From Bacteroidota bacterium (lineage in GTDB: Bacteria; Bacteroidota; Rhodothermia; Rhodothermales; UBA10348): a stretch of DNA of 64,000 nucleotides. Shown here in pieces: positions 1 through 64,000 of the stretch. The notes beneath the pieces were generated by a model. The model was given only the letters and a program-made list of their open reading frames with translations, was not told the DNA's origin and did no database searches. Position 1 is the first letter of the stretch. Each line of letters opens with the position of its first letter. The translations under genes were made by a program, and so were the position numbers. The DNA lies in the NCBI GenBank assembly GCA_029262835.1, contig JAJCYQ010000015.1, positions 1-64,000 of the forward strand, in the 5' to 3' direction.

Positions 1-117
1 GGGTTGGGGGCGCCTGCCGTCTTTTTGCCCCTGCGTGCTTTGGGGGGGGGGGGGCCCCTCTGCCGGCGGCCCCCCCCGACTCTCCCTCATTCCGGGAGCT
101 GCAAGAAGCGGAAGGAT
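1..117. other. Low-complexity G/C-run stretch at the window edge
   Basis: No gene is visible here. The stretch contains a run of 13 G at 42-54 directly followed by C runs (CCCC at 55-58, eight C at 70-77). This composition is unlike anything else in the window and lies just beyond the terminator of the tRNA-Arg gene. It could be a true GC-rich intergenic tract, but it could also be an assembly or read-end artefact at a contig edge. Confidence 0.5.
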
Positions 118-164
118 AAAAAAAGCCCCGGGCAACATCATGATTTTGTGATGTCACACGGGGC
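118..164 (-). terminator. Rho-independent terminator of tRNA-Arg
   Basis: Read on the minus strand, an interrupted stem (outer 6 bp GCCCCG/CGGGGC, inner 6 bp TGATGT/ACATCA, with an internal mismatch loop) is followed by seven T (A-tract at 118-124 on the plus strand). It begins 3 nt after the tRNA-Arg 3' end. Confidence 0.75.
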
Positions 165-167
165 GAG

Positions 168-241
168 TGCGCTTGAGAGGATTCGAACCTCCGACCTTTG
201 GAACCGGAATCCAATGCTCTATCCAGCTGAGCTACAAGCGC
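168..241 (-). tRNA. tRNA-Arg (anticodon CCG)
   Basis: Cloverleaf of 74 nt on the minus strand. The acceptor stem pairs 235-241 with 169-175 (GCGCTTG/CAAGCGC), discriminator base A at 168, D arm with AGCTCAGCTGGATAGAGC, T arm with GGTTCGAATCC. The anticodon stem TTGGA/TCCAA encloses the loop TTCCGGT, so the anticodon is CCG, reading Arg codon CGG. The CCA end is not encoded. A terminator follows directly. Confidence 0.93.
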
Positions 242-347
242 GAAGAAAGGCAATATAGCGACGAATGCCCGCAGACGGCAACAGTCGTCGCCCCATCGGG
301 CCCACATTTGGAAAACATTAACACGCTGTGCGCCTGTTCCACCACCC

Positions 348-1136
348 ATGACCGATACCGCACTCATACAGCAGTTCAAGGTCGATCCATCACGGGGCTA
401 TGCCGCGCTCCTGGATCACTACACGCCCATCATTCTGCGCATGATCCGACGTTTTCTGAGCGATCCGGATGAGGTCATGGAAACCTATACGGCGATCTGT
501 GAGCGGCTACAGAATGAGGATTACAAGGCCCTGCGCGAGTTCCGCATCAACAGTGAACTGACGCCGTGGTTGAGCGTCGTGGTGGCCAATGCGTGCCGGG
601 ACCGGTTTCGCAAGAACCGCGCTACATCGACTCCCCGGTCGGTCCTGGATCAGCTCACCGAGCTTGAACAGAAAGTGTTCAAGTACTACTATCAGGACCA
701 CATCCCGCAGTCAGAGATTCCCGACATCATCCACGGTCAGAACCAGTTGACGTGTTCGAGTGTGGACGTGAACAGAGCCATTGCCAAGATCGACTCGCTG
801 CTTTCAATCAACAAGCGGTGGCATCTGCTGGCTGCGCTCCGGGCGAACAAGCCCCTCGTGTCGCTGGAAGATCTGGAAGCGGTGGGACTGGCGCCGGCCT
901 CCGATATGGGGCGTCCGGACAATGTGGAAGATGATGAGGAGCGTGTAAACCGGCTCAATCTGGCAGTGGAAGAGCTTGACGCTGAAGACCAGCTGCTCAT
1001 TCTGCTCCGGTTCGATCATGGTATGCGCGCCGAACAAATTGCCAAGGTCATGCATTACGAGAACCACAAGTATGTGTATACTCGTCTGCGAACCATTGTA
1101 AACCGGCTGCGTCGCTCCATGACACCCGTGTCATAG
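348..1136 (+). CDS. Sigma-70 family (ECF-like) RNA polymerase sigma factor
   Basis: 262-residue protein. The N-terminal third (about residues 10-90) looks like a sigma region 2: an acidic/hydrophobic helix run ending in a basic segment (PWLSVVVANACRDRFRKNR) where core binding and -10 recognition lie in this family. The last 60 residues (ELDAEDQLLILLRFDHGMRAEQIA...) form a region 4 helix-turn-helix for -35 recognition. The middle (about 100-200) is longer than in minimal ECF factors and unassigned; no anti-sigma gene is adjacent. The start is the first ATG after the tRNA-Arg promoter region; an overlapping short frame upstream has no coding character. It precedes the CPBP gene by 28 nt on the same strand. 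Regulon and signal cannot be read from the sequence. Confidence 0.8.
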   Translation: MTDTALIQQFKVDPSRGYAALLDHYTPIILRMIRRFLSDPDEVMETYTAICERLQNEDYKALREFRINSELTPWLSVVVANACRDRFRKNRATSTPRSVLDQLTELEQKVFKYYYQDHIPQSEIPDIIHGQNQLTCSSVDVNRAIAKIDSLLSINKRWHLLAALRANKPLVSLEDLEAVGLAPASDMGRPDNVEDDEERVNRLNLAVEELDAEDQLLILLRFDHGMRAEQIAKVMHYENHKYVYTRLRTIVNRLRRSMTPVS

Positions 1137-1164
1137 GCCAGTCCCATCCCGACCAAAGTCCCTG

Positions 1165-2112
1165 ATGTCTTTTCCACTCGACGGACGCCTGGAGCGGGCC
1201 GCACTGCACCCGCTGCTGGCGGCGGTACTCGGGCTGGTATTGGCCTTCATCCTTTTCCAGGGTATCAGCACGGTGGTTGCCTTCGGGCTCATCATCGTGT
1301 GGCGCGGCGTGCCCCTGGCAGATCTTGTGGCCGACATGCCGGCCGTGCTGGAAACATATGCCGGTGATCTGATCGTAGCCAATACGGCAGGGCAGGTGTT
1401 CGGCCTGCTGCTTCCGGCCGTGCTTCTGGCGCGGCTTCACAGTTCAGCGTGGCCCGCCATGTTGCGCGTAAGAGCGGCCCCGACCGCGTTTACGATTGTA
1501 TCGGTAGTGGCGCTTTTGGCTCTCATTCCCGTCGTTCAGGCGCTCGGCGCGTGGGCAGACACGTGGCCCTGGCCCGAATCCATCCGCAATTTCGAGCAAG
1601 GGCAGATGGACCTCATTGAACGCATTCTGCTCCAGGATTTTTCCCTTGTGTTCTCGATTTCCATGCTGGCGCTCACGCCGGCTGTCTGTGAGGAGTTTCT
1701 GTTCCGGGGCTACGTGCAGCGACAGGCTGAACGCGCGATGGGCGCGGTCCAGGGAATACTCTTCTCGGGCATCGTGTTCGGGCTGTACCATCTCCGGTTG
1801 ACGCAGGCCCTGGCGCTGTCGGTGCTGGGTGTCTACCTGGCCTGGATTACGTGGCGCTCCGGAAGTATTGTTCCTGCCATTGTGGTTCACCTGGTCAATA
1901 ATGCCCTGGCTGCGGTGCTCGGCAAGCTGTCGTCGTCGGGGCAGATCGAGATGGACCTGGAAACCTTTCAGGTGCCCTGGTCTATAGTTGCCGGTGGCCT
2001 GGTGGTCTTTTTCTTTCTGGCGGCTTTGTTGCATCGGATTGCCCGTGCCTCCACCTCCGGGCAGCCGGGGCGTGACGAACTTTCCATACAGACGGTGTCT
2101 CCGCATGAGTGA
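1165..2112 (+). CDS. CPBP-family intramembrane glutamic endopeptidase
   Basis: 315-residue multi-pass membrane protein of the CPBP (Abi/CAAX protease, Rce1-like) family. All three signature elements are present: EExxxR as EEFLFR near residue 175, FxxxH as FGLYH near 205, and HxxxN as HLVNN near 240. The family cleaves within or near membranes; some members process prenylated proteins or peptides, but the substrate here is unknown. The TGA stop overlaps the ATG of the next gene (ATGAGTGA), so the two are probably translationally coupled. It sits in a co-directional run leading to cdsA and mutL. Confidence 0.88.
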   Translation: MSFPLDGRLERAALHPLLAAVLGLVLAFILFQGISTVVAFGLIIVWRGVPLADLVADMPAVLETYAGDLIVANTAGQVFGLLLPAVLLARLHSSAWPAMLRVRAAPTAFTIVSVVALLALIPVVQALGAWADTWPWPESIRNFEQGQMDLIERILLQDFSLVFSISMLALTPAVCEEFLFRGYVQRQAERAMGAVQGILFSGIVFGLYHLRLTQALALSVLGVYLAWITWRSGSIVPAIVVHLVNNALAAVLGKLSSSGQIEMDLETFQVPWSIVAGGLVVFFFLAALLHRIARASTSGQPGRDELSIQTVSPHE

Positions 2113-2404
2113 TAACAAGGGACTTGATGGATGGGTATCCGTTTTTTCGACGGGTACGGACTACGAGGCTGAACTCGTGCACAGCCGGCTCGCCGATGCT
2201 GGCCTGGCGCCCGTTATCCACTCCAAGCGTGATCATGCGTACAACCTGAATGTGGGTACCATGTCGATGGTCCACGTCATGGTGGCACCGGAAGAATCGG
2301 AAAATGCGCACCGCGTACTGGCGTCACCGCCGTTTTCCGATGCTGAACTGGAGGATATGGCCATGCGTGCCGATCCGGACCGCCCGCCGGAACCGGAAGC
2401 GTAG
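2105..2404 (+). CDS. DUF2007-like small protein (putative signal transducing)
   Basis: 99-residue soluble protein: WVSVFSTGTDYEAELVHSRLADAGLAPVIH, then VMVAPEESENAHRVL. This is the DUF2007 pattern (a small alpha/beta fold in which a first strand-helix unit pairs with a later Vxxxxxxxxxxxxl segment); function in the family is not established. The start ATG at 2105 overlaps the stop of the CPBP protease; longer in-frame starts would lie inside that gene in a different frame and are unlikely. The C-terminus is acidic and proline-rich. 11 nt separate it from cdsA. Confidence 0.75.
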   Translation: MSDNKGLDGWVSVFSTGTDYEAELVHSRLADAGLAPVIHSKRDHAYNLNVGTMSMVHVMVAPEESENAHRVLASPPFSDAELEDMAMRADPDRPPEPEA

Positions 2405-2415
2405 CGGCATCCGAT

Positions 2416-3213
2416 ATGAAACGGATTGGTACGGCCCTCGTTGGTGGATCGCTCCTCGTTGGCAGTCTGTGGCTGGGGGCAATCTGGTTCTGGTTGGTGA
2501 TGGCTGTTGTTGCCCTGGCCGCCCAGGCGGAGCTGCTCCATATGCTCCGTGCCCGGAGTCAACCCATTGATGGCATGTTGCCGATGGCCGCTGGTGCCTG
2601 CCTGATGCTGCATGTCATATGGCCTTACTGGTACGTAGCACTGGGTGTTACGATGCTGGTATTTGTTCTCGGCGTGGAGCGCCGAGGCAGTGAAGACCGT
2701 CCCATGGAGCGGACGGCCAACCTTCTGTTGTCACTGGCATGGCCTGTGGCCGGTCTGTCATTTCTGCCATCCCTCTACACGGTGATTGGTGAAGGGCAGG
2801 CTGCATTCTTTGTGATGCTGCTGTTGATGGCGCTGGTGTGGGCGTCCGATACCGGTGCCTATTACGCTGGCCGGACGCTCGGCAGGCACAAACTGGCTCC
2901 CCGGATTTCTCCCGGAAAGACCTGGGAGGGAGCGGTTGGTGGTTCTGTGGCCGCCCTGGCACTGGCCTGGGGAGCCGTCGCATCGGGGTCGGTTGCACTG
3001 CCGCTGCCGCACGCCCTGGCCTTTGCCCTGATCGCTGCCACCCTCGGTCCGGTCGGGGATCTGCTCGAGAGCGTTTTCAAGCGGAGCGCCGATATGAAAG
3101 ATTCCGGGACGCTGCTGCCCGGTCATGGTGGTTTTCTGGATCGTTTTGACGCGTTCATTCTCGTCGCGCCTGCATACTGGATCTACTGGAACGTGATGAT
3201 TCCCGTGCCGTAA
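2416..3213 (+). CDS. cdsA: Phosphatidate cytidylyltransferase CdsA
   Basis: 265-residue integral membrane enzyme making CDP-diacylglycerol from phosphatidate and CTP, the branch point of phospholipid synthesis. The complete family signature is visible near residues 215-242: S-x-x-K-R-x(4)-K-D-x-G ... PGHGGFLDRFD. The preceding SPGKTWEGAVGG is the second conserved block. About seven to eight hydrophobic segments precede it. Length is normal for the family. It follows the DUF2007 gene by 11 nt and is followed 29 nt later by a small membrane protein gene, so it is likely part of the run leading to mutL. Confidence 0.95.
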   Translation: MKRIGTALVGGSLLVGSLWLGAIWFWLVMAVVALAAQAELLHMLRARSQPIDGMLPMAAGACLMLHVIWPYWYVALGVTMLVFVLGVERRGSEDRPMERTANLLLSLAWPVAGLSFLPSLYTVIGEGQAAFFVMLLLMALVWASDTGAYYAGRTLGRHKLAPRISPGKTWEGAVGGSVAALALAWGAVASGSVALPLPHALAFALIAATLGPVGDLLESVFKRSADMKDSGTLLPGHGGFLDRFDAFILVAPAYWIYWNVMIPVP

Positions 3214-3242
3214 ACACGGTTTGAACAGTATCCAGGTCAGTC

Positions 3243-3449
3243 ATGGGCTTGTTTGGTCCCTCAAAACGCAGTCGACATCGTCGGTTCTCCTATGAACCGC
3301 GATACTATGATCCGGAGCGGGAAGAACGCCTCTCCCGCCGGATGCACATCATGTCCCGCACCCGCCGCCGTCGCAGCCCTGCCGGTCTCATCTACTTCGG
3401 TATGCTACTGGCGCTTGCCATCTGGATCTATCAGAGTATCAGCGCGTGA
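3243..3449 (+). CDS. Small basic single-pass membrane protein (hypothetical)
   Basis: 68-residue protein with a strongly basic, Arg/Tyr-rich N-terminal half (RSRHRRFSYEPRYYDP, then RTRRRR) followed by one transmembrane segment (residues about 47-66, LIYFGMLLALAIWIYQSI). The predicted topology is basic region inside, C-terminus out or in the membrane. I do not recognise a family. Its TGA overlaps the GTG start of mutL (GTGA), so translation of mutL is probably coupled to it. Conserved position between cdsA and mutL in relatives would support a real gene. Confidence 0.7.
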   Translation: MGLFGPSKRSRHRRFSYEPRYYDPEREERLSRRMHIMSRTRRRRSPAGLIYFGMLLALAIWIYQSISA

Positions 3450-5308
3450 GCACCGAGGAAAAGGACGGTATCATTGCCGTAATGCCCGCCACGCTGTCCA
3501 ACAAGATCGCGGCGGGAGAAGTGGTTCAGCGACCGGCATCGGTTGTGAAGGAGCTTGTTGAGAATGCGCTCGATGCGGGCGCAGATCGCATCGATGTCCA
3601 CCTGCAGGGAGCCGGGAGTTCGCTGATCCAGATTGTGGATACGGGATCGGGCATGAGTCCGTCCGATGCACTGATGGCTTTCGAGCGGCATGCCACGAGC
3701 AAAGTCCGTGAGGCCGGCGATCTGGAGCGCATCCACACATTGGGTTTCAGGGGAGAAGCGCTGGCCTCCATCGCGTCCGTGTCCCAGGTCGAACTGCGTA
3801 CGTGTCGCGAGGGAGACGACGTAGGTACGCGCGTCCGCCTTGATGGCGGGGAGGATATCAGGCAGGAGCCGGGTCCGGCGGTTGTCGGAACGTCCATCGC
3901 GGTGCGGAATCTGTTCTACAACGTGCCGGCGCGCCGCAATTTCCTGAAGCGCCCGCAGACGGAGCTCAAGCACTGTATGGATGTTGTGACCGTTCTGGCG
4001 CTGTCCCATCCCGGTGTGTATTTCCGTCTTGAGCACGACGGGCATGAACTGCTCGACGTGAAAGCGCAGGCGAGTGGGACCTTCTTCGAGAAGGTGACGC
4101 AGCGGGCGGCCGACCTGGCCAGTGTGCCCGACGCCCGTGAATTGATCGATGTGGAAGAATCAACAAGCTATCTGCGGGTCCGGGGCGTCATTGGGCCGCC
4201 CGACGTGTACCGCAAGAGTCGCGGCCAGCAGTACCTGTTCGTAAATGGTCGATTCGTGAGGCACCGCTCGCTCGAGCACGCCGTGCTTTCGGCCTACGAA
4301 TACCTGCTTCCCGATGATACGTATCCGTTTTTTGTGCTTTTCCTGGATATCGATCCGCGCCATGTGGATGTGAACGTGCATCCGGCCAAGGCCGAGGTGA
4401 AGTTCGACGACGAGCAGGGCGTGTACAGTATGTTGCGAACTGTTGTCAAGCGTGTGGTCAGTGTCCACAGTATGACACCGGAGCTGGCAGAGGAGCGTGC
4501 ACCCCGCGAAGTAGGCCGCGGTCTGCGTATGGACCTCTCGCGCCATGAATGGGTCCGGCAGGAGCACCCGGGCCGTGCTGGCCGTGCGGCCGCGCCAGCC
4601 GGGCACCTGTCTGAAACGCTGCTTGGCCCGGATGTGGCTGCGGCGCCGATGGACACCGCGGATGGTCTCGTCGACCGGGTGGAAAGCGGCAGGCAGGAGC
4701 CGGATCAGCTGCTCTGGCAGGTCCACGGCGCGTACATTTTGACGCAGATCCGGTCGGGTCTGGTTATCCTTGATCAGCAGCGCGCTCACGAACGCATTCT
4801 TTATGAGCAGACGCTTGCCACGCTTCACGGCGGCGTGGGAATGAGCCAGCAGCTTCTTTTTCCGCAGACAGTCGCACTCTCACCAGCCGATATTGCGCTC
4901 TATGAGAGCCTCCATGATGAGCTGCAGCAACTCGGCTTCGACGCCGAGCCTTTTGGTGGCAATACGGTCATTGTGCGCGGCGTGCCGGCCGACATTCGGA
5001 CCGGAGACGAACGCTCGGTGCTCGTAGACGTCATCCAGTCGTTCCAGGAGGAGCGGGAATATGGGAGTGCGGACAGGCGGTCGCCGGGGGGGGCGGCGGC
5101 TGGAGGGCCCCAGGCGCAGCGGGATCGACTCGCGCGCGCCGTGGCGCGGCGGAGCGCCATCCGAGCGGGTATGCGCCTCTCGGAAAACGAAATGCGGTCG
5201 CTCATGGACCAACTCTTCCAGTGCCAGGAACCGTACCGCGCACCGGATGGCCGCGCCACGCTCGTAAAGCTTTCGGTAGATGAGATCCGCACCCGATTTG
5301 ATCGTTGA
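3446..5308 (+). CDS. mutL: DNA mismatch repair protein MutL
   Basis: 620-residue mismatch repair ATPase that links MutS to strand incision. The N-terminal GHKL ATPase is complete: ENALDAGAD (39-47), DTGSGM (65-70), TLGFRGEALASI (about 97-108); the transducer domain carries VNVHPAKAEVKF. The linker is rich in Ala/Gly/Arg. The C-terminal endonuclease motif usually written DQHA(x)2E(x)4E appears as DQQRAHERILYE, keeping D, Q and both E but with H replaced by Q; the distal zinc motif near residues 595-605 reads APDGRA rather than CPHGRP. GTG start overlaps the preceding stop; an ATG at 3482 would drop 12 residues. The 3' end overlaps tilS by 29 nt. Confidence 0.95.
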   Translation: MSTEEKDGIIAVMPATLSNKIAAGEVVQRPASVVKELVENALDAGADRIDVHLQGAGSSLIQIVDTGSGMSPSDALMAFERHATSKVREAGDLERIHTLGFRGEALASIASVSQVELRTCREGDDVGTRVRLDGGEDIRQEPGPAVVGTSIAVRNLFYNVPARRNFLKRPQTELKHCMDVVTVLALSHPGVYFRLEHDGHELLDVKAQASGTFFEKVTQRAADLASVPDARELIDVEESTSYLRVRGVIGPPDVYRKSRGQQYLFVNGRFVRHRSLEHAVLSAYEYLLPDDTYPFFVLFLDIDPRHVDVNVHPAKAEVKFDDEQGVYSMLRTVVKRVVSVHSMTPELAEERAPREVGRGLRMDLSRHEWVRQEHPGRAGRAAAPAGHLSETLLGPDVAAAPMDTADGLVDRVESGRQEPDQLLWQVHGAYILTQIRSGLVILDQQRAHERILYEQTLATLHGGVGMSQQLLFPQTVALSPADIALYESLHDELQQLGFDAEPFGGNTVIVRGVPADIRTGDERSVLVDVIQSFQEEREYGSADRRSPGGAAAGGPQAQRDRLARAVARRSAIRAGMRLSENEMRSLMDQLFQCQEPYRAPDGRATLVKLSVDEIRTRFDR

Positions 5309-6707
5309 CGCGATCCGGACGCTTCTTCGCGACCAATCCGGCGTGTCCCTGCTGCTCGGCTGCAGTGGGGGCGTCGACTCGATGGTGCTTGCGCGTGCCC
5401 TCGTCGAGCTGGATTGGCCGTTCGAAATGGCGCATGTGAATTACGGATTGCGATCGGATGCAGGCGCGGACCAGGCTCTGGTTGAGGCGTGGAGTGCACG
5501 CTGTGGCGTGCCGCTGCACGTGTTCAGGGTCGATGGGAGCCCTGCGAAAGGCTCCCTGCAGGCATGGGCCCGCGATGTTCGCTACCGGTATTTTGAGGAC
5601 CTGGCGCGGAGACGCGGACTGTCAGCTGTTGCTGTGGCGCATCATGCCGATGATCAGGCGGAGACGGTCGCCCTGGCCCGGGCTCGCGGTGGCGGTCTGG
5701 ATGGGCTGTCGGGTATGGCGCAGGTGGGGCCGTTGCCACTCCCGCGTCCGGAGTGGGAGCCAGCCGCCGTGGGAGGCGGGTACCGCCGCCGTCCGCGACT
5801 ACTGCGTCCTCTTCTACGCATTGACCGGTCAACAATTGTGGCGACGGCGGCGGCGTGGAAGGTGCCTTTTCGGACCGATTCCTCGAACGCCGACATGCGC
5901 TTCGCGCGGGCAGCCGTGCGCCACGACATGACGGCGCACCAGAAAGACGAACTGCTTGAAACGGCCAGACTGGCGCGGGCTCAGGTGGAGCGCTGGACTC
6001 ATGCTCTTCCGCCCACTCTCCGGGCGGTGCTCGACTGCGCCGACAAGGGGATGGCCCCAGCCTGCCAGCTGCCGCTCCTGGAACTCCAGAGTCTGTCGGC
6101 AGACCATCGTGCCTGGTACGTCCTGCGCCTGGCAGCCGGACTCGATCCGGCGCCGCCTCGGCGGAAAAGTTGGGTACATGCGGTCCAGACATTGATGGAC
6201 AGTGCGCCGGGTGCCCGTCTCTCGGCGGGTACACTCGAGGGGATTCGGGACCGGGATGCCCTTGTCATCTACTCGGAAGCGTTCGCCCGGCACATGGATG
6301 CGATGACGTTGCCGGTGGAGCTCTATACGCCGCGCGCTGTGGGCGAGTCGGTTGACACGGCTTTCGGCACAGGCACGTGCCGCCTGACCTACCTGTCACG
6401 GGCGGCGGGCACACTCTGGTTGGATCCGGATTCGGTGCGTGGGCCGCTGCGCCTGCGGCGCTGGCAGCCGGGAGATCGGTTTGTCCCGCTGGGCGGGCCG
6501 GGACATACGAAGGTGAAGGAGTTCCTGGTCGACTGCTCCGTCGAACCCTCCCGGAAGCCGTACTATCCTGTGCTTGAAGACGATGTGGGAATTGTCTGTA
6601 TTCCAGGGCATCGCGCCGCCGAACGCTTTCGCGTGACAGATCCATCAAAACCCGTACTCGGCGTGGAGTGGGAACCGGACAGTGTGTATTTTCCGCCAGC
6701 CTTGTAG
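5280..6707 (+). CDS. tilS: tRNA(Ile)-lysidine synthase TilS
   Basis: 475-residue PP-loop ATPase that converts C34 of tRNA-Ile(CAU) to lysidine, making it decode AUA. The P-loop SGGVDS is at about residues 26-31, followed by AHVNYGLR and the conserved HHADDQAET block with LDGLSGM. The C-terminal TilS substrate-binding domain is recognisable by LRLRRWQPGDRFVPLGGPG and KVKEFLVD near residues 380-420. The ATG lies inside the end of mutL (29-nt overlap), so the two genes are co-transcribed. Normal length. Confidence 0.93.
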   Translation: MRSAPDLIVDAIRTLLRDQSGVSLLLGCSGGVDSMVLARALVELDWPFEMAHVNYGLRSDAGADQALVEAWSARCGVPLHVFRVDGSPAKGSLQAWARDVRYRYFEDLARRRGLSAVAVAHHADDQAETVALARARGGGLDGLSGMAQVGPLPLPRPEWEPAAVGGGYRRRPRLLRPLLRIDRSTIVATAAAWKVPFRTDSSNADMRFARAAVRHDMTAHQKDELLETARLARAQVERWTHALPPTLRAVLDCADKGMAPACQLPLLELQSLSADHRAWYVLRLAAGLDPAPPRRKSWVHAVQTLMDSAPGARLSAGTLEGIRDRDALVIYSEAFARHMDAMTLPVELYTPRAVGESVDTAFGTGTCRLTYLSRAAGTLWLDPDSVRGPLRLRRWQPGDRFVPLGGPGHTKVKEFLVDCSVEPSRKPYYPVLEDDVGIVCIPGHRAAERFRVTDPSKPVLGVEWEPDSVYFPPAL

Positions 6708-6739
6708 GCTGACACGTCGTCTTCCAACCCTCGACCAAC

Positions 6740-7315
6740 ATGCCACCACCTGCACTTGAACACCATTCCGAGGACCGTATTTCGGTCCGCGGGGAGCCTT
6801 TTCGCGTTTATATTGATCGCGATCGGATACGTAGCCGCGTGGAGGAACTGGGGGAGCGGATCTCAAGGGATTACAGGGACCAGCGGCCCATCCTGATCGG
6901 TGTCCTGAACGGTGCCTACATATTCCTCGCCGATCTCATGCGTGCCATCTCGATCGACTGTGAGGTCGATTTCATGAAGCTGTCTTCCTATGGCGCCGAG
7001 AAAATTTCGAGCGGCAGTGTCCGGTCCCTGAAGGAAATCGATGCCGACATCACAGGGCGTCACGTGATCATTGTCGAAGACATCGTCGACACCGGGCTGT
7101 CCATGGAATATATTCTGGATACGCTCTCCAGGGAGCGGCCAGCATCCATGCAGGTCGCCACCATGCTGCACAAAGCCGCCGCGACAAAAGTAGACCTCGA
7201 ACTGCGTTACGTCGGGTTCGAGATCGACAACCTGTTCGTGGTGGGTTACGGACTGGATTACGGGCAGGTGGGCCGCAACCTGAAGGACATCTTTATTCTG
7301 GATGCGTCCGTCTAG
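6740..7315 (+). CDS. hpt: Hypoxanthine (guanine) phosphoribosyltransferase
   Basis: 191-residue purine salvage enzyme joining PRPP and hypoxanthine/guanine to IMP/GMP. The PRPP-binding loop reads VIIVEDIVDTGLS (about residues 108-120); the upstream GVLNGAYIFLADL and LSSYG are the pyrophosphate-contact loops, and LFVVGYGLDYGQVGRNL is the hood/C-terminal signature. It follows tilS by 32 nt, an arrangement (tilS-hpt) common in many bacteria. The TAG stop lies within the CTAG at the left edge of the 7312-7605 inverted-repeat element, so the natural stop was probably recreated or replaced when that element inserted. Confidence 0.94.
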   Translation: MPPPALEHHSEDRISVRGEPFRVYIDRDRIRSRVEELGERISRDYRDQRPILIGVLNGAYIFLADLMRAISIDCEVDFMKLSSYGAEKISSGSVRSLKEIDADITGRHVIIVEDIVDTGLSMEYILDTLSRERPASMQVATMLHKAAATKVDLELRYVGFEIDNLFVVGYGLDYGQVGRNLKDIFILDASV

Positions 7316-7605
7316 AAGCGTGTTGAACAAGTAGAGGGCCTCTCGAACGAGGGTCTTACGAGGTGCAGCGGGCCGACATCGGCCCGGGGAAGGGCGACGA
7401 CGCGATGCCATAGCATCGTGGTGGATGCCATGACGCAGTATGCGCCCGTAACCCCCTCGTTCCCTTCGGGTTCGGGCGGCATGACAACATCTCCTGCGTT
7501 CTCCCTCCTATGCGTAGCTATGGCTATGCAGACGTCGGGACGCCTGGAATCTGTTGTCATGGCGCTCCGAACGAGAGGTCCTCTACTTGTTCAACACGCT
7601 TCTAG
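7312..7605. mobile_element. MITE-like element with 34-bp terminal inverted repeats
   Basis: The left end (7312-7345) and right end (7572-7605) are inverted copies of each other, matching at 33 of 34 positions (26 identical from CTAGAAGCGTGTTGAACAAG onward, one mismatch, then CCTCTCG). Both ends are bordered by CTAG, which could be a 4-bp target duplication. The interior has no credible protein but holds nested inverted repeats: CATGACAACA (7480s) with TGTTGTCATG (7550s), enclosing the hairpin TGCGTAGC-TATG-GCTATGCA. Size, long terminal repeats and lack of transposase fit a miniature inverted-repeat element. It fills the gap between convergent hpt and kynU; its ends encode the hpt stop and the last residues of KynU. 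Confidence 0.75.
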
Positions 7606-8917
7606 CCGTCATGTCACGGTGCGCGTCACGTATGGCCGCGGCCAGGTGCCCTACCAGAAGGGCAACATCCTCAAATGAGTTGTAGAGCGGCACCGGCGCG
7701 GCGCGGATGATATCGGGTTCGCGCCAGTCGCAGCGCACACCCCGCGCCTTGAGGGCATCATACACGGGGCGGCCCGGGGCACCCACCACGCGGAGCGACA
7801 GCTGCGCGCCCCGGCAGTCGGGATCGGACGGCGTAATGATGTCAATGGCACCGGAGAGGTGCGTCCGAAGGGCTTTCTCAAGGAAGCCGGTGAGTTGCAC
7901 ACTTTTCTCACGAAGCGCCGCCATGCCTGTTGCATCGAAGGCATCGAGCGCCGCATCGAGACCGGCCAGCATCAGAATGGGTGGGTTGGAGAGCTGCCAG
8001 CCCTCGGCGCCGTCGGCGGCGCGGAATGTTGAATCCATTCGGAAGCGCTCTGACAGGTCTACGCCCCACCAGCCGGACACGTGGGGCCGGGCGGTGTGAC
8101 GGTCGTGAACAAAAATGGCGCTCGGCCCGCCCGGCCCGGAATTCAGGTACTTGTACGTGCACCACGCGGCGAAATCAACGTCCCACGCGTGGAGTTCGAG
8201 GGGTACATTGCCGGCTGCGTGCGCCAGGTCCCAGCCAGCGAGTGCGCCCACGTCGTGCAGACGCGCCGTAATACCCTGGATATCCATGAACTGGCCCGTC
8301 CAGTAGTTGACGCCACCGATGAGGCTGAGTGCAATCTCCGGGCCGTGGGCGTGGAGTGTGGCGGCCACTCCTTCCTGGGTCAGGAGGTCGCCGGAGTCCG
8401 GCACGAGCATCGCGCTCTCCGGATCCACACCGTGCAGTGCCAGGTGCGAGGTCACAACATGCGTGTCGGAGGGAAAAGCATGCGGCTCCATGAGAATCCG
8501 GAATTTTCCCGATTCGGGCCGGTAAAATGCTTCAAGGAGCAAATGCAGATTCACCGTGAGGCCATTCATCACGGTGACTTCGCGCGTCTGGGCGCCGACC
8601 AGGGGAGCCAGTCGCTCGGCGAGCGAGTGGTGGTAGGTGGTGAAGGGCCGTTGGCCGGTGAAATGGCCGTCCACGCCGAGCGTCGCCCACGCCGTCAGGA
8701 CGTCCTGCAGACGACTGGCGGTGGCCAGCGGTTGCAGCCCCAGTGAGTTGCCCGTGAAATAGAGCATGCGCCCGCCGGCCGGCGAGGCCGGCCAATGGAA
8801 GGCCTCACGCCAGGGCGCCAGTGGATCTTCGCGGTCCAACCGGCGCGCCTCGCGGAGCAGCTCGGTTTCGAACGGTCTGGCGGCCTCCGGATGCGTGTTG
8901 TTTTCTGGGTGCGTCAT
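7583..8917 (-). CDS. kynU: Kynureninase
   Basis: 444-residue PLP enzyme cleaving L-kynurenine to anthranilate and alanine. Family features: YFTGNSLGLQP near residue 52, substrate-contact TYHHSLAERL, and the PLP lysine in TYKYLNSGPGG near residue 255, plus GWWG and FRMD later. Its ATG overlaps the stop of the formamidase-like gene (4-nt ATGA), so the two steps of the kynurenine pathway are coupled. The last six residues (RSVLNK) and the TAG stop are encoded by the terminal repeat of the 7312-7605 element, implying that the original C-terminus was slightly different. No tryptophan dioxygenase gene is in the window. Confidence 0.93.
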   Translation of the reverse strand: MTHPENNTHPEAARPFETELLREARRLDREDPLAPWREAFHWPASPAGGRMLYFTGNSLGLQPLATASRLQDVLTAWATLGVDGHFTGQRPFTTYHHSLAERLAPLVGAQTREVTVMNGLTVNLHLLLEAFYRPESGKFRILMEPHAFPSDTHVVTSHLALHGVDPESAMLVPDSGDLLTQEGVAATLHAHGPEIALSLIGGVNYWTGQFMDIQGITARLHDVGALAGWDLAHAAGNVPLELHAWDVDFAAWCTYKYLNSGPGGPSAIFVHDRHTARPHVSGWWGVDLSERFRMDSTFRAADGAEGWQLSNPPILMLAGLDAALDAFDATGMAALREKSVQLTGFLEKALRTHLSGAIDIITPSDPDCRGAQLSLRVVGAPGRPVYDALKARGVRCDWREPDIIRAAPVPLYNSFEDVALLVGHLAAAIRDAHRDMTARSVLNK

Positions 8918-9699
8918 AGGGGAGCGTCGGGGTAGAACAACGGGCGACTCGGAGCGGCATCCGAGTCAAAAGGTGGGATGTGAAGATCGAGCCAGCCCCA
9001 TCCATCGGCGAGCTGGTCAGGAATGCGGAGAAGCTCGGTGATCGTCATTTCAAGCGGGTCGGGACCAGGGGTGACGGCTACGGGATCGACGGATCCCGGG
9101 GCCATGCCCCAGAACGCGCGGTGGGCCGCCAGCCTGCCGCCGTCGTCCATCGGATCGATGGAGGGCGCATCGATCAGTAGATGACTGAACCCGGCCGTTC
9201 GAATCCAGGAGGCCGCATCTTCTGTCAAAAAGCGGGGGCTGTCCGCGGATGATCGCGTGCGCAGGATGAGGGCCGTGGCCGCATTGCCGCGCGGCGAAGC
9301 GATCCGGGTGGAGGCAGAGTTGGCCGCCGTGCCAGCAAGCTCAGACTCCGAAATGCCGAGCCCTGTTCTGTCCTGGGACGCTTCCTGTGGCTCTGGCGTC
9401 GTCACCAGCAGCGCGCGCAGTCGGGCGGGTTTCCATACGTCAATGAGCGAAATGCGCCCCCGGGTAATGTGACCTACACATTCGGTATGGGTCCCATGGA
9501 CGTGGGGCGTGATGGTCAGCGTTTCCACGTTGCATGAAGCGCCCTGCGCCACGCATCCAGAAAAACCCTTCGCCCGCGCCCACGCCCGCGCGGCGCGTGG
9601 AAGGCCGAACAGGGCAGATTGCGAGCCGTCGAACCGGATAGGGGCAGACAGGTCGACGGCGCGGCGTTCAGGTGGGTGTGTAGACGACATGCGGGACAT
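8914..9699 (-). CDS. Cyclase-family hydrolase, probable N-formylkynurenine formamidase (KynB-like)
   Basis: 261-residue member of the metal-dependent 'cyclase' (KynB) family. The hallmark HxGTHxD appears as HGTHTE (residues 68-73) within HVHGTHTECVGHI, with the usual Asp replaced by Glu. Conserved VDLSAPI stands at the N-terminus and FSHLLIDAPSID in the C-terminal half, where KynB has its LIGiDtpSvDP segment. Direct coupling to kynU supports arylformamidase activity in tryptophan degradation. The start at 9699 shares its A with the TGA of the upstream HD-domain gene (TGATG); a second Met follows three codons later. The protein is longer than typical KynB because of a 25-30 residue insertion around 85-120. 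Confidence 0.8.
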   Translation of the reverse strand: MSRMSSTHPPERRAVDLSAPIRFDGSQSALFGLPRAARAWARAKGFSGCVAQGASCNVETLTITPHVHGTHTECVGHITRGRISLIDVWKPARLRALLVTTPEPQEASQDRTGLGISESELAGTAANSASTRIASPRGNAATALILRTRSSADSPRFLTEDAASWIRTAGFSHLLIDAPSIDPMDDGGRLAAHRAFWGMAPGSVDPVAVTPGPDPLEMTITELLRIPDQLADGWGWLDLHIPPFDSDAAPSRPLFYPDAPL

Positions 9700-11015
9700 C
9701 AGCTTGCAATCAGAGCCTCTTTCGGACAACATACCCAGGTACGCTCCTTTCGGGACCATGTATCCGGTTGCATGACGGAGCCTGCAACGTCGGCGAGTTC
9801 CTCTACCTGCCCGTCACGTCTCAGGATCCCGATGCCGTCCCGCGTGGCCGAATAGGCCTCGTGCCGCGTCGTCTCTGTGCCGAGAAAGTGTCCCACGTTC
9901 CTGTCGGAATCGATCATGCCGTTCGCACGCAGCCAGGCGGCGACGCGATCACGCAGCTCACCGGCGGGCGGAACGTCGTCGTCTTCATCGAGAAACGATA
10001 CGCGGAAAAAATTCCGCGTCAGGAAGCGCCGGCACAGATGCGCCAGCACAGGGTCGCGCGCCGTACTCCACGCCTTCAGGCTGAAAATAATATCTGTGTC
10101 GTCGAGGTCGACAAACGCGGAGAGGACCTCGTTGCGCGTCAGGTCCCCAGGTCCAAAATGGTTGTCAAGGAAGAACAGGAACCGGGTCGATGCGCCCGCG
10201 GCGACATCCACGGCCTCCTGCCCGAGTACACCCTCCAGGTGGTCGCGAACGCGGCCAATGATACTCCTGAGCAGGAAATCGCCCGAGAGCACCGTCTTGT
10301 GCAGGTAGACCTGCCAGTACATGAGCCGTCTCGACAACAGGAAGTTTTCGACCGCGTAGCGGCCCTTGGCCTCCACAACCAGCCGGTCGCGGCCGAGCCG
10401 GTCGTCGTGGACAACCCGCAGCGTGCGGATAATGCGCCCAACGCCGACGCGACCTTCCACCACACCCGTGTAGTAGGAGTCGCGGCGCAGGTAGTCGAGC
10501 CGGTCCATGTCAAGTTGGCTCGAGAGGAGGCTGTGCAACCAGGCGGGTGGGAGCCCTGTCCCACATTCACTGTCAAAAATGGAGAGCGCGCGGGAGAGCG
10601 CCCCGTCAAAGCGTTCATTGAGCCGGAGTATGAGCGCCCGGGACAGGTCCTCGTGCTCAATACCGGCAATCAGCGAGTGCTCCAGGGTATGGGAGAAGGG
10701 TCCGTGGCCCACGTCGTGAAGGAGCGCCGCAATGAGGGCGGCCTGCACGTCCTCTCCCGCCAGTAGTGTCCCCTTTTCGCCGAGGCTGGCGAGGGCGTCG
10801 TGCATGAGGGCCATGGCGCCGAGCGCATGCCCAAAACGGGAGTGCTCGGCACCTGGAAAGACCATGTGGCCAACGCCGAGCTGCCGAATTCGGCGCAGGC
10901 GCTGCACCTCCGGCGTCTGGACAAGATCCAGTATCAGATCCTTGGGCACGGAGACGAACCCATGCACAGGATCCGAGAAAAGTTTGAAACGACCGATCAC
11001 GGAAGTGTCTGACAT
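9699..11015 (-). CDS. HD-domain phosphohydrolase (COG1078, dNTPase-like)
   Basis: 438-residue metal-dependent phosphohydrolase of the HD superfamily, closest in pattern to the YwfO/SAMHD1-like COG1078 group that hydrolyses dNTPs or related nucleotides. Metal ligands are visible: FSRFGHALG-type H in HSRFGHALGAMAL, the HD pair in LLHDVGHGPFSHTLEH, and the later D of SSQLDMDRLDYLRRDSYYTG. The start chosen is ATG at 11015, just before MSDTSVIGRFKLFSDPVHGF, which is the conserved N-terminus of the family. Upstream frame extension has no family similarity. It is the first gene of a coupled unit with the formamidase-like gene and kynU, although no functional link is known. Confidence 0.85.
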   Translation of the reverse strand: MSDTSVIGRFKLFSDPVHGFVSVPKDLILDLVQTPEVQRLRRIRQLGVGHMVFPGAEHSRFGHALGAMALMHDALASLGEKGTLLAGEDVQAALIAALLHDVGHGPFSHTLEHSLIAGIEHEDLSRALILRLNERFDGALSRALSIFDSECGTGLPPAWLHSLLSSQLDMDRLDYLRRDSYYTGVVEGRVGVGRIIRTLRVVHDDRLGRDRLVVEAKGRYAVENFLLSRRLMYWQVYLHKTVLSGDFLLRSIIGRVRDHLEGVLGQEAVDVAAGASTRFLFFLDNHFGPGDLTRNEVLSAFVDLDDTDIIFSLKAWSTARDPVLAHLCRRFLTRNFFRVSFLDEDDDVPPAGELRDRVAAWLRANGMIDSDRNVGHFLGTETTRHEAYSATRDGIGILRRDGQVEELADVAGSVMQPDTWSRKERTWVCCPKEALIAS

Positions 11016-11055
11016 GTTGTATATAGCCTGCTCGCGAACGGTAACATACGCAGAC

Positions 11056-12480
11056 GTGTTCACTCCTCCACATATCGGTCCCTCACTATCTGTTGTCGTC
11101 GACGTGCCGGCGGCACTGCGGCCCGTTGCGTGGTACGGCGTGCGCATGGCACTTATGCCATTTCGGGTGCAGCCGCGCCTGGTGGCTGCGACGGACGCCG
11201 ACCGGCAGGAGGTCGGTCTCTGGTACAGTTGCCCGGCCGACAACGCGTCGGGGCCTTTCGGGCCATCAGCGCTCAGGCCGCCGGACGGCTGGTTTCGTAT
11301 TTCGGCGCCCGCATCTACCGCCTGGACCTTCCTGGATCGTCGTCCGCTCTGTGCGGAAGATGTATGGTTCGATAATGACATTCCTGTACTCTTTTCGTGT
11401 GAGGGTTCCACGACCCAGGACCCGATAGCCGGCTCAGCATACCTTCTGGGCCTGTGGCACGAGGCGCTTTCGACTCCCCGGGACGAACATGGACGCATTC
11501 GGGACACGGATACGCTGGTCGCGCAGTTGGGTGCGGCCGGGCGTCCCGTCGCGGATCTCATGCGCCTTGCATTCGGTCGTGAGCTTGAGCGCCATGGCCT
11601 GGCCTTCGACAGGCGCACATTCGGCGCTTCCAGGTGGGCGTTCTGCGCCACGCACGATATTGACTACGACAGGAAATGGCGCCGGGGAATCTTTTACCGG
11701 GAAGTCGTGGAGCGGGGCGGTATGCAGAACATCCTCGGGGCGGTGCGCGGAGCCGGAATGGCTGTCAGGGGGCAGGATCCTTTCCGACGCGCCACAGTCC
11801 GCATGCGCGAGGAGGTGGTGGCGCGTGGAGGGCGCGGTACCTATTTCTTCAAAGCCGGTGCCCACGGAAAGAGGGATGTTGCGTACAACCTGAACAACCG
11901 CTTCATGCAGCAGCAGATGAAGGCGCTACAGGGCGCCGGATTCAGCGTGGGCCTGCATCCATCCTATTTTGCCTGGGACAGGCCGGATTGGGTGCGATCC
12001 GAGCGGGATAGGCTTACCAGGGCCGCAGGGCAGTCGGTGCATGCTGTCCGGATGCACTATCTGCGGTGGGCGCACCCAGAGACGCCGTCGATGCTGGCGC
12101 GCGAGGGCTTTGGCGTAGACTCAACGATCGGTTTTTCGGCCTCGGCGGGGTTCAGAGCAGGTACCTGCCTCCCTTTCGCCCTGTTTGATATGCAGGCCCG
12201 GCAGGAGCTGGACCTTTGGGAAGTGCCCCTGGTGGCCATGGAGTCGGCTATTTTCAATCGCATGGAGGCAGCGCCGGGGGTGGCTGTGGATATCACACGG
12301 TCCCTCATGCGCGCGTGCGAAGACATGGGCGGCGTGTTCACTGGTTTGTGGCACAACACGTTATGGGATGAGGACGACTTTCCTGGATGGGGGCACCATT
12401 TCACATGGACGCTCGACCAGGCGCGCTCGCGGTCCGCGGCCATGCTGCGCGTGGACGAAGTGCCGGGGGCATGGACATGA
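11056..12480 (+). CDS. Polysaccharide deacetylase-like protein with DUF7033-type N-terminal domain
   Basis: About 474 residues. An N-terminal region ending near residue 160 contains WYGVRMALMPF and later VWFDNDIPVLFSC, the pattern of the DUF7033 domain found beside deacetylases in Bacteroidota. The C-terminal part has the NodB-like features CATHDIDYDRKW (metal Asp) and AGFSVGLHPSYFAWD (His), followed by ESxxFNRM and GLWHNTLWDEDDF. The likely activity is removal of N-acetyl groups from a surface polysaccharide. The start is uncertain: an ATG at 11014 would overlap the divergent HD gene start; GTG at 11056 or ATG at 11146 are alternatives. The stop overlaps the next gene's ATG. Confidence 0.75.
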   Translation: MFTPPHIGPSLSVVVDVPAALRPVAWYGVRMALMPFRVQPRLVAATDADRQEVGLWYSCPADNASGPFGPSALRPPDGWFRISAPASTAWTFLDRRPLCAEDVWFDNDIPVLFSCEGSTTQDPIAGSAYLLGLWHEALSTPRDEHGRIRDTDTLVAQLGAAGRPVADLMRLAFGRELERHGLAFDRRTFGASRWAFCATHDIDYDRKWRRGIFYREVVERGGMQNILGAVRGAGMAVRGQDPFRRATVRMREEVVARGGRGTYFFKAGAHGKRDVAYNLNNRFMQQQMKALQGAGFSVGLHPSYFAWDRPDWVRSERDRLTRAAGQSVHAVRMHYLRWAHPETPSMLAREGFGVDSTIGFSASAGFRAGTCLPFALFDMQARQELDLWEVPLVAMESAIFNRMEAAPGVAVDITRSLMRACEDMGGVFTGLWHNTLWDEDDFPGWGHHFTWTLDQARSRSAAMLRVDEVPGAWT

Positions 12481-13550
12481 CTGGTGGCGAGGAGATGACG
12501 GGGGGCGAGAACATGGCGGGGGGCGCAGACATCGGTTGGGCGGCCCGCGTTCTCCAGGAGGGGGGGCTCATTGCCTTTCCGACCGAAACGGTGTACGGTC
12601 TTGGGGCGCACGCGCTCCGGCCCGAGGCCGTTGAAGCGATCTTTGTGGCCAAAGGGCGCCCGGCGGACAATCCGCTGATTGTCCATGTCGGGCGCCGCGA
12701 GGACGTGCTCCGCGTAGCACGCGATGTGCCCGGGTATGCGCACAGGCTCATGGATGCCTTCTGGCCGGGGCCGCTCAGCGTCGTTCTCCCCCGTGGGGTG
12801 GACGTCCCCGATGTGGTTACGGCAGGTCGCGATACGGTAGCCGTACGCATGCCTGACCACCCCGTGGCGCTGCGCCTGTTGCAACTGGCTGGCGTGCCTG
12901 TCGCCGCGCCGAGTGCGAACCGCTCGGGCGCCCCCAGCCCGACTACCCGGGACGCCGTCCTTGAGGATCTGGGCGACCGGATAGATGGTGCCCTTGAGGG
13001 CGGCATTTCGCGTATTGGTCTTGAGTCAACCGTGGTGGACTGTACGGGCCCCGTTCCTGTCGTGCTCCGGCATGGAGGTCTGTCACTGGAAGACCTGCGT
13101 CTGGTCGTACCGGAAACCCGGCTTGCCTCGACCGTGGAGTTGGCCTCCGGGCGGAGCCCAGGTACCCGACACGCGCACTACCGCCCGCGCGCCCGCGTCC
13201 GGATAGTGTATTTGGACGATCCTGCGTCAGACAACGTGCTGCTGAACAACGTGCCGGCAGACGACCTGCTGGTACACGAGGTGCCAGCGGACGGCCTGCT
13301 GGCAGAAGACCTTCGGCCGACGCCGCAGGAGGCTGGTCGGAGGGCCTGGATTGGACTCCATAAGCCGCCCAGTGGCGAGATGGGCCCAACGGAGGTGCTG
13401 CCCAGTGTGGATGCATACGCCCGACGTGTCTTCGCTTTCTTCAGGGAGTGTGACCGGGATGGCGTCGACGAAATCCTGTGCCAGGCGGTACCCCGATCGG
13501 GCATCGGGATGGCGCTTATGGACCGCCTGGACCGGGCCGCTGCCGGGTAA
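12477..13550 (+). CDS. Threonylcarbamoyl-AMP synthase (Sua5/YwlC type)
   Basis: 357-residue enzyme forming threonylcarbamoyl-AMP from threonine, bicarbonate and ATP for t6A37 in tRNA. The YrdC domain (about residues 15-215) has IAFPTETVYGLGAHA, the K-x-R motif as FVAKGRPADNPLIVHV, and APSANRSGAPSPTT. The linker signature SPGTRHAHYRP marks the Sua5-type; a Rossmann-like C-terminal domain follows with SVDAYARRVFAFFRECD. A 10-residue unit (V-P-A-D-x-L-L) is repeated in the linker. The N-terminus is Met/Gly-rich. The start at 12477 overlaps the preceding stop (ATGA); ATG at 12471 is equally possible. Partner tsaB lies at 24.6 kb. Confidence 0.92.
   Translation: MTGGEEMTGGENMAGGADIGWAARVLQEGGLIAFPTETVYGLGAHALRPEAVEAIFVAKGRPADNPLIVHVGRREDVLRVARDVPGYAHRLMDAFWPGPLSVVLPRGVDVPDVVTAGRDTVAVRMPDHPVALRLLQLAGVPVAAPSANRSGAPSPTTRDAVLEDLGDRIDGALEGGISRIGLESTVVDCTGPVPVVLRHGGLSLEDLRLVVPETRLASTVELASGRSPGTRHAHYRPRARVRIVYLDDPASDNVLLNNVPADDLLVHEVPADGLLAEDLRPTPQEAGRRAWIGLHKPPSGEMGPTEVLPSVDAYARRVFAFFRECDRDGVDEILCQAVPRSGIGMALMDRLDRAAAG
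13221..13310 (+). repeat. Threefold 30-bp tandem repeat within the sua5 linker
   Basis: Three consecutive 30-bp units (13221-13250, 13251-13280, 13281-13310) encode PASDNVLLNN, VPADDLLVHE and VPADGLLAED. The last two units are clearly related at DNA level (GTGCCGGCAGACGACCTGCTGG against GTGCCAGCGGACGGCCTGCTGG, given in part); the first is more diverged. They lie in the variable linker between the YrdC and Sua5 domains. Confidence 0.6.
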
Positions 13551-13582
13551 AGTCAGCAGTTCCCTGATGCGGGCGGGCGCCG

Positions 13583-14380
13583 CTAAAAGCGGACGCGGAA
13601 TCCAAGCGTTCGAGCGCCTGTGATGGGTTCGAAGACGGGACCATCGGCCCCCGGCCGCCCTGCTCCGTGTCTCCGGGCGAGCCACCAGGCGGTGGTTGTT
13701 CCCACGAATGCTCCGCCGAGCACATCCGATGGCCAGTGGAAGGCGAGTGCAACGCGGGACGTCGTTGTAGCCAGAGCGAGGCCGCCCAGTATCCACGTGG
13801 CCGTGCCCGGATAGTAGAACACCCACGGCATGACACCGGCAAAGACGGTCGTTGCGTGACCGCTCGGGAAGGATGAGTTACCCGAAAAAGGCTCAAAGGA
13901 GCTGGCACCCATATCCTGGAAAGGGCGGGCTCGGCCAAAGGTGACCTTCAGGATGTTTGTGCCCAGATTGGCCAGCGCAAGCGCCTCAAGACTCGTGAAG
14001 GCAGCATCCTGCGCACGGGTACTGCCTTCAAAGAGCGTGCCCACGAAAATCACCAGTGCAAGGGGTCGCATGGCGTCTGCATCTCCAAATTCCTCTGCCG
14101 CGCGGAAGAACTCTTCGGCGCCGAGATCCTGTGCTTCCCGTGACAGAGGGGCGTCCCAGGCCGATGTGGTGGCAATGATAGCGCCTGCCACGCCCACGCG
14201 CAGGGGAGGTGTCCGGACCAGTGCGCCAGGCAGCGCCTGCATGTCCGAGGAAAGCCAGCGCACGAACCGCAGCGGATCGTCACTGGACTGCGCCGCGGCG
14301 CCCTGCCGCGCGGTCGCGGCCGGGAGGATCAGTGACACCACCGACAGTGTGGCGAGGACTGACAGCAGCGTGGAACGCAT
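13583..14380 (-). CDS. PAP2-superfamily phosphatase, exported
   Basis: 265-residue membrane-associated acid phosphatase/lipid phosphatase. All three PAP2 motifs are present: KxxxxxxRP as KVTFGRARP, PSGH in SSFPSGHATT, and SRxxxxxHxxxD as SRVALAFHWPSD. The N-terminus (MRSTLLSVLATLSVVSLILPAATA) is a cleavable signal peptide, so the start at 14380 is preferred over 14401. Candidate substrates are undecaprenyl diphosphate or phosphatidyl phosphates; the sequence does not decide. It is transcribed away from the GNAT gene. Confidence 0.85.
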   Translation of the reverse strand: MRSTLLSVLATLSVVSLILPAATARQGAAAQSSDDPLRFVRWLSSDMQALPGALVRTPPLRVGVAGAIIATTSAWDAPLSREAQDLGAEEFFRAAEEFGDADAMRPLALVIFVGTLFEGSTRAQDAAFTSLEALALANLGTNILKVTFGRARPFQDMGASSFEPFSGNSSFPSGHATTVFAGVMPWVFYYPGTATWILGGLALATTTSRVALAFHWPSDVLGGAFVGTTTAWWLARRHGAGRPGADGPVFEPITGARTLGFRVRF

Positions 14381-14456
14381 ATGGAAGTGTGGCAGAGCCA
14401 TCCGAAACGTGTATCTTCGCGGGTTGAGCGTAAGCAGCTTCTAAAATAGTACGCGC

Positions 14457-14942
14457 ATGAGCGATTTTCGTATACGTCAGGCCACGACGGCCGATATCGA
14501 GCAGTTGGTACACCTGTTTGACGGGTATCGGCAGTTTTACAGAAAACCAAGTGATCTGGCCGGAGCCAGGGCGTTTCTGACCGCGCGGCTGAGGCGGGGC
14601 GAAGCGGTCGTTTTCGTGGCGGAAGCACAGCATGGAGCGTCAGGGCCGGCGGCATCGGGCAATGCGGTGGGCTTCACGCTGCTGTATCCACTTTTTTCGT
14701 CCGTCCGCATGGCGCCCATCTGGCTGCTGAACGATCTGTTTGTGCTGGCCGCCGCACGGCGACGGGGCATCGGTGAAGCGCTTCTGGGCGCGGCCGATCG
14801 CTTCGCGCGAGGTGCGGGGGCGGCCGGCTTGGAGTTGGCCACGGAAAAGGACAACGCAACGGCAAAATCGGTGTACGAAAGACTCGGGTGGTCGCTCCAG
14901 GAGGATTTTGATCACTACTCCCTGGACCTGACGACGCCATGA
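14457..14942 (+). CDS. GNAT-family N-acetyltransferase
   Basis: 161 residues. IRQATTADIEQLVHLFDGYRQFY opens the GNAT fold; the acetyl-CoA binding motif A appears as NDLFVLAAARRRGIGEALL (R-x-x-G-I/A), and ATEKDNATAKSVYERLGW is the typical motif B ending. The acceptor substrate is unknown. Its ATG follows AT-rich sequence shared with the divergent PAP2 gene; the stop overlaps the isoaspartyl peptidase ATG by 4 nt. Confidence 0.88.
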   Translation: MSDFRIRQATTADIEQLVHLFDGYRQFYRKPSDLAGARAFLTARLRRGEAVVFVAEAQHGASGPAASGNAVGFTLLYPLFSSVRMAPIWLLNDLFVLAAARRRGIGEALLGAADRFARGAGAAGLELATEKDNATAKSVYERLGWSLQEDFDHYSLDLTTP

Positions 14943-15907
14943 CGCGAGAGGGCAGCGTCCGCTGTATGACCTTCCCTGGCGGAGACGGACCGGCACTGAT
15001 TGTGCACGGTGGAGCGTGGGACATTCCGGCCTCGGAGTGGGCGGCGCATGAGGATGGGCTGCACGCCGCCCGTACGTTGGGAGCTGACCTGCTTCGCCAG
15101 GGGGCGGCAGCCACGGATGTGGTCACGGAGGTGGTGGCGTGCATGGAAGCTCATGGTGCATTCGATGCGGGCCGGGGGTCGGTACTCACGCACGAGGGTA
15201 ACGTGGAAATGGATGCAGGCATCATGTGCGGCCGCCGCGCCGCATATGGCGCGGCGGCCCTGCTGCGCGAAACAGTGCACCCGATCCGTCTGGCCCGGCA
15301 TTTGTTGGAGGCCGACCGTGCGCTGCTGCGCTTCGCTGCCGGACCCGAGGCGGACAGGATGGCCCGCACATTCGGCCTGCGCACAGAGCCGAACGCGTGG
15401 TTCGTGTGCGAGAGGGAGGCGGCTCGCCACGCCGAGATAGCCCGCCGGCAGACGGATTACCATACGAGTCAGCCATTTCATGCGGGCGCCACGCCCCGCG
15501 GGACGGTCGGCGCTGTAGCGCGCGACAGACAGGGCCACATGGCGGCCGCCACGTCGACAGGCGGTACGCCATTCCGGCCGGAAGGGCGCATTGGCGACAC
15601 GCCGCTACCCGGGTGCGGATTCTTTGCCGACCGTGCAGGGGCGGCCAGCGCGACCGGGTGGGGGGAGGCCATTTCGGCATCGCTCCTTTGTGGCCGCTCT
15701 GTCATGGACGCGCGCAGCCCGGCCGACGCGGCCCGGGCTCAGATCCAGGATATGTACGATCGCATTCCCGCTCCTGACGGAGCGGGGGCCACGGGCGGCG
15801 TGATCCTGCTTACGGCGCGCGCCGGCGGGGCGGTGGCCTGGTCCACGCCCCGCATGGCGCGCGCCGCATGGTGTGCTGAGGGGGCATCGTTTTTGGTTGT
15901 AGATTGA
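14939..15907 (+). CDS. Isoaspartyl peptidase / L-asparaginase (plant type, Ntn hydrolase)
   Basis: 322-residue N-terminal nucleophile amidohydrolase that self-cleaves before a threonine. The cleavage site is visible as RGTVGAVARD near residue 188, with the upstream region forming the alpha chain; AATSTGGTPFRPEGRIGDTPLPGCGFFAD is the conserved beta-chain block (given here as its recognisable stretches TSTGG and GRIGDTPLPG). It probably hydrolyses beta-aspartyl dipeptides from protein turnover. Overlaps GNAT by 4 nt; a second Met (MTFPGG) ten codons in could be the true start. Confidence 0.9.
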   Translation: MTREGSVRCMTFPGGDGPALIVHGGAWDIPASEWAAHEDGLHAARTLGADLLRQGAAATDVVTEVVACMEAHGAFDAGRGSVLTHEGNVEMDAGIMCGRRAAYGAAALLRETVHPIRLARHLLEADRALLRFAAGPEADRMARTFGLRTEPNAWFVCEREAARHAEIARRQTDYHTSQPFHAGATPRGTVGAVARDRQGHMAAATSTGGTPFRPEGRIGDTPLPGCGFFADRAGAASATGWGEAISASLLCGRSVMDARSPADAARAQIQDMYDRIPAPDGAGATGGVILLTARAGGAVAWSTPRMARAAWCAEGASFLVVD

Positions 15908-15938
15908 GATGCCTGTGATCCTACGACCAGTACACCCC

Positions 15939-17459
15939 ATGTCACCTGTTTATTCCGCTCGTTTTTACGCCGCTATCCTCCTGGTAGCCACCCTGTACCT
16001 GCCCGGGTGCGCGCTGTTTTCCGGTGCCCGGTTGCCGGACGAAGGGGACCTGCGCGCGAGCCTGCCAGCCCCGGAGCGGGAGTTCCGGGCCGCCTGGGTG
16101 GCCACGGTCGCCAATATTGACTGGCCCTCGGCGCCTGCCCTGCCGGTGGCCACACAGCAGGCCGAGCTGCGCAGCCTGCTGGACCGGGCCGCGGCGATGG
16201 GCCTGAATGCCATCATTCTACAGGTACGGCCCACGGCAGACGCCTTTTACGACAGTCCCCTTGAGCCCTGGTCCTGGTATTTGACTGGGGAGCAGGGCCA
16301 GGCGCCCGTTCCGGCGTACGACCCGTTGGCGTTCGCCATCGATGAGGCCCATCGCCGGGGGCTCGAACTGCACGCCTGGTTCAATCCCTACAGAGCGCTG
16401 CATCCAACAGCCATGGATTCCACGAGTGACCTGCACGTGTCCCAGCGGCTTCCTCGTGCCACGGCGCCGTATGGTGAACTGGTATGGATGGATCCCGGAA
16501 ACACGCAGGCAACGGAGCACTCGCTGGCCGTCATGCTCGATGTCGTTCGCCGATACGATGTGGATGGAATCCACCTGGACGACTATTTCTATCCGTATCC
16601 GGTAACGGACGCGTCCGGCGCACCCGTGGCCTTTCCCGACTCGGTCTCGTTCGCCGCCGGCCGCGCTGACGGGCTGGAACGCGCCGATTGGCGGCGCCGG
16701 AATGTCGATACGTTCATCCAGACGCTCTATGAGGAGGTCAAGGCGGTGAAGCCGTGGGTGAAAGTGGGTATATCGCCATTCGGAATATGGCGACCGGGAT
16801 ACCCGGCATCCATCCAGGGTTTCGATCAGTATGAGGGCCTCTATGCCGACGCCCGGAAATGGCTTCGCGAGGGCTGGGTCGACTATTTTACGCCGCAGCT
16901 CTACTGGGCCATAGACAGCGACGGACAGAGCTACCCGAAGCTGCTAGACTGGTGGATAGGCGAGAACGTGCATGCCCGTCATATCTGGCCTGGTAATTAT
17001 ACAAGTCGCGTGATCCTGGAGGGAAGCGCCTATTGGGACCCGGCAGAGATTGTCCGTCAGCTGCGGCATACGCGCTCGACGCCCGGGGCTACGGGAAATG
17101 TACATTTTTCCATGCGGGCCCTGATGCCGGCGGCCCATGGGATGGGGCGCGCTGTGGCAGCAGAGTATGCCCGTCCGGCGCTGATACCGGCCAGTCCCTG
17201 GCTCAGCAGCGCGCCGCCCCAGGCGCCTGTTGTTACCCAGCCATCAACGCATGTGGCCCTCCATCCACAGGGAGCGGTGTCGGCACGGTGGTGGGTTGTC
17301 GACTGGTTCGACGGGCGGCGTTGGACATCCCAGATCGTCCCCGCCTGGCAGCAACGTCTGGTGCCGCCAGCGCATATGTCACCGAAGTATCTTGCCGTGC
17401 GCGCCGTGTCCCGAACGGGCGTCCTGTCGGCACCCACCATTGTCCGAATCGATGACTGA
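15939..17459 (+). CDS. GHL10-family glycosidase lipoprotein (family 10 glycosylhydrolase)
   Basis: 506 residues. The N-terminus has a lipoprotein signal ending in the lipobox LPGC (hydrophobic AILLVATLY before Cys), so it is probably anchored in the outer or inner membrane. The main domain (about 40-380) is the GHL10/DUF187 TIM barrel: EFRAAWVATVANIDWPS, NAIILQVRPTADAFY, HAWFNPYRA, VDGIHLDDYFYPYP and VKVGISPFGIWRPG. Relatives act on peptidoglycan-type glycans (E. coli DigH). The start at 15939 gives a compact signal peptide; ATG 15909 is possible. The stop overlaps the amidase gene start. Confidence 0.87.
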   Translation: MSPVYSARFYAAILLVATLYLPGCALFSGARLPDEGDLRASLPAPEREFRAAWVATVANIDWPSAPALPVATQQAELRSLLDRAAAMGLNAIILQVRPTADAFYDSPLEPWSWYLTGEQGQAPVPAYDPLAFAIDEAHRRGLELHAWFNPYRALHPTAMDSTSDLHVSQRLPRATAPYGELVWMDPGNTQATEHSLAVMLDVVRRYDVDGIHLDDYFYPYPVTDASGAPVAFPDSVSFAAGRADGLERADWRRRNVDTFIQTLYEEVKAVKPWVKVGISPFGIWRPGYPASIQGFDQYEGLYADARKWLREGWVDYFTPQLYWAIDSDGQSYPKLLDWWIGENVHARHIWPGNYTSRVILEGSAYWDPAEIVRQLRHTRSTPGATGNVHFSMRALMPAAHGMGRAVAAEYARPALIPASPWLSSAPPQAPVVTQPSTHVALHPQGAVSARWWVVDWFDGRRWTSQIVPAWQQRLVPPAHMSPKYLAVRAVSRTGVLSAPTIVRIDD

Positions 17460-20400
17460 TTTCCCTGTACACCGCCTGCTGGTACTCGCGGTATTTTTTT
17501 TCCTCGCCGGGTGCGCCTCAACCGATGCGGTGCGCGAGGCGGAGGCGCCGCACGACCGTTTTTCTGTGCACGTTGGGGAGGTACTCACCACCTGTTCCTG
17601 GTGTCACGATGCGGCCGGGCTCGATTCGTTGGTGATTGATCCGGCGGCCGGGCATCTGGAAGTGCACTTCAACGAAGCCTTCGCGCAGGTACCGCTGCGG
17701 GACAGTACGCTTCAGGCGTTCGAGCGCGATGTCCGTCGCGGCGTTCCTTCCGAATTCGCCTCGTGGCGGGTGGATCTCCTGAGCCTCGGTGCGCCGCTCT
17801 CCCGCCTGGTCCCGAATGTGTACACAGCGACCCCGGATGAGGCAAAGCGGCCTGACTCCGCGGCTCCACGGCGTGCGCTGGTCCGTCCAGTCAACAGTCC
17901 CTGGAGGAGTGGTTTCCTGTCGGGGCGCCATATTGCCGTCTGGCCCAGTCACGGGTGGTACTGGGAGGGGGCGCTCGAGCGGTGGGAGTGGCAGCGTGCG
18001 CGGCTCTTCCAGACGGTGGAAGATCTGCTTCCCTATGCCATCGTCGTGCCCTACCTCGCGCCCATGCTGGAGCGCGCTGGCGCCAACGTGTACATGCCAC
18101 GGGAACGCGACATGCAGGAGCATGAGGTGGTCGTGGACAACGATGAAGCGTCTGACAGCCTCTCGCGCTACCTGGAGGTTGGCCCGGAGGGTGTGTCATG
18201 GCGCGATGGACGGGGTGATGGGTTCGCCTACCGCGATCGGTGGCAGACCGGCACGAATCCATTCGAGCAGGGGACCTACCGGGTGGCCAATGCATCGCGC
18301 GAGGCCACGTCCGAAATAGCCTGGGTTCCGGATATTCCCGAAGCGGGCGCCTACGCTGTATACGTCTCGTGGGCACGGCTCGACGCCGCCGCCCCGGATG
18401 CCGAATATGTCGTGCATCATACGGGAGGCGAGACCGCGTTCCGGGTCGATCAGCGTATGGGAGGCGGCACGTGGGTTTATCTGGGCACGTTCCAATTCGA
18501 TGCCGGCGTCTCTACCGGGCGCGGCGCCGTGCGGCTCACGAACAGGAGCAGCCAGAATGGGGCACTTGTCTCGGCCGATGCCGTCCGATTTGGCGGCGGC
18601 ATGGGGAATGTGGAGCGGGGAGGGCAGGTGAGCGGCCGGCCGCGCTTCACCGAGGGCGCGCGCTACTATATGCAGTACGCTGGCATGCCGGCCGATCTGG
18701 TCTACAATGTGACCGAATCCACGAATGACTATGTGGACGACTATCGAGGGCGGGCCGAGTGGGTAAACTATCTGCGAGGCCGCCCCGAGGGACCGAACAA
18801 GAACCGCCTGGCGGGGGGGCTGGGAATACCTGTTGATCTGTCACTGGCGTTCCATACCGATGCCGGGGTAACGGACACCGATTCGACGATTGGAACACTC
18901 ATGATCTACTCGTCTACGGGTATGCTGGACGAGAGGACGTTTCCAGGCGGCATGTCCCGGTTTGCGAACCGGGATCTGGCTGACATCATGCAGACCCAGA
19001 TCGTTGATGACATCCGCGCGCTCTACGACTCCTCATGGACGCGCCGGGATATCTGGGATCGGGATTACAGCGAGGCCGTGCGGCCGAACGTACCGGGCGT
19101 CCTGCTCGAGCTGCTCTCGCATCAGAACTTTGCCGACATGCGCTTTGCGCTCGACCCGCGCTTCCGCCACGACGTGGCGCGATCCATCTACAAGGCGATG
19201 GTGCGTTTCCTGGCTTTTCAATACGATGAAGTGCCCATCATGGCTCCTCTCGCGCCTGACCACCTGTCGGCCGTCTGGACCGCTGACGGCGCGCTCGAGC
19301 TGTCCTGGGAGGGCCGCGAGGACCCGCTTGAGCCGACCGCGACGCCCGCGGCCTATGTCGTATACGTTCGTCAGGGTGACGGAGGGTATGACAATGGGCG
19401 CATGGTTGAGGGTACTCGGACCGTTTTCCACCGCCTCGAACAGGGCGTGAATTACGGTTTTCGTGTATCGGCCGTCAACGAGGGTGGAGAAAGCCTGCCG
19501 TCGGAGGAAGTGGCGGCGGCATTTGCGGGTCACGGAGCACCGGCCATGCTCGTGGTCTCGGCGTTCGATCGCATCGCGGCCCCCGCATCCATCCAGGAAA
19601 AAGGACTCCGAGGGTTTGGTTACCTACGCGATGAAGGGGTCGCTGACGGGTGGGATCCGGCGTTCGTGGGGCATCAGTACAACTTTGATCCGCAGTCTCC
19701 GTGGCGGGACGATGACGCTCCGGGGCACGGGGCCAGCTTCGCGACGTGGGAGACGACGCCGACCGTGGGCAATACGTTCAATTATGCGGCCGTCCACACG
19801 CGTTCGGGTCTGGCGGCGGGCTGGACGGTCTCGACCGTGAGCGACGAGCAGTATGAAGTGGGAGGTGGGGCTGGTGTGCTGGCGGCCGCTGGACGGCAAC
19901 GGTTCGATGTCGTCAATGTGGTACTTGGTGAAGAAAAGCGGACGTTCGGTCCCGGTGGCGCGCAGACGATGTTCGAGGCGCTGCCGCCCGGCATGAGACA
20001 GGCGCTCCTGCTGGCCAGGGAAGCGGGCTCCTCGCTGCTCGTGTCAGGCGCTCACGTGGCTACAGACAGCGCGGGCCCCGAGGCCGACAGTCTGTCGCGC
20101 GACTGGGCCGAAAAGGTTCTTTCCTTCCGCTGGCGCACGGATCACGCGTCCGAGCGGGGCCGGGTGAAGCTGCGACCAGACGTGTTCGCTGGCCGTGTAT
20201 TTTCAGATTCCCCGGGTGGCGCGGCCGTGTGGCCCGAAATCGGGTTCAATACGGCATTTGGGGAGCCGCCATACCGGGTGGAAAGCCCCGATGCGCTCGA
20301 GCCGGCAGAGTCCGCCGAGACCATCATGCGCTATGCGGATAACAACATGAGCGCGGCCATTGGGCGCTCTGGTCCAGGCGGCGTGGTCGTCCTCGGATTT

Positions 20401-20475
20401 CCGCTGGAGACTGTTCACGGCGAAGACACACGACGCGCACTCATGAAAGCCCTTTTGAACTACCTGAACCCATGA
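17452..20475 (+). CDS. Golvin-domain N-acetylmuramoyl-L-alanine amidase-like lipoprotein ('xanthan lyase' type)
   Basis: 1007-residue lipoprotein (FFFLAGC lipobox). After a 150-residue leader domain comes an amidase-like domain split by a golvin beta-sandwich: SGRHIAVWPSHGWYWE (about 153), the golvin insert with IAWVPDIPEAGAYAVYVSWAR (about 283-375), then LSLAFHTDAGV (His, about 465) and GVLLELLSHQNFADM (Glu, about 550), matching zinc-ligand positions of Amidase_3. A fibronectin III domain spans about 600-690 (LSAVWTADGALELSWEG ... YGFRVSAVNEGGES); the last 300 residues are unassigned. Overlaps the GHL10 gene by 8 nt and the AmpG-like gene by 4, so the three form an operon for peptidoglycan-fragment processing. 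Confidence 0.8.
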   Translation: MTDFPVHRLLVLAVFFFLAGCASTDAVREAEAPHDRFSVHVGEVLTTCSWCHDAAGLDSLVIDPAAGHLEVHFNEAFAQVPLRDSTLQAFERDVRRGVPSEFASWRVDLLSLGAPLSRLVPNVYTATPDEAKRPDSAAPRRALVRPVNSPWRSGFLSGRHIAVWPSHGWYWEGALERWEWQRARLFQTVEDLLPYAIVVPYLAPMLERAGANVYMPRERDMQEHEVVVDNDEASDSLSRYLEVGPEGVSWRDGRGDGFAYRDRWQTGTNPFEQGTYRVANASREATSEIAWVPDIPEAGAYAVYVSWARLDAAAPDAEYVVHHTGGETAFRVDQRMGGGTWVYLGTFQFDAGVSTGRGAVRLTNRSSQNGALVSADAVRFGGGMGNVERGGQVSGRPRFTEGARYYMQYAGMPADLVYNVTESTNDYVDDYRGRAEWVNYLRGRPEGPNKNRLAGGLGIPVDLSLAFHTDAGVTDTDSTIGTLMIYSSTGMLDERTFPGGMSRFANRDLADIMQTQIVDDIRALYDSSWTRRDIWDRDYSEAVRPNVPGVLLELLSHQNFADMRFALDPRFRHDVARSIYKAMVRFLAFQYDEVPIMAPLAPDHLSAVWTADGALELSWEGREDPLEPTATPAAYVVYVRQGDGGYDNGRMVEGTRTVFHRLEQGVNYGFRVSAVNEGGESLPSEEVAAAFAGHGAPAMLVVSAFDRIAAPASIQEKGLRGFGYLRDEGVADGWDPAFVGHQYNFDPQSPWRDDDAPGHGASFATWETTPTVGNTFNYAAVHTRSGLAAGWTVSTVSDEQYEVGGGAGVLAAAGRQRFDVVNVVLGEEKRTFGPGGAQTMFEALPPGMRQALLLAREAGSSLLVSGAHVATDSAGPEADSLSRDWAEKVLSFRWRTDHASERGRVKLRPDVFAGRVFSDSPGGAAVWPEIGFNTAFGEPPYRVESPDALEPAESAETIMRYADNNMSAAIGRSGPGGVVVLGFPLETVHGEDTRRALMKALLNYLNP

Positions 20476-21776
20476 CCGAGACGCCCGCATCGACCCTGAA
20501 AGAACGCCGCAAGGCGTGGACGTGGATTCCCTCCCTCTATTTCGCCGAGGGCATTCCATATGTACTCGTCATGACCGTCTCGGTCGTGATGTACAAACGG
20601 CTCGATATATCAAATACGGATATTGCCCTCTATACGAGCTGGCTGTATCTGCCCTGGGTCATCAAGCCGCTCTGGAGTCCCATTGTGGATTTGGTTGGGA
20701 CGAAGCGCGCCTGGATTACGGGTATGCAACTCCTGGTCGGCGCGGCGCTGGCCGGTGTGGCGTTCACGATTCCGATGGACGCTTTTTTCCAGTGGTCCCT
20801 GGCCTTTTTATGGCTTGTCGCCTTCAGCAGTGCGACGCACGATATTGCTGCCGATGGGTTCTACATGCTGGCCATGGACGATGCCAACCAGGCATGGTTC
20901 GTCGGTATCCGATCCACATTCTACCGACTGGCCATGATTACGGGGCAGGGGTTACTTGTCATGCTGGCTGGCTGGCTGGAACTGCGTCAGGAGTCAGTCC
21001 AGGCGGCCTGGGCCACTACATTCGCAGTCGTGGCCGCCGGTTTCCTGCTCCTCATGGCGTGGCACCGTTTCATGCTGCCCACCCCTGCCGCGGATGGCCC
21101 TACTGCAAAAGCTTCGGGGGCCGCCATCCTGTCGGAGTTCGTGGCCACGTTTGTGTCTTTTTTCAGAAAGCCTAAAATCGGCGTTATCCTCGCGTTCCTG
21201 TTGCTGTACCGGTTTGCCGAAGCCCAACTGGCCAAAATGGCCTCTCCGTTCCTCCTGGATCCGGTCGATGCAGGAGGGCTCGCTCTCTCGACATCCCAGG
21301 TCGGGTTTGTCTATGGTACGGTGGGCGTCCTGGCGCTGACACTCGGGGGCATCCTGGGCGGCATGATGGTGGCTCGGAACGGACTCAAATACTGGCTCTG
21401 GTGGATGGCCGTCGCTATCAACGTGCCCAACGCCGTCTACATTTTCCTTTCCTGGTACATGCCGGCATCGCTGGTAGTCGTCAACGTGGCAGTAGCCCTG
21501 GAGCAGTTCGGCTACGGTTTTGGATTCACAGCCTACATGATGTACATGATCTACGTCGCGGATGGGCCTCACAAAACGGCCCACTTTGCACTTTGTACCG
21601 GATTCATGGCGCTCGGCATGATGCTGCCGGGCATGGTATCGGGATGGATACAGGAAGCCCTTGGGTACAACCTTTTCTTTGTATACGTACTACTGGCCAC
21701 GATTCCCGGGTTCCTGGTCACGGCACTGATACCGCTACGCGCATCCTTCGGTCGCGGGGAGAAGGAGACGGCATGA
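20472..21776 (+). CDS. AmpG-like major facilitator permease
   Basis: 434 residues with about 12 transmembrane segments. The N-terminal WIPSLYFAEGIPYVLVMTVSVVMYK (recognisable in SLYFAEGIPY) and LYTSWLYLPWVIKPLWSPIVD, together with ATHDIAADGFYM, are the AmpG/muropeptide permease pattern; acetyl-CoA transporters share the fold. Given the upstream GHL10 and amidase lipoproteins, import of anhydromuropeptides or GlcNAc-anhMurNAc is the best guess. ATGA overlap with the amidase gene. Confidence 0.82.
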   Translation: MTETPASTLKERRKAWTWIPSLYFAEGIPYVLVMTVSVVMYKRLDISNTDIALYTSWLYLPWVIKPLWSPIVDLVGTKRAWITGMQLLVGAALAGVAFTIPMDAFFQWSLAFLWLVAFSSATHDIAADGFYMLAMDDANQAWFVGIRSTFYRLAMITGQGLLVMLAGWLELRQESVQAAWATTFAVVAAGFLLLMAWHRFMLPTPAADGPTAKASGAAILSEFVATFVSFFRKPKIGVILAFLLLYRFAEAQLAKMASPFLLDPVDAGGLALSTSQVGFVYGTVGVLALTLGGILGGMMVARNGLKYWLWWMAVAINVPNAVYIFLSWYMPASLVVVNVAVALEQFGYGFGFTAYMMYMIYVADGPHKTAHFALCTGFMALGMMLPGMVSGWIQEALGYNLFFVYVLLATIPGFLVTALIPLRASFGRGEKETA

Positions 21777-21809
21777 CTCCGCGGCGGCCGCGTCTTGATT
21801 CTGGAGGCC

Positions 21810-23192
21810 CTACCAGCCTACGCGTGCACCCTGGGTGCGGGTCTCAGGCGTGTCTGCCTCTGACACGGAGGCGCGCCCCCACGCGGAATGGGCGTCCAGG
21901 ACGCGACCTGATTTTTTTTCTTGAGTAACCTGAATTGCGTCCGATACCGGTTGTGAAGGCGCCCGAGGGGCTGGCACAGCGGCGAGAGCCGGAGCTGCCG
22001 GAACCGAAGCCGGAGAGAGCTGCACGAGACGGCTCCCCGGGTAATAAAAGGCCAGGATGTCCTGGTGGAGCTGTCCGTCGAGGGCGCGTCCATGGGCACC
22101 CCACTGGCTGAGACCGACGCCATGGCCGAAACCTCGGCCATCCAGGCGGTAGGTCCGCCCCCGATCGTCGAGTGAGAAATAGGTACTGCGTGCCGATTTC
22201 GGGCCGTAGGCTGCGGCCAGGGCCGCCCGGAATGCGGTACCGCTTATGACGCGGTCTCCGGCACCCTTTGCTCGGAGCTCGACACTTCGCACGCGTCCAT
22301 CCTTTGCTGTATCGAGCACACGGACTTCCTGGATGTTGGCACCATAACGCCGGGACAGCAGGTCGTGCAAAACCTTCTTGTCCACGTTGAACTGCCACTG
22401 GGAATGGGGCGATACGGCATCGTATGGATCTTTTCTGGCCGCCAGATACGGGCGGGATGGCGTATCCCAGACACTCGTATTACTGGCTGTATATCCACCG
22501 TTTGAGGACGAGTAGACGGCTTCCACGAGCTCTCCATTGTGCATGAGCACACGACCCGCGGTGTCACGGGCCGCTTTTCGCGCGGCTGGCGTGACAGAGC
22601 CGTGCCCCCGGTATACCTGACTTCGCTCGTCGTCCCTCAACACGCGCCCAGACTGCATCGTAGCCAGGGCATAGGTCCGGGCGACGATGGCCATGGCCCG
22701 CGCCCCTTCCACGTCATTGAGGCCGTACTCCGCCGATACAACCGCCGCCACGTAATCTTCAATCGGGACAATATTGGTCATTGCGGCGCGTCCCGTCCGG
22801 CCATCGACCCTGATATCGAGCGAGCCTGTGTAGGACCTGGAGCCGATCTCGAAGACCTGACCGGGCTCGGTAGTCAGTGTGAACGCTCGGCCCGTGATGG
22901 ACTCCCGACCCCACGCAGCTTCCATCTGGTTTCCGTTCCGGCGAAACGTGAGTGTCGTTCCTGGCGAAAGGTGCGACGTATCGCCGGTGTCTACATGTCC
23001 AAGTACCGCCCCGACCGGAGGCACGGTGACAGGGGCAGCCTGTGATTCCTGGGACAAGTCAACACGTACCCGCGTCCATTCGGCATTCTGGGCGTGGGTT
23101 GGGGCAGAGAACGCCGATACGAGGGCGAAGACGGACAGCAGGACCAGGCAGGTCGAGCGAAAGCGAATGAGTATGGAACAGACTGATGACAT
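21810..23192 (-). CDS. SpoIID/LytB-domain exported cell-wall protein
   Basis: 460-residue secreted protein. Signal peptide MSSVCSILIRFRST... ending at THA near residue 33. The SpoIID domain covers about 120-400: IVPIEDYVAAVVSAEYG, ARAMAIVARTYAL, YSSSNGGYTA, and GRGFGHGVGLSQWGAHG. SpoIID proteins are lytic transglycosylases acting on denuded glycan in spore formers; non-sporulating Bacteroidota-type genomes carry this domain widely with unknown physiological role. The C-terminal 80 residues are Ala/Pro-rich and low complexity. The start at 23192 is chosen for the signal peptide. It converges on the AmpG-like gene, 33 nt apart. Confidence 0.85.
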   Translation of the reverse strand: MSSVCSILIRFRSTCLVLLSVFALVSAFSAPTHAQNAEWTRVRVDLSQESQAAPVTVPPVGAVLGHVDTGDTSHLSPGTTLTFRRNGNQMEAAWGRESITGRAFTLTTEPGQVFEIGSRSYTGSLDIRVDGRTGRAAMTNIVPIEDYVAAVVSAEYGLNDVEGARAMAIVARTYALATMQSGRVLRDDERSQVYRGHGSVTPAARKAARDTAGRVLMHNGELVEAVYSSSNGGYTASNTSVWDTPSRPYLAARKDPYDAVSPHSQWQFNVDKKVLHDLLSRRYGANIQEVRVLDTAKDGRVRSVELRAKGAGDRVISGTAFRAALAAAYGPKSARSTYFSLDDRGRTYRLDGRGFGHGVGLSQWGAHGRALDGQLHQDILAFYYPGSRLVQLSPASVPAAPALAAVPAPRAPSQPVSDAIQVTQEKKSGRVLDAHSAWGRASVSEADTPETRTQGARVGW

Positions 23193-23411
23193 GGGAGCAC
23201 GTTTTGATTCTGTCCCCGGTATCGACAATTGGCACATCCGATTTAAGTAATGCCGACTCGCGCCGATCCGGACCATGATAGCGGTGGACGGGGCCTTGAA
23301 ACACTCCATTCACGTTCCATCTGGGCCCGTTCATTGCCGCGTGACGACAGTTCGCCTACCGCTTACCGTTTTTTTGACAAGAGCCGTAACAAATCCCGGC
23401 ACATGTTCATC

Positions 23412-23517
23412 CTATTGACGGGTGAGCTACTGTGGCCTCTCTGAGAAGGGTGAACCACAACGGTAGCTGCAAAGAGACCTCCGGTGAAGTGGGTGCACCG
23501 GAGGTCTCGCTTTTTTT
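23412..23517 (+). ncRNA. Candidate small structured RNA with its own terminator
   Basis: Between minus-strand genes, the plus strand carries a stem-loop AGCTAC-TGTGG (23425-23435) pairing with CCACA (23455-23459) and GTAGCT (23463-23468), with a 3-nt bulge, immediately followed by a perfect 13-bp terminator stem and seven T. TTGACA at 23374-23379 could be a -35 element. No plus-strand gene follows for 1.8 kb, so this is not a leader. I do not recognise it as SRP, 6S, RNase P or a riboswitch class. The 5' end is a guess. Confidence 0.45.
23474..23517 (+). terminator. Strong Rho-independent terminator
   Basis: Perfect 13-bp stem: positions 23474-23486 pair with 23496-23508 (GAGACCTCCGGTG / CACCGGAGGTCTC), 9-nt loop, then GC and seven T at 23511-23517. 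It has no plus-strand gene upstream, which is the main argument for a small RNA here. Confidence 0.85.
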
Positions 23518-23524
23518 ACAGGCC

Positions 23525-23691
23525 CCAGTGTCACGACACGCCTGATCTGTCGGGATCTGCGTGGCCCGCCTGCCCGCTGACTGCGTTCCCCTCACTCGCC
23601 GTAGCTATGGCTACGCCTCGCTCCGGCGCCTTGTCAACAAGCAAGCGTTCTCACGCATCTGACCGACATTCCAGACGTGACGTGACACTGG
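23525..23691. repeat. Palindromic element with imperfect ~40-bp terminal inverted repeats
   Basis: The ends CCAGTGTCACG (23525-23535) and CGTGACACTGG (23681-23691) are exact inverted copies, and the similarity continues inward with gaps (CACGYCTG, TGTCGG, GATGCGTG). The centre contains CGTAGC-TATG-GCTACG. A ~37-bp core (CTGCGTTC...CGTAGCTATGGCTAYGC) is shared with the 7312-7605 element, in the same relative context. No coding potential. Probably a short mobile or REP-type palindrome downstream of accD. Confidence 0.6.
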
Positions 23692-23692
23692 C

Positions 23693-24538
23693 TCAGTCGA
23701 TCAGCATATCCAGCAGGTGCCCCAACTCTTCCTTGAGGGAGCGCCGGTCCACGATCCGGTCAATGAACCCCTTTTCGACGAGGAATTCGGATGTCTGGAA
23801 TCCCGAGGGAAGGTCCTGCCCCATGGTCTCTCGGATGACACGGGGACCGGCAAAGCCAATGAGCGCACCGGGTTCGGCCAGATGCAGGTCGCCCAGCATG
23901 GCAAAGGACGCCGTCACGCCGCCTGTTGTCGGATTGGTGAGCAGCACGATGAAAGGAAGACCCTCAGCGTCGAGTTTGGCGAGATGCGCGCTTGTTTTGG
24001 CCATCTGCATGAGTGAGAGGGCTCCCTCCATCATACGGGCACCTCCGCTCTGGCTGATAACAAGGACCGGCCACTGGTTTTCGTAACCGCGTTTGATGGC
24101 GCGGGCGATGACTTCGCCAACCACCGACCCCATGCTGCCGCCGATGAATCCAAAATCCATGGCGGCAACCGAAGTCTGGTGTCCGCTTATTTTGCCTGTC
24201 GCCGAGCGCGCGGCATCGGTAAGACCCGTCTTCTCACGCGTCTGCCGAAGGCGGTCCGCGTACGGTTTTCGGTCGGTAAAGAGGAGGGGGTCCGTTGGGA
24301 CGAGGTTCTGGTCGAACAGTTCGTACGCACTGTCATCAAAAAGCAGATCAAAATATCCAATACTGGACATTTTGAAGTGGTACGAGCACTTTGGACAGAC
24401 CAGTTGATTCCGTTCAATTTCGCGACGATTCACAGTTTCCGAACAGCCGGTACACTTTACCCACTGGCCGTCGGGGACCTCGATCTGCTGGCTGGTCTTG
24501 GTCTTGATACCGGCCGATTTACGAATGAACCAGGACAT
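23693..24538 (-). CDS. accD: Acetyl-CoA carboxylase carboxyltransferase beta subunit
   Basis: 281-residue subunit that, with AccA, transfers CO2 from biotin-BCCP to acetyl-CoA to give malonyl-CoA. The N-terminal zinc ribbon is visible (KCTGC at about 28-32 and CPKC at about 48-51). The carboxyltransferase core has MDFGFIGGSMGSVVGE, ISQSGGARMMEG and NPTTGGVTASFAMLGD, with LIGFAGPRVI following. Normal length. It lies 24 nt downstream of tsaB and is probably co-transcribed with it. Confidence 0.96.
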   Translation of the reverse strand: MSWFIRKSAGIKTKTSQQIEVPDGQWVKCTGCSETVNRREIERNQLVCPKCSYHFKMSSIGYFDLLFDDSAYELFDQNLVPTDPLLFTDRKPYADRLRQTREKTGLTDAARSATGKISGHQTSVAAMDFGFIGGSMGSVVGEVIARAIKRGYENQWPVLVISQSGGARMMEGALSLMQMAKTSAHLAKLDAEGLPFIVLLTNPTTGGVTASFAMLGDLHLAEPGALIGFAGPRVIRETMGQDLPSGFQTSEFLVEKGFIDRIVDRRSLKEELGHLLDMLID

Positions 24539-24562
24539 ATGACCTCGTTGATGATCGTGAGT

Positions 24563-25243
24563 TCAGGATCCGCCAAACGGCAGCCTGTCAAAGATGCTAC
24601 CCGCACGAGGGCGTGCAGCGACTTCCTTCAGATAATACGGCTCGAAGGAGGAAGCATCCTCCTGAAGGTACGCATGCGGAGCGTTCTGCACGAGTCGGGC
24701 GGCCCAGGTGGCGTTTGCCTCGTGCTCCGTGTCAAGGTGGGCGCGTGTGCCCACGTGACGCGTTATCCAGGTCGCCACGTCGGGATCGCCAACGACGGTG
24801 TCGGGCACGATGCCCTTCGGCGTGCCCGGTAGGGACGTTGACATTTCATATGCACCTACGTACCATTCTCCCTTGCGGGCGGGAAAACGGGGCGTGACAA
24901 CGACCGAATGGCCCGCCGGGAACGCGCCCGGGGGTGTGCCCTCAAAGGCGGCGAACGCCATGACCTCGAGCGTGGAGACTGCCAGGAGCGGGGCGCGGAG
25001 CGCAAGGCACAGCGCCTTGGCCGATGCCAATCCAATCCGAAGTCCAGTGTAGGATCCGGGTCCGGCAACGATCACGACTCCGCGGAGGCGCGTCGTGTCG
25101 GTGCCACCAAGCAGGTCGGCCACGAATGGCGCCAAGAGCTCGGCGTGGGAGCGCGGCCTGTCGGACGTACGTTCCTCGGCGTGCTGGCCGTCAAGGAGCG
25201 ATACGGAGCAGACGTCGCGGGATGTATCGATGGATAGTAACAT
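24563..25243 (-). CDS. tsaB: tRNA t6A biosynthesis protein TsaB
   Basis: 226-residue ASKHA-fold scaffold for TsaD/TsaE in t6A37 formation. N-terminal LSIDTSRDVCSVSL, HAELLAPFV, and the diagnostic VAGPGSYTGLRIGLASAKALC (about 58-80). The C-terminal part is divergent as usual. Divergent from the EF-G-like operon; first gene of tsaB-accD. Functionally linked to the sua5 gene at 12.5 kb. Confidence 0.92.
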   Translation of the reverse strand: MLLSIDTSRDVCSVSLLDGQHAEERTSDRPRSHAELLAPFVADLLGGTDTTRLRGVVIVAGPGSYTGLRIGLASAKALCLALRAPLLAVSTLEVMAFAAFEGTPPGAFPAGHSVVVTPRFPARKGEWYVGAYEMSTSLPGTPKGIVPDTVVGDPDVATWITRHVGTRAHLDTEHEANATWAARLVQNAPHAYLQEDASSFEPYYLKEVAARPRAGSIFDRLPFGGS

Positions 25244-25325
25244 GAGCCGTCTCCAAATCCGCTCCGGGCCCCACAGGTTCCCACGCCGGTGAATCCCCTA
25301 CAGCGCCTGTAAGACACCCCCAGAG

Positions 25326-25355
25326 TTGACTTAATGGAGGGTGCGCGTATTTTAT
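25326..25355 (+). promoter_or_regulatory. Putative promoter of the EF-G-like/amidase/MamK-like operon
   Basis: TTGACT at 25326-25331 and TATTTTAT at 25348-25355 with a 16-nt spacer, 42 nt before the preferred EF-G-like start. Only base similarity to -35/-10 elements supports it. Confidence 0.4.
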
Positions 25356-25396
25356 CAGCCCGCAAACCGGATCGCCAATCAGACCGTCAGGTGGTT

Positions 25397-27514
25397 ATGA
25401 AAGTATACGATGCAGATCACATCAGAAATGTAGCCCTTGTGGGCCACCAGGGCAGTGGTAAGACCATGCTCGCCGAATCCATGCTGTATGCCGCTGGTGC
25501 CCTGAAACGCATGGGCAGCATTGAGGAGGGGACGACCATCAGTGACTATCATGCCAGTGAGAAGGAACGCGGCATGTCTGTTTTCGCCTCGCTCCTGCAT
25601 GTCGAATATCTCGGAAAGAAGATCAATGTAATGGATACGCCGGGTTATCCGGATTTTGTAAGCGAGGTTGCCGCCTCCCTGCACGTGACGGACTCGGCGC
25701 TTTTCGTGATCAATGCCGGGGAAGGGGTCCAGGTGGGAACGGAGCTGGCCTGGCGTTCGGCAGTCCGGCAGAACACGCCGTCCATGTTCGTGATCAACCA
25801 CATGGACAAGCCGGATGTCACTTTTCGGGACGTTGTCGCGCAGCTCAAAGATCGCTTCGGACGGGGCGCGACGGTTGTACAGATTCCGGGCGGCACAGGT
25901 AGCCGGTCCATCATCGATGTGCTGATCATGAAGCAGATCACATTCGACGATCACGGAAAAATGACCGTTTCTGCTATTGAAGAGGCATTTGTCAGCGAAG
26001 CGGAGCAGTTGCACAATGAACTGGTCGAGAACATTGCGGAGAACGACGAGAGCCTGATGGATCTCTATTTCGATAAAGGGACGCTGACTGAAGATGAGAT
26101 GAGATCCGGACTGCGCGAGGCCATGATCCGCCACCAGTTGTTTCCGATCTTCCTGACCAGTGCCACCAGTAATATTGGAGTATCGCGTCTCATGGAGTTC
26201 GTGGGTAATGTCTGCCCTACACCCAGCCAGATGCCGCCGGCACCGCTTGCCAGCGGCGGAACGATCGAGCCCGATTCTGCAGGAGAACCGGTGGCGCTTA
26301 TTTACCATACAATGTCCGAAGCCCATGTAGGTGACTATTCCTTCTTTCGAATCTACTCGGGAGCGCTCGAGACGGGCATGGACCTTGTGAATGCGGAAAC
26401 GGGTGTGACCGAGCGCCTCGGACAGATTTTTACCATCAACGGGCATGATCGCGATCCCGTCGAGCGTATGTACGCTGGGGACCTGGGGGCGCTCGTAAAG
26501 CTCAAGAACACGCACACGAACAACACGCTGCACAGGAAAGGCAGTCAGGTAGTCGTGGAGCCCTTCCTCGTCCCGTCCCCGCGCTACGCGGTGGCGGTGG
26601 TGACGGTCAAAGACGGAGAAGAAGACAAGCTTGCGGCCGGTCTGCACCAGCTTCACGAGGAGGACCCGTCGTTGCAGATTACGCACGACCAACTTCTGAG
26701 CCAGCTCGTTCTGAGCGGACAGGGCGAAATGCACCTGGAAATTGCCAGGTACCGCTTGAAGAACCGGTTCGGTGTGGAAGTGGAATTCGTTCGTCCGAAG
26801 GTGGCCTACCGGGAAACTATCCAACAGCAGGCCCGGGCCAAATATCGCCATAAGAAACAGACGGGCGGTGCCGGGCAGTTCGCGGACATTTCCATGCTTG
26901 TTGAGCCGTTGAACGGGGAGTTCGTGCCACCCGATGATATCAAGGTCCGCGGTGAGCATACCGAAACGACGGCCTGGGGCTCTACCGTTCATTTTGTGGA
27001 TGCGATCGTCGGTGGCGTGATCGATATGCGGCGATTTTTCGGAGCCATACAGAAAGGAGTCATGGAGGCGTGTCAACGGGGCCCGGTGGCAGGGTATCCG
27101 GTCGGGAATGTCCGGGTAGTCATCCATGACGGCGGTATGCATCCGGTCGATTCGAATGAAGCGGCGTTCAAGTCGGCAGCGCGCGCCTGTTTTCGCGATG
27201 CGTTCCGACAGGCGCGTTCCGTGATGATGGAGCCGATCCATCATCTTGAAGTTCTGATTCCGGATGGGTATACAGGCGATGTGATGGGAGATCTCAACAC
27301 GCGTCGCGCACGCATCCAGGGTATAGAAACGGAAGGCCCCTTTCAGAAGGTAATCGCCGATGCGCCGGAGGCCGAACTTCACAGATACTCGACGTCCCTG
27401 CGGTCCATGACCCAGGGTCGAGGCCTGCATCGATCCGAATTTTCCGGGTACGAACCCATGCCGCGGCATGTCCAGGACGAAATTGCGTCAGAAGCGATTG
27501 AGGATGAAGACTAG
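25397..27514 (+). CDS. Elongation factor G-like translational GTPase
   Basis: 705-residue EF-G paralogue with the complete five-domain layout: G domain with G1 GHQGSGKT (16-23), switch region EKERGMSV, G3 DTPGYPDF and a non-canonical G4 NHMD instead of NKMD; domain IV and V with RPKVAYRET, GGAGQFAD, and PIHHLEVLIPDGYTGDVMGDLNTRRARIQG (visible as LEVLIPDGYTGDVMGDLN). These deviations place it with the secondary 'EF-G-like' proteins rather than the main translocase, which usually sits beside rpsG/tuf. Start at 25397 is preceded by AGGTGG. It is 8 nt from the amidase gene, which suggests co-transcription. Confidence 0.85.
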   Translation: MKVYDADHIRNVALVGHQGSGKTMLAESMLYAAGALKRMGSIEEGTTISDYHASEKERGMSVFASLLHVEYLGKKINVMDTPGYPDFVSEVAASLHVTDSALFVINAGEGVQVGTELAWRSAVRQNTPSMFVINHMDKPDVTFRDVVAQLKDRFGRGATVVQIPGGTGSRSIIDVLIMKQITFDDHGKMTVSAIEEAFVSEAEQLHNELVENIAENDESLMDLYFDKGTLTEDEMRSGLREAMIRHQLFPIFLTSATSNIGVSRLMEFVGNVCPTPSQMPPAPLASGGTIEPDSAGEPVALIYHTMSEAHVGDYSFFRIYSGALETGMDLVNAETGVTERLGQIFTINGHDRDPVERMYAGDLGALVKLKNTHTNNTLHRKGSQVVVEPFLVPSPRYAVAVVTVKDGEEDKLAAGLHQLHEEDPSLQITHDQLLSQLVLSGQGEMHLEIARYRLKNRFGVEVEFVRPKVAYRETIQQQARAKYRHKKQTGGAGQFADISMLVEPLNGEFVPPDDIKVRGEHTETTAWGSTVHFVDAIVGGVIDMRRFFGAIQKGVMEACQRGPVAGYPVGNVRVVIHDGGMHPVDSNEAAFKSAARACFRDAFRQARSVMMEPIHHLEVLIPDGYTGDVMGDLNTRRARIQGIETEGPFQKVIADAPEAELHRYSTSLRSMTQGRGLHRSEFSGYEPMPRHVQDEIASEAIEDED

Positions 27515-27522
27515 GTCTGCGT

Positions 27523-28542
27523 GTGTCACGTAAGGAAATACTTCGGGGCGTTTACGAAGAGAACAGACGCATAAAGGAGAAGGGTACGACCGGGGCACGG
27601 CGTGGGGGATACCCACGCCGCCTGGGTGCAGGCGGCGTCGCCATCGTGGTGGTGCTCGTTGTGGTGGCTGGTCTGGTTTTCTGGCACGATGCATCGCGTC
27701 GTATGGATGCCGATTCTACTGTCGCACCCACCTCTCCGGATGCCCGGTTCGAAATGGCCATTCCAGATGATCCCATGCTTAGGGAACTGGAATTGCCAGC
27801 CGGGACCTCACTCGAGGAATTGACCAGTTCCGCCGTGCCTATGGCTGACCTGTTTGATCTTGGCGTGCGTACGATTGTGATCGATGCTGGGCATGGAGGT
27901 GTGGATGGTGGAGCCGAGTCGGTGGCAGGACTCAAAGAGAAAGAGATCACCCTTGACGTCGCCAGCCGTCTTGCTCGTCGCCTGCAGCGATACGGCGTCT
28001 ACGATGTGCTCATGACGCGAGAGGCCGATTCAACGCTTTCACTTCGGGAGCGTGTCGAATATGCCAATTCGAAAGAGGCGGACATTTTCGTATCCATCCA
28101 TGTGAACTGGTTTCCATCCGATTCCGTCTACGCACTCGAAACCTACTATTTCGGGGGGCAGGCGGACACCCTGACGCTGCAACTCGCCGAGCGGGAAAAC
28201 CGCAATTCAGATTACACGGTGGCCGAGTTCAATCGTCTCATGAGTGGGATGTCCGATCGCATAAAAGGAGAGGAGTCTCGTCGACTCGCACTCGCCGTTC
28301 AACGGAGTATGATCCGGAATACCAGGCGGGAAACGGGTCCGGTCCAGAATTGGGGAATCAAATCAGGTCCTTTCGTAGTGCTCGTTGGAACGGATGCCCC
28401 TGGCATCCTAGCTGAAATTGGTGTAATTAGTAATGGCCCGGAAGCGGCGCGTCTTGCGACGGTTGAATACCGGGAACGGTTGGCCCTGTACCTGGAAGAG
28501 GGAATCATTAACTATCTGAACCAAATGGCATCCAGTGAGTGA
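27523..28542 (+). CDS. Membrane-anchored N-acetylmuramoyl-L-alanine amidase (Amidase_3)
   Basis: 339 residues. A basic cytoplasmic N-terminus (1-34) precedes one transmembrane helix (about 36-55), then a periplasmic linker and the zinc amidase domain. Zinc/catalytic positions are intact: VIDAGHGGVDGG (about 116-127), LKEKEITLDVA (Glu), SIHVNWFPS (about 192), and LAEIGVISNGPEA (catalytic Glu, about 297). It cleaves the stem peptide from MurNAc. GTG start at 27523, 8 nt after the EF-G-like stop. The MamK-like gene begins 2 nt after its TGA, so amidase and filament protein are tightly co-expressed. Confidence 0.9.
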   Translation: MSRKEILRGVYEENRRIKEKGTTGARRGGYPRRLGAGGVAIVVVLVVVAGLVFWHDASRRMDADSTVAPTSPDARFEMAIPDDPMLRELELPAGTSLEELTSSAVPMADLFDLGVRTIVIDAGHGGVDGGAESVAGLKEKEITLDVASRLARRLQRYGVYDVLMTREADSTLSLRERVEYANSKEADIFVSIHVNWFPSDSVYALETYYFGGQADTLTLQLAERENRNSDYTVAEFNRLMSGMSDRIKGEESRRLALAVQRSMIRNTRRETGPVQNWGIKSGPFVVLVGTDAPGILAEIGVISNGPEAARLATVEYRERLALYLEEGIINYLNQMASSE

Positions 28543-28544
28543 TT

Positions 28545-29585
28545 ATGGCTGCAAAATCAAAGAATACTAAAAAAAAGGCATCGTCCAACGTTCTGTACAT
28601 TGGCATGGATCTCGGCACCTCTCGAAGTGCGGTTGTTGCCAGCAGTGGGAAACGTGATTGGGTGCACAGTTACGTAGGATGGCCGCGGGATTTCGTGGCG
28701 CGGAAGCATCTTGGAAAGGATGTATTGTTCGGGGAAGAGGCGCTCGCCAATCGGTTATCCGTACATCTGTCACGACCCCTGGAGCAGGGAGTCATACGCG
28801 ACGGTACCGTGCGGGACGAGGACGCTGTTCGGGAACTCGTACACTACCTGATCGAGGCGGCGGCGCCTGGTGACTCCACGGAAGTGTACGCCGCTGTGGG
28901 TGTACCAGCCGAGGCGCTGCGCGTAAACAAGATGGCGATACGGGATGCGGTCAAGGAGTATGCGGACCGGCTTATGGTCGTGTCAGAACCGTTCGCGATC
29001 GCCTATGGCATTGGTGTCCTGAACAATGCGCTGGTGATTGATATCGGTGCCGGGACCATGGACTTCTGCATCATGCACGGTACCATGCCGACCGAGGATG
29101 ACCAGCGCACACTGACGGTTGCAGGTGACTATATAGACCGGCACCTTCTCGACGTATTGTCCGAGAAATATCCGAATGCCCGTTTTTCGGAACCATTGAT
29201 TCGTCAGGCCAAGGAGCAGGGCGCATTCGTGGGTAGTGGGAAGAACCGGGTGAAGGTAAAGGTCCCGGTCGATGGCGTGACCACAGAACTTGACATCGCA
29301 CCCGAAATGCAGCGCGTATGTGCCAGCATTGTCCCAGTCATGACCGAGGCCATGATGGACCTGATTTCTGAATATGAGCCGGACTTCCAGGATGAGGTCA
29401 AACAGAACATTTACCTGGCGGGGGGTGGCAGCCAGATCCACGGACTGGACAAGGCCCTGGTCGATGCACTCAAGGACTATGGAACGTTGAATGTGAACGT
29501 GATTGACGACCCGCTCTATGCTGGTGCAGAGGGAGCGCTGGCGCTCGCCCAGGACATGCCAGATGAGTACTGGGAGGACATGTGA
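28545..29585 (+). CDS. MamK-like bacterial actin
   Basis: 346-residue actin-fold ATPase. Phosphate-1 motif GMDLGTS (20-26), VSEPFAIAYGIGVLNN (from 146), phosphate-2 motif VIDIGAGTMDF (164-174), and adenosine motif LAGGGSQIHG (291-300). From memory, the segment VSEPF-AYGxGxLNN-xxVDIGAGTxD, the following P-x-E-D-Q-x-T-L-T-x-A-G-x-Y-x-D pattern, and the C-terminal PxxYW closely track MamK of magnetospirilla rather than MreB, ParM or FtsA. MamK filaments align magnetosomes; no magnetosome genes occur here. The N-terminus is lysine-rich. ATG at 28545 preferred; a GTG at 28539 overlaps the amidase stop. A bidirectional terminator follows. Confidence 0.88.
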   Translation: MAAKSKNTKKKASSNVLYIGMDLGTSRSAVVASSGKRDWVHSYVGWPRDFVARKHLGKDVLFGEEALANRLSVHLSRPLEQGVIRDGTVRDEDAVRELVHYLIEAAAPGDSTEVYAAVGVPAEALRVNKMAIRDAVKEYADRLMVVSEPFAIAYGIGVLNNALVIDIGAGTMDFCIMHGTMPTEDDQRTLTVAGDYIDRHLLDVLSEKYPNARFSEPLIRQAKEQGAFVGSGKNRVKVKVPVDGVTTELDIAPEMQRVCASIVPVMTEAMMDLISEYEPDFQDEVKQNIYLAGGGSQIHGLDKALVDALKDYGTLNVNVIDDPLYAGAEGALALAQDMPDEYWEDM

Positions 29586-29603
29586 CGATGTTCGCGAACA
29601 GAA

Positions 29604-29635
29604 AAAGCCCCGTCGGGTATTCCCAACGGGGCTTT
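29604..29635. terminator. Bidirectional Rho-independent terminator
   Basis: Stem AAAGCCCCGT (29604-29613) with ACGGGGCTTT (29626-29635), extended by GGG/CCC around a TATT loop. A-rich on the left and T-rich on the right, so it can end the MamK-like operon (plus) and tRNA-Met (minus). Confidence 0.85.
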
Positions 29636-29636
29636 G

Positions 29637-29710
29637 TGGCGCGGGAGAGACTTGAACTCTCGACCTCCGGGTTATGAATCCGACGCTCTAACCACCTGAG
29701 CTACCGCGCC
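29637..29710 (-). tRNA. tRNA-Met (anticodon CAT, elongator type)
   Basis: 74 nt on the minus strand. Acceptor GGCGCGG/CCGCGCC with A discriminator at 29637; D arm AGCTCAGGTGGTTAGAGC; anticodon loop TTCATAA gives CAT; T loop GTTCAAGTC. The first acceptor pair G-C and lack of the three G-C pairs of initiator tRNA favour the elongator form. A lysidine-type Ile tRNA is less likely but cannot be excluded. CCA is not encoded. Confidence 0.9.
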
Positions 29711-29793
29711 TCATGCGGGCCGGAAAATACGATGGTGCAGATCGCGGATCAACGCCCTATCGGGATCGGGGTTCTTTCTTCATTACAGATTAT

Positions 29794-30948
29794 ATGGGCT
29801 GGGATCGACTTATAGGACAGGAACGGGTGAAGCACATGCTCTCGAGTGCCATCTCCTCGAAGCGTGTGGCGCATGCATGGCTGTTTCATGGTCCGGCTGG
29901 ATCTGGAAAGCGGGCTGCTGCACTGGCTTTCGCACAGGCGCTCCAGTGCAAAGAGCGATTCGACGGAAGTGTCTGTGGCACGTGTTCAGCCTGCCACAAG
30001 GTCCCCCGCATGCTGCACCCTGACGTGCACGTCCTCATTCCGCATGCCAACGATGCGGCGCCAGCGGACCTCGGAGCCCGTGTAGCCCTGCTCGCGGAGT
30101 CCCCTTATTCCGTGATTGATTATGCGCGCCGCCCGAGCCTTGATGGCTCGGGCGGCGCCAGCAATAAGCAGGTGTCCTATCTGATTGGTCAGGTTCAGGA
30201 AGAATTGCGTGCTCCCATGAGCTACAGGCCTGTTGAAGGTGCGTGGCGGATTGCCATCCTGACGCACGCTCAGACCATGCGCACGGAAGGAGCGAATGCA
30301 TTCCTGAAATTGCTGGAGGAGCCTGGAAACAATACGGTATTCATCCTGCTCGCAGAGCGTCTGGATCAGGTGCTTCCCACTATCATGAGCCGCTGCCAAC
30401 AGGTACGTTTCTCGCCTCTCGATGCAGATGAGATTGCCGCGGGGATAGAGCGGGAAGGGCTGGCGCCGCCCGACATGGCAGCGGTACTGGCTCGAATGGC
30501 AGACGGATCGTACGAGCAGGCGCGAGAACTTGCCTTGAGCAAGGAGCTGAGGCGTTCAAGGGATTTCATTCTGGATTTCCTGCGGCACGCTTTCAAAGCC
30601 TCGGGCGATGACATGATGTCACGGGTAGACGAATTGGCGGCAGAGGGTCGGGAGTCGGTCAAGTTTCACCTGCTTGTTCTGCTTGGTCTGATCCGAGATT
30701 TGTTGTTGTTTGCTGAGGCCGGAAAGACCGCCCCAATTGTCAACGTGGACTGGCAGGACGTACTTGTCAAGTTTTCGGGGGGGCTACCCCTCGCGCGACT
30801 CGATACGATGGCCGATGCCGTGGAACACGCCATCTACATGGTGGAAAGGAATGTGAACCAGCGCCTGGCTCTTGCCAATCTGGCAATCACCCTGAGTCGA
30901 GCCATGCGCGGAGATGGTCAGGTGGAGGCCGTACCACGCGTCGGTTGA
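29794..30948 (+). CDS. holB: DNA polymerase III delta' subunit-like clamp-loader protein
   Basis: 384-residue AAA+ clamp-loader component. DRLIGQERV then the P-loop GPAGSGKR (33-40), where the usual Thr/Ser after Lys is Arg, as expected for a subunit that need not hydrolyse ATP. A zinc module follows (CGTCSAC near 65). Sensor region NAFLKLLEEPGNNTVFIL and arginine finger block PTIMSRCQQVRF are intact. Start at 29794 (MGWDRLIG) fits the family; an upstream extension would run into the tRNA. The last 31 nt overlap the convergent glycosyltransferase gene. Confidence 0.9.
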   Translation: MGWDRLIGQERVKHMLSSAISSKRVAHAWLFHGPAGSGKRAAALAFAQALQCKERFDGSVCGTCSACHKVPRMLHPDVHVLIPHANDAAPADLGARVALLAESPYSVIDYARRPSLDGSGGASNKQVSYLIGQVQEELRAPMSYRPVEGAWRIAILTHAQTMRTEGANAFLKLLEEPGNNTVFILLAERLDQVLPTIMSRCQQVRFSPLDADEIAAGIEREGLAPPDMAAVLARMADGSYEQARELALSKELRRSRDFILDFLRHAFKASGDDMMSRVDELAAEGRESVKFHLLVLLGLIRDLLLFAEAGKTAPIVNVDWQDVLVKFSGGLPLARLDTMADAVEHAIYMVERNVNQRLALANLAITLSRAMRGDGQVEAVPRVG

Positions 30949-32156
30949 TGTGCGTCGATAATGGCCGCTGCCTGGGCAATATATCTTTCCAGGCTCTCAT
31001 TACGGGAATAGTAGGTGCTGCGGCGCAGCGCATTCCTGCTCCATGACGTCACGGCAGTGGCCAGGTCAGGTTCTGCTTTCCACACGGGATCGAGGTCCAG
31101 GCTGTTCCATGACAACATCGGGCCCAGGACGTGCTCCTGGACTTCCATGCCCAGCGGCCCGTCAGCGTCGCACACGGCCAGGATGGGAGCACCCGACGAA
31201 ACGGCTGGAATGAGTTTCGATGGCAGGAAAGAGTGCCCAGCTCCGTGACGCTCTGTGACCACATAGAAATCGCACCAGGACAACCAGTCTGCCAGTTCTT
31301 TTTCCGAGGTAAGCGGCATGAGCAGAAAGCGATCGTCTACAGTGTGATTCAGCCAGGAACGAAGCTCATCGACACGCGCTCCGCTGGCATGAATTCGAAA
31401 CTCAAAGGATTCCTGCCTCTCGTGAAGTGCCATGCAAAATGTCAGCAGATCCTGTTTTGCTCCCAGATTACCCGAATAAAGGAGCCGGAGGGGGGCGTGC
31501 GCCCGCTCCTGCTTACGGAGCATCGGAGATAGATGGCGGGCCATATCAGCATGAAGCCAGTTCGGTAGACAGGCAACGTGCTGTGGTGCTCCAGGGATAC
31601 TTTCGAGTGTTTCGACCATGGAAACCGATATACTTGACCATGCATGAGCACGGCGGAACAGCGCATTCTGGATCCACATCATGAAACGTGCTGAGGGTCC
31701 GGCCAGTCCCCCGGCGACAGCCGCCTGTGCGGAGAGATCCTGAACATTGAGCCACAGCGGAGCATGGGCCATACGCGATGCGACGATTCCATAGGCTACG
31801 GATCCGATAAGAGGGCAAAATGACATGACCAGGTCAAAATCACCCCGAGACGGAATCCGGCGAACCAGGGACAGAAAGAATGATGCCTCATGCAAAAGGC
31901 GCTGGAAAAGGCTGTTGGGATTCCGGGGTATATGGAGTCCATGTCGCTCGACACGGACCCCGTGCTCCGTACTGTCACGTATGGTGATTCCATTCTTTCC
32001 GGACTTGTCCTTCCACTCCGGGTAATAGGAGTAGGCGCATTTCACCGTCACGTTCCAGCCTCGTTCGGCAAAGCCCTCGCACAGGTCCGTGAACAGTATG
32101 CCACCGCCGAGGTCTGGCTTGAACACATTGACTATGACAAGAAGACGCGGTTGCAA
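30918..32156 (-). CDS. Glycosyltransferase, group 1-like
   Basis: 412 residues with two Rossmann-like halves. N-terminal VNVFKPDLGGGILFTDLCEGFAERGWNVTV (recognisable in PDLGGG and the GFAERG helix) is the acceptor side; LRLLYSGNLGAKQDLLTF marks the donor half, and the usual E-x7-E region is degenerate (FLPSKLIPAVSSGAPILAV). WcaI-like family 4 assignment is tentative. The start appears to be TTG at 32156 since no suitable ATG/GTG lies upstream. It is monocistronic between a terminator and holB; the product is likely involved in surface glycan synthesis. Confidence 0.75.
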   Translation of the reverse strand: MQPRLLVIVNVFKPDLGGGILFTDLCEGFAERGWNVTVKCAYSYYPEWKDKSGKNGITIRDSTEHGVRVERHGLHIPRNPNSLFQRLLHEASFFLSLVRRIPSRGDFDLVMSFCPLIGSVAYGIVASRMAHAPLWLNVQDLSAQAAVAGGLAGPSARFMMWIQNALFRRAHAWSSISVSMVETLESIPGAPQHVACLPNWLHADMARHLSPMLRKQERAHAPLRLLYSGNLGAKQDLLTFCMALHERQESFEFRIHASGARVDELRSWLNHTVDDRFLLMPLTSEKELADWLSWCDFYVVTERHGAGHSFLPSKLIPAVSSGAPILAVCDADGPLGMEVQEHVLGPMLSWNSLDLDPVWKAEPDLATAVTSWSRNALRRSTYYSRNESLERYIAQAAAIIDAHQPTRGTAST

Positions 32157-32186
32157 TGTTGTGGATTCTGGTATTGTTCAATCAAA

Positions 32187-32218
32187 GAAAAAAAGCACAG
32201 CCGCGGAGCGGCTGTGCT
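32187..32218 (-). terminator. Rho-independent terminator downstream of purF/small ORF
   Basis: Perfect 11-bp stem AGCACAGCCGC / GCGGCTGTGCT (32194-32218) with a 3-nt loop, then seven T on the minus strand (A-tract 32188-32194). It separates the purF unit from the glycosyltransferase gene. Confidence 0.88.
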
Positions 32219-32292
32219 GATTCTTTCTGGCGCGCTGCTGGTTGAGCGACCAGCACGCACCGATGCGGAGCGGATGTAGCCGAAGCTACAGG
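32219..32292 (-). other. Two extra hairpins ahead of the terminator
   Basis: On the minus strand, TGTAGC-TTCG-GCTACA (32275-32290, a UUCG tetraloop hairpin overlapping the small ORF stop) and GCTGGT-CGCTCA-ACCAGC (32237-32254) precede the terminator. The three stems in series suggest a structured 3' UTR or a small RNA released from the purF transcript. Confidence 0.45.
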
Positions 32293-32477
32293 AGTTGAAA
32301 CACCATGAGAACAATCAGACCTACGACGCCCGCTCCAAACGTCATCGTTCTGATCGCACGATCGACGGGATTACGCATAAGGGCGTGGCTGTATGGTTCG
32401 GTAGGACGGCGAGACAGGTGGAAAGTACGAAGCGTGCTCCCGGAGTAAAACGAATCAGGCCCGAAAAGCATGCACAT
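32286..32477 (-). CDS. Putative small single-pass membrane protein downstream of purF
   Basis: 63 codons, same strand as purF, 65 nt after its stop. Only the C-terminal 30 residues have protein character: MRNPVDRAIRTMTFGAGVV followed by GLIVLMVFQLL, a single transmembrane helix preceded by basic residues. Translation may start at the internal ATG at 32375, giving a 29-30 residue membrane peptide. No family recognised. The immediately following hairpins and terminator show that the region is transcribed, not that it is translated. Confidence 0.4.
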   Translation of the reverse strand: MCMLFGPDSFYSGSTLRTFHLSRRPTEPYSHALMRNPVDRAIRTMTFGAGVVGLIVLMVFQLL

Positions 32478-32542
32478 ATGTATAATTCATGCTGTCTTCA
32501 CATAAGACGTTGGTTATGCTCCGTTTTGTCTTCGGTACGTCT

Positions 32543-34042
32543 CTACAACTCGTTCTCGTCCTTGAGGGCAACATGTTCTACCGGGACCGGATAGTTTTTT
32601 GAGAAACATGCATTACAGTATCCCAAATCCGACTCATTGGCGGATCGCACGGCTCGCATCATGCCGTCAATAGTGAGGTATGCCAGCGAATCAACCTCCA
32701 GCCATGCGGCCATGGCCTCGATATCGCCGTCGAATCTGTTGGCCAATAGTTCGTCTCGGGTTGGAAAGTCCATGCCATAGAAACACGGTGCCACGACGGG
32801 TGGTGAGGAGACACGAAAGTGGACCTCACGTGCTCCCGCAGCCCTGACCATGCGAACAAGCTGCCGCGCGGTCGTTCCGCGCACGATGGAGTCATCGACC
32901 ATTACTACGATGCGATCTTTCAGTACGCCCTCCACGGTGTTGAACTTGGTGCGTACCCGCTGCTCCCGCGCAGCCTGGCCGGGCGCAATGAATGTACGTC
33001 CGACGTAGTGATTGCGGATCAGACCGATTTCATAGCGGCAGCGATTGCCCAGCTTTTCGCATTCACTCACGTACCCGAGCGTCGCCGTGTTCGACGAGTC
33101 AGGAACGCTGATGACAATGGGGCGCTCTTCTTCGGCAGACACACTGGGGACAGGAGCATCGTGTGCCAATTCCTTGCCCAGTTTACGCCGGACCTTGTCG
33201 ACCATCTCTCCAAAAATCTTTGAGTCAGGTCGCGAGAAATAGACGTACTCAAAGACGCACTGGCTGACGCCGTGATTCCGGGCCAGATGAATCGAATGGA
33301 ACTCTTCCGAGGTGCAACCCTTGTCGTCAATGACAAGGACTTCCCCGGGTTCTATGTCGCGAACGTACGTGGCACCGATCAGGTCGAAGGCACAGGTCTC
33401 TGACGCGACACAATACCCGTGATTGCCCCCAGTTGGACCATCCAGCCGTCCAAGAGCGAGTGGACGAAATCCGTTGGGGTCACGGACCGCAATCAGTTCG
33501 TTGTCTGTGAGGATGACAAGGGAGAAAGCCCCCTCGAGTTGGGACACGGCGTCTACAATCTTGTCGATCTGTTTACGACGCGTGCTCTGGGCTATCAGGT
33601 GGAGAATGAGTTCGGAATCGGACGTACTTGAAAAAAGAGTACCCCTCTCGATGAACGAATTCCGGATTTCGCGGGCGTTGGAAATATTGCCGTTGTGGGC
33701 GAGAGCCAGGTTGCCATCCCGGTAGTGCACGCGAAAAGGCTGGATATTGGTGGCATTGTTGGATGCTCCCGATGTGGAGTACCGGTTGTGTCCGATGCCA
33801 CTTGTGCCAAGAAGCGTGGTTTCGAAAATTGACGCATCCTCAAATACGTCGAGCACCAGTCCCGGGCCTTTGTGTGAAGGCATGACCTTTCGGCCGCGTG
33901 CCTCATCGAAAACACTGGTCACGATTCCCGCCGACTCCTGGCCCCTGTGCTGAAGTGCGTGGAGGGACAGGTAGATCTTGTGCGCGGAATCGGTGACATT
34001 GAACATGCCGGCGATACCGCAGGAATCTTTGTGTTGGCGCAT
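32543..34042 (-). CDS. purF: Amidophosphoribosyltransferase PurF
   Basis: 499 residues, first committed step of purine synthesis: PRPP plus glutamine to 5-phosphoribosylamine. A 7-residue propeptide (MRQHKDS) precedes the catalytic Cys8 of CGIAGMFN; the glutaminase half has HRGQESAG and HNGNISNA; the PRTase half carries VVMVDDSIVRGTTARQLV as PRPP loop. SSPPVVAPCFYGMDFPT follows as in B. subtilis-type enzymes, which bind a Fe-S cluster through cysteines; Cys in APCFYG and CNACFSKNYP fit. Start at 34042 (ATG) preferred over 34057. It follows the CNNM/CBS gene by 76 nt. Confidence 0.95.
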   Translation of the reverse strand: MRQHKDSCGIAGMFNVTDSAHKIYLSLHALQHRGQESAGIVTSVFDEARGRKVMPSHKGPGLVLDVFEDASIFETTLLGTSGIGHNRYSTSGASNNATNIQPFRVHYRDGNLALAHNGNISNAREIRNSFIERGTLFSSTSDSELILHLIAQSTRRKQIDKIVDAVSQLEGAFSLVILTDNELIAVRDPNGFRPLALGRLDGPTGGNHGYCVASETCAFDLIGATYVRDIEPGEVLVIDDKGCTSEEFHSIHLARNHGVSQCVFEYVYFSRPDSKIFGEMVDKVRRKLGKELAHDAPVPSVSAEEERPIVISVPDSSNTATLGYVSECEKLGNRCRYEIGLIRNHYVGRTFIAPGQAAREQRVRTKFNTVEGVLKDRIVVMVDDSIVRGTTARQLVRMVRAAGAREVHFRVSSPPVVAPCFYGMDFPTRDELLANRFDGDIEAMAAWLEVDSLAYLTIDGMMRAVRSANESDLGYCNACFSKNYPVPVEHVALKDENEL

Positions 34043-34103
34043 GTGGCGTTGTGGCAATATAACAGGACGGGGTCCCGGGCTGGGCAGGCCGTGTAGATCT
34101 CAG

Positions 34104-34121
34104 ATCTTCAACACGCTTCTA
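34104..34121. repeat. Solo 15-bp copy of the 7.3-kb element end
   Basis: TAGAAGCGTGTTGAA on the minus strand, starting with the TAG stop of the CNNM/CBS gene, is identical to the end of the 7312-7605 element where TAG is the hpt stop. A relic end or a shared 3' motif. Confidence 0.5.
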
Positions 34122-35510
34122 ATGCGGCGTGTCCGTGTCGGTTTCTGAACATTTCATGCGGACGCGAACGACGCGGTTGTTCTCGACCTCCTCCACAGTG
34201 AAATGGAGCGTGCCGTGTCGGAAGGTATCGCCCGGATTGGGAATTTCACCTGCCAGATGGAACATCAGGCCACCGAGTGTCTCAAAATCGAATTGATCGG
34301 TATCCATGGTGGCGCCGGCAATATCGTTGATTTCATCGAGGTCGATCCGCGCATCGAACATGTATTCGGTCTCTGACAGTTGTTCGTACTGGTCAAACTC
34401 CGTCTCATCCTGCTCATCCCGAATATCTCCCACGATTTCTTCGAGCACGTCCTCGAGCGTTACGAGCCCCGCCGTCCCACCATATTCGTCCACGACCATG
34501 GCAATATGGGTCTTTCGGGTCTGGAAGTCTGACAACAGGTCGTCCAGTTTCTTGAAGAGCGGCACGAACACGGCTGGACGAGCAATCCGCGTCCAGTCTA
34601 CCGTATCTCTCTCCGGATGCTCGGTAACGAGACGCAGGACGTCTTTGGCGTATATGATACCCAGTATGTTGTCCAGGTGGCCGACGTACAGTGGAATTCG
34701 GGAGCGTCCGCTCTGCCGGATCAGGGCAATGGCATCCCGGACACTGGAGTCGGCAGGAAGTGCGACGACATCCAGACGGCTTACCATGATTTCGCGAACA
34801 CTGGTTTCTCCGAATTCAACAATGGAGTGGATGAGTTCACGTTCCGTCTCCTCCAGGTGACCGTGGGCTTCTCCGATCTCGGCCATTGTTTTCAGATCGT
34901 CAGCAGAGAGGCGCTCGGCCGAGTCATGGAACCTGGAATTGAACGACTTCATGGTTCGAGCCAGCAGGAACGAGAGCGGGTAGAGAACCCTGTGAAGGAC
35001 AAGCAGCAGCCCACTGATGCGCTTGGCGAAGGTGGCTGGACTACGATTGGCCAGCAGCTTGGGCGTAATTTCGGAGACGACCAGCAGCACGAACGTGAGC
35101 ACGATGACCTCTACGAGGACCGTCACCCACGGATTCCAACCGTTGACCTGCGCTACGCTGTGAGTCATGAGGGCAGCCAGTATGGCTGCTCCGACATTTA
35201 CCACCGTATTCAGGATCAGTATGGTAACCAGTACCGATCGTGGTGTCTCCAGGAGGTGAAGCACGCGCGCCGCCCCTGGAGACGTGTCCGCTGCCAGCTT
35301 CTCGCGGGACCGGCTGTCCAGTGAGAAAAGGGCTACCTCGGATCCTGAAAACAGTGCCGAGAAAAGAAGCAGACAGGCGATACCTGCCAAGCCAACCAAC
35401 ACGGCAGTATCTGGTAGAACTACGGTGTTGGGAAATTCCTGCGTGATGTTCTTCGCAAAATCCAGTGTCTGGATCAGGAGGAACAAAGAAGGAGGTTCGT
35501 CGGGGTCCAC
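34119..35510 (-). CDS. CNNM/CBS/CorC-HlyC domain membrane protein (GldE/CorC-like)
   Basis: 463 residues. Four hydrophobic segments in the CNNM (DUF21) domain (about 35-210; FSGSEVALFSLDS and VVSEITPKLLANR are its signatures), two CBS domains (about 225-345; FGETSVREIMVSRLDVVAL, HIAMVVDEYGGTAGLVTLEDVLEEIVGDI) and a C-terminal CorC_HlyC transporter-associated domain (about 365-455). The family includes Mg/Co efflux-related proteins and GldE of gliding Bacteroidota; which one applies is unclear. Its stop codon is embedded in a 15-bp motif shared with the hpt end. Ten nt downstream of the SNF transporter gene, same strand. Confidence 0.87.
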   Translation of the reverse strand: MDPDEPPSLFLLIQTLDFAKNITQEFPNTVVLPDTAVLVGLAGIACLLLFSALFSGSEVALFSLDSRSREKLAADTSPGAARVLHLLETPRSVLVTILILNTVVNVGAAILAALMTHSVAQVNGWNPWVTVLVEVIVLTFVLLVVSEITPKLLANRSPATFAKRISGLLLVLHRVLYPLSFLLARTMKSFNSRFHDSAERLSADDLKTMAEIGEAHGHLEETERELIHSIVEFGETSVREIMVSRLDVVALPADSSVRDAIALIRQSGRSRIPLYVGHLDNILGIIYAKDVLRLVTEHPERDTVDWTRIARPAVFVPLFKKLDDLLSDFQTRKTHIAMVVDEYGGTAGLVTLEDVLEEIVGDIRDEQDETEFDQYEQLSETEYMFDARIDLDEINDIAGATMDTDQFDFETLGGLMFHLAGEIPNPGDTFRHGTLHFTVEEVENNRVVRVRMKCSETDTDTPH

Positions 35511-35520
35511 GGTTGGGTAA

Positions 35521-36888
35521 TCAGAAATACTGTTGCGTCACGATAACATAGACAAGGATGCCAGCGACGGCAACGGGGCATACAAACTTGACGAGGAAAC
35601 CGAATGCGGATGAGGCAGGCATACGGTGCCCGCTGGATTCCAGTGCCGATAGGGCGGCTGGAACGCCCCACTTCCATCCTGCAAAAACGCATACCATCAA
35701 TGCCCCGATGGACAGGGAGTAGTTGCCCCAGATGATATTTTGCAGGCTCAGGAAATCAATTCCAAGGCCCGGCAGACTGAAAAAGAAAGATCCTTCCGTC
35801 TGGGACAGGGCGCTTGGTACAGCCAGCGCGAAGCAGGCGCTGCCCAGAATGGACACCGCTTTCGTGCGGCTCCATCCTTTTTCGTCCACAAAATAGGAGG
35901 TTACCACCTCGAGCAGAGAAATGGTCGAGGTGAGGGCCGCGATGGCCAACAGTGCGTAGAAGGCGATGGCGAAGATCTGCCCGGCTGGAATCTGTGCAAA
36001 GACGGTTGGGAGGACGACGAACACGAGTCCGGGTCCCGCCTCCGGGGGGACTCCTGCTGAAAAGAGCGCTGGAAAAATGATGAGACCAGCCAGGAGGGCA
36101 ATACTGGTGTCAAAAACAGCGACGATGATACCCGCCTGATGGATGTTTTCCCGTTCGGGAAAGTACGATCCGTAGGTGATCATGGCGCCCATTCCGAGGG
36201 AGAGACTGAAAAGCGCCTGCCCGAGTGCGGCAGCCACAACTCCTACAGAGATCTTGCTGAAGTCGGCTGAAAAGATGTAAGACAATCCCTCGGTCCCCCC
36301 AGGGAGCGTCATGGAGCGTATGGCCATGCCGACAAGCATGACGAGCAGGATGGGCATGAGGATGGTCGTCGCCTTCTCGATACCTCCCGAGATGCCTCCC
36401 CGGACGATGACGGCCGTGAGCGCGAGGAAAATGCCAGCAAGGAAAACCATGAGGCCGGGATTGCCGACGAGCGCAGCAAATACAGCCCCGCTCTGATCCG
36501 CCGTCGTCACGCCATTGAGTGCGCCGGTTACCGCTCCCCACAGGTAGGAGAGGGTCCAGCCTGCGATTACGGCATAGAAAGAAAGGATCACAAACCCGGT
36601 GAGAATACCGAGTCCGCCGAGCCAGTGCCAACGTGTACCTGGAGCCAGGGCGGCAAAGGCGCCGACCGGGTTACGTTCCGTCTTTCGACCGATAGCCAGT
36701 TCAGACAGCACGACCGGCACGCCAATGGCAAATACGAAGAACAGGTAGATCAGAACAAAGGCACCGCCACCGTTTTCACCGGCCGTGTAGGGAAAACGCC
36801 AGATGTTGCCGAGACCGATTGCCGATCCGGCAGCAGCCAGGATGAATCCCATTTTGCCGCTCCATTGACCGCGTGCTGCAGATGCCAT
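35521..36888 (-). CDS. Neurotransmitter:sodium symporter (SNF) family transporter
   Basis: 455 residues, about 12 transmembrane helices. The N-terminal WSGKMGFILAAAGSAIGLGNIWRFPY is the Na+/substrate-site signature of the LeuT-type family (recognisable as AIGLGNIWRFPY), with ENGGGAFVLIYLFFVF next. Likely Na+-coupled uptake of an amino acid. Gene order: ssb (terminated), then this gene, then the CNNM/CBS gene with a 10-nt gap. Confidence 0.9.
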   Translation of the reverse strand: MASAARGQWSGKMGFILAAAGSAIGLGNIWRFPYTAGENGGGAFVLIYLFFVFAIGVPVVLSELAIGRKTERNPVGAFAALAPGTRWHWLGGLGILTGFVILSFYAVIAGWTLSYLWGAVTGALNGVTTADQSGAVFAALVGNPGLMVFLAGIFLALTAVIVRGGISGGIEKATTILMPILLVMLVGMAIRSMTLPGGTEGLSYIFSADFSKISVGVVAAALGQALFSLSLGMGAMITYGSYFPERENIHQAGIIVAVFDTSIALLAGLIIFPALFSAGVPPEAGPGLVFVVLPTVFAQIPAGQIFAIAFYALLAIAALTSTISLLEVVTSYFVDEKGWSRTKAVSILGSACFALAVPSALSQTEGSFFFSLPGLGIDFLSLQNIIWGNYSLSIGALMVCVFAGWKWGVPAALSALESSGHRMPASSAFGFLVKFVCPVAVAGILVYVIVTQQYF

Positions 36889-36941
36889 GTGTTCTTGACC
36901 GTATGTGATGATTGGATCGGTCCAATAACCCCCACAATCCC

Positions 36942-36982
36942 AAAAAAAGCAAGCGGGGCAGCGCCTTTTGACGCCGCCCCGC
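36942..36982 (-). terminator. Rho-independent terminator of ssb
   Basis: Minus-strand stem GCGGGGCGGCG with CGCTGCCCCGC (36953-36963 pairing with 36972-36982, one mismatch), then seven T (A-tract 36942-36948). It lies 46 nt past the ssb stop. Confidence 0.85.
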
Positions 36983-37027
36983 CTGGAAAGCCATCAGGAA
37001 CCACTTTGCGGCATGATAGGCCGGCCG

Positions 37028-37507
37028 TCAGAACGGCAGGTCGTCGTCCGGCTCGAATGTATAGTCGTCGCCGGAATCTGCTGCCGTCGATGGGGTGGCC
37101 GCCTTGGCAGCTGCCGCCGGTTTGGCTGGCCGGGCCGCAGGGGCGCTGTCCGAATAGCTGCCCCCGCCTTCACCGCGACCGCTGAGCATCATCATCTCGC
37201 GGGCCTTTACTTCGGTGACGTATTTCGTGTTGCCGTCCTTGTCGTCGTACGACCGCGTCTGGAGCGATCCCTCAAAATATACCTGGCTTCCTTTGGTCAG
37301 GTATTCGTTGCAGATCTCTGCAAGTCGACCCCATGTGACCACGCTGTGCCACTCGGTTCTTTCCACCCATTCACCGGATGCGTCCTTGTAGGACTCGTTC
37401 GTCGCCAGGCGCAGATTGCAGACTGCTGTGCCCGATCCTGTGTAACGAAGTTCCGGATCCTGACCGAGATTGCCGACCAGAATGACCTTGTTTACTCCTC
37501 TTGCCAT
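37028..37507 (-). CDS. ssb: Single-stranded DNA-binding protein
   Basis: 159 residues. OB fold (1-110): [59 protein letters not shown] (seen as [12 protein letters not shown]). An Ala/Pro/Gly-rich disordered tail ends with the acidic tip DDDLPF that binds partner proteins. A clear ribosome site GGGAGG lies at 37521-37526 on the minus strand, unusual in this window. Own terminator downstream. Confidence 0.95.
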
Positions 37508-37520
37508 GATTTTTCTTACA

Positions 37521-37526
37521 CCTCCC
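37521..37526 (-). promoter_or_regulatory. Strong Shine-Dalgarno of ssb
   Basis: GGGAGG on the minus strand, 13 nt before the ssb ATG. Most genes in the window lack a recognisable Shine-Dalgarno sequence, so this one stands out and supports high expression of ssb. Confidence 0.6.
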
Positions 37527-37632
37527 GTGTCTCTGAATTCCTGTCTTTATTGATTTGCCGTAATGACGGTCTATTCATAGAGTCGAAAACTCGCCAAACG
37601 TAACTTACCAAGCGCAACAACCAAGGTTCGGC

Positions 37633-38445
37633 ATGACGGAAAAGATCTACGAGAAAAGTTTTCAAGAGTCGTCTGACGCCCTTGAGTCATGGAATGACTT
37701 CGTCGCCATCGTGCGCCAGCTTCGCAGGGATTGTCCCTGGGACCGAGAACAGACGCACGACAGCATCAAGCACCTGCTCATCGAAGAAGCCTACGAGACG
37801 GTCGAGGCCATCGACGATGAAGACTGGACGGGCCTGCGGAAAGAACTGGGAGACCTGCTGCTGCACGTCGTCTTCCATGCCGTGATCGCGGCGGAAACCG
37901 GTACGTTCACCGTGAAAGACGTGATCGAGTCGGAGACGGAGAAACTCGTCCGACGGCATCCCCACGTATTCGGGGATACGAGTGTCGGGAGCGTCAATGA
38001 CGTGCTCACGAACTGGGAATCGATCAAGATCCGGGAGGGCGAAAAAAAATCGGCCATGGAGGGTGTCCCACGTCACTTGCCGACACTGCTCCGGGCCTAC
38101 CGCATGCAGGAAAAGGCAGCCGGTGTCGGGTTTGACTTTCCTGCGCTGGAGGACGCCTGGGGCAAGGTGCAGGAAGAGCTTGATGAACTGCGGGACGTGG
38201 TGGAATCCAACGCGTCCATGGAGCGGAGGGAGGAAGAGCTCGGCGACCTGCTGTTTTCAATCGTCAACCACGCACGTCAGGCGGGCATCAACCCCGAAAA
38301 CGCTCTCTCTCGAACGAACGACAAGTTTCTGCGCCGATTCCGTCAGGTCGAAGAGCGGCTTGGCTCGGAGGGTATTTCCATTGTCGATGCGACGCTCGAG
38401 CAGATGGATGGACACTGGAATGCCATCAAACGGTCAGGTGACTGA
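37633..38445 (+). CDS. mazG: Nucleoside triphosphate pyrophosphohydrolase MazG
   Basis: 270-residue all-alpha NTP pyrophosphohydrolase with tandem MazG domains. First domain: LRRDCPWDREQTHDSIKHLLIEEAYE with EExxE and the distal ELGDLLLHVVFH (metal-binding E and D). Second domain: EELDELRDVVE, EELGDLLFSIVNHAR. Cleans canonical or aberrant NTPs to NMP and PPi. Monocistronic between divergent ssb and the convergent amidohydrolase operon. Confidence 0.95.
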   Translation: MTEKIYEKSFQESSDALESWNDFVAIVRQLRRDCPWDREQTHDSIKHLLIEEAYETVEAIDDEDWTGLRKELGDLLLHVVFHAVIAAETGTFTVKDVIESETEKLVRRHPHVFGDTSVGSVNDVLTNWESIKIREGEKKSAMEGVPRHLPTLLRAYRMQEKAAGVGFDFPALEDAWGKVQEELDELRDVVESNASMERREEELGDLLFSIVNHARQAGINPENALSRTNDKFLRRFRQVEERLGSEGISIVDATLEQMDGHWNAIKRSGD

Positions 38446-38453
38446 CCAGAGAG

Positions 38454-39797
38454 TCAGTTGTCGGCTGGTAGTACGTTGACCGGCGTTTTTCTGCCCTTGT
38501 CCCTGTCCAGGAATTCCTCGTAGAGCTCGATCTGACGGTTCGTGATGGGTACGTTGAAGCCATCAATGAAAAGAGCCGTAATGTGGGATTTGGGTTCAAA
38601 TGGGTCACCTGTAGATACAAAGAGGTTGGCTTTTTTTCCGACCTCGAGCGAGCCATAATCCTCTTCGATACCCAGGACTTCGGCAGCCGTGAGCGTCACG
38701 GCACGGAGCGCTTCTTCCCGTCCCATCCCGTAGGCAGCAGCGAAACCTGCATTGAACGGGAGGTTACGGACATTCTCAGACTCACCGCTGCGAAGCGCCA
38801 CCTTTACGCCTGCCTGGCTCATCAGGCCCGCGTTGGCATAGGCCTTGTCGAATCGATCCGAGTCGCGCGTCGGTGTCGAGAGAACGGGACCAGCAAAAAC
38901 CGGAATTCCGGCCGCTGCGAGTTTATCGGCTACGCGCCAGCCTTCACTCACGCCGCTGAAGACGACATGCTCCAGTTCGCGCGCGCCAACCCACTCGATC
39001 GCGGCCTCGATATCTTCGGCGGCATTGACTTTGATCATGAGCGGCATGTCGCCGGATATCACGTGGCGAAGTGCCGCCATCTCTGGGACGTAGTCCGGGG
39101 CCTGTTTACCTGAGGGATCCTGCTCCCAGCTCGTGGCGATCCGGTCGTATACCTCAGCCCGGTCCCAGATCTCGTTCAGCTTCGTCATGGCTTCGCGGTA
39201 TCGCTTGTCCGGATCGTCGTCATTGCTCTGCCGAGCGAAAAAAAAGCGGGGCGGTGCCTTGCGTGGGAATTCCAGTATCATGAGCCGTACCCCGCCAGCT
39301 GTCATCTGCTCTGGAGTGTATCCGTACAGATTGACGGCCGCCGCCATACCGGGGAAGAGCCCTCCTGCTGGCTCCGTAACGACAGTCGTCACGCCGCTTA
39401 CGCGGGTCACGGGGATGGCCACAGCGTTTGGATTCACAGCCGTGAGGGCATCCATCTGGGGCGTCAGGTCGCCGATCTCATTGGTGTCATTGGTTTCGTT
39501 CACGGAGCCGATCTCAACGAGACCGAGCTGCGTACCGGAATCGATCATGCCGGGGTAGACGTGTTGTCCGTCAGCATCGATGATCTCAGCGCCCGGCGGT
39601 ATGCTCACATCCTTGCCGATGGCAACGATCCGGTCTCCTTCTATGAGAATCGTCCCCTGTTCCAGAACGCCATCGGAAACCGTTTCTATACGAGCATTCG
39701 TAATCGCGTAGGTGCCCTGTCTGGCCCGGTCCGTATCCTGCGAGGCATCCTGGACAAAGAGGGATGCCGCCAGGACGAGAAGTGTCAATACATTCAT
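38454..39797 (-). CDS. Exported amidohydrolase-fold protein, metal ligands lost (third of three)
   Basis: 447 residues with a cleavable signal peptide (MNVLTLLVLAASLFVQDASQ). The composite beta/TIM-barrel layout of imidazolonepropionase-like amidohydrolases is clear (IEGDRIVAIGKDV, VYPGMIDSGTQLGLVE, AVTLTAAEVLGIEEDYGSLEVGKKANLFV). However, the HxH after PGxxD is GTQ; the strand-5/6 His positions read KVNAAEDI and FSGVSEGW, so none of the usual metal ligands remains. It is likely a non-catalytic or altered paralogue. Start overlaps the stop of the middle gene (4 nt), last gene of the operon. Confidence 0.85.
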   Translation of the reverse strand: MNVLTLLVLAASLFVQDASQDTDRARQGTYAITNARIETVSDGVLEQGTILIEGDRIVAIGKDVSIPPGAEIIDADGQHVYPGMIDSGTQLGLVEIGSVNETNDTNEIGDLTPQMDALTAVNPNAVAIPVTRVSGVTTVVTEPAGGLFPGMAAAVNLYGYTPEQMTAGGVRLMILEFPRKAPPRFFFARQSNDDDPDKRYREAMTKLNEIWDRAEVYDRIATSWEQDPSGKQAPDYVPEMAALRHVISGDMPLMIKVNAAEDIEAAIEWVGARELEHVVFSGVSEGWRVADKLAAAGIPVFAGPVLSTPTRDSDRFDKAYANAGLMSQAGVKVALRSGESENVRNLPFNAGFAAAYGMGREEALRAVTLTAAEVLGIEEDYGSLEVGKKANLFVSTGDPFEPKSHITALFIDGFNVPITNRQIELYEEFLDRDKGRKTPVNVLPADN

Positions 39798-41125
39798 GGT
39801 TGTTCGTGGTGTCCGGTTTCCTGTTCGATGAAGGTATCGATATCAGCGCTTGGTGAGATCTGAAGACGTACGTCGTCCGGGTCATTTTCACGATCGAAGT
39901 AGCGGACACCGTCCACGTAGGTCTGCTCGGCGATGGCGTAAATGCTCAGTGGGTGGGCACTGAAAACCGCCAGATCGGCATCTTTGCCTACTTCGATGGA
40001 GCCGACCCGATCTGCGATGCCCAACTGCATGGCCGGGTTGATGGTAATGAGGGCCAGGGCTTCATCGTCGCTCAGGTCACCGTAACGCTGGCTTTTGGCC
40101 GCTTCGTGGTACAGGTGCCGGTTCAGCTCGGCCGAGTCGGAGTTGATGGACGTGACAACGCCATTGCGCGTGAGTATGGCCGCATTGTGGGCGGTAGAGT
40201 AATAGACCTCGAACTTGTATGACCACCAGTCCGAGAACACAGAAGCCATGGCCCCGTAGGCGGCGAGCTCCGGTGCGACCTTGAAGGCTTCGTTGGCGTG
40301 CTGGAACGTAATTTTGTCGACTCCATAGTCGCCAAGCACGCGGACCAGCATCAGGATTTCGTCCGCCCTGTAGCTGTGGCTGTGGACCAGGATATCTCCA
40401 CGCAGTATATCGGCCATGATTTCCAGCCGCTCGTTGTAAACCGGAGGAACGGCCCGGGGATCAGAACTGGCCTCGTGTGCCTCCCATGCCTCCATGTAGC
40501 GGCGGCCCTCTTCGAAGGCGTTCCGGAGGACCTGCTCGACGCCCATTCGTGTCGCAGGAACGATGGCGCCCGTGCCACCGCTTCCACGCCGTCCGTGTAC
40601 ACGCGTCGGGTTCTCACCGAGTGCAAACTTGATGGTCCGGGGGGCTCCCTCAAAGCGTATGCCGTCAGGGTCGGTTGTGCCCCAGCGGTGCTTTATGGTT
40701 TCGTTCTGGCCACCGATGACATTGGCCGACCCATGCATGATGTGCGACGTCGTCACACCACCGGCCAGTGCACGGTAGATTCCGATGTGGTACGGATTGG
40801 TGACATCCTCCATTGTGACTTCTGCCGTAACGGGAGAGGACCCCTCATTGACACTCGACAGCGCGATGTGTGCGTGGGCGTCAATGATGCCGGGCATGAC
40901 AAATTTACCCGTCACGTCTACCGTTTCGACACCGCGCGGCGCCTGCAGGTTCGGTCCTACTTCTGCAATCCTGCCGTCACGGACAAGAATATCGCCCTGA
41001 TCCAGCGTCCCGTTCGTAACCGTCAGAATCGTACCGCCGCGCAGGAGCACGTCCTGTGCTGGCGCTGGGAGTACGCAAAGAACGGCCAATAGAAAGATGG
41101 CCTGAAAAAAATAGGATGTTCTCAT
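39794..41125 (-). CDS. Exported amidohydrolase, intact active site (second of three)
   Basis: 443 residues with a signal peptide (FFQAIFLLAVLCVLPAPAQ). Metal-binding features of a binuclear or mononuclear amidohydrolase are present: MPGIIDAHAHIA (HxH), ILVHSHSYRADEI (His), ITFQHANEAF (His), SINSDSAELN (Asp). C-terminal GSIEVGKDADLAVF closes the beta domain. Substrate unknown; cyclic amides or dipeptides are typical. Coupled by 4-nt overlaps to both flanking paralogues, which lack these ligands. Confidence 0.88.
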   Translation of the reverse strand: MRTSYFFQAIFLLAVLCVLPAPAQDVLLRGGTILTVTNGTLDQGDILVRDGRIAEVGPNLQAPRGVETVDVTGKFVMPGIIDAHAHIALSSVNEGSSPVTAEVTMEDVTNPYHIGIYRALAGGVTTSHIMHGSANVIGGQNETIKHRWGTTDPDGIRFEGAPRTIKFALGENPTRVHGRRGSGGTGAIVPATRMGVEQVLRNAFEEGRRYMEAWEAHEASSDPRAVPPVYNERLEIMADILRGDILVHSHSYRADEILMLVRVLGDYGVDKITFQHANEAFKVAPELAAYGAMASVFSDWWSYKFEVYYSTAHNAAILTRNGVVTSINSDSAELNRHLYHEAAKSQRYGDLSDDEALALITINPAMQLGIADRVGSIEVGKDADLAVFSAHPLSIYAIAEQTYVDGVRYFDRENDPDDVRLQISPSADIDTFIEQETGHHEQP

Positions 41126-42543
41126 TGTTCTTCGTAGTTCACGGGTGTACCGTCCACGAAAACGCGGACGACCTTCATGTCTTCTGAAAACAGCGCGCCT
41201 TTGACAATCGTCAGGTTGGCCATGTATCCTTCGGCAATGCGGCCCTGGGTAGCATCAACGCCAGCGAATGCAGCAGCATGCACGGTGAGGGCGGCAAGCG
41301 CTGCATCTACCGACAGTCCAGCATCTATCATGGCCCGCAGGTTCGGCATGATTTCCTTCGTTTCCATGCCATAGGTTGCGAACGCAAAATCGATTCCCTC
41401 CTGCTCAAAAAGGGCAGGCATGGCGACGTACTGCTGCCTGGAGCGCAATTGCCGGATTTCAAGGTTGCGCCGTTCGGCTTCGATGTCCCGGAATGTCGCC
41501 GTGCGGAGGTCCGGATCCTCTTCAAAGGATTCAAGCATGGCAGCGAGCGAATCGTCCTTGATTTCTTTCATCCAGTCCGCTTTTTCTGGGAGCGACATCG
41601 TGACGGCGAGCGGAATGCCGGCATCGCGGAGGGCCGGAAGCGCGTCGAACGCGCCGGACAATCCTGCCAGTTTCAACTGAAAGCCCAGCGCTGCCTGCAG
41701 GTCGAACGCACGATGTATTTCCAGGGCATCGTCCGTGAAAACGAGCACGGCCTGCTCCTGACGCACGACCGGGAAGAAAGCCTCGTGGACGGGATCCTGG
41801 ATCGGACGTGAGAGTCCGCCTGGATTGTCTGCATACAGGCGTTCAACAGCCAGGCGCCGTTCCGACTCCCGGTAGACCTGGCGCACTTTGGCCATGATGC
41901 CCATGGGCGTACCCGGGTATACGCCACGGGCACCCTCAAACTCCAGGAACAGATCGGTCGGGCCTCCAAAGCGCATGTTGTCATCGTGCAGCAGTGCGAC
42001 CGCTCCTGTCCCGGGGAGCATGCCGCCATGTGGCACCACATGTGCGGCGGTAAAGCCAAGCCTACGGTAGGCGTCGACCGACTTGTCATTGGGATCAAGA
42101 TGGTCCCGGACATCAACCTGGGGCTGGATGCCTGCGCGCTCAGGTGGCGGATTTGACCGGTCAGGAACGGATGGAAGGTTTTCCGGGCGCTTGGGCTCGG
42201 GCAGGCCCGCGTGGGACAGGGCGTCGATGAAACCGGCGACGACCGTCAGCGAGTCCCCATCAATGACGTCCGCATCCCAGGGAATGGTAACAGTGCGCCC
42301 GACAGATTCAATCACGCCGTCGCGGACCACAACCGTGCCCCGTTCAATGACACGTCCGGGTTCCTGGATGATCGTGGCATTCTGGATGGCCCATGCGCCG
42401 GAGACAAACGGCACGTCAGTGCCCGACTGTGCGTGGGCAGTGAGTGGGGCTGACGCCGCAACAAGTGCCGCCAGTACCATCGTGAAAAGGCCCGGTGACA
42501 GGATAGGTCTTCGTAGTATCATATTGTTAATATGCGATTTCAT
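41122..42543 (-). CDS. Exported amidohydrolase-fold protein, metal ligands lost (first of three)
   Basis: 473 residues; signal peptide within the first 40 residues (LFTMVLAALVAASAPLTAHA). Fold landmarks: VVRDGVIESVGRTVTI, VVAGFIDALSHAG, DATQGRIAEGYMANLTIV. The HxH is degraded to LSH, and the later His positions read VFTDDALEI and LAGLSGAFDAL, so a standard catalytic centre is absent. The ATG at 42543 overlaps the TGA of the eutN-like gene (ATGA), tying this gene's translation to the microcompartment vertex protein. Confidence 0.85.
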   Translation of the reverse strand: MKSHINNMILRRPILSPGLFTMVLAALVAASAPLTAHAQSGTDVPFVSGAWAIQNATIIQEPGRVIERGTVVVRDGVIESVGRTVTIPWDADVIDGDSLTVVAGFIDALSHAGLPEPKRPENLPSVPDRSNPPPERAGIQPQVDVRDHLDPNDKSVDAYRRLGFTAAHVVPHGGMLPGTGAVALLHDDNMRFGGPTDLFLEFEGARGVYPGTPMGIMAKVRQVYRESERRLAVERLYADNPGGLSRPIQDPVHEAFFPVVRQEQAVLVFTDDALEIHRAFDLQAALGFQLKLAGLSGAFDALPALRDAGIPLAVTMSLPEKADWMKEIKDDSLAAMLESFEEDPDLRTATFRDIEAERRNLEIRQLRSRQQYVAMPALFEQEGIDFAFATYGMETKEIMPNLRAMIDAGLSVDAALAALTVHAAAFAGVDATQGRIAEGYMANLTIVKGALFSEDMKVVRVFVDGTPVNYEEQ

Positions 42544-42818
42544 GCCTCGGCTGACCACTCGTCCACAACGCCCAGGATGATGACGTTTGCCGGGACATCG
42601 GAGGCCTTCATGAGTTGTTGTACGGCTGCTCCCTCGCGGGCCACGACCACGATATCGTCGACACCCGCCCCATATCCCGGGTCCATGGCCAGCATGTCCA
42701 GCTCGCCGTCCAGGTCACCCAGTGTATCGACAGGGTGCACGATGAGCAGCTTGCCGTTCCTCAGGGGTTCTTCTTTCCGGGTCGATACGATGGTTCCGGT
42801 AACGCGACAGAGTTGCAT
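42540..42818 (-). CDS. EutN/CcmL-family microcompartment vertex protein (BMC-P), orphan
   Basis: 92-residue protein of the BMC-P family, whose pentamers cap the vertices of bacterial microcompartment shells. Recognisable features: MQLCRVTGTIVSTRK at the N-terminus, LLIVHPVD, the signature DPGYGAGVDDIVVVAREGAA, and a C-terminal IILGVVDEW. Length and fold pattern are normal. No BMC-H or BMC-T shell gene occurs in the window. It is 99 nt after the AAA ATPase gene and shares an ATGA overlap with the first amidohydrolase. Alone it may form free pentamers/hexamers or serve a shell encoded elsewhere. Confidence 0.9.
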   Translation of the reverse strand: MQLCRVTGTIVSTRKEEPLRNGKLLIVHPVDTLGDLDGELDMLAMDPGYGAGVDDIVVVAREGAAVQQLMKASDVPANVIILGVVDEWSAEA

Positions 42819-42917
42819 GTGGGTGGGGTCACATTGAACGAATATTTCCGGTAATGTACACAGACAACCAGGATAGTTCCGGCAAAAAATCGTCCCCTTG
42901 AACGACGGACCGGACGG

Positions 42918-44681
42918 TTACTTGACCAGGAGCCGGAGCTCCTCTATGCGGCGGACCACGGTTTCCCTGTCCATGTTCCGGTATCGCTCGGGCAGCAGGG
43001 CGCGCGATGTACACTCCATGACAGCGACCAGGGTCTGCAATTCGACCTCGAGTGGATACGTCGGAGGCATGAAATCCTCCACCACCTCCTGCAGGATCCG
43101 GGGAGTGACGTTGCCTTTAGTGCGGCCATCTGCGGCCGCCCGGAAACGGGCGCGAATCAGCAGCGCTTCCATATCGGCGCCGGAGAACGTCCGTTCGCCA
43201 TTGAGCAGGGCGTCTGGCACGTCCGCCATTTTGAGGTCGACTCCGGTTCGCTTCATCATGACGGTGAGCAGTTCTTCCCGCTCTTCCCGGGTAGACGGAT
43301 AGAAGAGCGCGATATGCTCTTCGGCCCGGCCCTGTCTCTTGAGGTCGACCGGCATGTAGTCGGGCCGCGCGGTGAGCAGGAAAAAAATGATCTTGCCTCG
43401 ATGCTCGGTTTTGCTCATGAACTGCGCAATCTGGCCGAAAACGCGTTTCGAGACTCCTGAGTCGCCGCCTGCATCCCGGTCGCCGAGCGCCGCATCGGCC
43501 TCGTCGATCATGACAGCTACGGGCGTCATGGCTTCAAGCAGTGCCAGAATCTTTTCCAGATTGGCTTCGGTCTGCCCCTGCCACTGACTGCGGAAGTTCT
43601 TGAGCTTCACCATTGGAATACCCAGTTCACCAGCAAAGCAGAGGATGGTGAATGTCTTGCCCGTCCCGACGGGCCCACTGACCAGATACCCCATGGGCAG
43701 TACGTCGCGGTGGCCAGCCTGTAGGGCTTTGGCCGCTTTTCTGAGGTGCGACTTGGCTTCCGTGTGTCCGGCCACATGCGCGAGGGTCATATCTGTTTCG
43801 ACGAACTCGAGCATGCCGTAGGCTTCGGCCTCGATGAACTCCTTCTTGAGATCTGACAGGGAATCGAACGTCAGCGCAGTGCCATTTTCGAGCACATCGG
43901 CCAGAATCGTCCTGAGCTGGATGAATCCGAGACCGGCGGTCTGGGCGGCCAGCGCATCGGCATCCACTTCGGATCGGGCTGCAAACGTCTCTTCACGGCC
44001 GCGCAGGTACCAGTCGGCAAAGGCGCGGCGCGGTGCTTCAGCCGGAATCGGAATCTGGATTTCGGCCGTGTACGGACTCTGCACCATCTGCTGGTTCAGC
44101 TCTGACAGGTTCTGGGCCACGAGTGTAACGGTGAAGTCACTGGCCATGAACAGCGGGTCGTGGGACCACTTCTGCAGAAACACGAGGGCATTCCGGTCTT
44201 CCGATGAATAGGATCCCGCCTCGGACATGGGAACCACGGTTTCCGCGTAGTCGATGACACACGCAATCCGTTTGCCGTCGGCCAGCCGGATGCGGAAATA
44301 ATTTTCCAGGATGGAAAAGACACGGACCGGGTCCTTGGGGAGCTTCTGGGCGTACTCTGTGCCGAATATGGTGTCATATCCACTGAGCGCCTGGTTGAAG
44401 TCCTTGCGCGATGCCTTGTCCACAAAATGGATACCGCTCGAGCGGTCGTAGAACAACACGACATCGCGCGATGCGAACAGGTCGCCTACCAGGAAGTCGG
44501 TGAGTGATACGTAGGTTGGCTCACCCGATGCGTCGAGTGTTGGAACGAGGTCCCGCACCGCGCCATACAGGATGAACTGCGTGATCGTCTTGGTGAAATA
44601 CTTCCGCGCAAAATCTCGCGCCCACTCCGGGTAGTGGGCCGTGTACTTCTCCAGCAGTGAGGGCTCGTGGGCGTCAGGCAA
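42918..44681 (-). CDS. AAA+ ATPase, Ycf46-like
   Basis: 587 residues. An N-terminal region of about 300 residues without motor motifs ([15 protein letters not shown], then a degenerate ATPase-like lobe) precedes a classical AAA module: Walker A GPVGTGKT (336-343), Walker [13 protein letters not shown] (from about 391), sensor [23 protein letters not shown] with the arginine finger region, and a lid. This two-part layout resembles Ycf46-type proteins, linked in cyanobacteria to inorganic carbon use. Start appears to be TTG at 44681, overlapping the fbaB stop by 8 nt. Next gene downstream is the BMC-P protein. Confidence 0.8.
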
Positions 44682-45753
44682 TGGTTACGTCGTCGTTGAG
44701 GTAGATATCCTGGATGGCGTTGAGGATGTCGACGCCATCCTTCATGGGACGCTGGAAGGCCTTGCGACCCGAAATCAGGCCCATGCCACCAGCGCGCTTG
44801 TTGATTACGGCGGTTTTTATGGCCTGTTGCAGATCATTGTCGCCCGAGGCGCCACCGGAGTTGATAAGTCCCGCTCGGCCCATGTACCCGTTGGCCACCT
44901 GGTAGCGCGTCAGGTCGATGGGGTGGTCCGACGAGAGTTCCGTATAGATGCGTTCGTCGAGCTTCCCATAGCTGGAATTGCCCGAGTTCAGGGCCTTGTA
45001 CCCGCCGTTCTGCGTCGGCTGCTTCTGCTTCAGGATATCGGCCTGGATAGTGGCTCCCAGGTGGTTGGCCTGACCGGTAAGGTCGGCGCTTGTCTCGTGA
45101 TTGACACCATCCACCTTGAACCCGGAGTTTCGCATGTAGCACCAGAGGATGGTCATCATACCGAATTCGTGGGCGATCGCGAACATCTCGGAGACTTCCT
45201 CGAGTTGGCGGTTCGATTCTTCCGAACCGAAGTAGATCGTGGCTCCGACGCCCACACAGCCCATGTTCCAGGCTTCTTCAATCCGCGAGAACAGGATCTG
45301 GTCGTACGTATTGGGGTGTGTCAGGAGTTCGTTGTGATTGAACTTGAGAATGAACGGAATGCGGTGGGCATAGCGCCGGGCGACCGCACCGAGCACGCCG
45401 TATGTAGATGCGACACCATTGCATCCACCCTCAATGGCGAGCTTCACGATATTCTCGGGGTCGAAATAGATCGGGTTTTTGGCGAACGAGGCACCCGCCG
45501 CATGCTCAATACCCTGGTCGACCGGTAGAATGGAGACGAATCCCGTGCCGCCGAGCCGGCCATTGCCGAAAAGCTGCTGCATGGACCGAAGGACCTGGGG
45601 GCTGCGATCAGAATCCATCCAGACGCGCTCCACGAAATCCGGCCCGGGCAGGTGCAACAGGCTTTTGTCGATCGTCGTGCTCTTGTGGTCGAGCAGGTTC
45701 GTGGCTTCGTCGCCCAGGATGTCGGCGATACGGGTAATGGAGAGATCAGGCAT
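44674..45753 (-). CDS. fbaB: Class I fructose-bisphosphate aldolase, DhnA/FbaB type
   Basis: 359 residues. The DhnA-type signature is clear: [17 protein letters not shown] near residue 75, [23 protein letters not shown] (Schiff-base region of the family with Lys), [11 protein letters not shown] and [12 protein letters not shown] at the phosphate site. It interconverts fructose-1,6-bisphosphate with dihydroxyacetone phosphate and glyceraldehyde-3-phosphate. First gene of the run fbaB-AAA-eutN-amidohydrolases on the minus strand. Confidence 0.93.
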
Positions 45754-45787
45754 GGATTACGTCCGGAAGTGTGTTGGATACTGCATG

Positions 45788-46915
45788 TTACCGGTTTTGG
45801 GGCCATCGGGCAAGCCGAAGTTCTTCCGGAATCGCTTCCGGAGCGCGGAAATAATGGTGAAGCTCGTCGGCCAGAAGCGGTGCGAGTAGAAGGCCCTTCG
45901 AGCCAAGCCCGGTAAAAATCCATACGTCAGGCTGACCAGGAACGGCACCGATCATGGGGAGGCGGGTACCAGGAACGGTGGCACGGCAACCTGCCAGGCG
46001 TTCCACGATCTGGGCACCGGCCAGGGCAGGCACCATCCGGGTTGATCGAGCCAGAAGAGCATCTCCAATGTCGGGATCGGGAGACATGTCGACGAACGTG
46101 TGTTCGTATGTACTGCCCACAAACAATGTGTCCCCCTCATCCACCACGTAGCCGTGGCCAGAGAGGGCAGGAAGGGGACCGAGGCCTGTGGGGCGCCGAA
46201 TACGAACAGACTGTCCTTTGATGGCATGCAGGTGCAAACGGGGCACGTGGGCGTGGAGAAAGCTGCTCGACCACGGCCGCATGAGGCTGTTTCCGAGGCA
46301 GAGCAGCAGGCGTCGGGCACGGACGGGGGCGTCGGAGCCCTCGAATTGGATGTGCAGCGATGACGTTTGTGTGGGGCCTGATCCCGTGGCCCGGTGCCAT
46401 GAGGTGAGGGCTGCTGGGAAGCGGGTGTCTGCGCCGCGCCGTAGGGCCAGGTCGACGGTGGCTCGGACCAGGCCCGGAATGGAGACCGCGCGGCCTGCGT
46501 GAACGTGGAGCAGGCCGTAGGGAGCATGAACCTGCGGCCAGGCGGCAGGGTGTGCCATCCACCGTCCAAGATCAGGATGCTCCTGTGCTGCCCGCTCGAA
46601 GTCGGCGGCCTGCGCCTCATCCTGCGCTGGCCGGAGCACACCCTCCGTGCTACCAGCGACTGTATTTCCTTCAGCTGGATACTTCGTATCGGCGAGGAGA
46701 CGCTTCAGGGCTGTGAGTGCATGGCGTACCCGCCACGGCGCGTTTGCTTTGCGCGCCATGAGTGGATTGACGAGGCCCGCGCCAACACCGCTGGCCCCTG
46801 CCGCCGGGCCGGTGGCATCCACAAGGAGCACGCGCTCGTGCCGGGAGAGCGAAGCGGCAGCGCAGGCGCCCGCCAAACCTGCGCCCACGATCAGCGTATC
46901 ATATGCACTCTTCAC
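45788..46915 (-). CDS. FAD-dependent oxidoreductase of the DAO family
   Basis: 375 residues. N-terminal dinucleotide fold DTLIVGAGLAGACAAASL with GASGVGAGLVNPL, later GHGYVVDEGDTLFVGSTYEHTF and WIFTGLGSKGLLLAPLLADEL, the flavin-binding C-terminus. The layout resembles the oxidoreductase half of MnmC (tRNA cmnm5U demodification) and glycine oxidases. Start codon is GTG (46915), 88 nt from the divergent thiO. Immediate downstream neighbour is fbaB (34 nt). Exact substrate unknown. Confidence 0.8.
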   Translation of the reverse strand: MKSAYDTLIVGAGLAGACAAASLSRHERVLLVDATGPAAGASGVGAGLVNPLMARKANAPWRVRHALTALKRLLADTKYPAEGNTVAGSTEGVLRPAQDEAQAADFERAAQEHPDLGRWMAHPAAWPQVHAPYGLLHVHAGRAVSIPGLVRATVDLALRRGADTRFPAALTSWHRATGSGPTQTSSLHIQFEGSDAPVRARRLLLCLGNSLMRPWSSSFLHAHVPRLHLHAIKGQSVRIRRPTGLGPLPALSGHGYVVDEGDTLFVGSTYEHTFVDMSPDPDIGDALLARSTRMVPALAGAQIVERLAGCRATVPGTRLPMIGAVPGQPDVWIFTGLGSKGLLLAPLLADELHHYFRAPEAIPEELRLARWPQNR

Positions 46916-46952
46916 AATAGACCGTCTTTGTGGTGCAGAATGAAGTAATTAC

Positions 46953-46971
46953 GATGCGTACGTTACGCATC
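46953..46971. promoter_or_regulatory. Palindromic operator-like site between FAD oxidoreductase and thiO
   Basis: GATGCGTA-CGT-TACGCATC, 8-bp perfect arms with a 3-nt centre, in the 88-nt divergent intergenic region. Could be a repressor site or a leader hairpin. No TPP-riboswitch features are visible here. Confidence 0.4.
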
Positions 46972-47003
46972 ACCGACCACTTTCGCACCGTACCCATCCC
47001 GAC

Positions 47004-48143
47004 ATGAACCCAAGGGAAGCCGATACACTGATCGTAGGGGGAGGCATTATTGGCCTCTCCATTGCCTGGCGACTGGCCCGCACAGGCCACCGAGTCACTG
47101 TTCTGGAACGCGATACGGCCGGCGCCCACGCGTCTCGCATGGCCGCCGGCATGCTGGCAGCGACGGCCGAAGTGGGATATGAAGAGTTCGACCTGTACGC
47201 CCTCTGTACGCATGCCGTCCGGCGCTGGCCATCATTCGCGTCGGAGCTCGAGGAGGACAGCGGCATCCCCGTCGATTTCCGTTCCCAGGGTACCATGGTC
47301 GTGGCCCGGGATGCGGACGCTGCCACCGCACTCCGCCGCGCCTACGATTTTCAGCAGGAGCACGGTTTCGTAGTAGAATGGCTCAGCCGGGCGGAAGCGC
47401 TCGATCGCGAACCTTTCCTGTCGCCCCGGATTGCCGCGGCCGTCTATGCCGCCGACGACCATTCGGTGGACAATCGCGCCGTTATTCGGGCGCTTGTTGC
47501 GGCAATTCAAAAATTTGGCGGTCATGTTGAGGAGCAGGCGGAAGTAACGGCCGTCGAAATGGACGCTTCGGGCCGTCGTCACCGTGTCCGGACGTCACAG
47601 GGAGGCGCCGAGTGGACGGCCCCGCAGATTGTGTTGGCGGCTGGAGCCTGGTCCCAGGGCATTGCCGGTCTTCCGGACGATGTGCGTCCTCCCGTGCGTC
47701 CTGTAAAGGGCCAGATCCTGACGCTGCGCATGGAGCCTCCCTTCAGGTTGGAGCATGTCGTACGGGGAGCGCGGGCTTATCTGGTACCCCGGTCTGACGG
47801 GCGCCTTGTCGTCGGGGCTACGAGCGAAGAGATGGGCTTCAATACAGAGCTTACGGCGGGCGGCGTGTGGTCCATTCTCGATGGTGCATGGGAACTCGTA
47901 CCCGGAATCCATGACCTGCCTGTTCTGGAGACCGACGTGGGCCTGCGGCCGGGCAGCCGGGATCACCAACCCATCGTGGGATGGAGTGCCGCGGCCGGCC
48001 TCTTCATGGCCACAGGGCATTACCGGCATGGAGTCATCCTGTCCTCGGCAACAGCCGACGCGGCGGCCAGTGTGCTTCTGGGAGGCGAAATGCCGGCCAT
48101 CATGCACCCGTTTTCTCCGTCCCGTTTCCGGAAGAGCGCATGA
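47004..48143 (+). CDS. thiO: Glycine oxidase ThiO
   Basis: 379-residue flavoenzyme that oxidises glycine to dehydroglycine for thiazole synthesis. FAD fold [31 protein letters not shown] (visible as [11 protein letters not shown]), then [14 protein letters not shown], and C-terminal [14 protein letters not shown] and [10 protein letters not shown], all ThiO-type. First gene of thiO-thiS-thiG-thiE-thiD with ATGA overlap to thiS. Confidence 0.92.
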
Positions 48144-48358
48144 CAACACCCCGCTATTTTGTCAACGGCGAGGCGCGTACGCTGGCGTCCGATATGACGG
48201 TGTCAGACCTTCTGCATGCCGAAGGCGTGCATCCAGAGGAGGTGAAAGGCGTTGCTGTTGCGCTCAACAATACCGTAATTCGCAGAGCGGAGTGGTCCCG
48301 CGCCCTTGTGAACGATGGCGATCGGGTCGAAATTGTAACTGCACAGCAAGGTGGGTGA
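48140..48358 (+). CDS. thiS: Sulfur carrier protein ThiS
   Basis: 72-residue ubiquitin-fold sulfur carrier; the C-terminal GG is adenylated and thiocarboxylated before sulfur transfer to Thi[35 protein letters not shown] and [12 protein letters not shown] match the family. Overlaps thiO by 4 nt. Confidence 0.93.
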
Positions 48359-48363
48359 GCACT

Positions 48364-49158
48364 ATGGAACAGGAAGACCTATTCAATGTCGGCGGCCTGG
48401 CGCTCCGTTCGCGACTGCTCATCGGGTCGAGTGGATATCCGAGCCCACAGATCATGATGGAAGCCGTGGAGGCATCTGGCAGCGAACTGCTGACCGTGGC
48501 CATCCGGCGCGTGAATCTTTCAGATACATCCGGGGAAAGCCTGCTCGGCCTGCTGACGTCGCTACCTGTACATCTGCTGCCCAATACGGCGGGATGTTAC
48601 ACGGCCCGGGAAGCCGTGCTGGTCGCTGAATTGGCACGCGAAGCGTTGGAGACGGACCTGATCAAGCTCGAGGTTATCGGTGACGACGAAACCCTCATGC
48701 CGGACGTTGAACAGCTTCTTCAGGCGGCAAGGACCCTCATTGACTCCGGATTCACCGTGATGGCCTATGCCAACGACGATCCGGTCACATGTCGCAAGCT
48801 GGCCGACATGGGGTGCGCGGCCGTCATGCCGCTGGCCTCGCCCATCGGAAGTGGCATGGGGCTTACCAATCCGTACAACCTGGCGCTCATCCGCGAACTT
48901 ATTCCTGACGTCCCACTTCTTGTCGATGCCGGAATTGGCACGGCGAGTGACGCTGCCCGCGCCATGGAGCTCGGATACGATGGGATCCTGCTGAACACGG
49001 CGGTGTCGCAGGCCAAGCATCCTGTCCAGATGGCCAAGGCCATGCGGCTGGCGGTGGAAGCGGGCCGCTTCGCGTGGCGTGCGGGTCGTATACCTCGACG
49101 TCGGTACGCACAGGCATCGTCGCCCTTCGAAGGGCGCGTGGAGGCCACGCCAACATGA
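48364..49158 (+). CDS. thiG: Thiazole synthase ThiG
   Basis: 264-residue TIM-barrel enzyme assembling the thiazole phosphate from deoxyxylulose-5-phosphate, ThiS-thiocarboxylate and dehydroglycine. [47 protein letters not shown] (catalytic Lys), [14 protein letters not shown] and [20 protein letters not shown] are diagnostic. Five nt after thiS; overlaps thiE by 4 nt. thiC and thiF are not in this window. Confidence 0.95.
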
Positions 49159-49775
49159 AACCGCTACCCAGACTCCTCCTGATCGCTGACCGTTTCACGC
49201 GCCCGGATGTGGGGCACAGGATTCGCCAGGCCGTCCAACGGGGTGTGCCCTGGGTACAACTGCGTGATCATGAGGCGTCGATGGATGCCATCGAGTTTGC
49301 CACCGGAGCCCTCCTGCGTGACCTGTACCGGATCAACCCGGATGTGCTCGTGTCCATGAACTCCCACCTGACCCGAGCCGAAGCCCTCAATTTGCCGCTT
49401 CACACCGGATTCCACGGCGTTTCCACGACAGAAGCAGTGAATGTACTGGGCGACGAGCACCTTGTGGGCACGTCCGTTCACTCACGGTACGAGGCCGTGG
49501 ACGCATTCCGCGACGGGGCCAAATATGTGACATTCAGCCCGGTGTTCGAGTCTCCCAGTCACCCCGGTCAGAAGGGATGGGGTGTGGACATGCTGGCGAA
49601 GGTCTGCGAAGCCGTCCCCGAAATACCTGTGATTGCTCTCGGTGGCATTACTCCCGAGCGTGTGGCAGCGTGCCTGCGTGCCGGTGCCCACGGGGTAGCG
49701 GCGCACTCCGGTCTGCTGCGGAACATTGAACACACCGATACGGTCTCCCGCTATCTCCACGCCCTCGAAACCTGA
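49155..49775 (+). CDS. thiE: Thiamine phosphate synthase-like protein ThiE
   Basis: 206 residues. [62 protein letters not shown], and [22 protein letters not shown] show the TenI/ThiE barrel. The canonical N-D in the pyrophosphate site (IINDR) is VSMNSH, which also occurs in TenI-like proteins, so true ThiE activity is likely from context but not certain. ATGA overlap with thiG; thiD begins 13 nt later. Confidence 0.85.
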
Positions 49776-49788
49776 TTCCTGGAACACC

Positions 49789-50607
49789 ATGACGCCACCC
49801 GTTGCACTAACCATCGCTGGCAGCGATTCAGGCGGTGGTGCCGGAATCCAGGCCGACATTAAGAGCATGCAGGCCAACGGCGCCTATGCGGCGTCGGTCA
49901 TCACGGCCATCACGGCGCAGAACACGGTGGCGGTGACGAATGCCATGGATGTGCCCGTGGATATGATTGCTGCGCAGATCGATGCTGTCATGGACGACCT
50001 CCCGGTCGGCGCTGTCAAAACCGGTATGCTCTCGTCCATCGCCATCATCGAAGTGGTCGCAGAGCGCCTGGCCCACTACAAAGTCGGGAATCTCGTCGTA
50101 GACCCGGTCATGATTTCCAAGAGCGGCTTCGACCTGCTCCACCCCGATGCCATGGCGGCGCTCAGGGACCGGATGCTCCCACTCGCGACCGTGTGTACGC
50201 CGAATGTACAGGAAGCCATGCGTCTCACGGGCATGTCATCCATTCGGACGGAGTCCGATGCCCGCCGTGCAGCCTGTATCATACACGAAATGGGTCCAGA
50301 GGCTGTACTTCTGAAGGGGGGGCACCTGGAGGATGAGGTGTATGCCGTTGACGTACTCTACGATGGGCAGGACTTCCGGGCCTACCGCGAGGAGCGCATC
50401 GACACGAAAAACACGCATGGGACCGGGTGCACCTATGCGTCGGCCATTGCCGCCAACCTGGCGCAGGGCATGGCTCTCAACGCGGCCGTGGCTCGTGCCA
50501 AGCTCTATGTCACGAAGGCCATTCGGGCGGGCCTGGATATCGGCGCAGGGCATGGACCGACCGATCATTTCCATTTCCTTCGAGAAGGCTCCGGGAAGGC
50601 TCCGTGA
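49789..50607 (+). CDS. thiD: Hydroxymethylpyrimidine kinase / phosphomethylpyrimidine kinase ThiD
   Basis: 272-residue ribokinase-fold enzyme phosphorylating HMP and HMP-P. ALTIAGSDSGGGAGIQADIKS at the N-terminus, VKTGMLSS, LVVDPVMISKSG, CTPNVQEA, VLLKGGH and KNTHGTGCTYASAIAANLA (anion hole and catalytic Asp region is replaced in part by GTGC motif) are all present. Last gene of the thi operon. Confidence 0.94.
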   Translation: MTPPVALTIAGSDSGGGAGIQADIKSMQANGAYAASVITAITAQNTVAVTNAMDVPVDMIAAQIDAVMDDLPVGAVKTGMLSSIAIIEVVAERLAHYKVGNLVVDPVMISKSGFDLLHPDAMAALRDRMLPLATVCTPNVQEAMRLTGMSSIRTESDARRAACIIHEMGPEAVLLKGGHLEDEVYAVDVLYDGQDFRAYREERIDTKNTHGTGCTYASAIAANLAQGMALNAAVARAKLYVTKAIRAGLDIGAGHGPTDHFHFLREGSGKAP

Positions 50608-50721
50608 AAGGTCTGTGAGTCATGGATCGGTAATATTGGGATAAGCCACTGCGGCTACTTTTGGGACATCAGTATCACGGCCTGCCAACATCAGGCCGTT
50701 CAACCAAAAACATTCCCAGCC

Positions 50722-51504
50722 ATGTCCCGATCTTTTCTGACCGGTCGATTCCTGCCTGCACATGGGCAGTCCTTTGCCCGCATGACGGGGTACCGCATTG
50801 AATCCCAGTTGACTTCGGACGAGCTCAAGGAGCGTTTCGATGCACGACGGAAATACCGTTTGGCACGGCGCGCCATGTATGTTACGGCCCTCCAGGGCGG
50901 TCTGGCGTTCGCCATCGCACTTCTTCTTCTGGCCATGAACGTGGATTTGCGTCCATCGCCTGTGGCCACACTCGACATGGACGAGCAGGAACTGGTCCAG
51001 ATGGAGGAAATTGTACAGACGGTCCAGATTGAGCGCCCACCACCTCCGCCGCGTCCACCTGTGCCGGTGGCCGTTCCTGACGACACGCTGCTTGACGACG
51101 ACGTGGAATTGGATCTGGACGCGCTTCTGGATCTGAACGATGCCGTGGCCGCACTTCCGCCGCCGCCCCCGCCGGCCGAGGAGGAAGTCGAGGCGGAGCC
51201 CGAGATTTTCACTGTCGTCGAGCATATGCCCGAGCTTGTCGGTGGGTACGGCGCCCTGATGTCGGACGTCCGCTACCCGGAAGATGCGCGCCGGGCGGGT
51301 ATTGATGGCACGGTTGTAGTCCAGGTCATTGTAGGGGAGGACGGGAAGCCATTGCAGCCCGCCGTTGTGCGATCGGTGCACCCAAAGCTGGACGAGGAAG
51401 CCATACGCGCCATCATGGAACAGCAGTTCAAACCGGGTATGCAGCGGAGTCGCCCGGTCAAGGTGCGGACTAACATCTCGGTTCGTTTTCGTCTCGTGGG
51501 GTAG
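50722..51504 (+). CDS. Energy transducer TonB
   Basis: 260 residues: a 50-residue cytoplasmic head, one transmembrane helix (about 53-72, YVTALQGGLAFAIALLLLAM), a periplasmic linker with two proline runs (RPPPPPRPP and PPPPPPAEEE) around an Asp/Leu-rich stretch, and a C-terminal TonB domain (about 175-260: VRYPEDARRAGIDGTVVVQVIVGEDG, QFKPGMQRSRPVKVRTNISVRFRL). It couples the proton motive force to outer-membrane transporters. ExbB/ExbD are not in the window. Confidence 0.9.
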   Translation: MSRSFLTGRFLPAHGQSFARMTGYRIESQLTSDELKERFDARRKYRLARRAMYVTALQGGLAFAIALLLLAMNVDLRPSPVATLDMDEQELVQMEEIVQTVQIERPPPPPRPPVPVAVPDDTLLDDDVELDLDALLDLNDAVAALPPPPPPAEEEVEAEPEIFTVVEHMPELVGGYGALMSDVRYPEDARRAGIDGTVVVQVIVGEDGKPLQPAVVRSVHPKLDEEAIRAIMEQQFKPGMQRSRPVKVRTNISVRFRLVG

Positions 51505-51528
51505 GGAGCCTGGGCGCGGGTATCCTGT

Positions 51529-52875
51529 TCAGTAGCCGGTGCGGCCTGCCATCCGGAACAGGCGCCCGTCTTTGACGACGACGTCAATATCCTCAAGCGC
51601 CCGCGTATCCTCGAGTGGGTTCGACGGCATGGCGACGATGTCAGCCGCAAGGCCTTCGGAGATCTGGCCGCGCTCGTTGTCGAGCCCCATCATGCGCGCA
51701 GCGTTCACGGTCATGGCGCGAAGCTGGTCGGCGGGCGGAATACCCGCCTTGCGGAAATTGTCGAGAATGGTGAAGGTCAGCGAGCTGCGCGTCTCGCCCT
51801 CCTTCGTGTACACGATGTCCGAGCCGAAGACGTACGGCACGCCGAGGGCGTGGGCGCGGCGAAGACGGTCTACGAAGGCCTCGTGCTCGGCTTCGATGGC
51901 TGAGAGGTCATCGCCCGTGAATGACTGGGACAGGCCCTCGACGGTGAATTCCGTGCCCACGATCCAGACGCCGGCCTCCCTTGCGGCTTCGAGTACGTCA
52001 TTGGGCATGTATGGGCCGTGTTCAATGGTGTGCACGCCGCCTGCGATGGCATTGCGTGCGCCCTGTTCCGTCCAGCAGTGTGCCGATATGTACGTACCCG
52101 CCCGCCGCGCTTCATCCACGAAGAGCTTGATTTCGTCCACCGAGTAGATGTAGCGCTGGTCATCGACCACGATTTTGACGAAGTCCGCACCGAAATGCAG
52201 GTTTTCCCGCACGGCCTTCACAATTTCGCCCGGTGTATCGGCATAGAAATATTCGGGCTCTCCAAGGGACCGCTTCTCGGGTTGCAGAAAGAACTGGCCT
52301 CCGAACGGTGCTATAATTCGACCCGCCGTGTGCATGGTGGGGCCAGGCACCAGGCCTTCTGTGATCGCGGATTTGAGCGCTGTATCGCCGTAGTTTCCGC
52401 TGTTGCCAACGTCCCGGATGGTAGTGAAACCGGCGGCCAGCATGTCGCGGGCATTGGCTACGCCCTGGATGGCGCGGTACGGTGTGTTGTCCAGGAGCGA
52501 CGTGACGAAGAAGTTGCCACCGTCTTTCTGGCGATCCACGACGAGTGACATGTGGGTGTGTGTGTCAAACAGGCCGGGCATGACGTAGCGATCAGAGAGG
52601 TCCAGGAACGCCCCGTCCGGGGTCGCGCCCGGTGAGTGCCGCCACGGGCCCGTCCCAACAATGACGCCGTCCCGGACGACAATTTCCTGATCTGTCAGTG
52701 CCGTGCCGCGCGCGACGTCAACGAGGTGACCTGCGCGGATGGTCAGGTCCTGGGCTGTCGTGGCCCAGGGAAACAGGGTCAGCGTGGCAAGCAGCGTCAT
52801 GGACATTGTGGCCAACAAATGGGTAGCGGCGCGTCGTGCGCCCGCGTGCAGAAAGGATTCCTGAAGTTCGCGCAT
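51529..52875 (-). CDS. Exported amidohydrolase (imidazolonepropionase/prolidase-like)
   Basis: 448 residues. Signal peptide within residues 15-42 (MSMTLLATLTLFPWATTAQ). Intact metal site: MPGLFDTHTHMS (HxH), ISAHCWTEQGARNAI (His), VHTIEHGPYM (His), FGSDIVYTKEG (Asp); the carboxylated Lys position is likely FVKIVVDDQRY. Unlike two of the three paralogues at 38-42.5 kb, it should be active, probably on dipeptides or cyclic amides. Convergent with tonB (24 nt). Confidence 0.88.
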   Translation of the reverse strand: MRELQESFLHAGARRAATHLLATMSMTLLATLTLFPWATTAQDLTIRAGHLVDVARGTALTDQEIVVRDGVIVGTGPWRHSPGATPDGAFLDLSDRYVMPGLFDTHTHMSLVVDRQKDGGNFFVTSLLDNTPYRAIQGVANARDMLAAGFTTIRDVGNSGNYGDTALKSAITEGLVPGPTMHTAGRIIAPFGGQFFLQPEKRSLGEPEYFYADTPGEIVKAVRENLHFGADFVKIVVDDQRYIYSVDEIKLFVDEARRAGTYISAHCWTEQGARNAIAGGVHTIEHGPYMPNDVLEAAREAGVWIVGTEFTVEGLSQSFTGDDLSAIEAEHEAFVDRLRRAHALGVPYVFGSDIVYTKEGETRSSLTFTILDNFRKAGIPPADQLRAMTVNAARMMGLDNERGQISEGLAADIVAMPSNPLEDTRALEDIDVVVKDGRLFRMAGRTGY

Positions 52876-52965
52876 GGATTACGAGTGCATGAATGATGTG
52901 CTGCAATGTATCATGGAGCCGGGACCCGTGCCCGTAGCCTCTCCCAGATTCCAGCCGACACGCCT

Positions 52966-54318
52966 ATGGCCACGCTCAAAAAAAGCCTGACTACCTTCGA
53001 CGGGGTAGCGCTGCTCATCGGTATCACGATCGGGTCCGGAATCTATTCGACACCGTATCTGATAGCCGGGTACTTCGGGTCGTACTCAGGCGTACTCATC
53101 ACGTGGCTTGTCGTATCGGCGTTCGTATTTACAGGCGGCCTGGTGTACGCGGAACTCGGTACGCGCGTGCCAACGACGGGCGGTGAATATGCCTACATCC
53201 GGCGTGCATGGGGAGACTGGGCCGGGTTTTTCTTCGGATGGGCACAACTCATCATCATCCGCACGAGCCCGGCTGCCGGACTGGCCATTGTCGCCACGGA
53301 CTACATTGGCTTTTTTGTACCGCTGGCCGGCATGTCGCATACATTGGTGGCGCTCTCCATCATCGTGCTCCTCGGAGTGTTCAATTACGTGGGCGTGCGC
53401 TGGTCTGCCCTGTTCCAGCGCGTAACTACGGTAATGAAGGTTGGTGGGCTGCTTCTGTTCGCCGCGCTTTTCCTGCTGCTCCTGTCTGGATCGGAAAGCC
53501 AATTGGGCAGCGTGTCGGCGCCGCTGAAGGACGGCAATTTCCTGTCCAACCTGATTCCGGCGCTCATGCTCATCGTGTTCACGCATACCGGCTTTGACCG
53601 CGTGGGCTATGTGGCAGGAGAAATGAAGAACCCGAGAGAGGTGATACCTCGCAGCATGGTGATCGGCCTCGGCATCGTGATTGGCGTCTATGTGAGCGTT
53701 ATTACGATTTATCATCATGTACTCGGGATGGATGCGCTCCGGGCCACAACAATACCAGCGGCCGCTGTGGCCCAGGAAATGATCGGGTCCGTTGGCGCGA
53801 CGGCCATTGCCCTCCTGGCCATTATCTCGGCCATCTCGTCCATCAACGGGACCATGCTGTCGTCCAGCAGGGTGTACTATGCCATGGCGCGAGACGGCCT
53901 GTTCTTCAAGTCGCTTGACTACGTACACCCACGATTTCGTACGCCCACGCGTGCTATTGTGGCCCACGTGGTGTGGGGTGGCGTGCTGCTCGTCGTGCGT
54001 GGCTCGTTTGAATCCATAGCGGCGGGCATGATCTTCGCCATTCTGATTTTTTATACCATGACGACACTCGCGCTCTTCAAGTTCAGGAGCGAAGGAGTGG
54101 GGGAGACGGGTTCCGACGGCTCCCCGCACAAGGTCTTCCGCATTCCTTTCTATCCGGTACTGCCCGCTCTGTATCTTGTGGGCGTTGTCGGGCTTCTCGT
54201 GCTGCGGGCCGTCTTCCAGTGGCGCGAATCTCTGGTTGATCTTGCGTTCGTGCTCACCGGGTTGCCGGTGGCCTGGTTCTGGCTCAGACGCCGGGACGGT
54301 GCCGCCGAGGCCCTATAA
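52966..54318 (+). CDS. APC-superfamily amino acid permease
   Basis: 450 residues with about 12 helices. The helix-1 substrate motif GVALLIGITIGSGIYSTPYLIAG (seen as GITIGSGIY) and YAELGTRVPTTGGEYAYIRRAWGD are classic LAT/APC features. Likely antiporter or proton symporter for amino acids. Start at 52966 (MATLKKSLTTFDG); an upstream ATG has no similarity. Divergent from the amidohydrolase gene. Confidence 0.88.
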   Translation: MATLKKSLTTFDGVALLIGITIGSGIYSTPYLIAGYFGSYSGVLITWLVVSAFVFTGGLVYAELGTRVPTTGGEYAYIRRAWGDWAGFFFGWAQLIIIRTSPAAGLAIVATDYIGFFVPLAGMSHTLVALSIIVLLGVFNYVGVRWSALFQRVTTVMKVGGLLLFAALFLLLLSGSESQLGSVSAPLKDGNFLSNLIPALMLIVFTHTGFDRVGYVAGEMKNPREVIPRSMVIGLGIVIGVYVSVITIYHHVLGMDALRATTIPAAAVAQEMIGSVGATAIALLAIISAISSINGTMLSSSRVYYAMARDGLFFKSLDYVHPRFRTPTRAIVAHVVWGGVLLVVRGSFESIAAGMIFAILIFYTMTTLALFKFRSEGVGETGSDGSPHKVFRIPFYPVLPALYLVGVVGLLVLRAVFQWRESLVDLAFVLTGLPVAWFWLRRRDGAAEAL

Positions 54319-54320
54319 AA

Positions 54321-54339
54321 ACGCTCGTAGAACGAGCGT
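54321..54339. other. Perfect 8-bp hairpin after the permease gene
   Basis: ACGCTCGT-AGA-ACGAGCGT, just after the permease stop, with AT-rich flanks (AAAA before it). It has no plus-strand T-run, so it could attenuate rather than fully stop transcription into the aminotransferase gene. Confidence 0.4.
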
Positions 54340-54363
54340 GAATATGTAACCGTACTCCCCCCA

Positions 54364-55269
54364 ATGCTTCAGACCGTCGACCCCCGCAATGCCGACCTTC
54401 ACGTGAATATCAATGGCGTGATGTACCCTCGCGAGCGTGCTGCCATCAGTCCGTTTGACTCGGTGGTGCAGGGCGGCGATGCCGTCTGGGAGGGACTGCG
54501 CCTCTACGATGGTCGAATTTTTCGACTTGAGGAACACCTGAAGCGGCTCGTCGGGTCGGCGAGAGCCCTCGCTTTCACGGATATCCCGTCGATTGACGAA
54601 CTGGTGCATGAAATCCGTAAAACGTTGGATGCCAATGATATGCGGGATGGTGTGCACATCCGGCTAACCCTTACACGGGGCGTCAAGGTTACGTCGGGCA
54701 TGGATCCGCGTCTTAACCAGGCGGGGCCGACGCTGATCGTGCTCGCCGAGTGGAAAGCGCCTGTCTACGACAAGCGCGGGCTCACACTCGTTACGTCGTC
54801 GGTCCGCCGGTTTCCGCCGGACTGTCTCGATCCGAAAATCCATCACAACAACCTGTTGCCCTCCATTCTGGCCAAAATAGAAGCCAATGCGGCCGGTGCC
54901 GATGACGCGCTTATGCTGGATCGGCAGGGGTTCCTGGCAGAGGCCAACGCGACCCATGTCTTCTTGGTGACCGGCGGTGTGGTGTGTACGCCCCGGACCG
55001 ATGCGTGTCCGGAGGGCGTGACGCGTGCCACGGTACTTGAACTGTGCCGGGAAGCAGGGATTGAAACGCGCGTAGACCATTTTTCGACGACCGATGCCTA
55101 CCGCGCCGATGAGATGTTCTGTTCCGGTACGATGGGCGAACTGGCCGCCATTACACGACTTGACGGTCGCCCCATCGGAGATGGAACGCCAGGCCCCATG
55201 ACGGAGCGACTGTCTGCCCTCTACCGTGAAGCTGTTCTGCACACCGGCTTTGATATATTCGCCGCATGA
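54364..55269 (+). CDS. Class IV aminotransferase (branched-chain / D-amino acid type)
   Basis: 301-residue PLP enzyme. VVQGGDAVWEGLRLYDGRIFRLEEHLKRL, the catalytic Lys in LDPKIHHNNLLPSILAKIEA, DDALMLDRQGFLAEANATHVFLV and PEGVTRATVLELC are the class IV blocks (given in part). IlvE, D-alanine transaminase and aminodeoxychorismate lyase share them; the substrate is undecided. ATGA overlap with the metallophosphoesterase gene. Confidence 0.88.
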   Translation: MLQTVDPRNADLHVNINGVMYPRERAAISPFDSVVQGGDAVWEGLRLYDGRIFRLEEHLKRLVGSARALAFTDIPSIDELVHEIRKTLDANDMRDGVHIRLTLTRGVKVTSGMDPRLNQAGPTLIVLAEWKAPVYDKRGLTLVTSSVRRFPPDCLDPKIHHNNLLPSILAKIEANAAGADDALMLDRQGFLAEANATHVFLVTGGVVCTPRTDACPEGVTRATVLELCREAGIETRVDHFSTTDAYRADEMFCSGTMGELAAITRLDGRPIGDGTPGPMTERLSALYREAVLHTGFDIFAA

Positions 55270-56504
55270 AAATTCTTGTATCCGGTGACATCCATATGGG
55301 ACGGACCTCGTCGCGTCTCGGGGCGGCGGCGTCTCTGGGCGACGACGCCCATTCGGCTGTCCAGGCCTGGGGACGCCTTGTGGATGTGGCTGTGAACCAG
55401 TCGGTTGGTGCGGTGTGTCTTACCGGCGACATCATTGACGGCCGTCACGCCTTCTGGGAGACCACGGGTGCGTTTCGTGCCGGTGTCGAGCGGCTCGCTG
55501 AAGCCGGTATCCGTACGCTGGCCGTAGCCGGAAACCACGACTGGCAGGTGTTCCCCCGCCTGACGGTGGACCTTCCTTCGGACTGGTTCCGCCTGGTGGG
55601 GCGGGGAGGCACGTGGGAGCGCGTAACGCTCAAGGACGCAGGTGGCCGACCCGTCGTGCACATCGACGGCTGGTCGTTTCCGTCGGGCCGGGTAACGACC
55701 GATCCCACCGACAGCCGCGACCTGCCGAGCGACCCCATGGTCCCGGTTCTCGCGATGGTTCATGGCGACCTGGACGTGCGTGATTCCCCGTACGCACCAC
55801 TTTCAAGGCAGCGATTGCGCGATTGTGCTGTCGCGGGCTGGATGCTGGGACATATTCACGCGCCCTTCCTGGAGGACGGCCCGCCGTTCCTGCTCTATCC
55901 CGGTTCGCCACAGGCGCTCGACCCCGGCGAAACGGGGTCGCATGGAGCGTGGCTGCTGGAGGTCGTGGACGGCCGCGTCGAGACGCCGCGGCGCATCCCG
56001 CTCTCCAGTGTCATCTATGCGGCTCCGGAATATGATGTGTCATCCTGGACCGACTTCCTGGTGGATGCGAAGGCGGCGATGGTGCAGACCGCCCAGGCCT
56101 TGGTTGCGGAGCACCCCACAACGAGCGTGGTGTCGCTCCGCCCCGTTTTCAGGGGGCGGACGGAGCTCAAGCGCGTGATTCCTGAAGAACTGGCTGCGAT
56201 CGATGAGTTCTCAGACAGCGTGGACGGTATCCAGATTGTAGTGAACAGGGCGCAGGACCAGACGGCTCCGGTACTGGACCTTGAGGCGTTGGCATCGCGG
56301 CCCGGCGCGCCTGGTGAACTGGCCAGGCTCGTATTGGCACTCGAAGGCCGCGCCCTTCCCGCCGGCGCGGCGGCTCCGGACGTTGACGCCCTCGTTCACC
56401 GGGCGCGCCGGGCCGCCGGATTGGCCGCAGATATGGATGACGTCGCGGCGCGGCAAATGGTCCGGGACACGTCGATTGACCTGCTCGATCGCCTGGAATC
56501 ATGA
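55266..56504 (+). CDS. SbcD/YhaO-like metallophosphoesterase
   Basis: 412 residues. Metallophosphoesterase motifs in order: SGDIHMG (D-x-H), LTGDIIDGR (GD), VAGNHDWQ (GNHD), MVHGDLD (H), MLGHIHAPF (GH-x-H). This is the Mre11/SbcD-like phosphodiesterase core (1-230), followed by a C-terminal part that in relatives contacts the SMC-like partner. Immediately downstream and overlapping by 4 nt lies the coiled-coil ATPase, as in yhaO-yhaN and sbcD-sbcC pairs; a DNA-end nuclease role is likely. Confidence 0.85.
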   Translation: MKILVSGDIHMGRTSSRLGAAASLGDDAHSAVQAWGRLVDVAVNQSVGAVCLTGDIIDGRHAFWETTGAFRAGVERLAEAGIRTLAVAGNHDWQVFPRLTVDLPSDWFRLVGRGGTWERVTLKDAGGRPVVHIDGWSFPSGRVTTDPTDSRDLPSDPMVPVLAMVHGDLDVRDSPYAPLSRQRLRDCAVAGWMLGHIHAPFLEDGPPFLLYPGSPQALDPGETGSHGAWLLEVVDGRVETPRRIPLSSVIYAAPEYDVSSWTDFLVDAKAAMVQTAQALVAEHPTTSVVSLRPVFRGRTELKRVIPEELAAIDEFSDSVDGIQIVVNRAQDQTAPVLDLEALASRPGAPGELARLVLALEGRALPAGAAAPDVDALVHRARRAAGLAADMDDVAARQMVRDTSIDLLDRLES

Positions 56505-59500
56505 GCGTGCGCATTGAACATATCCACCTGAAGCGCCTTCGCGGCACCGCTGCTGCGCTGGACGTGCAGCAGCTGGCGCCCGACATCAATGTCATCCATG
56601 GACCCAATGGTGTCGGGAAGTCGACGCTCGCGCTCGCGCTCCAGGAAACCCTGTGGCCCGGGAGCACGGGACTTGACAGGCCGACACTATCCGCCCGGCT
56701 CCATGCCGATGGGACGCCGTGGAATGTGAGCATTGAATCGGGGCACGCCGAGTACGATGGGCCGGATGGAGGGCGGCCAGACTTCGGTTCGCCCGATCGG
56801 CGCGGGCGCTACCTGATTGCGCTTCACGACCTGATCATGCCGGAGTCGGAAACCGACACGGCATTCGCGGAGCGTGTGCTGCGCGAAAGCCTCGGCGGGT
56901 ATGATCTGGATGCAGCGGCGAGGAAGCTCGGGTACTCGGCGTCTCCGACACAGCGCCAGAAACTGAAAAGCGAACTCAAGGAGGCGCAACGTGGCGTCGA
57001 GCAGGCCCTGTCCCGCGCCCGCGCGCTGGAGACAAAGAGGCGGGCACTTGCTGACTTGAGGACGCAGCGGGCCGCCGCGACGGCGGCGTACGAGGAAGCG
57101 GATGTCATCCAGCGCGTGCTCGGGCTCGTCACGGCGCGCACAGTGCTCGAGAACGCCAAGGGCCAGCTGGATGCGCTGCCCGAGGCGGCCGGTCGGCTGC
57201 GCGGAAATGAGTCGGAAGCGCTCGAAGCACTCCGAAAACGGGAGGCGGAGCTGGAGGGCAAAATCAGGCAGGCAGAGCGCGAGCTTGCGCGCCTCGATCG
57301 CGAGATATCTGAAGCCGCGTTCGAGGGTGGCGCGCCCGACGAGGCGACAATGGGGCATTGGAAAGGACTGTTGACGCAGGCTGAGGAGACCGAGCGTTCG
57401 CAGCGCGCGCACCGCGAGGAGCGAAGCCGGGCAGAGGCAGCGCTGCGGGAAATCGATGTCCGCCTGCATGGTGACCTGGAAGCGGATTCCGACCGCACGT
57501 TGTCACGCGATGGCGCGCGCGCGCTCGTCCGACTGTTCAGCGACTGGGTGCAGAGTGACAGTCAGCGCGTGGCCCTCGATCAGCGGGAACGGTTCCTTGA
57601 AGACGCCCGCTCGAAACTCGCCACAACTGCTCCGGTGGAAGGTGCTCCGGCAAAAGGTGATTTGGCGGATGGTGCTCCCTCTGCCGATACCCTGAAAATT
57701 GCCCTTCGTCAGCTGGAAAAATGGCTTCGATCTGTCCCGGCGGAGGCTCGGCAGTCCAAAGGTGCGGCGTGGGCCATGGCCCTCGCGGCGGTCGGCGTTT
57801 TTACAGGACTGGTTGCCGCGTTCGTTGCTGGGCCTGTTTTCCTCGTGGCATCGGTTCTCGCCTCCTTGCTGTATGTGCTGTACCGGCGGTCAGCGATCGA
57901 AATCGCGGCGAGCGGACGGGCTGATATCGAGCGTATGTGGGGTGAAACAGGGATTTCGCCCCCCCATGCGTGGTCCGACGAGGCGGTCCGTGCCCTGCAT
58001 AGCGACCTCTCTGCACGACTGATAAAAGCCGAGCGGCGAATGCACGATGCACTCACGCTCGATGCACAGCGTCAGGCCTTGGATGAAGAGCGCAGGACAT
58101 GGGAAACAGAGCGTCGTCACCTGTCATCGAAACTGCAGGATCAGTGCCGGCAGTTGGGGTGGAGGCTCAAGGCGGATGACGAGTCGGCGGAGCACGACGG
58201 AATGGCTGCCGTACTCTGGATGAACGGCCTGTCCGAAGAGCTCGTTCTGCGTGGTGAAAAACAGGCAGCACTGACGACAGCCCGGGCGGCGGAGGAGGCA
58301 GCGGAAATGGAGCTCGACCGGTTGCTCGCAGACCTCGCCGGACTTACGCGCGCTCTCGGAATTGACGCGGCTCCTTCCAGCGCTGCGTCTGCACGCAAGG
58401 CGTGGGAAGAAATGGAGCGCCGCGTGTCGAAGCTTTCACAGGCCGAAGACGACCGGCGCAGGACGCACAGACAGGTGGCCGAGGAGTGGGGTCCTGCATT
58501 GGTAGACATACAGCAGCAGCTGGCAGCGTTGTTTGTCGGCGTCGGGCTCGCGCCCGGAGACGATACGGGGCTTTCCAGATTGCTTGACATGCGAACGGCG
58601 TGGATCAGTGCCAAAAACGAGTTGGGAATAGCCGAGCACGAGGTGTCCAAGGCGGAGAAAGCCGTTGATGCGGCAGACGTGCCGGAGATCATGGAGGAAG
58701 GGGTCGATGCACTGCTCACGCTGCGCGAAGAAGAACTCAGGAGCCGACTGGAGATGCGCCAGGTGCAGGCCGCTACGTACAACGAGTTGACGCAGCAGAT
58801 CGAAGAAACAAGGGCAACGCTCAAAGAAGCCGTCGGACGTCAGGATGTGGCTCGGGCGGTGGCGGCCCGGGATGCGGCCGAGGAAGCTCTGGCTCGTGCC
58901 CTGGCTGCCAACAGGCGATCCATGGTCGGAAATGAGGTCGCCCGGTTTGTACGGGAAGTCACGGTCAAGGACACCTTGCCGCAGGTGTTCACGAGGGCGC
59001 GCGACCTCTTGACCGGCTTCACGGCGGGCGCGCTCGAACTCGAGGTGGATCTGGACAGCACCCCACCCCGATTCCTGGCTCGTACCGATGGCATGCTGCG
59101 CGCCCGCCCGGTCGCGGAGCTCTCCGTGGGTGAACGGGTGCAGTTGCTCATGGCCGTCCGGATGGCCTTCCTGGAGCAGGAGGAGACGTCTCCACTGCCC
59201 CTGATTCTTGATGAAACCCTCGGGACGACCGACGATGAGCGCGCCCAGTCCGTGCTTGGCGCGCTCCTTGATTTGGCTGGTCGCGGACGGCAGCTTTTCT
59301 ATTTTACGGCGCAGTCGGACGAGGTGGCAAAATGGCTGGACGCGCTGCATGATCTCCCGGGTTCAGCCGAAGATCGCATTGTAGACCTGGCGGCGGTACG
59401 GCTCGGCACGGCGCAGAAAGCGGCGCCGCTGCCCAGAGACGTGGAGATGGTGACAAGGAGCGCTGTCCCCGTGCCGGAGGGCCCGGACCATCGTGCCTAT

Positions 59501-60061
59501 GGGAAGCTTCTGGGCGTCCCGGGCATTCGTCCACACGAGGAGACGGTTGCCTCTGTCCATATCTGGCATGTGATGGAGACGGCCGAGGAGGTTTATCGTC
59601 TGCTCCTGGCGCGCGTCCATACGGTTGGGCAGTTCCGCCGGATGGCCAACAGTGGCCATCCAGTGACAGGTTCCGAGGACGAGCGGGCGGTAGCCGCTCA
59701 ACGTATTGATGTCGTCGAGGACGCAATGGCCCTCTGGAAGCAGGGGAGGGGCCGGCCATTGACGCTGGATGTCCTAGAGGCCGCACCGGGCGTATCGGAT
59801 AGAAAACTACCGGAAGTATGGGACCTCGCCCGAACCAGAAATGGCGACGCCACAGCGCTTATTGAGGGCCTGGAAGAAGGTAAAGTCTCTCGGTTCAGGG
59901 AGGATAAGCGGGAAGAACTACGCGCGTACCTCGAAGAGGAGGGGTACATTCCAGAGGTGGAGCCGCTTACCGCGTCAGACGCCATTACCCAGCTGCAGGT
60001 CCGCCACCCTGACGCCCATGTGGCCTACGTTGAGCGCGTCGTGGCGACACTCTGGCCATAG
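56501..60061 (+). CDS. SbcC/YhaN-like coiled-coil ABC ATPase with mid-coil membrane segment
   Basis: 1186 residues. Walker A GPNGVGKST (34-42), long Glu/Arg/Ala-rich coiled coils (about 150-420 and 470-850), the ABC signature LSVGERVQLL (about 873-882) and Walker B LPLILDETLG (about 898). A strongly hydrophobic hairpin-like stretch (about 422-462, ALAAVGVFTGLVAAFV and FLVASVLASLLYVLY) interrupts the coil where SbcC has its zinc hook; YhaN-type proteins carry a similar segment. A C-terminal extension (about 945-1186) with helix-rich, DNA-binding-like repeats (TLDVLEAAPGVSDRKLPEVWDL) follows the ATPase. Partner of the upstream phosphoesterase. Confidence 0.82.
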   Translation: MSVRIEHIHLKRLRGTAAALDVQQLAPDINVIHGPNGVGKSTLALALQETLWPGSTGLDRPTLSARLHADGTPWNVSIESGHAEYDGPDGGRPDFGSPDRRGRYLIALHDLIMPESETDTAFAERVLRESLGGYDLDAAARKLGYSASPTQRQKLKSELKEAQRGVEQALSRARALETKRRALADLRTQRAAATAAYEEADVIQRVLGLVTARTVLENAKGQLDALPEAAGRLRGNESEALEALRKREAELEGKIRQAERELARLDREISEAAFEGGAPDEATMGHWKGLLTQAEETERSQRAHREERSRAEAALREIDVRLHGDLEADSDRTLSRDGARALVRLFSDWVQSDSQRVALDQRERFLEDARSKLATTAPVEGAPAKGDLADGAPSADTLKIALRQLEKWLRSVPAEARQSKGAAWAMALAAVGVFTGLVAAFVAGPVFLVASVLASLLYVLYRRSAIEIAASGRADIERMWGETGISPPHAWSDEAVRALHSDLSARLIKAERRMHDALTLDAQRQALDEERRTWETERRHLSSKLQDQCRQLGWRLKADDESAEHDGMAAVLWMNGLSEELVLRGEKQAALTTARAAEEAAEMELDRLLADLAGLTRALGIDAAPSSAASARKAWEEMERRVSKLSQAEDDRRRTHRQVAEEWGPALVDIQQQLAALFVGVGLAPGDDTGLSRLLDMRTAWISAKNELGIAEHEVSKAEKAVDAADVPEIMEEGVDALLTLREEELRSRLEMRQVQAATYNELTQQIEETRATLKEAVGRQDVARAVAARDAAEEALARALAANRRSMVGNEVARFVREVTVKDTLPQVFTRARDLLTGFTAGALELEVDLDSTPPRFLARTDGMLRARPVAELSVGERVQLLMAVRMAFLEQEETSPLPLILDETLGTTDDERAQSVLGALLDLAGRGRQLFYFTAQSDEVAKWLDALHDLPGSAEDRIVDLAAVRLGTAQKAAPLPRDVEMVTRSAVPVPEGPDHRAYGKLLGVPGIRPHEETVASVHIWHVMETAEEVYRLLLARVHTVGQFRRMANSGHPVTGSEDERAVAAQRIDVVEDAMALWKQGRGRPLTLDVLEAAPGVSDRKLPEVWDLARTRNGDATALIEGLEEGKVSRFREDKREELRAYLEEEGYIPEVEPLTASDAITQLQVRHPDAHVAYVERVVATLWP

Positions 60062-60090
60062 CGGTACTACGCGTTCAGCCGGGAACGGAC

Positions 60091-60888
60091 TCATTTCACG
60101 GGCAGGTCGAAATACGTGTCCGGGTAGGGCTCGTCGATAAGCGTATAGTGCCACCACTCGGCGCTGTAATTCCGGAAGCCCGCCTCCTGCATGAGCGCCA
60201 GGAGCATGCGGCGATTCGCCTGCGCCTCGGCCGATACCGACGTGTCGGCCGTAGCGGACGAGGGGTCAAAGTAGTCGAACGGCGTGCCCATATCGAGTAG
60301 AGCGCCGCCGCGCGAGAGGCTGAGGTCGATCGTGCTTCCACGGCTGTGGCCAGAGCGGGCCGCGATGTAGCCGTGCGCGAAAAGGCTGTCTTTGGGCACG
60401 CCGGGGTAATAGGTGGACTTCTGCAGCGTGTCGGTGGCGTCCGCGGCCCACCGGACGAAGTGGTCCACGGCTCGCTGCGGCCGGAAACAATCGAAAATAT
60501 GGAGCTGCAATCCGTGGAGCGCGCTGCTGGCGTCGGCGGTTGCCAGGGCCGATGCGGCGCGTTCGAGGGCGCTGGCCGCCTCGCGGGTCAACAGGCATTC
60601 CTCGCCCTCATAACCCGTAACCGGCTTGCCAAGGAAGTTTTCCGTACTGGCATATCGGATATCCAGGACCGCATGGGGTACCTGCTCCGATATGGCCACG
60701 AAGGGCTCTCCGGCCGGGTTGTTCTGTGCGGCAACGTCCTGTGCCGCATCGTGATGAGCCGCATCGTATTCGGCGACTGTCTGCTCGCCCCCGTCCGTCT
60801 CTGGGCCTTCCTCGCAGCCCGAGGCTACGAACAAACCTGCAGCCAGAATGGAAAATGTTGTCAGGCGGAAAAATCGGTGCGATACCAT
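60091..60888 (-). CDS. VanX/DdpX-like D-Ala-D-Ala dipeptidase lipoprotein
   Basis: 265 residues. Lipobox AAGLFVASGC near residue 25, then an acidic spacer. Zinc site motifs of M15D peptidases are intact: SGHSRGSTIDLSL (SxHxxGxxxD) near 180 and EWWHYTL near 245. CFRPQRAVDHF is the substrate Arg block. It should hydrolyse D-alanyl-D-alanine in the periplasm, which suggests peptidoglycan turnover rather than vancomycin resistance, since no vanHA neighbours exist. Start at 60888 (MVSHRFF). Same strand, 43 nt downstream of a glycosyltransferase gene. Confidence 0.9.
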   Translation of the reverse strand: MVSHRFFRLTTFSILAAGLFVASGCEEGPETDGGEQTVAEYDAAHHDAAQDVAAQNNPAGEPFVAISEQVPHAVLDIRYASTENFLGKPVTGYEGEECLLTREAASALERAASALATADASSALHGLQLHIFDCFRPQRAVDHFVRWAADATDTLQKSTYYPGVPKDSLFAHGYIAARSGHSRGSTIDLSLSRGGALLDMGTPFDYFDPSSATADTSVSAEAQANRRMLLALMQEAGFRNYSAEWWHYTLIDEPYPDTYFDLPVK

Positions 60889-60931
60889 GTAATCGTTGGT
60901 GTGGATAGTGTCAACACGCCTCAGCTTCCGG

Positions 60932-62083
60932 TCAGAGGCCAGTGAGTCGGGCCTCGACGTGATCGGCAGCGCGCTGCCAGTTGAAGGTTTCTTCGACCCG
61001 TTTCCGGCCGGCAGCGCCCATGGCCGCGGCACTATCTGGACTGCCGAGGAGTTCGCCAAGTGCCTGCGCGAGCGCGGCCGGGTCGTCCGGCGGCACAAGC
61101 AGTCCTGTCCGTCCGTGTTCGATGGCATCGGGAATGCCCCCTGTATCTGCGCCAATAACGGGCGTGCTGCACGCGCCGGCCTCAAGGAAAACGATGCCGA
61201 ACCCCTCGACGTCGGGTCGTGATTCCCGGGCCGGCAATACGAACACGTCGGCGGCGGCGTACAAGGTGCGCAGTTCGGCGTACGGTATACGCCCCAGGAA
61301 ATGGACGTGCTCCGCGAGGCCGAGTTGGCTCGCGAGCGCAACGAGCGCGTCCCGATCCGGACCGTCGCCTGCTACGACGTAGGATGCCCCGGGATGGGCG
61401 CGCAGCACATCCGGCAGTGCCTCGAGCACGGTATTGACGCCCTTTCGGCCCACGAGCCGGCTGACGGTCAGTAGCATGGGGCCAGGCACACCCAGTCGGG
61501 CCCGGAGGGCGGCGCACTGCGCCGCATCCACAGGAAAAAAAACGTCCGGGTCCGTGCCGTTGTTCACGATCTGGATCCTCGTGGCCGGAACGCCGAACGG
61601 GACGAGGAGCGATGCCGTGTAGCGGCTGACCGGAAGCAGGAGGTCGGCGCGGCGGATGACGCGGCGGCGGACGGCGTCATAGACGGCCTGTCCACCCGGT
61701 ACGCCGACCGGCTCCAGAAGCAGTTCGCGGCCATGGGCGGCGAGGGCAAGGGGGATGTTCCGGCGGCGTACGCCAGCCGACAGAAGCGCAAGGGCCGATG
61801 GCCACGCGATGGCGAAGGCTACATCCACGTTGTGGCGGGTCAACAGTCGCCTCACGGCCGGTACGGCCTTGATGGGGAAGGCATCCTGGGTCGATGCAAC
61901 GCGTTCGGTGCGTACACCGGCCGCGGCGAATTCGTCATCGAGCGCGCGGACGCCTGGCCTGTCGGGGCAGACGACGCTGACGCGGTGGCCACGGCGCGCG
62001 AGTCCGCGTGCCATCTCGGCGGCGTAGGTCTGCGTGCCCCCCACGTCGGGTGGGAAGTCCTGGGTGACGACGAGGATATGCAT
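60932..62083 (-). CDS. GT4-family glycosyltransferase
   Basis: 383 residues with the GT-B fold. FPPDVGGTQTYAAEMARGLARRGHRVSVV is the acceptor half (seen as PPDVGGTQTY); LLTVSRLVGRKGVNTVLEALP and the donor signature EGFGIVFLEAGACSTPVIG (E-x7-E) with GRTGLLVPP are typical of GT4. Substrate unknown, likely a surface glycan or glycolipid. Its ATG shares bases with the stop of the HTTM gene. Confidence 0.9.
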   Translation of the reverse strand: MHILVVTQDFPPDVGGTQTYAAEMARGLARRGHRVSVVCPDRPGVRALDDEFAAAGVRTERVASTQDAFPIKAVPAVRRLLTRHNVDVAFAIAWPSALALLSAGVRRRNIPLALAAHGRELLLEPVGVPGGQAVYDAVRRRVIRRADLLLPVSRYTASLLVPFGVPATRIQIVNNGTDPDVFFPVDAAQCAALRARLGVPGPMLLTVSRLVGRKGVNTVLEALPDVLRAHPGASYVVAGDGPDRDALVALASQLGLAEHVHFLGRIPYAELRTLYAAADVFVLPARESRPDVEGFGIVFLEAGACSTPVIGADTGGIPDAIEHGRTGLLVPPDDPAALAQALGELLGSPDSAAAMGAAGRKRVEETFNWQRAADHVEARLTGL

Positions 62084-62946
62084 CAGCCGGGGGCGGAGCT
62101 GCCCAGAACACGATCTATCACGTCTGCCCACGGATAGGCCAGCAGAAACAGGATGGCGTTGTTGGCGGGAAAATTGATCTGCATGGACATGAATATCCCC
62201 ACATGCATGGCAATAAGGAGCGTCATGACCCACGGGCGAAAGCGGGGAGACCAAATGAGCACGCCAACCAGCTCTGTCAGCAGGCCAAAGGTCAGAATAG
62301 CTGTAGCGAGTGGATATTGGTCCAGCACAAGCTGCTGGAAACTGTTGATGTTGACGACGCCGGACTTTGAGAAGACATCGACTGTCCGTTCCTGAATCCA
62401 CATCCACATATGGCCGCCATCCACCCACAGTGGGCCCGATGCAATGAGCTTGGACATGGCAGCCGTCGTGTAACCGAGACCAAGGAAGAAAATAATGACG
62501 CCGAGTGCGAACCGTCGGCTGTGCTTCTCTTCGCGGAACGCCACGTAGGCCAATCCCAGCGCCACGGCCGTCAGCCCCACGACGTTTGAGCCATGGGAAA
62601 TTTCACCCAGACTGTAGCGTGATACGTATTGCAGATGGAAAAAAAGCGCCAACATCAGGTAGCCACTCCGGTGGAGCCGGAAGAACCCGACGAGCGCGGC
62701 GGCCGTCATAAGGCCCGCGTTGACGATGGAGAGATTGTGGTCGAACATGAACGAAATATCCACGAACCGGGCAATACCGAGTGGCAGTACGACGTCGGCA
62801 ATGTTGGGAATGTAGCGTCCCCACTCCCACCCGAACCAGAGCGCCCAACCGACCATGACGACCTCGAAGATCCGGAAAAACAGGATCTCGCCGCGCGTTT
62901 CCACACGGTCTGGCTGAAAGAGCATGTGCATGACTTTTTGCATCAT
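62083..62946 (-). CDS. HTTM-domain membrane protein
   Basis: 287 residues, about seven to eight helices. ILFFRIFEVVMVGWALWFG at the N-terminus, later YTTAAMSKLIASGPLWVDG and INFPANNAILFLLAYPW. This is the horizontally transferred transmembrane (HTTM) architecture related to vitamin K-dependent gamma-carboxylase and DoxX-like proteins. No carboxylase lysine-site can be assigned with confidence. Translationally coupled both to the upstream small membrane protein and the downstream glycosyltransferase. Confidence 0.78.
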   Translation of the reverse strand: MMQKVMHMLFQPDRVETRGEILFFRIFEVVMVGWALWFGWEWGRYIPNIADVVLPLGIARFVDISFMFDHNLSIVNAGLMTAAALVGFFRLHRSGYLMLALFFHLQYVSRYSLGEISHGSNVVGLTAVALGLAYVAFREEKHSRRFALGVIIFFLGLGYTTAAMSKLIASGPLWVDGGHMWMWIQERTVDVFSKSGVVNINSFQQLVLDQYPLATAILTFGLLTELVGVLIWSPRFRPWVMTLLIAMHVGIFMSMQINFPANNAILFLLAYPWADVIDRVLGSSAPG

Positions 62947-63416
62947 GGCGTCACCTCCGGATGCAGGATCGTGGTATCGGGCGTCATGACGATATACGGC
63001 TCGTAGCGTACCGATATGGAGCGGTTTTCCCCGAGTTCACCGGTCACGCGGTATATGAGGAGCGTCCTTTCGGCGAGGTTGGTGTGGAAGAGCTTTCGGA
63101 GCGCTTCCGTGCGACGGGGCGTCCAGTCCCTTGACTTGGAGACAAAGTTTGCGACGTCATTCTGGTTGATTCCCGTGGGTTCGACAGCAAATGGCGCCCC
63201 CAGGAGTTCGTCGCGCGATGCCGGTTCCCATGATATGGCAACGGCTTCGGCGTCCGAGACATCGCGAACCACAGCCCGGACCCATGGGTTACCGGCTTGT
63301 GAGAACATTGGATAAATGGAAAACGGCCAGAATTCCCCTAAATTCGTGCTGACCAATACGGCGTACACGAGGAACGTGCCCAGTAGCCACTTTTTTGCCC
63401 GGTTCAAATATGTCAT
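62943..63416 (-). CDS. Small membrane protein, partner of HTTM protein
   Basis: 157 residues. One N-terminal transmembrane helix (WLLGTFLVYAVLVSTNLG) leading to the motif FWPFSIYPMFSQ, then a soluble domain with a basic helix block (WTPRRTEALRKLFHTNLAERTLLIY) and ending near the membrane-distal side. I do not know a named family, but a 'WPF-x-x-YPMF' motif beside HTTM proteins recurs in my recollection. ATG at 63416 overlaps the divergent gene's start; 4-nt overlap with HTTM. Confidence 0.7.
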   Translation of the reverse strand: MTYLNRAKKWLLGTFLVYAVLVSTNLGEFWPFSIYPMFSQAGNPWVRAVVRDVSDAEAVAISWEPASRDELLGAPFAVEPTGINQNDVANFVSKSRDWTPRRTEALRKLFHTNLAERTLLIYRVTGELGENRSISVRYEPYIVMTPDTTILHPEVTP

Positions 63417-64000
63417 ACGTTCAATTACAGACTGCGGTTGAGAAGTGGCGGCTCTTCCGCGAGACACGCGCGGGGCACATATTTGTCCGCTCACTTCGGG
63501 TGGTGTTACTGGTGGGTATTCTCGTTCTGCTTGGCTGGCAGCTCACGTCAGTGGGTTGGTCGGAGGTCCTCCGGAATTTACCAGTGCACCCGCTGTTCTA
63601 CCTGTTTTTCCTGATGCTCTATGTGTTGCTTCCGGTAGCAGAGTCGTTCATATATCGGGTCACGTGGGAGTTTGATGTTGTCAAAGCGTTTCCGGCGTTC
63701 ATAAAGAAACGGATTTTCAACAAGGATGTCGTGGGATATTCAGGTGAAGTCTATTTCTTTGACTGGGCCCGCAAGCAGATCGGACTTCCTAAAAGGGCGA
63801 TCGCGGAGACGATTCGAGACAACAACATCATCTCGTCGGTTGCATCGACTGTCGTGTCCGTCGTGCTGTTGAGTGTCTTCCTGACAGCGGGAGAGTTGTC
63901 ACTGGACAGGCTGGTCGGGGAGCGTATGGTCATGTGGATGCTGCTCTCGGTGGTCGGTTTCGTGATCCTTATTCCCCTCTGGATACGGTTTCGGCACTTT
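63410..64000 (+). CDS. Membrane protein, lysylphosphatidylglycerol-synthase/flippase-like, truncated by window edge
   Basis: Open to the right edge (197 codons seen). ATG at 63410 gives MSYVQLQTAVEKWRLF, then helices LRVVLLVGILVLLGWQL, VHPLFYLFFLMLYVLLPVAE, the loop FIYRVTWEFDVVKAFPAFIKKRIFNKDVVGYSGEVYFFDW, and VASTVVSVVLLSVFLTAG. The general layout resembles the UPF0104/LPG synthase-like flippase fold, where such helices and a conserved amphipathic loop occur. The rest of the gene lies outside the window. Its start overlaps the divergent gene, so the start may be further in. Confidence 0.6.
   Translation, partial: MSYVQLQTAVEKWRLFRETRAGHIFVRSLRVVLLVGILVLLGWQLTSVGWSEVLRNLPVHPLFYLFFLMLYVLLPVAESFIYRVTWEFDVVKAFPAFIKKRIFNKDVVGYSGEVYFFDWARKQIGLPKRAIAETIRDNNIISSVASTVVSVVLLSVFLTAGELSLDRLVGERMVMWMLLSVVGFVILIPLWIRFRHF

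Follow-up and report, generated by a model that had tools for sequence, protein, structure and literature searches.

An actin of the MamK/BeeR superfamily paired with a membrane-anchored peptidoglycan amidase: evidence for a candidate filament-hydrolase module

Results

Organization of the locus

The window, a 64,000-nucleotide stretch of a Rhodothermales contig (JAJCYQ010000015.1), carries three consecutive forward-strand genes. These encode an EF-G-like translational GTPase (25397–27514; NF009381, 835 bits), a membrane-anchored Amidase_3 N-acetylmuramoyl-L-alanine amidase of 339 residues with a GTG start (27523–28542; PF01520, 149 bits), and an actin-like protein of 346 residues (28545–29585; NF040964). 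Gaps of 8 nt (EF-G-like gene to amidase) and 2 nt (amidase to actin) separate them, and all three open reading frames, with their coordinates and spacing, agree with the preliminary description of this DNA. A 14-pair stem-loop (29604–29635, no strand assigned) lies between the actin gene and an opposite-strand tRNA-Met and possibly marks the end of the unit; its stem is GC-rich and could stop transcription coming from either side. The genome also encodes an ordinary MreB and two other Amidase_3 genes, so the amidase-actin pair is an addition to these systems, not a replacement.

The actin belongs to the MamK/BeeR superfamily

The actin scored 395.5 bits against the NCBIfam MamK model, narrowly missing the family cut-off of 400 bits, which its close relatives exceed (402–441 bits). 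Scores against MreB (83 bits) and MreB_Mbl (85.9 bits) were far lower. The protein also falls outside BeeR, scoring 215 bits against a cut-off of 530 and having about 13 disordered N-terminal residues in place of the disordered extension of 30–50 residues found in BeeR. Its best solved relatives were MamK of Magnetospirillum AMB-1 (257 bits) and BeeR (151 bits). The AF2 model (pLDDT 90) best matched the MamK filament structure 5ljv, with a TM-score of 0.89, and the top five Foldseek hits were all MamK or BeeR. The MamK motifs listed in the preliminary description are present in slightly different wording, namely VSEPF, AYGIGVLNN, VIDIGAGTMD, PTEDDQRTLT and a C-terminal EYW. Across 50 relatives, the nucleotide-site residues D22–S26, E148 and D166–T171 are invariant or nearly so, a pattern that fits ATP-dependent polymerization.

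In the phylogenetic tree, all amidase-linked actins form a single clade (UFBoot 94 / SH-aLRT 100) that excludes every sampled magnetosome MamK, so that a placement inside the magnetosome MamKs was not recovered. The MamK types and the amidase-linked clade together split from BeeR (93/97) and from MreB (100/100), and the branches joining the amidase-linked clade to the individual magnetosome MamK groups received 39–46% bootstrap. Nine residues (W39, W46, F50, G87, V95, A135, V136, L143 and F174) distinguish the amidase-linked from the magnetosome type. Fold and tree therefore uphold the earlier assignment to the MamK kind at the level of the superfamily. The idea of a repurposed MamK ortholog has to be given up, since the protein sits in a separate clade beside the magnetosome MamKs and its nearest relatives from other phyla are all amidase-paired. 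The window actin is a member of the MamK/BeeR superfamily rather than a MamK ortholog that has taken on a new role.

Compared with AMB-1 MamK (PDB 5ljv, 5ljw, 5jyg), it shares about 36–37% identity over the aligned fold, the ATP-site motifs and the C-terminal YW, but differs in clade, in diagnostic residues and in its partner, which is a peptidoglycan amidase in place of magnetosome proteins. BeeR of Verrucomicrobiota (PDB 8r2n; PMC11929497) is likewise a MamK-related actin in non-magnetotactic bacteria, but it is far more distant and lies outside the group that joins MamK and the amidase-linked family.

The amidase and the actin form a constant pair

We sampled 296 genomes of the window's phylum and found an actin of this type in 12 of them (371–423 bits), all within the window's order; the next matches scored below 96 bits and look like MreB. 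In every one of the 12, the gene just upstream of the actin is the amidase. A contig scan seeded with the actin alignment then yielded 250 relatives, of which the best 80 (the nearest, at 52–97% identity) were kept. Their records belong to six phyla (Rhodothermota, Thermodesulfobacteriota, Nitrospirota, Pseudomonadota, Rokuibacteriota and Aminicenantes). An Amidase_3 gene stands immediately upstream on the same strand in 80/80 of these best-scoring loci, and the adjacency is therefore far beyond chance. This agrees with the earlier suggestion of a filament tied to cell-wall cutting. No magnetosome gene was seen among the neighbouring open reading frames read, as had been stated, and the partner is the amidase in all relatives examined.

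Across 47 spread neighbourhoods, the amidase and the actin were the sole universal genes. No third conserved gene emerged from this set, in which the other large clusters resembled antisense shadow ORFs. EF-G, TsaB, AccD and HolB neighbours are common only within the window's family. Of the three-gene unit proposed earlier, the amidase-actin order thus held throughout the 12 genomes, and the EF-G link did not: among the loci examined, the EF-G-like gene stands directly before the pair in the window's close relatives alone, and near two further pairs (L081 and L114) it occurs in arrangements that differ from the window's. We dropped it as a system component. The amidase-actin pair is the real finding, and the EF-G-like gene is a lineage-specific neighbour outside the conserved module.

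Pairwise distances of actin and amidase correlated strongly (r 0.875; 0/2000 permutations as high), although joint inheritance or transfer would produce a high correlation between any two genes as well. As regards a mobile-element origin, the searches gave no plasmid matches and just two phage matches, both distant and from the gut. These unannotated records (MT837389.1 and MT835698.1) encode an actin-like protein that is 26–27% identical to that of the window. At eight loci of the neighbourhood set, mostly from Nitrospirota, a response-regulator-like gene is found close to the pair, and at L101 (7052–8302) it lies directly downstream of the actin.

Boundary against magnetosome MamK

Among Nitrospirota matches to the MamK model, an amidase accompanies 14/14 actins scoring 402–441 bits and 0/11 scoring 447–473 bits. 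At two of the amidase-free loci that we examined, a gene passing the MamM cut-off occurs together with MamB-like genes and, in one of them, a MamP-like gene. Thermodesulfobacteriota and Pseudomonadota matches divide likewise at the loci examined, the magnetosome type standing without an amidase. The counts should not be read as unbiased frequencies, since amidase-linked loci were the way into some of the genomes in the scans of these three phyla. At non-magnetosome loci (L140–L153 and others), actins of the amidase-linked type score above the NF040964 cut-off, and MamK database labels in such genomes are therefore likely misleading.

Several further actins lie near this boundary. The 6.0-Mb Nitrospirota genome G458 encodes two MamK-family actins without an amidase (L138/L163 and L154/L164), one beside a CheW-like gene and the other near a histidine kinase; the scan took in a few neighbours and showed no magnetosome gene. 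Thermodesulfobacteriota actins of about 334 residues, also without an amidase (L176 and L181, also L177 and L178), branch apart from the amidase-linked clade as well as from the main magnetosome MamK groups, and are possibly a further MamK-like type. Three Pseudomonadota genomes carry extra actins (L219, 12304–13314; L221, 6139–7131; L222, 565–1551) on a long branch of their own near the proteobacterial MamKs.

The amidase has an AmiA-type catalytic domain and a conserved cytoplasmic tail

In the AF2 model, the amidase comprises a helix (residues 3–20), a flexible stretch, a transmembrane helix (residues 36–62), a disordered linker and the catalytic domain. The last of these is closest to E. 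coli AmiA (8c2o; E = 1.4e-18). The domain score and the H, E, H, E residues place the protein in Amidase_3: the Zn ligands H124, E139 and H193 and the catalytic E298 are invariant in 50 paired amidases. An AmiA-type regulatory insert (helices 216–225 and 233–244; 28168–28254, forward strand) aligns E225 with E167 of AmiA, which assigns the enzyme to the AmiA/B/C type. E225 and N226 are invariant in the same 50 proteins, within a segment aligned to LSERENR of AmiA. In AmiA, the insert holds blocking and interaction helices, and E167 is the latch of autoinhibition (PMC10268282). Given this alignment, the enzyme of the pair is probably inactive when synthesized. Like the septal amidases AmiA, AmiB and AmiC of E. 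coli, it has the catalytic fold, the Zn ligands and the blocking-helix latch glutamate; unlike them, it is membrane-anchored, has a conserved cytoplasmic tail and is extra to the other Amidase_3 genes of its genome.

The predicted transmembrane helix (27628–27708, forward strand) coincides with a hydrophobic stretch from residue 34 onward that is preceded by a net charge of +7, giving an N-in orientation by the positive-inside rule. The layout is the same in 50 relatives, with a net charge ahead of the membrane helix that is positive in 49/50 and zero in 1/50. This positive charge places the tail in the cytoplasm, on the actin's side. Its N-terminal part (residues 3–20, RKEILRGVYEENRRIKEK; 27529–27582, forward strand) is a candidate actin-docking helix, with the consensus [RK]xxILRGVYE[ED]NL[RK]I ahead of the transmembrane helix in the paired-amidase alignment. 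The motif occurs in 76/76 amidases with an intact 5′ end among the best 80 of the 250 loci, a contig end cutting the 5′ part of the remaining four; start codons were picked so as to include it, and its presence in the open frame is independent of that choice. In Roseithermus (L055 and L037) it is doubled.

Column entropy was lowest in the catalytic domain (1.55 bits) and in the motif (1.65 bits), and reached 2.9 bits for the transmembrane helix, 3.1 for the linker and 3.2 for the remainder of the tail. N14 of the tail is invariant in 50 sequences, as are the catalytic residues, and L7 is conserved in over 90%. An overlapping gene cannot explain this conservation, because the window motif lies past the end of the EF-G gene.

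Within the window's order, the tail profile was found in 12/12 genomes with the actin (the window's genome and 11 others) and in 0/18 without it. A separate set of genomes, with other MamK-family actins only, gave 0/15. A tail-profile search of the window genome returned one clear protein (E = 3e-8), the next match having an E-value of about 1, and so gave no second tail-bearing protein as further cargo. The conserved tail looks like a handle by which the filament might hold and place the cutter. Alternatively, its target could be some other cytoplasmic component that is always present along with the actin.

A genome that lacks the actin

The paired amidase was looked for in nine of the order's genomes that lack the actin. 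Eight contain at most an ordinary amidase, and those included in the tree form a separate clade (96/94). The ninth, G215, encodes an amidase nested inside the paired clade (94/85) on a long branch (length 1.33). This gene is followed directly by DHFR, glycosyltransferase, Era-like and PdxJ-like genes in the same order as at L060 and L065, with the actin missing. The G215 amidase keeps the membrane helix and the catalytic residues, the segment with latch E225 is deleted, and the tail motif is absent from all three upstream frames that we checked. Such a loss pattern, here in a single draft genome of 190 contigs and on a long branch, is what docking and actin-linked control predict.

Discussion

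Bacterial actins place wall synthesis (MreB), division (FtsA), plasmids (ParM) and magnetosomes (MamK). From the observed gene identities, the pairing at the loci examined, the co-occurrence of tail and actin, the conserved catalytic and latch residues and the separate clade, we consider it likely that the pair is a dedicated filament-hydrolase module, in which the actin would dock an autoinhibited periplasmic amidase by its cytoplasmic tail and thereby determine where the wall is cut, and perhaps also when. As its fold and nucleotide-site residues suggest, the actin would polymerize at the inner face of the membrane. Tail conservation and co-occurrence further suggest that the filament binds the tail helices of many amidase molecules. 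The amidase would thereby be collected and positioned along the inner membrane as a bitopic protein, in which a transmembrane segment and a flexible periplasmic linker connect the short cytoplasmic helix with the AmiA-type catalytic domain and its autoinhibitory insert. Peptidoglycan would then be cut only at filament-marked sites, for example the septum, a control of cutting and of its site that we infer. What would release the autoinhibition is more speculative, and clustering or crowding of the enzyme, a periplasmic activator or tension may be involved. An extended form of this proposal, in which the filament also gates the autoinhibited amidase as a transmembrane switch separate from FtsEX-EnvC/NlpD, and in which MamK shares this ancestry and swapped the amidase for the magnetosome, seems doubtful to us.

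Other readings account for part of these observations. The two genes might merely be co-expressed envelope genes, the tail serving to insert the protein into the membrane or to bind some cytoplasmic factor, from the divisome or elsewhere, while the actin works independently; other amidases of the window's order do exist without any actin. We think this improbable, since the pair is kept across phyla while every other neighbour varies, and the tail motif is missing from all 18 actin-free genomes of the order and has been lost in the actin-less G215 amidase. Somewhat less probable still is that the amidase mainly anchors the filament to membrane and wall through peptidoglycan, leaving the filament to position other cargo as MamK does with magnetosomes. 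The actin fold is indeed nearest to MamK, a cargo-positioning filament, and bacterial actins are known to have bitopic proteins as partners (PMC7613929). However, neither a third conserved gene in the 47 neighbourhoods nor a second tail-motif protein in the genome offers itself as cargo, and a mere anchor would not need the invariant catalytic residues.

That the protein is a genuine MamK, left over from a magnetosome system or serving one, would accord with its score against the MamK model and with the sister genes that pass the cut-off. This is very hard to reconcile with a clade separate from all sampled magnetosome MamKs, with the nine class-specific residues, and with magnetosome-type loci that, where checked, have no amidase, two of those in Nitrospirota adjoining MamM, MamB or MamP genes; we regard it as highly improbable.

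The closest functional precedents for the dedicated module are MreBH-LytE and the tail of FtsN with FtsA. To our knowledge, MreBH and LytE do not make up a two-gene unit of their own in which one partner has a transmembrane tail. In Bacillus subtilis, the actin homologue MreBH distributes the wall hydrolase LytE (PMC3817527), a likeness in the kinds of partner, although that actin is of the MreB family and LytE is an autolysin. The cytoplasmic tail of FtsN binds FtsA; this pair and PilM-PilN have in common that a bitopic protein binds an actin-like one through a short tail in the cytoplasm (PMC7613929). FtsN, however, is no hydrolase, and its actin is FtsA with an IC domain. The open-access literature that we searched contained no report joining MamK with an N-acetylmuramoyl-L-alanine amidase, and amidases go unmentioned in the papers on Mad28 and on FcmB, a new cyanobacterial actin. 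The parts are of familiar kinds; in that open-access literature we found no description of the constant pair, of the candidate docking motif or of the clade.

At least one named strain with a complete genome, Roseithermus sacchariphilus MEBiC09517 (locus L055), carries the pair, which is therefore bench-testable. If the proposed module is real, it would give a widespread actin a wall hydrolase as its constant partner, together with a candidate docking peptide that can be tested. Proteins that score above the MamK cut-off in non-magnetotactic bacteria would then often not be magnetosome proteins, and the amidase-linked actin would be a close relative with which to ask about the origin of MamK.
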